Positions 1-12,852 of a DNA stretch of 12,852 bases are shown piece after piece. A program made the position numbers and the translations under genes. A model generated the notes under the pieces. The model ran no database searches and was not told where the DNA came from. It worked only from the letters and a program-made list of their open reading frames with translations. Position 1 is the stretch's first letter. Each line of letters begins with the position of its first letter. This DNA comes from Rhodanobacter sp. (lineage in GTDB: Bacteria > Pseudomonadota > Gammaproteobacteria > Xanthomonadales > Rhodanobacteraceae): NCBI GenBank assembly GCA_026193555.1, contig JAPHUU010000044.1, forward strand, positions 1 through 12,852, read 5' to 3'.

Positions 1-406
1 CGTGCGGCTGGGGCTGGCATCTGCCAACCGTCTGACCGGATTGGCTGCTGCCGACAGCCCATGCCGTATCCGCGGCACTGATCCCTCACATCCGGCTCCG
101 ACAACGCACGGTGCGACACACGCGCTCGGCATGGTCGATTCCAGCACCAGCCCGATGGCAATCTGCTGACCCAAGGGCGAGCCACTTCACTGATGGTCGC
201 TCTGCCGCGCCACCCGATCCGAGGTCAATACACTCAAGCCGGCATGGACACGGCAACGGTTCGCGACCAGCCCTTTTCCGACCGACATCAGCTTATGGCG
301 CTCAAGCTCGCTCTCGCCCGCGTTTGCCTGAGCCACCTATCGGCACCGGGTGCTGCACATCAGAATCGAGCCCGCCCATGCAGTCGATGCCATGGCAAAA
401 GGCCGG
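1..406. other. Non-coding or unrecognised left edge
   Basis: No convincing gene is visible in this stretch. The open frames on both strands are short and give low-complexity Arg/Pro/Ser-rich translations without domain character, typical of chance frames in GC-rich DNA. One plus-strand frame is open from the window edge to a TGA near base 169, and one minus-strand frame is open from about 224 to the edge; neither has a ribosome binding site or a recognisable motif. The segment could be intergenic DNA downstream of the lipoprotein gene or a decayed gene remnant. I see no clear intrinsic terminator behind the lipoprotein stop codon. Confidence 0.5.
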
Positions 407-829
407 TCAATTATTCTTGGCGCCTTGATCGACCCAATCCGAGATCAGTTCCACGTCCCGTGGAGGAAGCTTGCGCGCATCGACCCCCGGCAGCACGATA
501 TTGTCGTGTCTGGTCAAGTCGATCGTGTAATTTTTCGGCATGTTGATCGTCTGGTCAGCCTGGTGTTTCACCAGCCTGACCAGGGTGCTGCCGACACTGC
601 TGCCCGGCGAGACGACGGGGCCATACCTGGTGCCCTTCATGACGTCCTCGTATGTCGCCACGCTGAAACCGCTCTGCTCGAAGCCGGCACCTCCCGGGCT
701 GTGACAAACAGAACAGTTATCCTGAAATATCGGGTTTATGTCCCGACTGTAGCTGACCGCGCGCTGGCTGCAGCCGGCAACAAGCAACAAGGCCAGTGGC
801 GCTGCATAAATGAATTTTTTGGAAGACAT
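407..829 (-). CDS. Monoheme c-type cytochrome lipoprotein
   Basis: The 140-residue product starts with a lipoprotein signal: two lysines, a hydrophobic stretch and a lipobox LVAGC with the lipidated Cys at residue 20. Ser follows the Cys, so under the +2 rule the protein should go to the outer membrane, facing the periplasm or the surface. One heme motif CSVCH is at residues 39-43, and Met97 in a MPKN segment is a possible axial ligand. The pattern RDINPIFQDNC..CH, then a VVSPG segment, MP and a closing ELISDWVDQGA resembles the planctomycete-type cytochrome c domain (PSCyt1-like). An in-frame ATG lies eight codons upstream, but AAGGAGG sits five bases before the ATG at 829, so I chose that start. 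It is the last gene of the minus-strand cytochrome locus, 275 bases after the membrane cytochrome. It probably relays electrons to or from the outer-membrane conduit; the exact partner is unknown. Confidence 0.85.
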   Translation of the reverse strand: MSSKKFIYAAPLALLLVAGCSQRAVSYSRDINPIFQDNCSVCHSPGGAGFEQSGFSVATYEDVMKGTRYGPVVSPGSSVGSTLVRLVKHQADQTINMPKNYTIDLTRHDNIVLPGVDARKLPPRDVELISDWVDQGAKNN

Positions 830-1064
830 GGTTGCCTCCTTGAGTCTTGCCATGAAAAACCGCGAATCCCAGCACCGTGGACATGCGCGGAATTCAGATC
901 AGGGAAGTAGCCATCCTTGGCTTGTCTGACGCCCGCCACTGATTCGGACGACCGACTCCCTGAAACCGTGTGCGTAAATCACGCCTGATTGAACCCGTCA
1001 CCGCCAACCCGCCGCCTGCAGCAGTCAGTGGGCACGTCGAGCAAAACGACTCGCCGACCCGGGA

Positions 1065-1100
1065 GCCTGCCTGAATACCCGTCAGGCCATGCAGGCAGGC
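1065..1100 (-). terminator. Hairpin just after the membrane cytochrome gene
   Basis: GCCTGCCTG (1065-1073) and CAGGCAGGC (1092-1100) form a perfect 9-bp inverted repeat with an 18-base loop. It begins five bases past the stop codon of the minus-strand membrane cytochrome gene. No T-tract follows on the minus strand, so it is not a canonical intrinsic terminator. It may weaken read-through into the lipoprotein gene or stabilise the upstream mRNA. Confidence 0.35.
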
Positions 1101-1104
1101 CCGA

Positions 1105-2226
1105 TCAATTCGACGAGGTCTTGCTCTCTGCGGCCGCCGGAAGAAAGATGATCTGATAGAGCGAAACGAATATCTGAATGCCCCACGCGCTTCCCAATAT
1201 CAGCCCGGAAACAATCACGGTATAGGCAAACACCGGATCCCATTTGGTCAGATACCACGTGGCGATATCTATGACCATCGCAAAGAAAGGCGCCACGATA
1301 ACGACATTCTTGAACCAGGCCGGAAGCGCCGTAAAAGTGAACACGAATCCCAGCACGAAGGTGACCAGCCCAATGCCAAACAGGTGAATGTGGGACAATT
1401 TCACCAATGTCTCGATCGACATGCCATGGTCGACCGTAGCCACGGGGATAATGCCCTCGTACGTCGTGTAATCCTTCAGGTTCTTGCCGGAGTTTGCGCT
1501 GTGACAACTCGCGCAATCCTTCATGACGATCGGATAGATCGTTTCGTCATACTCATCTTCGGTCGAACCGGATTTCAACCATGCAACCACCCGATCCATT
1601 TCATTCGGGCTGATCTTGTCCCGCATCTGGCCGCGCAGCATCAGCTCCAGTCGAGTACCGCTTCGATTGCCGTAGTACGTGATGGCGATGTCCTGCACCG
1701 AAATTCCGGGCTTGCCGCTGAGGCCTGCATGGGTCATGTACAGATAACCCAACGCCATGCAATAGCCAAGGCCAAGAACGCATATCACCAAGCCATACAG
1801 CGTGCGCTCACTGCTGGAACACTCGCGGAAGGTTCGCCCTTTCACCATCGGTCGATCCTGCGGAATGCGCCCGAACATGCGCCGTATCCAGAATATGGAT
1901 ACCACAATGCCTGCGGCACCAAGAATGAAGTGCATGATGGATACATCTTTTGCCGCAGAGCTCAGTGTGTCAGGGGCAAGGATTATCCACACCGTGAGAA
2001 GGAAGAATGCCCATGCAGGCCAGAGCGCGCGGCGCCATATCAACGCAACGACGGCCACCGTCATCATCAGAACGCCGGTGATGACGTAGGTCCAGAAAAT
2101 GCCGCGATTCAATGTTGCCAGAGGCCCGCTTATATACCATGGTGCGAAGATCGTCAGTGCACCGATGACCAAAGCGGAAATTCTTGCAGCCAATCTTTTT
2201 TGTCCCGGCACATGGTTGTTGTTCAT
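1105..2226 (-). CDS. Eight-helix inner-membrane protein with periplasmic monoheme cytochrome c domain
   Basis: The 373-residue protein has about eight hydrophobic helices (roughly 14-34, 43-63, 69-86, 96-114, 142-162, 278-298, 305-325, 333-358). A soluble domain at about 163-275 carries one heme c motif, CASCH at 238-242. Positive charges (WRR near 65; the Arg-rich 115-141 loop) sit on the cytoplasmic side, which places the heme domain in the periplasm as c-type heme attachment requires. The first four helices loosely resemble SPW-type membrane repeats. The last three, opening with a SHIH segment at 278-281, could form a quinone- or heme-binding anchor, but that is inference. I recall similar conserved membrane cytochromes beside MtrAB-type genes in betaproteobacteria. 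Position after mtoB suggests it links the periplasmic relay to the quinone pool, the job of CymA in other clusters. A TTG two codons upstream is possible, but GAGGAAG is spaced properly only for the ATG at 2226. Confidence 0.8.
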   Translation of the reverse strand: MNNNHVPGQKRLAARISALVIGALTIFAPWYISGPLATLNRGIFWTYVITGVLMMTVAVVALIWRRALWPAWAFFLLTVWIILAPDTLSSAAKDVSIMHFILGAAGIVVSIFWIRRMFGRIPQDRPMVKGRTFRECSSSERTLYGLVICVLGLGYCMALGYLYMTHAGLSGKPGISVQDIAITYYGNRSGTRLELMLRGQMRDKISPNEMDRVVAWLKSGSTEDEYDETIYPIVMKDCASCHSANSGKNLKDYTTYEGIIPVATVDHGMSIETLVKLSHIHLFGIGLVTFVLGFVFTFTALPAWFKNVVIVAPFFAMVIDIATWYLTKWDPVFAYTVIVSGLILGSAWGIQIFVSLYQIIFLPAAAESKTSSN

Positions 2227-2319
2227 TGCCAACTTCCTCGAATACTTCTGAAAATCAATGGCTTTTCAAAACACTATCCGCCATAAACTTTTCTGGTGAA
2301 TCGATAATCGACCGAGAGC

Positions 2320-2364
2320 ATCCCAACATGCCTTGATGGCATGTCGGGATCAAACGTGGTTTGA
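2320..2364 (-). promoter_or_regulatory. Tandem intercistronic hairpins after mtoB
   Basis: Bases 2320-2332 and 2338-2350 pair over 13 positions around a 5-base loop. The single mismatch becomes a G-U pair in minus-strand RNA, so the transcript can form an unbroken stem. A second short dyad, TCAAAC (2350-2355) and GTTTGA (2359-2364), abuts it. Both lie between the mtoB stop and the next gene in the same direction. No U-tract follows either stem, so mRNA processing, 3'-end protection or partial termination is more likely than full intrinsic termination. Confidence 0.5.
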
Positions 2365-2391
2365 AAGGCGCTACGCAGGGACCGATACTTG

Positions 2392-4776
2392 TTACATGAA
2401 ACTGTAGCGATAGGCCACAAACACGACATTCTCGGTGTAACTCGGGCTTGGCTGATTAGTCGGCATCGTCGTGGTGCCGGTGGAACCCAACTGGTAGAAG
2501 TTGTAGTAATAGTCGTTCGAGTTAAGCTTTTGGAAGATATAACCGGCGGCGACCGAACTGCGCTTGTCGATGTGGTAGTTGGCGGTCAATGCCGCCCGCA
2601 GCAATTCGCTGCTGATATTCGGTGTGGAACCACAGTTATAGCCACTGTTTCTGGGCGCCGTCGCGCACGTCACACCAGGGATGGCTGCGGTGGTGTAACT
2701 CTGCGTGTTGTAGCGCGTCGTATCCAGTGAGTAGGACGCATCGACCTTGAGATCGAGCTTTCCATGCATCAAGCCGTCATGCTTCAGATTGAAGCCGAAG
2801 GCCGAGCCCTTGTCGATCAGGTTGTTCGACCACCCGGTGAGCCCGGAAGTACCCACCGAATTACGTCCGGAAGTACTGACCATGTCGCGTGACCGGTATT
2901 GCCAGTTGGCATAGACCGACGCCGAGGTCTTCTCGGAGATCTGGTAGGCCGCGTCCAGATTGACACTGCCTGACTTGCCCTGTTGCACACCCAGGACCGA
3001 ATCGTAGTATTCGTCCTTCGTGCCGCGCATGTCCATGCTCAGGTTCAGCTTGTCGCTCGCCTGGAAGTTGACGCCGCCTTTGAGCATTTGTTGCCGGCGC
3101 GAGCCGTCAAAGAATGCCTGGTAGTTGTAGTTCTCGAAGCCTTCGCTGTTGGCCTGCAACGGGCTGTAGAAAGCCGGATTCACGGTGGAGTTGCGATCCG
3201 AATAGGCGTAACCCGCATTGAAGTTCAGCGCATCACTGGCATTCGCGCGGTAGTTGACCACGAACTTGTTCAGCTCTTCCTTGGGGACCGCAACGCAGCC
3301 GAGTACCCCGACGAGCTGGTAGTAACCAGTGTTCGTCGCGGAAACGTCGGCACCCACGGGGATGCCGGTGGCGGAGTCAACCGGTACCGCGTTGTCGCAC
3401 CCACGCCGTGTATCCTTGTACTCGTACCCGAAGTGCAGACGCTGACCGCTGGTGATGCGGTAATCGCCGTCGAGTGTTCCTTCCGTGGTCTTGTAACTGA
3501 GGGGAATGCTGAACGAGGTTTGCGCTTCGCCGCCCAGATCGAGGAACGTGTAGGTGTACGCCTGCGTCTGGTTGTCATGCTCGTTGTACTTGATACCCGC
3601 CGACAGGCTGAGATCCTTGGTGGTCTGGTTGGTGAGCTTGACGTCAGCATGGGTGGTGATGACCAGACCGTGCAGCGAATTGACGGGTAGCCCACCGGGC
3701 GCCATCTGATCCTGGTTGACATAACCCATGTTCTGCGTGTTGCGGCCGTAGGAATAGCCGCCGACCAGGTGGGTCGTTGGCGTCAGATTGTAGCCGCCGC
3801 TGAAATTGACCTGGTTGAAGTCATTGCTCGGCGGCGTACTGAGTGCGTTGACCGGATACGGCGCACCCAGCAAGGAACCATTGGGCGCCGTCCCGGTGTC
3901 GAACGGATTGGGGAAACTGACGCTCGAGTAGTTATCGACGAAGCGTGACCCGAAGTAGCCCGCGGTGAAAAATGCCTTGGTTCCAGCCCAGTTCAACGCG
4001 AAGTCGATGTTGTCCGTCGTGTAATCCGTCGGATTCATCAGCATCTGAATCCGCTCACCTCCGGCCGAATAGCCTGCCAGCGTGGCCCCGGCTGACGTAT
4101 TGTTCTCGTCGGTTCCGGAGGAGATCAGCTTCGCTCCGGACTGCTCGATGTGTTTCCAGTTCAGTTGGACATTCCACTTCGGGTTGAAGTTGTAGCCAAA
4201 GGTGACGCCCGTGTTGTAGCGGTCGGTGTGCACGTTGACCTTGTGGAAGTACCCGACCTGAGTGGGGGTGAGGACCTGCGTTCCATAGGGGATCGCGGTC
4301 GACGGCCGGCGAGTATTGACCGTACCGAACGCCTCCGGCATCGTGAAGACATTACCCCCCATGGACCCCTGCAGCGGCGTCCAGAAGTCAGCAATGTCGT
4401 GATGCTGCTGGGCGAAGTCGAGGCCGAACATCCAATGCCCCTGGTCCCGGATCGTGGCGTCGACCGCCCGGATGTCCGTTCCCAGATTCGTAGCGGCAAT
4501 CGACCAGCGGCGCGTACCCGGGCCCTGCCCGTAGGCATCGCCACCCTGCACGCCCAGACTGCCAATCCCGAAGATGCCGGACTTGCCCAGTCCGTTGTAT
4601 TGGCCGAAGTTGTAGGAATCACTGGACACATTGCCCAGACCCAATTCAACGAAATTGGTGGGCTTGGTCAGGATCGAGACGTCGTCATCACTCTGTGCGA
4701 AGGCAACCAGCGGCAATACCGAGAGGATCGCCAGCACCAGTGACTTGACGGAAAGCACTCCATTTACGGATTTCAT
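2392..4776 (-). CDS. mtoB: MtoB/MtrB/PioB-family outer-membrane beta-barrel
   Basis: The 794-residue protein has a Sec signal peptide ending VAFA-QSDDD (cleavage near 28). Long runs of alternating polar and aromatic residues follow, such as HLVGGYSYGRN, RLHFGYEYKDTRR and LNFNAGYAYSDRNST, typical of a large porin. The N-terminal part, with FVELGLGNVSSDSYNFGQYNGL and RRWSIAATNLG, matches the decaheme-associated MtrB/PioB family. Members form a barrel that sheathes the decaheme cytochrome and lets electrons cross the outer membrane. It is longer than Shewanella MtrB (about 700 residues) and closer to PioB-type proteins. No CXXC is present near the N-terminus; the few cysteines are in mid and late loops. 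The chain ends YRYSFM, one residue past the usual terminal aromatic. It begins 16 bases after the mtoA stop with a weak AGGGA site, so the two are surely co-transcribed. The mtoB symbol is chosen over mtrB or pioB because of the mtoD-mtoA-mtoB order. Confidence 0.92.
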   Translation of the reverse strand: MKSVNGVLSVKSLVLAILSVLPLVAFAQSDDDVSILTKPTNFVELGLGNVSSDSYNFGQYNGLGKSGIFGIGSLGVQGGDAYGQGPGTRRWSIAATNLGTDIRAVDATIRDQGHWMFGLDFAQQHHDIADFWTPLQGSMGGNVFTMPEAFGTVNTRRPSTAIPYGTQVLTPTQVGYFHKVNVHTDRYNTGVTFGYNFNPKWNVQLNWKHIEQSGAKLISSGTDENNTSAGATLAGYSAGGERIQMLMNPTDYTTDNIDFALNWAGTKAFFTAGYFGSRFVDNYSSVSFPNPFDTGTAPNGSLLGAPYPVNALSTPPSNDFNQVNFSGGYNLTPTTHLVGGYSYGRNTQNMGYVNQDQMAPGGLPVNSLHGLVITTHADVKLTNQTTKDLSLSAGIKYNEHDNQTQAYTYTFLDLGGEAQTSFSIPLSYKTTEGTLDGDYRITSGQRLHFGYEYKDTRRGCDNAVPVDSATGIPVGADVSATNTGYYQLVGVLGCVAVPKEELNKFVVNYRANASDALNFNAGYAYSDRNSTVNPAFYSPLQANSEGFENYNYQAFFDGSRRQQMLKGGVNFQASDKLNLSMDMRGTKDEYYDSVLGVQQGKSGSVNLDAAYQISEKTSASVYANWQYRSRDMVSTSGRNSVGTSGLTGWSNNLIDKGSAFGFNLKHDGLMHGKLDLKVDASYSLDTTRYNTQSYTTAAIPGVTCATAPRNSGYNCGSTPNISSELLRAALTANYHIDKRSSVAAGYIFQKLNSNDYYYNFYQLGSTGTTTMPTNQPSPSYTENVVFVAYRYSFM

Positions 4777-4792
4777 ATCACGTCCCTAATAG

Positions 4793-5824
4793 TTAACGAT
4801 GCAGGTAGGCGCCAGCGGGGCTGTTTGAGCCATGGACCATCACGTGGCAATTCAGGCACGCGCGTCCGCCACCGCTTGAGCTTGGGTTTGGTGCACGACC
4901 GCCACTGGCCGCGAATCCTGCGATGGTCGATTGCAAGCCACCAACGTTCGGACCAAAGGCTGACTGACTGTTGTGCGGACCGTCGTGGCATTCGGCGCAG
5001 AGGAAGGGCGGACGCGACTTCAGCAGCGGCGAGATGTTCGAGCCATGTGGCGTATGGCAATTCGTGCAATCCTCGGCCACCGGCTGGTGCTCCCACAGGA
5101 ACGGGCCGCGCTTTTCCGCATGACATGTCGTGCAGGTCTCGTTCACCGTGGCTTTCGTCAGCAGGAACGGTCCGGTGGAGCCGTGCGGGTTGTGGCAGTC
5201 GGAGCAAGCCACCTGGCCTTCGCCGACGGGGTGGTGAGATATCTTCCGCAGGTCGGCCTTGCGGTCTTTGTGGCAGGTTTCGCACACGGCGGCCTGGGTC
5301 TCCTTGCTGCGCACCGGGTCGACTGCGTTATGAACCTTGTGGCAGTCGTTGCAGGCCAGACCATTGGTCTGATGTTTGCTTCCTTCCCAATGGGTGCGCT
5401 GCGTACCCTTGTGACAGGTCAGGCATACGCCAGTACGGTCGCCCGCATCCGACATCGGGTAGTCATGTTTGTTGAACATCACATCCGGCGGCGGAATCCC
5501 CTTTCCCGTCTTGTCTCCGGCCAGATGCTTCTCGCTCGTGCCGTGGCACGACTGGCAAGTCGGCGTCCGCGCATCGCCCTTGACACCATGCGGTGTCTGG
5601 TAGATCGACAAAATCGGCTTCGATTCATTCTCGTCATGACACCGAGTGCATTTCGCATCATCGGCCAGCGCACGCCTGGCTGTTTCAGCGGTCGACTGAT
5701 GCAATGCTGCCTGGTTTGAACCCAGGTCGGGTAACTGGATGGGGGGGTTGCCCGCCAACGCTGGCACAGTCCAGCTTGCCAGGATGAGGGTAGCCCCCAG
5801 GATGAGTTTCTTTGTGAGATGCAT
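4793..5824 (-). CDS. mtoA: Periplasmic decaheme cytochrome c, MtoA/MtrA family
   Basis: The 343-residue protein has a signal peptide cleaved after about residue 24 (PALA-GN). It carries exactly ten CXXCH motifs: CTRCH 59, CQSCH 90, CLTCH 134, CNDCH 158, CETCH 181, CSDCH 207, CTTCH 231, CTNCH 253, CAECH 276 and CLNCH 323. Extra His residues in NPHGS, TPHGS and HHP segments can serve as distal ligands for bis-His hemes. Length and heme count fit MtrA (about 333 residues) and MtoA; the long N-terminal extension of PioA is absent. In this family the protein threads the MtoB/MtrB barrel and conducts electrons between periplasm and cell exterior. A Gly/Ser-rich linker separates hemes nine and ten. 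AGGAAGGGA lies eight bases before the ATG. mtoD precedes it by 175 bases and mtoB follows at 16 bases. The family alone does not say whether the flow is inward (Fe(II) oxidation) or outward (metal reduction). Confidence 0.95.
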   Translation of the reverse strand: MHLTKKLILGATLILASWTVPALAGNPPIQLPDLGSNQAALHQSTAETARRALADDAKCTRCHDENESKPILSIYQTPHGVKGDARTPTCQSCHGTSEKHLAGDKTGKGIPPPDVMFNKHDYPMSDAGDRTGVCLTCHKGTQRTHWEGSKHQTNGLACNDCHKVHNAVDPVRSKETQAAVCETCHKDRKADLRKISHHPVGEGQVACSDCHNPHGSTGPFLLTKATVNETCTTCHAEKRGPFLWEHQPVAEDCTNCHTPHGSNISPLLKSRPPFLCAECHDGPHNSQSAFGPNVGGLQSTIAGFAASGGRAPNPSSSGGGRACLNCHVMVHGSNSPAGAYLHR

Positions 5825-5999
5825 TTGTCAGGTCCCTTCCTGCTTTATCGATGGGTTGATCAAGCTCTGCCGAATCAGATGTTTCGCTGGATCTTGCTTC
5901 TCGCGACTTCGACATGAACTTCTGGTTGGCACATCACCCGGCTCACTCATGGGTAGATAACAGCGGCGGTCCGGGTGGCCCGCAAATGCCAGCTGACGC

Positions 6000-6356
6000 C
6001 TACAGCGAAAGGATCCAGTCCACCAGATTCTTGATTTGTGCCGTGTCGTTCGCCGGATCCGTCTTGATGATTTCGTGGTGCACCTGACTGCCATCGGCGA
6101 GCTTCACCATCTCACCCGATGTCAGGTGATGGATCAGCTTTGCCTCGGCGTCTGGATTGCCCTTGTACTTTTCCGCAGTTTTTCTCCAACCCGGGCCGTC
6201 CTTGTCGCGCGAGATGGCGTGACACTTGAAGCAGTTGTTGGTCCTCGCCAATGCCTTGGCCGCATCCATGTCGGCGGCGCGAGAGGTGGGAGCAAACGCA
6301 AAAATGGCGATACCGGTGACGATGGTTGCCAGCGCGGAGCGAGAAATTTGCATCAT
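6000..6356 (-). CDS. mtoD: Small periplasmic monoheme cytochrome c, MtoD-like
   Basis: The 118-residue product has a signal peptide cleaved near residue 27 (SRA-ADMDA) and one heme motif, CFKCH at 42-46, in the class I context AKALARTNNCFKCHAI. It closes with a typical C-terminal helix, IKNLVDWILSL. It resembles cytochrome c551/552-type shuttles, but the usual MPP-like distal segment is missing; the only Met after the heme is Met83 (SGEMVKLADG), and His pairs occur at 76-77 and 93-94. The frame stays open far upstream, but the signal peptide and AAGGTG eight bases before the tandem ATGs fix the start at 6356 (the second ATG, 6353, is also possible). As the first gene of the mto order it should carry electrons across the periplasm between MtoA and inner-membrane partners. 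Assignment as MtoD rests on size and position. Confidence 0.82.
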   Translation of the reverse strand: MMQISRSALATIVTGIAIFAFAPTSRAADMDAAKALARTNNCFKCHAISRDKDGPGWRKTAEKYKGNPDAEAKLIHHLTSGEMVKLADGSQVHHEIIKTDPANDTAQIKNLVDWILSL

Positions 6357-6418
6357 TTCAATTTCACCTTGGTGGATGGTTTTTCCCAAGTACTGACCTG
6401 TGGCATCGCTTGCAGCAC

Positions 6419-6443
6419 ACCATAGGCATGAGCGAATTATGGT
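6419..6443. promoter_or_regulatory. Secondary half-site pair ACCATA/TATGGT
   Basis: ACCATA (6419-6424) and TATGGT (6438-6443) form a 6-bp dyad with a 13-base gap, and CCATAGG at 6420-6426 repeats the arm of the larger palindrome at 6485-6506. It overlaps the candidate -10. It may be a second, weaker site for the same regulator, or chance. Confidence 0.25.
6436..6441 (-). promoter_or_regulatory. Candidate -10 element for mtoD
   Basis: On the minus strand this reads CATAAT, a 5/6 match to TATAAT, about 80 bases before the mtoD start. No good -35 hexamer lies at 16-18 bases spacing, which would fit an activator-dependent promoter. The assumed transcription start is near 6429. Confidence 0.3.
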
Positions 6444-6484
6444 CGTGACCCATGAGGCCAACCATCGGAGAGGGGATGAAAATT

Positions 6485-6506
6485 GCCATAGGATTAGTCC
6501 TATGGC
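6485..6506. promoter_or_regulatory. Perfect 9-bp-arm palindrome, candidate response-regulator operator
   Basis: GCCATAGGA (6485-6493) and TCCTATGGC (6498-6506) are exact reverse complements separated by TTAG. The centre is about 140 bases upstream of the mtoD start and about 66 bases upstream of the transcription start inferred from the -10-like element, a position usual for an upstream activator site. NarL/LuxR-type regulators bind dyads of this general design, and one is encoded by the divergent operon. The pairing of site and regulator is inference. Confidence 0.5.
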
Positions 6507-6771
6507 GGATAGGAAATAATGAGTGCGGCCCCGCCCATATCGGTGACGAGGAGGGCACTCGACCTGGAACCGATACGCATAGCGAGTGAGGCACCCGGCC
6601 GGCCGTGGACACAGCCAAGGTGCCTGGTGACCGCCCAGCACCGTTGACCGGCGTACCCGTCGCATGGATCCCCGCCAAGCATCGAGTGGCCATCCATGCT
6701 TCAAAGCCCGCCGGAAACCTCTTCGGGTACCCCCACCCCGCGAATCAGTGCCGCTTGACGAGAGCCTCTGG

Positions 6772-6785
6772 TTGATCTGCGTCAA
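6772..6785. promoter_or_regulatory. FNR/ANR/DNR-type box
   Basis: TTGATCTGCGTCAA matches the FNR-family consensus TTGAT-N4-ATCAA at nine of the ten defined positions. It lies in the divergent intergenic region, about 312 bases before the kinase start and about 420 bases before mtoD. Such boxes respond to low oxygen (FNR/ANR) or nitrogen oxides (DNR). At a usual -41.5 spacing the plus-strand start would be near 6820, where only a weak -10 is visible, so the target promoter is uncertain. Confidence 0.5.
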
Positions 6786-6881
6786 GTGTCAACGCAGCCA
6801 TGTGAGTAACCTCTGCATGGATGCTGCGGGCTCCGGCATGGCTTGCGCCAGTACAAAGTCCGGACAGGGAAAGCCCAGATG

Positions 6882-6887
6882 TACAAT
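6882..6887 (+). promoter_or_regulatory. Candidate -10 for the small ORF and two-component operon
   Basis: TACAAT, a 5/6 match to TATAAT, lies 30 bases before the strong ribosome binding site and start of the 32-codon ORF. No good -35 is seen at the proper distance. It would give a short leader of about 22 bases. Confidence 0.25.
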
Positions 6888-6916
6888 GACTTACGGTGCA
6901 TCAAGGGGGAGGAGAC

Positions 6917-7015
6917 ATGCCGTCAATCTTCGCGATCGCGCGTGCTCATGGTGGCCATGCATCGACGTTCCCGGCAGGGAACGTGAGCATGATGACCTGC
7001 TTGATGGTCCAGTGA
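6917..7015 (+). CDS. Small ORF with strong RBS upstream of the kinase (possible leader peptide)
   Basis: An ATG follows a purine-rich site, AAGGGGGAGGAGAC, the strongest Shine-Dalgarno in this intergenic region. The 32-residue product, beginning MPSIFAIARAHGG, ends at a TGA 68 bases before the kinase ATG. It lies in a different frame from the kinase and has no recognisable motif, signal peptide or codon run such as clustered aromatic or branched residues that would point to a known attenuator. It may be a leader peptide whose translation affects kinase expression, a genuine small protein, or a chance ORF beneath a real ribosome site. Confidence 0.35.
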   Translation: MPSIFAIARAHGGHASTFPAGNVSMMTCLMVQ

Positions 7016-7083
7016 CCCAGCCACCGTCCGTGCGCCCTGCCCCTTCTTCGCGCCCGAGTCGCACCGCCTTCGAGAGCCCGAGC

Positions 7084-9117
7084 ATGTCCAAACAGCCATT
7101 CCGCCCGGCCCGAGCGATCTATCTGCTGGCTGCACTCACGATCATCGCCATAGCCATGCTGGTGGCTTCCTTTCTCCTCAATCTGCGTGCTCGCGATCTG
7201 GCGCGCGCGCATCGGGAAACCAACAGCCTGGCGCGCCTGCTGATGGATCAGACCGAACAGTCATTCCGCAACGCAGACCTCGCCCTTCGGGGAGTTCAGG
7301 ACCGGTTGCAGACTCCGTACGGAATCCAACTGGGCCTGGACAGCCCGCAGGTTCAGCTGCTGCTTGGCACCAAGCTCGCTGGATCGCGGCAACTGGCCGA
7401 GATATTCGTCGCCGATGCAAACGGCCGTGTTGCCAATTCATCCAGCCCTGACACGATACTGCGCAGATCAGTGTCGGACGCGGGCTATTTCAAGCTTCTT
7501 TCCCAAGGCCAGGAAACCGGGCTTTTCATCAGCCCCCCCGTAAAGGATCAGGCCAAAGGCACCTGGCTGCTCTATCTTGCCCGCCGCATCGATGATCCGG
7601 ACGACCGGTTTCGCGGCGTCGTGGTGGCCGCCATCGACCTCGATCACTTCGAACAGTTCTACGGCTACATGGAGCAGGACTTCCTGCGGCCGATCGGGCT
7701 CTACATGAACGATGGCATGTTGATCGCCAGCCTGCCCCATCGTGAAGATGACATGGGCAAGCCGGCGCCCGAATTGCGGGGTGTGCGTTTTGACTCGACG
7801 AACGAGGACCTGCGGCAATTCAGCCACAGGAATACGGACGACAGTCGGCGGGTATTCGCCCTCGGCTACGTCAAGGATTTCCCCTTCCTGGTAAGCGTCA
7901 CCAACAACGATGCGGAAACGTTGTCGGCCTGGCACGAAAACGCCATTACCGTCGTGGCCGGCGCACTGCTGGTGTCGTTCTTCATCATCGTTGCCGCGGC
8001 GCTGTTGGCGATCGAGCTGCGGCGGGAGGCTTCGCTCAATTCCGCCCTGCAGGAGGCGGACGATCGCTATCGACTCACCATCGACTCGGTCATGGACGCG
8101 ATCGTCTCAGTGGATGAGGCGCAAAACATTGTCATGTTCAACCTGGCGGCGGAACACATGTTCGGCGTGTCTGCCACCGACATCATCGGCAGGCCGCTGA
8201 CCTGTCTGATGCCGATGCCAGGGCGCGAGGCCCACGAAGGGCATGTGCAATCGTTCATGGACTCGAGCGTGCCCTCGCGGGGGATGGCGATGCAGGTGGA
8301 GATCTTCGGGCTCCGTGCCGACGGTCGCGAGTTTCCGCTGGAATCGGCCATCTCGCAAACGATGATCAACGGCAAGCCGCAGTTCACCGCCGTCCTGCGG
8401 GACATCACCGAACGCCATCGCAAGGACGCCGATCTCCGCAGGATCAACTCCGAGCTGCGCCAGCTGTCGATCTCGCTGCAATCCGTGCGCGAGGAAGAGC
8501 GCACACGTATTTCCCGCGAATTGCACGACGACCTGGGCCAGCAGCTGACCGGACTCAAGCTGGAACTGACCTGGCTCAGCGGACGCCTCAGGGAAGGCCG
8601 GCAGCCAGAGCCCGGCATGCTCGATGCCATGCGCCAGATGCTGGATGGCGCCATTATTTCCGTCCGCCGTATCTCGACCGAACTGAGGCCACGGATCCTG
8701 GACGATCTCGACTTGGCGGAAGCCGTGTGCTGGCAGGTCGAGGAACTCACCAAGCGCAGCAACCTCCAGGCCGTGTGCAACCTGCCGGCAGCGGAACTGG
8801 TCAAGGAAAACACCCTGGCGACGGCGCTCTTCAGGATCGTGCAGGAAGCGTTGACGAATGTCGCACGTCATGCAAATGCGGATCAGCTGGAGGTAAGTTT
8901 CGTCGCGGATGGTGACGAATTGGTTTTGAGCGTGCGCGATTCGGGCAAGGGTTTTGTTCACGACCACAACGGCAGTGGCATCGGACTGGTCAGCATGCGC
9001 GAGCGCGCCACCGCCGTCGACGGCAAGTTCACGATCATGAGTGCGCCCGGGCATGGCACCACGATCGAAGTGCGGGTCCCCTTCAAAGTTCCGATCCCGA
9101 TGGGAGAAGAGACATGA
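7084..9117 (+). CDS. Membrane sensor histidine kinase (extracytoplasmic sensor, PAS, HisKA_3, HATPase_c)
   Basis: The 677-residue protein has a first membrane helix at about 11-33, an extracytoplasmic sensor at 34-285 of dCache/PAS-like style (FVADANGRV, a SDAGYFKLL segment, VVAAIDLDHFEQ) and a second helix at about 288-312. A cytoplasmic PAS domain follows at about 325-445 (DRYRLTIDSVMDAIVSVD to RDITERHRK). The HisKA_3 dimerisation domain has phosphoacceptor His481 in ISRELHDDLGQQ. The ATPase domain shows an N-box QEALTNVARHA at 587-597, a G1 DSGKG at 619-623 and a G2 GSGIGL at 630-635. All catalytic motifs are intact. The signal is unknown; I see no heme or Fe-S motif in the sensor. The frame is open to about 6664, but that extension is unlike protein; the ATG at 7084, with GAGAG seven bases ahead, starts directly at the membrane helix. 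It overlaps the response regulator by ATGA, so the two form a cognate pair. Confidence 0.92.
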   Translation: MSKQPFRPARAIYLLAALTIIAIAMLVASFLLNLRARDLARAHRETNSLARLLMDQTEQSFRNADLALRGVQDRLQTPYGIQLGLDSPQVQLLLGTKLAGSRQLAEIFVADANGRVANSSSPDTILRRSVSDAGYFKLLSQGQETGLFISPPVKDQAKGTWLLYLARRIDDPDDRFRGVVVAAIDLDHFEQFYGYMEQDFLRPIGLYMNDGMLIASLPHREDDMGKPAPELRGVRFDSTNEDLRQFSHRNTDDSRRVFALGYVKDFPFLVSVTNNDAETLSAWHENAITVVAGALLVSFFIIVAAALLAIELRREASLNSALQEADDRYRLTIDSVMDAIVSVDEAQNIVMFNLAAEHMFGVSATDIIGRPLTCLMPMPGREAHEGHVQSFMDSSVPSRGMAMQVEIFGLRADGREFPLESAISQTMINGKPQFTAVLRDITERHRKDADLRRINSELRQLSISLQSVREEERTRISRELHDDLGQQLTGLKLELTWLSGRLREGRQPEPGMLDAMRQMLDGAIISVRRISTELRPRILDDLDLAEAVCWQVEELTKRSNLQAVCNLPAAELVKENTLATALFRIVQEALTNVARHANADQLEVSFVADGDELVLSVRDSGKGFVHDHNGSGIGLVSMRERATAVDGKFTIMSAPGHGTTIEVRVPFKVPIPMGEET

Positions 9118-9794
9118 CCAGGGTGCAGGTACTCGTTGCCGATGACCACGGGGTGATCCGCAACGGCCTCAAGAAGATCCTCGACGACACGCCGGACCTG
9201 GAGTTCGCGGGCGAAGCCTGCGACGGCAAGTCATTGCTCGACAAGGTTCGCCAGCGCAACTGGGGCATGCTCATCCTCGACCTGTCGATGCCGGGACGCA
9301 ACGGCCTGGAGCTGATCAAACTGGTCAAGGAAGTGCGACCGCAGCTGCCCATGCTCATCTTCACCATGCATCAGGAAGAACAGTACGCCGTGCGCGCACT
9401 GCGCGCAGGCGCCTCCGGCTACCTCACCAAGGAATTCGACGGCGACTTCCTGCTGTCGGCCATCCGCAAGGTCGCCACCGGCGGCATCTACGTCAGCGCC
9501 AAGGTCGCCGAACTGCTCGCCAGCGATGTTTCCAAGCCGCAACACGCTCCGCCGCATACCCTGCTGTCCAACCGCGAATACGAGGTTTTCAGCCGGCTCG
9601 TCCGTGGCAACAGCCTGACCGCAATCGCCTACGAATTCTCGTTGAGCATCAAGACCGTAAGCACACACAAGTCGCACCTGCTCGAAAAGATGGGGCTGGC
9701 CAACCAATCCGACCTGGTGCGCTACGCCGTCAATCACGGGTTGCTGGATGCGGAGCCGGACAATCTCCAGATGCAACATTCCTCCACCATCTAA
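9114..9794 (+). CDS. NarL/FixJ-family response regulator
   Basis: The 226-residue protein has a receiver domain with acidic residues Asp10 and Asp11, phosphoacceptor Asp56 in LILDLSMPGRNG, Thr84 in IFTMHQ and Lys106 in GYLTK, so phosphorylation should be normal. A LuxR-type helix-turn-helix follows at about 151-210 (LSNREYEVFSRLVRGNS, then IKTVSTHKSHLLEKMGL). Its ATG overlaps the kinase TGA, and a GGGAGAAGAGA purine run inside the kinase end supplies the ribosome site; such coupling keeps the partners in balance. It is the natural candidate to bind the palindrome upstream of the divergent mtoD gene, but its targets cannot be proven from sequence. Confidence 0.94.
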   Translation: MTRVQVLVADDHGVIRNGLKKILDDTPDLEFAGEACDGKSLLDKVRQRNWGMLILDLSMPGRNGLELIKLVKEVRPQLPMLIFTMHQEEQYAVRALRAGASGYLTKEFDGDFLLSAIRKVATGGIYVSAKVAELLASDVSKPQHAPPHTLLSNREYEVFSRLVRGNSLTAIAYEFSLSIKTVSTHKSHLLEKMGLANQSDLVRYAVNHGLLDAEPDNLQMQHSSTI

Positions 9795-9807
9795 CCGACG
9801 AGCCAGT

Positions 9808-9830
9808 GCCGGGGCAACCCTGCCCACGGC
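9808..9830 (+). terminator. Hairpin after the response regulator
   Basis: GCCGGGGCA (9808-9816) pairs with TGCCC-A-CGGC (9821-9830) around a 4-base loop, giving nine pairs with one bulged A. It begins 13 bases past the regulator stop codon. There is no T-tract, so this is a likely but non-canonical transcript end. Confidence 0.4.
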
Positions 9831-9883
9831 GGGCCTCACGCTGCGGTAGCGAATACCCAAGCGCGCCGCCGACAGCCAGCCAG

Positions 9884-9899
9884 CCGGCCGGCCGGCCGG
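9884..9899. repeat. (CCGG)4 tandem repeat
   Basis: Four perfect CCGG units, preceded by two CCAG-like units, sit between the convergent response-regulator and SUMF1-like genes. The tract is fully self-complementary. It is probably a simple-sequence expansion. Confidence 0.6.
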
Positions 9900-9924
9900 A
9901 TTACCCGACCACCATCCGGGCGGG

Positions 9925-9944
9925 ACGGCACCACCATCGGCCGT
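9925..9944 (-). terminator. Weak hairpin downstream of the SUMF1-like gene
   Basis: ACGGC (9925-9929) and GCCGT (9940-9944) form a 5-bp stem with a 10-base loop, about 40 bases past the stop of the minus-strand gene. No T-tract follows, so support as a terminator is weak. Confidence 0.2.
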
Positions 9945-9984
9945 GCGATTTGCACTGCGCACACGGCCGCTGCAGCGACCAGGT

Positions 9985-11916
9985 CTACAGCTCGCGCACC
10001 ACGCGAAAACCCACTCGACCACTGCGCACATCGCTGATCGCACCTTGACGGTAGGCCGAGCGCACCTGCTCCGGTGAACTGCCCCACGAACCGCCGCGGA
10101 CGACGCGGGCGCTGCAACCGGGATTGACCCAGGCGCTGCCATCGTCGGGGGCACGGATGTAGCTTTCGTGCCAGCAGTCCTGCACCCACTCCGACACGTT
10201 GCCGTCAATGTCGTACAGGCCGAACGGATTAGCGGCAAAGCGCATCACCGGTGCCGGCCCCCAATAACCGTCGTGGTAGCCGCGGAAAGCGTGGCTCCAG
10301 CTGCGGCCGCTGACCGAACGGTCGCCGGCGCCAGTCATGTTTTCCACCAACCGCTGCGGACTGCCTTCGCCCCACCAGTAACGGGTCGTGGTGCCCCCGC
10401 GCAAGGCATATTCGAACTCGGCCTCGCTGGGCAATCGGTAGACCTTGCCGGTACGTTGGCTCAGCCACGATGCGTACGCTTCGGCGTCATTCCACGAGAC
10501 GTTCACCACCGGCAGGTTGCCGGCGGCCGGATGGCCGGCGTAATCATCCTGCCAGCGGGCACTCGAGTCGTCGCGCATCGCGCCGCGGCGTTCATCGTAG
10601 ACGCTGGCACCACCCAGCTTCACCGAATCGGGCGTGTAGCCGCTGGCGCGGACGAACTCGCGGAACTGGGCCACCGTGATCGCACTCTGCGCCATAGCAA
10701 AGCCCTTGCTGATGTTGACCTCGTGCTGCGGCAGCTCCGCATCGTTGCGCCCACTGTCGCCGGCGCCCATGTCGAAACTGCCGGTAGGAATCACCACCAT
10801 CGCCGGCGTCTTGCCTGGCAAGTCGACATAGCGGTCGCTGAAGACCTGACCTGGCTTGTAGCTGGCATACAATCGTGCATTGGTCAGTTGCTCCTCGAAA
10901 TCGGCCAGTCCGACCAGGTTCGGGCTGATCGTCCGCGCCTGCGCCGCCAACTTGGCCGCCATCGCGACATTGCCGGCATCCAGCGCCAGATGGGCCTGCG
11001 ACAGCACGCCATTGGCGCGCTGCTCGCGCATGTCCTCGACCCGCTTGCGCACATCCTGCATCTGCTGGGAACCGGGACGAATGGCGTCTGCCTCCACCAG
11101 CACCCGATCCGCCGCGGCGAAATCGTTTTGCGCCACCGCCGCCAGCGCCCGGTCGAGTACCGCCCGCTGCACCTGAAAAATCCCCTGCTCTGCCACCGCA
11201 TTCTGCGGGTCAAGTTTCTGCACCTCACGGTAGAGATCCAATGCACTCGCACCACTGGGTTGATCCGCCTTGCCCTGCTGCAGCAAACCGGCAGCCTTTG
11301 CCAGCATCGGCCGCACCTTGGCCAGCGTGGCGAGGCTCGCTTCCAGATGCGCCACCTCCGCGGTGGCATTGGGCAGCGTGCGCAACTCATCCAGCAGCTC
11401 ATTCGCCGCATCGGCATCGCCCACGGCAATATCCTGATCGATCTCGGCCACCAGCCGCGCGCGCACGTCGAACAACCCCTGGGCGGCAAGGCGGCTGTCC
11501 GGCTTTTGCACCAGGGCCTGCGCAAACAGCGCGGCTGCACTGTCGTCCCCTCCAACCAGCCGGCCGGCACGCAGCGCCTTGGTCGCGCGCGCCAGCAATG
11601 CCTGCACTGCCGGGGTATCCTTGCTCAACTGCTCGGGCAGGCTTGCTGCCTTGTGGCCGCGCGCCACGATGACCGCCGTCGGCGCCAGGGTCAACGGTGG
11701 TCCCGCATTGATCTCGGACACCGCCGGCACATGTACCGACGGCAACCCATTGGCCGGTGCCACGGCACCGATCGACATCGAGCGGCGTGGCTCCCGGATC
11801 GGACTCACATGCAACAGACGCGGAAAAAAGTGATAGGTCAGGGCAAACCCGAGCACGATGATCCCCATCGCGCCGCCGAGGGCGCGCTGGTGCTTCAGGA
11901 TCACGTTGCTCGGCAT
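9985..11916 (-). CDS. Membrane-anchored helical-repeat protein with SUMF1/FGE-like C-terminal domain
   Basis: The 643-residue protein has a single N-terminal membrane helix at about 12-31, a Pro/Ala-rich linker, and an Ala-rich helical region at about 100-350 with TPR-like repetition (AQALVQKPDSRLAAQGLFDV, LYREVQKLDPQNAVAEQGIF). A formylglycine-generating-enzyme-type domain fills about 365-643. Family motifs are clear: VVIPTGSFDMG, VVNVSWNDAEAYASWLS, YRLPSEAEFEYALRGG, GNVSEWVQDCW, RVVRGGSW and GRVGFRVV. In true FGEs a cysteine pair near the RxAxR segment carries out the reaction; here that segment is RSAYRQ without Cys, and only Cys581 and Cys601 occur elsewhere, so sulfatase activation is unlikely. 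Such domains also serve as binding or structural modules. AAGGA lies nine bases before the ATG. The gene runs convergent to the two-component operon and divergent from rnd, and looks like part of the core flank. Confidence 0.85.
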   Translation of the reverse strand: MPSNVILKHQRALGGAMGIIVLGFALTYHFFPRLLHVSPIREPRRSMSIGAVAPANGLPSVHVPAVSEINAGPPLTLAPTAVIVARGHKAASLPEQLSKDTPAVQALLARATKALRAGRLVGGDDSAAALFAQALVQKPDSRLAAQGLFDVRARLVAEIDQDIAVGDADAANELLDELRTLPNATAEVAHLEASLATLAKVRPMLAKAAGLLQQGKADQPSGASALDLYREVQKLDPQNAVAEQGIFQVQRAVLDRALAAVAQNDFAAADRVLVEADAIRPGSQQMQDVRKRVEDMREQRANGVLSQAHLALDAGNVAMAAKLAAQARTISPNLVGLADFEEQLTNARLYASYKPGQVFSDRYVDLPGKTPAMVVIPTGSFDMGAGDSGRNDAELPQHEVNISKGFAMAQSAITVAQFREFVRASGYTPDSVKLGGASVYDERRGAMRDDSSARWQDDYAGHPAAGNLPVVNVSWNDAEAYASWLSQRTGKVYRLPSEAEFEYALRGGTTTRYWWGEGSPQRLVENMTGAGDRSVSGRSWSHAFRGYHDGYWGPAPVMRFAANPFGLYDIDGNVSEWVQDCWHESYIRAPDDGSAWVNPGCSARVVRGGSWGSSPEQVRSAYRQGAISDVRSGRVGFRVVREL

Positions 11917-12014
11917 GGATGGGCGTCCTTGAGTTGGCCTGTTATCGTGCGGTGCTCACCATAGGCACAAACCGCCGACAGGGCAATCCACGCCCTGCAC
12001 TCCAAGGAACATTG
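11917..12014. promoter_or_regulatory. Divergent promoter region of the SUMF1-like gene and rnd
   Basis: These 98 bases separate two divergent genes and must hold both promoters. On the minus strand a GATAAC is preceded at 18 bases by TTGTGC, a weak match to the -10/-35 pattern. No clear plus-strand promoter is visible. Confidence 0.3.
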
Positions 12015-12852
12015 ATGTCACTGTCTGAGACGGCAACCGCCGACTGGATCGATCACCGCGATGCACTGCAGGCCTGGCTGGCCCGCTTGCCTGCGGACGC
12101 ATCCGTTGGACTCGACACCGAATTCATGCGCCGCAACACGTTCTACCCGCAACTGGCGCTGCTGCAACTGGGCTGGAACGGCCACCACGCGCTGATCGAT
12201 CCGCTCGCATTCGACATCGGCGATGCACTGCAGCCGTTTTTCGGCAACGGCGCCGCCATTACCGTGATGCACAGCGCCAGCGAGGATCTGGAAACCCTCT
12301 CGCCGCTGCTGCCGCACGGCCCGCGACAGCTGTTCGATACACAGATCGCCGCCGCCTTCGTCGGCATGGGCCTGGGCATCAGCTACCGTGCGCTGGTCGC
12401 CGATCTGGTCGGTGTGGAGCTGGACAAGGGCGAGACCCGTTCGGACTGGCTGCAGCGCCCGCTCACTGCCTCGCAATGCGACTATGCAGCACTCGATGTG
12501 GTGTACCTGAAGACCATCCACGAGCAGCTCGGCGAGCGCCTGCAGCAACGCGATCGCAGCGCCTGGCACGCCGAGGACTGTGAGCGCCTGAAACGGCGCG
12601 CCAGCCGCCGCGACGGTGACCCGCAACCGCAACGCTCGATGCGCGGCGCTGCCGAGTGGCCGGCCGAGCAGCAGGCACGGCTGCGCCGCCTGTTGCTGTG
12701 GCGCGAACGCAGCGCACGCGACCTCGACGTGCCCCGCCCCTGGCTGATCGACGACAACCTTGCCATGAATCTGGCCCAGCAACCGCCGGCCAACCTTGGC
12801 GATCTCGAGCAACGCAGCCGAGGCCAGCGAGCCCTGCGTTCGGCGCCGCGCA
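12015..12852 (+). CDS. rnd: Ribonuclease D, 5' part (runs off the window)
   Basis: The 279 visible residues are open to the window end, so the gene is cut by the window rather than broken. The 3'-5' exonuclease domain shows the DEDDy residues Asp34 and Glu36 (GLDTEFMR), Asp91 (MHSASEDLETL) and Tyr157 with Asp161 (CDYAALDVVYL). An HRDC domain begins at about 214 (WPAEQQARLRRLLLWRERSAR, with DVPRPWLIDD). RNase D trims the 3' ends of tRNA precursors and other small RNAs in the cytoplasm. AAGGA at 12004-12008 stands six bases before the ATG. It is a core gene and much richer in G+C than the cytochrome locus. Family length is about 370-390 residues, so roughly 100 residues lie outside. Confidence 0.95.
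   Translation, partial: MSLSETATADWIDHRDALQAWLARLPADASVGLDTEFMRRNTFYPQLALLQLGWNGHHALIDPLAFDIGDALQPFFGNGAAITVMHSASEDLETLSPLLPHGPRQLFDTQIAAAFVGMGLGISYRALVADLVGVELDKGETRSDWLQRPLTASQCDYAALDVVYLKTIHEQLGERLQQRDRSAWHAEDCERLKRRASRRDGDPQPQRSMRGAAEWPAEQQARLRRLLLWRERSARDLDVPRPWLIDDNLAMNLAQQPPANLGDLEQRSRGQRALRSAPR

Follow-up and report, generated by a model that had tools for sequence, protein, structure and literature searches.

Outer-membrane electron conduits of the MtoAB/MtrAB kind can run either way. Present models are weak on the route by which electrons pass from outer-membrane iron oxidases to the respiratory chain. The closest described system is the mto cluster of Sideroxydans lithotrophicus ES-1, with the gene order mtoD-mtoA-mtoB-imoA-pmcA (Slit_2498-2494; PMC12016527). 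In 2026 the scheme for this pathway was changed, as MtoD is unable to feed ImoA (PMC13390432). An Mto cluster found in nature with MtoD and a PmcA-like protein, and without ImoA, is a direct test case.

Rhodanobacter is a genus of soil and groundwater. It reportedly dominated a culture that oxidises Fe(II) with reduction of nitrate, and MtoAB-like and CymA-like proteins have been reported in it (PMC11366258). In this study, we analyse a stretch of 12,852 nucleotides, here called the window, from Rhodanobacter sp. (Xanthomonadales; assembly GCA_026193555.1, contig JAPHUU010000044.1, positions 1-12,852, forward strand). We take the host to belong to Rhodanobacter, which supports the Xanthomonadales host that the earlier note had suspected. 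The window holds a five-gene cluster read from 6356 down to 407 and a divergent two-component pair (Table 1).

Table 1. Genes of the mto cluster and of the adjoining two-component pair.
Gene or product	Length	Position	Strand	Evidence
mtoD, periplasmic monoheme class-I cytochrome c, bis-His type	118 aa	6000..6356	-	crystal structure 4xxl (MtoD of ES-1), 3e-34
mtoA, periplasmic decaheme cytochrome, 10 CXXCH	343 aa	4793..5824	-	motif count, TIGR03508, tree
mtoB, outer-membrane beta-barrel	794 aa	2392..4776	-	MtrB_PioB, TIGR03509
inner-membrane monoheme protein, SPW-like helices and PF27139	373 aa	1105..2226	-	precomputed domains, alignment, AF2
PmcA-like periplasmic monoheme lipoprotein	140 aa	407..829	-	Slit_2494 similarity, PSCyt1, lipobox
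sensor histidine kinase, dCache-PAS-HisKA_3		6664..9117	+	Pfam
LuxR/NarL-type response regulator, Response_reg and GerE		9114..9794	+	Pfam

Motif counts, curated models and the MtoD structure match confirm the place, order and Mto identity of the five genes as first described; the ten CXXCH motifs of MtoA and the start of mtoB 16 bases after mtoA were likewise borne out by the motif count and the ORFs. The first, fourth and fifth genes encode one CXXCH apiece. The window contains no second multiheme ORF, its other stop-to-stop stretches of at least 60 aa having at most one CXXCH, and no gene for an outer-surface multiheme MtrC was found among its ORFs. By eye, a Shine-Dalgarno-like stretch precedes both the probable start of the membrane gene (2226) and that of the lipoprotein gene (829), and the true start of the histidine kinase lies perhaps near 7084. 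Relatives of the two-component genes accompany the cluster in two other genus genomes (G066 and G010), where the adjoining kinase is 70-81% and the response regulator 81-95% identical to that of the window; related genes were not found in the stretches fetched for G067 and G019. The response regulator is a possible regulator of the mto cluster.

In the alignment, MtoD keeps both axial histidines, His47 and His95 of ES-1 MtoD, where they ligate the heme (PMC4412085). MtoA matches TIGR03508 at 5.9e-85, over the cut-off, and is 57-66% identical to its best 16 matches in Gallionellaceae genomes. MtoB, which would sheath MtoA, exceeds the cut-offs of both MtrB_PioB (Pfam; 4e-109) and TIGR03509 (1.5e-120). 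Phylogenetically, MtoA falls within a 39-row set (support 87/84) that includes MtoA of ES-1 and CL21; as a point against an uptake reading, the broader Mto grouping also takes in loci of Gallionellaceae that have an additional gene for 7-10 hemes. The contrast with MtrA is thin, since MtrA is represented in the tree by a single partial, long-branched row and PioA by none. MtoA stands outside that one MtrA row, and the grouping with metal-reducing MtrAB that had been named beforehand as a refutation did not occur.

The fourth gene occupies exactly the imoA/cymA slot, between mtoB and the pmcA-like gene. In its product, SPW-like helices form the N-terminus and are fused with a PF27139 domain bearing the CXXCH. 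PF27139.1 and PF03779 are precomputed on homologues 92-93% identical to the window protein, from which the PF27139 assignment is carried over, and an entry of R. terrae has a membrane protein with 93% identity; the SPW match of the window protein itself (3e-6) is under its cut-off. With one CXXCH as against the four hemes of NapC/NirT, the protein gave no match to PF03264 up to E 1. M202, C239, C242, H243, H280, H282, D321 and W325 are invariant across 103 rows (numbered on the 374-aa protein that begins at 2229). The AF2 model has a pLDDT of 86; among solved folds, Foldseek returned 0 matches at E<=0.001 and VIA-align gave just helical-bundle scores. The membrane cytochrome would represent an apparently undescribed kind of entry protein in the inner membrane.

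The last gene product is 36% identical to ES-1 Slit_2494/PmcA at 78% coverage (two-sequence E 2e-29), and PSCyt1 is over its cut-off in both proteins. It keeps the Met proposed as axial ligand (Met74 of PmcA), and its gene stands behind the inner-membrane gene, as pmcA does in ES-1. ES-1 PmcA is soluble, its signal peptide being removed before DVSFK, whereas the window protein carries a lipobox (LVAGC, read by eye); a lipobox-like Cys is also present in 8 further genus copies, the L132 copy left out. The earlier note had seen two monoheme proteins in place of CymA/MtoC. For the membrane protein, which sits in the slot, this holds; the second is a PmcA homologue and hence a standard partner of the ES-1 type.

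A profile search with PF03264 (NapC/NirT/CymA) gave no match in the host assembly, which is 89.9% complete. The lack of a CymA-type gene in the cluster is upheld, and a CymA homologue, which would have spoken against the earlier reading, was not found in the host by this search. Nor was any other quinone-active multiheme inner partner of the ImoA type found in the host, MtoC being judged on the ORFs of the window. Among 45 genus genomes, six non-host genomes had a PF03264 match, in each case inside a decaheme MtrA-type gene (20.2-21.5 bits alone, 25.5-28.9 summed over the frame; cut-off 24.1). None of the CymA-like proteins reported for Rhodanobacter (PMC11366258) was seen in these 45 genomes. 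A strong MtrB-family match was present in 23 of the 45, mostly of other types. With this frequency and the MtoAB-like proteins described in that source, calling the host an unexpected home was too strong.

All five genes stand in the same order in each of the 5 genus genomes seen with window-type MtoAB, so the order is not due to chance, and the proposed synteny of mtoD-mtoA-mtoB with the membrane monoheme gene extends to the pmcA-like gene. The membrane and pmcA-like genes were found together in 10/10 loci, from 9 of the 45 genus genomes. They are preceded by MtoAB in five loci, by a Cyc2-like fused cytochrome-porin in three and by a porin with a diheme protein in one; before the remaining pair no conduit was recognised. 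The pair stands behind differing conduits, and therefore a single inner module is combined with more than one kind of outer conduit. Ahead of the lone pair (G023/L026), a 98-aa ORF resembles an MtoB remnant by eye, a reading that was dropped because tblastn with MtoB gave nothing there at E 0.05. RuBisCO was encoded in 4/9 genus genomes with the membrane gene versus 1/36 without it (Fisher p 0.004, related genomes); the window-type cluster itself shows no clear tracking (2/5 against 3/40, p 0.09). The host genome itself has genes for RuBisCO and for a Cyc2-like protein.

Beyond the genus, the PF27139 family is wide (at least 570 loci) and its neighbours are varied, with many sites having no iron gene nearby. 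In Gallionella-type MAGs the gene adjoins priA (L067) or an FAD-linked oxidase (L057), and in L041 it lies beside pyruvate:ferredoxin oxidoreductase genes in a locus that also holds a Cyc2 gene. Cyc2-type genes occur within 5 kb in 8/78 named PF27139 loci. In a class sample of 369 genomes, PF27139 and Cyc2-like genes were both present in 12 (p 0.008; 0.017 without the host), lying within ~3 kb of each other in three of these. PF27139 as a marker of MtoAB was unsupported: the two occur together in eight genomes of the sample (p 0.05, or 0.10 when the host is left out), and PF27139 adjoins the MtrB gene in the host only. The genes sit on different contigs in the other seven, where contig breaks might hide neighbours. 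These p values are rough, since the genomes are related and scoring was confined to the top few candidates in each. The published Cyc2 motif, AXPXFAR[Q/K][T/Y] before CXXCH (PMC8406198), is present in L034; the L093/L094 genes read PSFTRQT and the host copy (C158) PSYARQT, and the three genus Cyc2-like partner genes read PAFSRQV as against the published PXFAR[Q/K][T/Y].

We interpret the cluster, with a probability of about 60%, as an Mto-type electron-uptake operon in which the SPW-PF27139 cytochrome passes electrons inward, with the quinone pool as the most probable acceptor. At the cell surface, MtoA in its MtoB sheath would draw electrons from Fe(II), dissolved or in a mineral, and conduct them across the outer membrane; inward conduction by MtrA has been stated (PMC10734462). 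In the periplasm they may be picked up by the PmcA-like lipoprotein as a low-potential route and by MtoD as a high-potential route. The SPW-PF27139 cytochrome, in the ImoA/CymA slot, would then receive electrons through its heme and deliver them to the inner-membrane chain, the likeliest acceptor being the quinone pool at a putative conserved site (H280, H282, D321, W325) on the predicted periplasmic side of the helix bundle. As the protein is without a solved-fold match, the case for quinone binding is built on its predicted topology and its conserved residues. More tentatively, at slightly less than even odds, this cytochrome and the PmcA-like lipoprotein form a portable, undescribed inner-membrane entry module serving MtoAB or Cyc2-type conduits, which would replace the CymA/ImoA step and fill the missing step behind Cyc2.

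The same conduit and inward flow would also fit a membrane protein that is an anchored relay, not a quinone reductase, and delivers electrons to a high-potential acceptor, for example a bc1-type complex or terminal oxidase, with MtoD as the main shuttle. MtoD is kept in 5/5 loci while ImoA is absent, ES-1 MtoD (+155 mV) cannot reduce ImoA and has been proposed to feed a high-potential acceptor (PMC13390432), and bc-type cytochrome b/c1 genes stand near a family member (L082) in one further genome and near a pmcA-like gene (L056) in another. Yet the slot belongs to a quinone-active protein, and several invariant-rich helices follow the heme domain, beyond the needs of an anchor; we regard the relay as rather unlikely.

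Electron export to Fe(III) or other outside acceptors, as in MtrCAB or DmsE-type systems, is improbable, though the NCBI decaheme family is named after DmsE, conduits of this family are thought reversible, and CymA- and MtrB-like proteins of Rhodanobacter have been linked to iron reduction (PMC11366258). It is opposed by the lack of an MtrC-like gene in the window and of a CymA in the host searches, by the match of MtoA, MtoD and the PmcA-like protein to the Fe(II)-oxidiser set, and by an inner pair common to Cyc2-like conduits. On the tree and the gene set, a metal-reducing MtrAB is accordingly kept as a rival and is not our first choice. That the last two genes are bystanders behind mtoB with another role, such as redox sensing or cytochrome maturation, would suit the wide family with its varied neighbours and the hairpin-bearing gaps of 165 and 275 bases on either side of the membrane gene. 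In the window, a strong hairpin separates mtoB from that gene; relatives have other hairpins, of differing sequence, and none has a T-run. Conservation of the pair in every genus locus, MtoAB or other, and the recurring Cyc2-type neighbours in named loci and class genomes make such a role very improbable.

If the inner pair does serve both MtoAB and Cyc2-type conduits, it would supply a shared entry protein open to testing and might be a better marker than the conduits are by themselves; Rhodanobacter would then become a candidate for real electron uptake.

Compared with the ES-1 cluster, the gene order is the same slot for slot and four of the five genes are homologous: besides PmcA (values above), the identities are 59% for MtoD (72% of the query covered), 61% for MtoA (92%) and 40% for MtoB (99%). 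The difference lies in the fourth slot, where ES-1 has the tetraheme NapC/NirT protein ImoA and the window the SPW-PF27139 monoheme protein without PF03264. Divergent two-component genes adjoin mtoD in both; their similarity (~30% over 227 kinase residues, 26% over the regulator) was not used as evidence for a shared regulator. With Gallionella capsiferriformans ES-2 and similar loci the window has the MtoD-MtoA-MtoB core in common, but in the ES-2 type mtoD is preceded by the gene for a membrane protein with 8 CXXCH (MtoC), which the window lacks. The Gallionellaceae mto locus of the KS culture (Cytc1-Cytc2-Cytbc) also combines a non-CymA inner partner with small cytochromes; its Cytbc, a b561 plus diheme protein, is set apart from the window protein by its description (PMC5566968). 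The Cyc2 fused cytochrome-porin, which precedes the same pair elsewhere in the genus, is not in the window. MtrCAB of Shewanella shares the decaheme-barrel architecture (6r2q chain A, 2e-64), whereas the window is without MtrC and CymA, and its MtoA groups with the Mto proteins.

Between the five genes of the cluster, in the order from mtoD to a PmcA-like lipoprotein gene, lie gaps of 175, 16, 165 and 275 bases. Ten CXXCH motifs in MtoA, mtoB 16 bases downstream and mtoD in front had been claimed in the earlier note, and the motif count, the gaps and curated models confirm this arrangement. A scan of the window for stop-to-stop stretches of at least 60 aa revealed no second CXXCH-rich one outside mtoA; all others carry at most one motif. 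Divergent from mtoD are a dCache-PAS histidine kinase and a LuxR-type regulator, followed by an FGE-sulfatase-domain protein and a ribonuclease-D-like protein. A second hairpin, directly after the membrane protein gene, resembles the tabulated one in lacking a T-run and sequence conservation.

Features of the Mto gene cluster and its surroundings in the window
Feature	Position	Strand	Remarks
mtoD	6356-6000	minus	one CXXCH; matches crystal structure 4xxl at 3e-34
mtoA	5824-4793	minus	10 CXXCH; TIGR03508 over cut-off
mtoB	4776-2392	minus	only cluster gene without heme motif; TIGR03509 over cut-off
hairpin	2319-2364		strong; between mtoB and membrane protein gene; no T-run; sequence not conserved
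membrane protein gene	2226-1105	minus	one CXXCH
PmcA-like lipoprotein gene	829-407	minus	one CXXCH
FGE-sulfatase-domain protein gene	9985-11916		643 aa; SUMF1-like domain C-terminal; adjoins kinase-regulator pair; G066 gene 75% identical

The window is contig C297 (12852 bp) of the host assembly, which comprises 2.96 Mb in 465 contigs (89.9% complete, 3% contamination). In another genome of the genus, G066, the cluster is likewise flanked by kinase, regulator, FGE-type and ribonuclease D genes, 75-95% identical to those of the window, and the contig therefore fits the genus Rhodanobacter. The host is taken as a member of this genus also because R. terrae has the nearest named relative of the membrane protein (93% identity). 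MtoAB-like proteins in Rhodanobacter have already been reported (PMC11366258).

The membrane protein consists of an SPW-like part fused to PF27139. Searches of open-licence PMC papers turned up neither a paper under that accession nor a description of an SPW-PF27139 inner partner. Homologues number 818 at E<=0.001. An FMN-binding domain (PF04205, NqrC/RnfG-like) is fused to PF27139 in 4 of 120 listed homologues (P0043, P0074, P0099, P0114; 503-520 aa), which points to a redox function. Invariant residues in 103 aligned rows include M202, C239, C242, H243, H280, H282, D321 and W325 (374-aa reading from 2229). The predicted structure model, for which no matching solved fold was found, has helices 139-166 and 272-297 on either side of the heme stretch; judged from it, the pairs H280/H282 and D321/W325 would share the periplasmic end of the helix bundle.

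Among 45 genomes of the genus, host included, the MtrB family was strongly matched (E<1e-60) in 23, with MtoAB of the window type in five (G000, the host, G010, G019, G066, G067) and other types in 19; G010 has both. Four regions with other-type decahemes (L138, L139, L140, L141) all contain a large outer-membrane-type gene and a diheme gene. Ten copies of the PF27139 protein occur in nine genomes. All five window-type loci hold all five cluster genes, and a PmcA-like gene also accompanies each of the remaining five PF27139 copies. Upstream of these five pairs are a Cyc2-like gene (G014, G010, G060), a porin and a diheme (G064) or nothing recognised (G023). G064 also carries a Cyc2-like gene in several pieces with stops (G064:C86:20688-22420). 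Cyc2-like genes were matched at E<=1e-5 in 38 of the 45 genomes, host included, in G008 by a short weak match only. The RuBisCO large subunit was found in five genomes including the host (G000:C318:2712-3632, L172; LysR-type regulator apparently alongside, by eye). It occurs in 4/9 genomes with a PF27139 gene versus 1/36 without (p 0.004), and in 2/5 with the window-type cluster versus 3/40 without (p 0.09), both p values being calculated on related genomes. The three window-type genomes with no RuBisCO match are 82, 86 and 91% complete.

Of the named PF27139 loci, at least 570 in all, a wider survey covered the best 80. An MtoA match lay near the PF27139 gene in four of these 80, again from genus genomes (G066, G010, G067, G019). 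In 8 of the 78 loci with a membrane gene called, a loosened form of the Cyc2 motif occurred in a protein encoded no more than 5 kb away; these include several Methylococcaceae-type genomes, one Natronospirales and one Gammaproteobacterium. In Zetaproteobacterial loci monoheme and triheme cytochromes often follow (L078, L080, L081, L082, L086, L090, L095, L099), in L078 also a HemN-type gene; near many Gallionella and marine PF27139 genes no heme gene was picked. In 369 genomes of the class, PF27139 was found in 57, MtrB in 28 and Cyc2-like proteins in 39. PF27139 and Cyc2-like genes co-occur in 12 (p 0.008), within about 3 kb in three of them, and PF27139 and MtrB in eight (p 0.05), adjacent in the host only; both p values are rough, the genomes being related. 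In the membrane-protein tree, the five Mto-linked copies share one set (100/100) with four rows to which no partner is assigned. The set lies among copies that come from loci with Cyc2 or of other kinds. This would be compatible with a single joining event.

Window MtoA is 57-66% identical to its 16 best matches in Gallionellaceae genomes (60% to ES-1, Sideroxydans lithotrophicus). Against other-type decahemes from the genus, its identity is 43-49%. In a tree of 57 rows, with other-type genus rows as outgroup, window-type rows form one group (88/87), and window MtoA is found with ES-1, CL21 and further homologues (87/84). A larger set (96/91) adds ES-2 (Gallionella capsiferriformans) and three loci from Gallionellaceae that possess an additional multiheme gene and are labelled MtrC-type. 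A grouping with metal-reducing MtrA, named earlier as counting against an Mto-type conduit, did not occur: the sole MtrA row, from Shewanella, stands outside that set on a long branch.

Inward electron flow is the likeliest direction. Electrons would pass from Fe(II) or a mineral to MtoAB, then to the PmcA-like protein and/or MtoD, from these to the SPW-PF27139 protein and on to the quinone pool or bc1; we draw the outer steps from homology and infer the inner ones. For ES-1, PMC13390432 describes PmcA (-143 mV) as interacting with both MtoA and ImoA, and MtoD (+155 mV) with neither; its authors suggest a high-potential acceptor as recipient of MtoD electrons.

Mto loci from Gallionellaceae genomes served for comparison of the partner set. 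The order in ES-1 (G495, L259) is mtoD, mtoA, mtoB, a 198-aa tetraheme NapC/NirT protein (ImoA/CymA; PF03264 at 2e-75) and a 138-aa monoheme, corresponding to Slit_2498 to Slit_2494 in PMC12016527; the last one is named PmcA in PMC13390432. The fifth protein of the window is 36% identical to PmcA (two-sequence E 2e-29), shares PSCyt1 and the C-terminal WVDQGAKNN, and keeps the Met corresponding to the axial ligand Met74 proposed in PMC13390432, but differs in its lipobox and an extra loop. Among the Gallionellaceae loci read, BLAST found a PmcA-like gene in ES-1 only. In a Gallionella MAG (L056, 1006-4184) a PmcA-like gene is separated from a cytochrome b gene by one gene, for which Pfam gave no family match at 1e-5; a cytochrome c1 gene follows that for cytochrome b.

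The window keeps MtoD and a PmcA-like protein but lacks ImoA. As the earlier note had it, there is no CymA-type gene in the cluster. In a profile search of the 45 genus genomes, CymA/NapC had no match in the 89.9% complete host assembly, and all six matches elsewhere in the genus lay inside decaheme genes. The note's view that two monohemes replace CymA holds for the SPW-PF27139 membrane protein, a substitute occupying ImoA's slot, but not for the fifth protein, which is homologous to PmcA and therefore a standard partner. ES-2 (L271) has an 8-CXXCH membrane protein in front of mtoD instead of the ES-1-like arrangement, and further inner partners are reported in PMC5566968. Since ES-2 and other loci carry different inner partners, Mto clusters tolerate exchange of their inner part.
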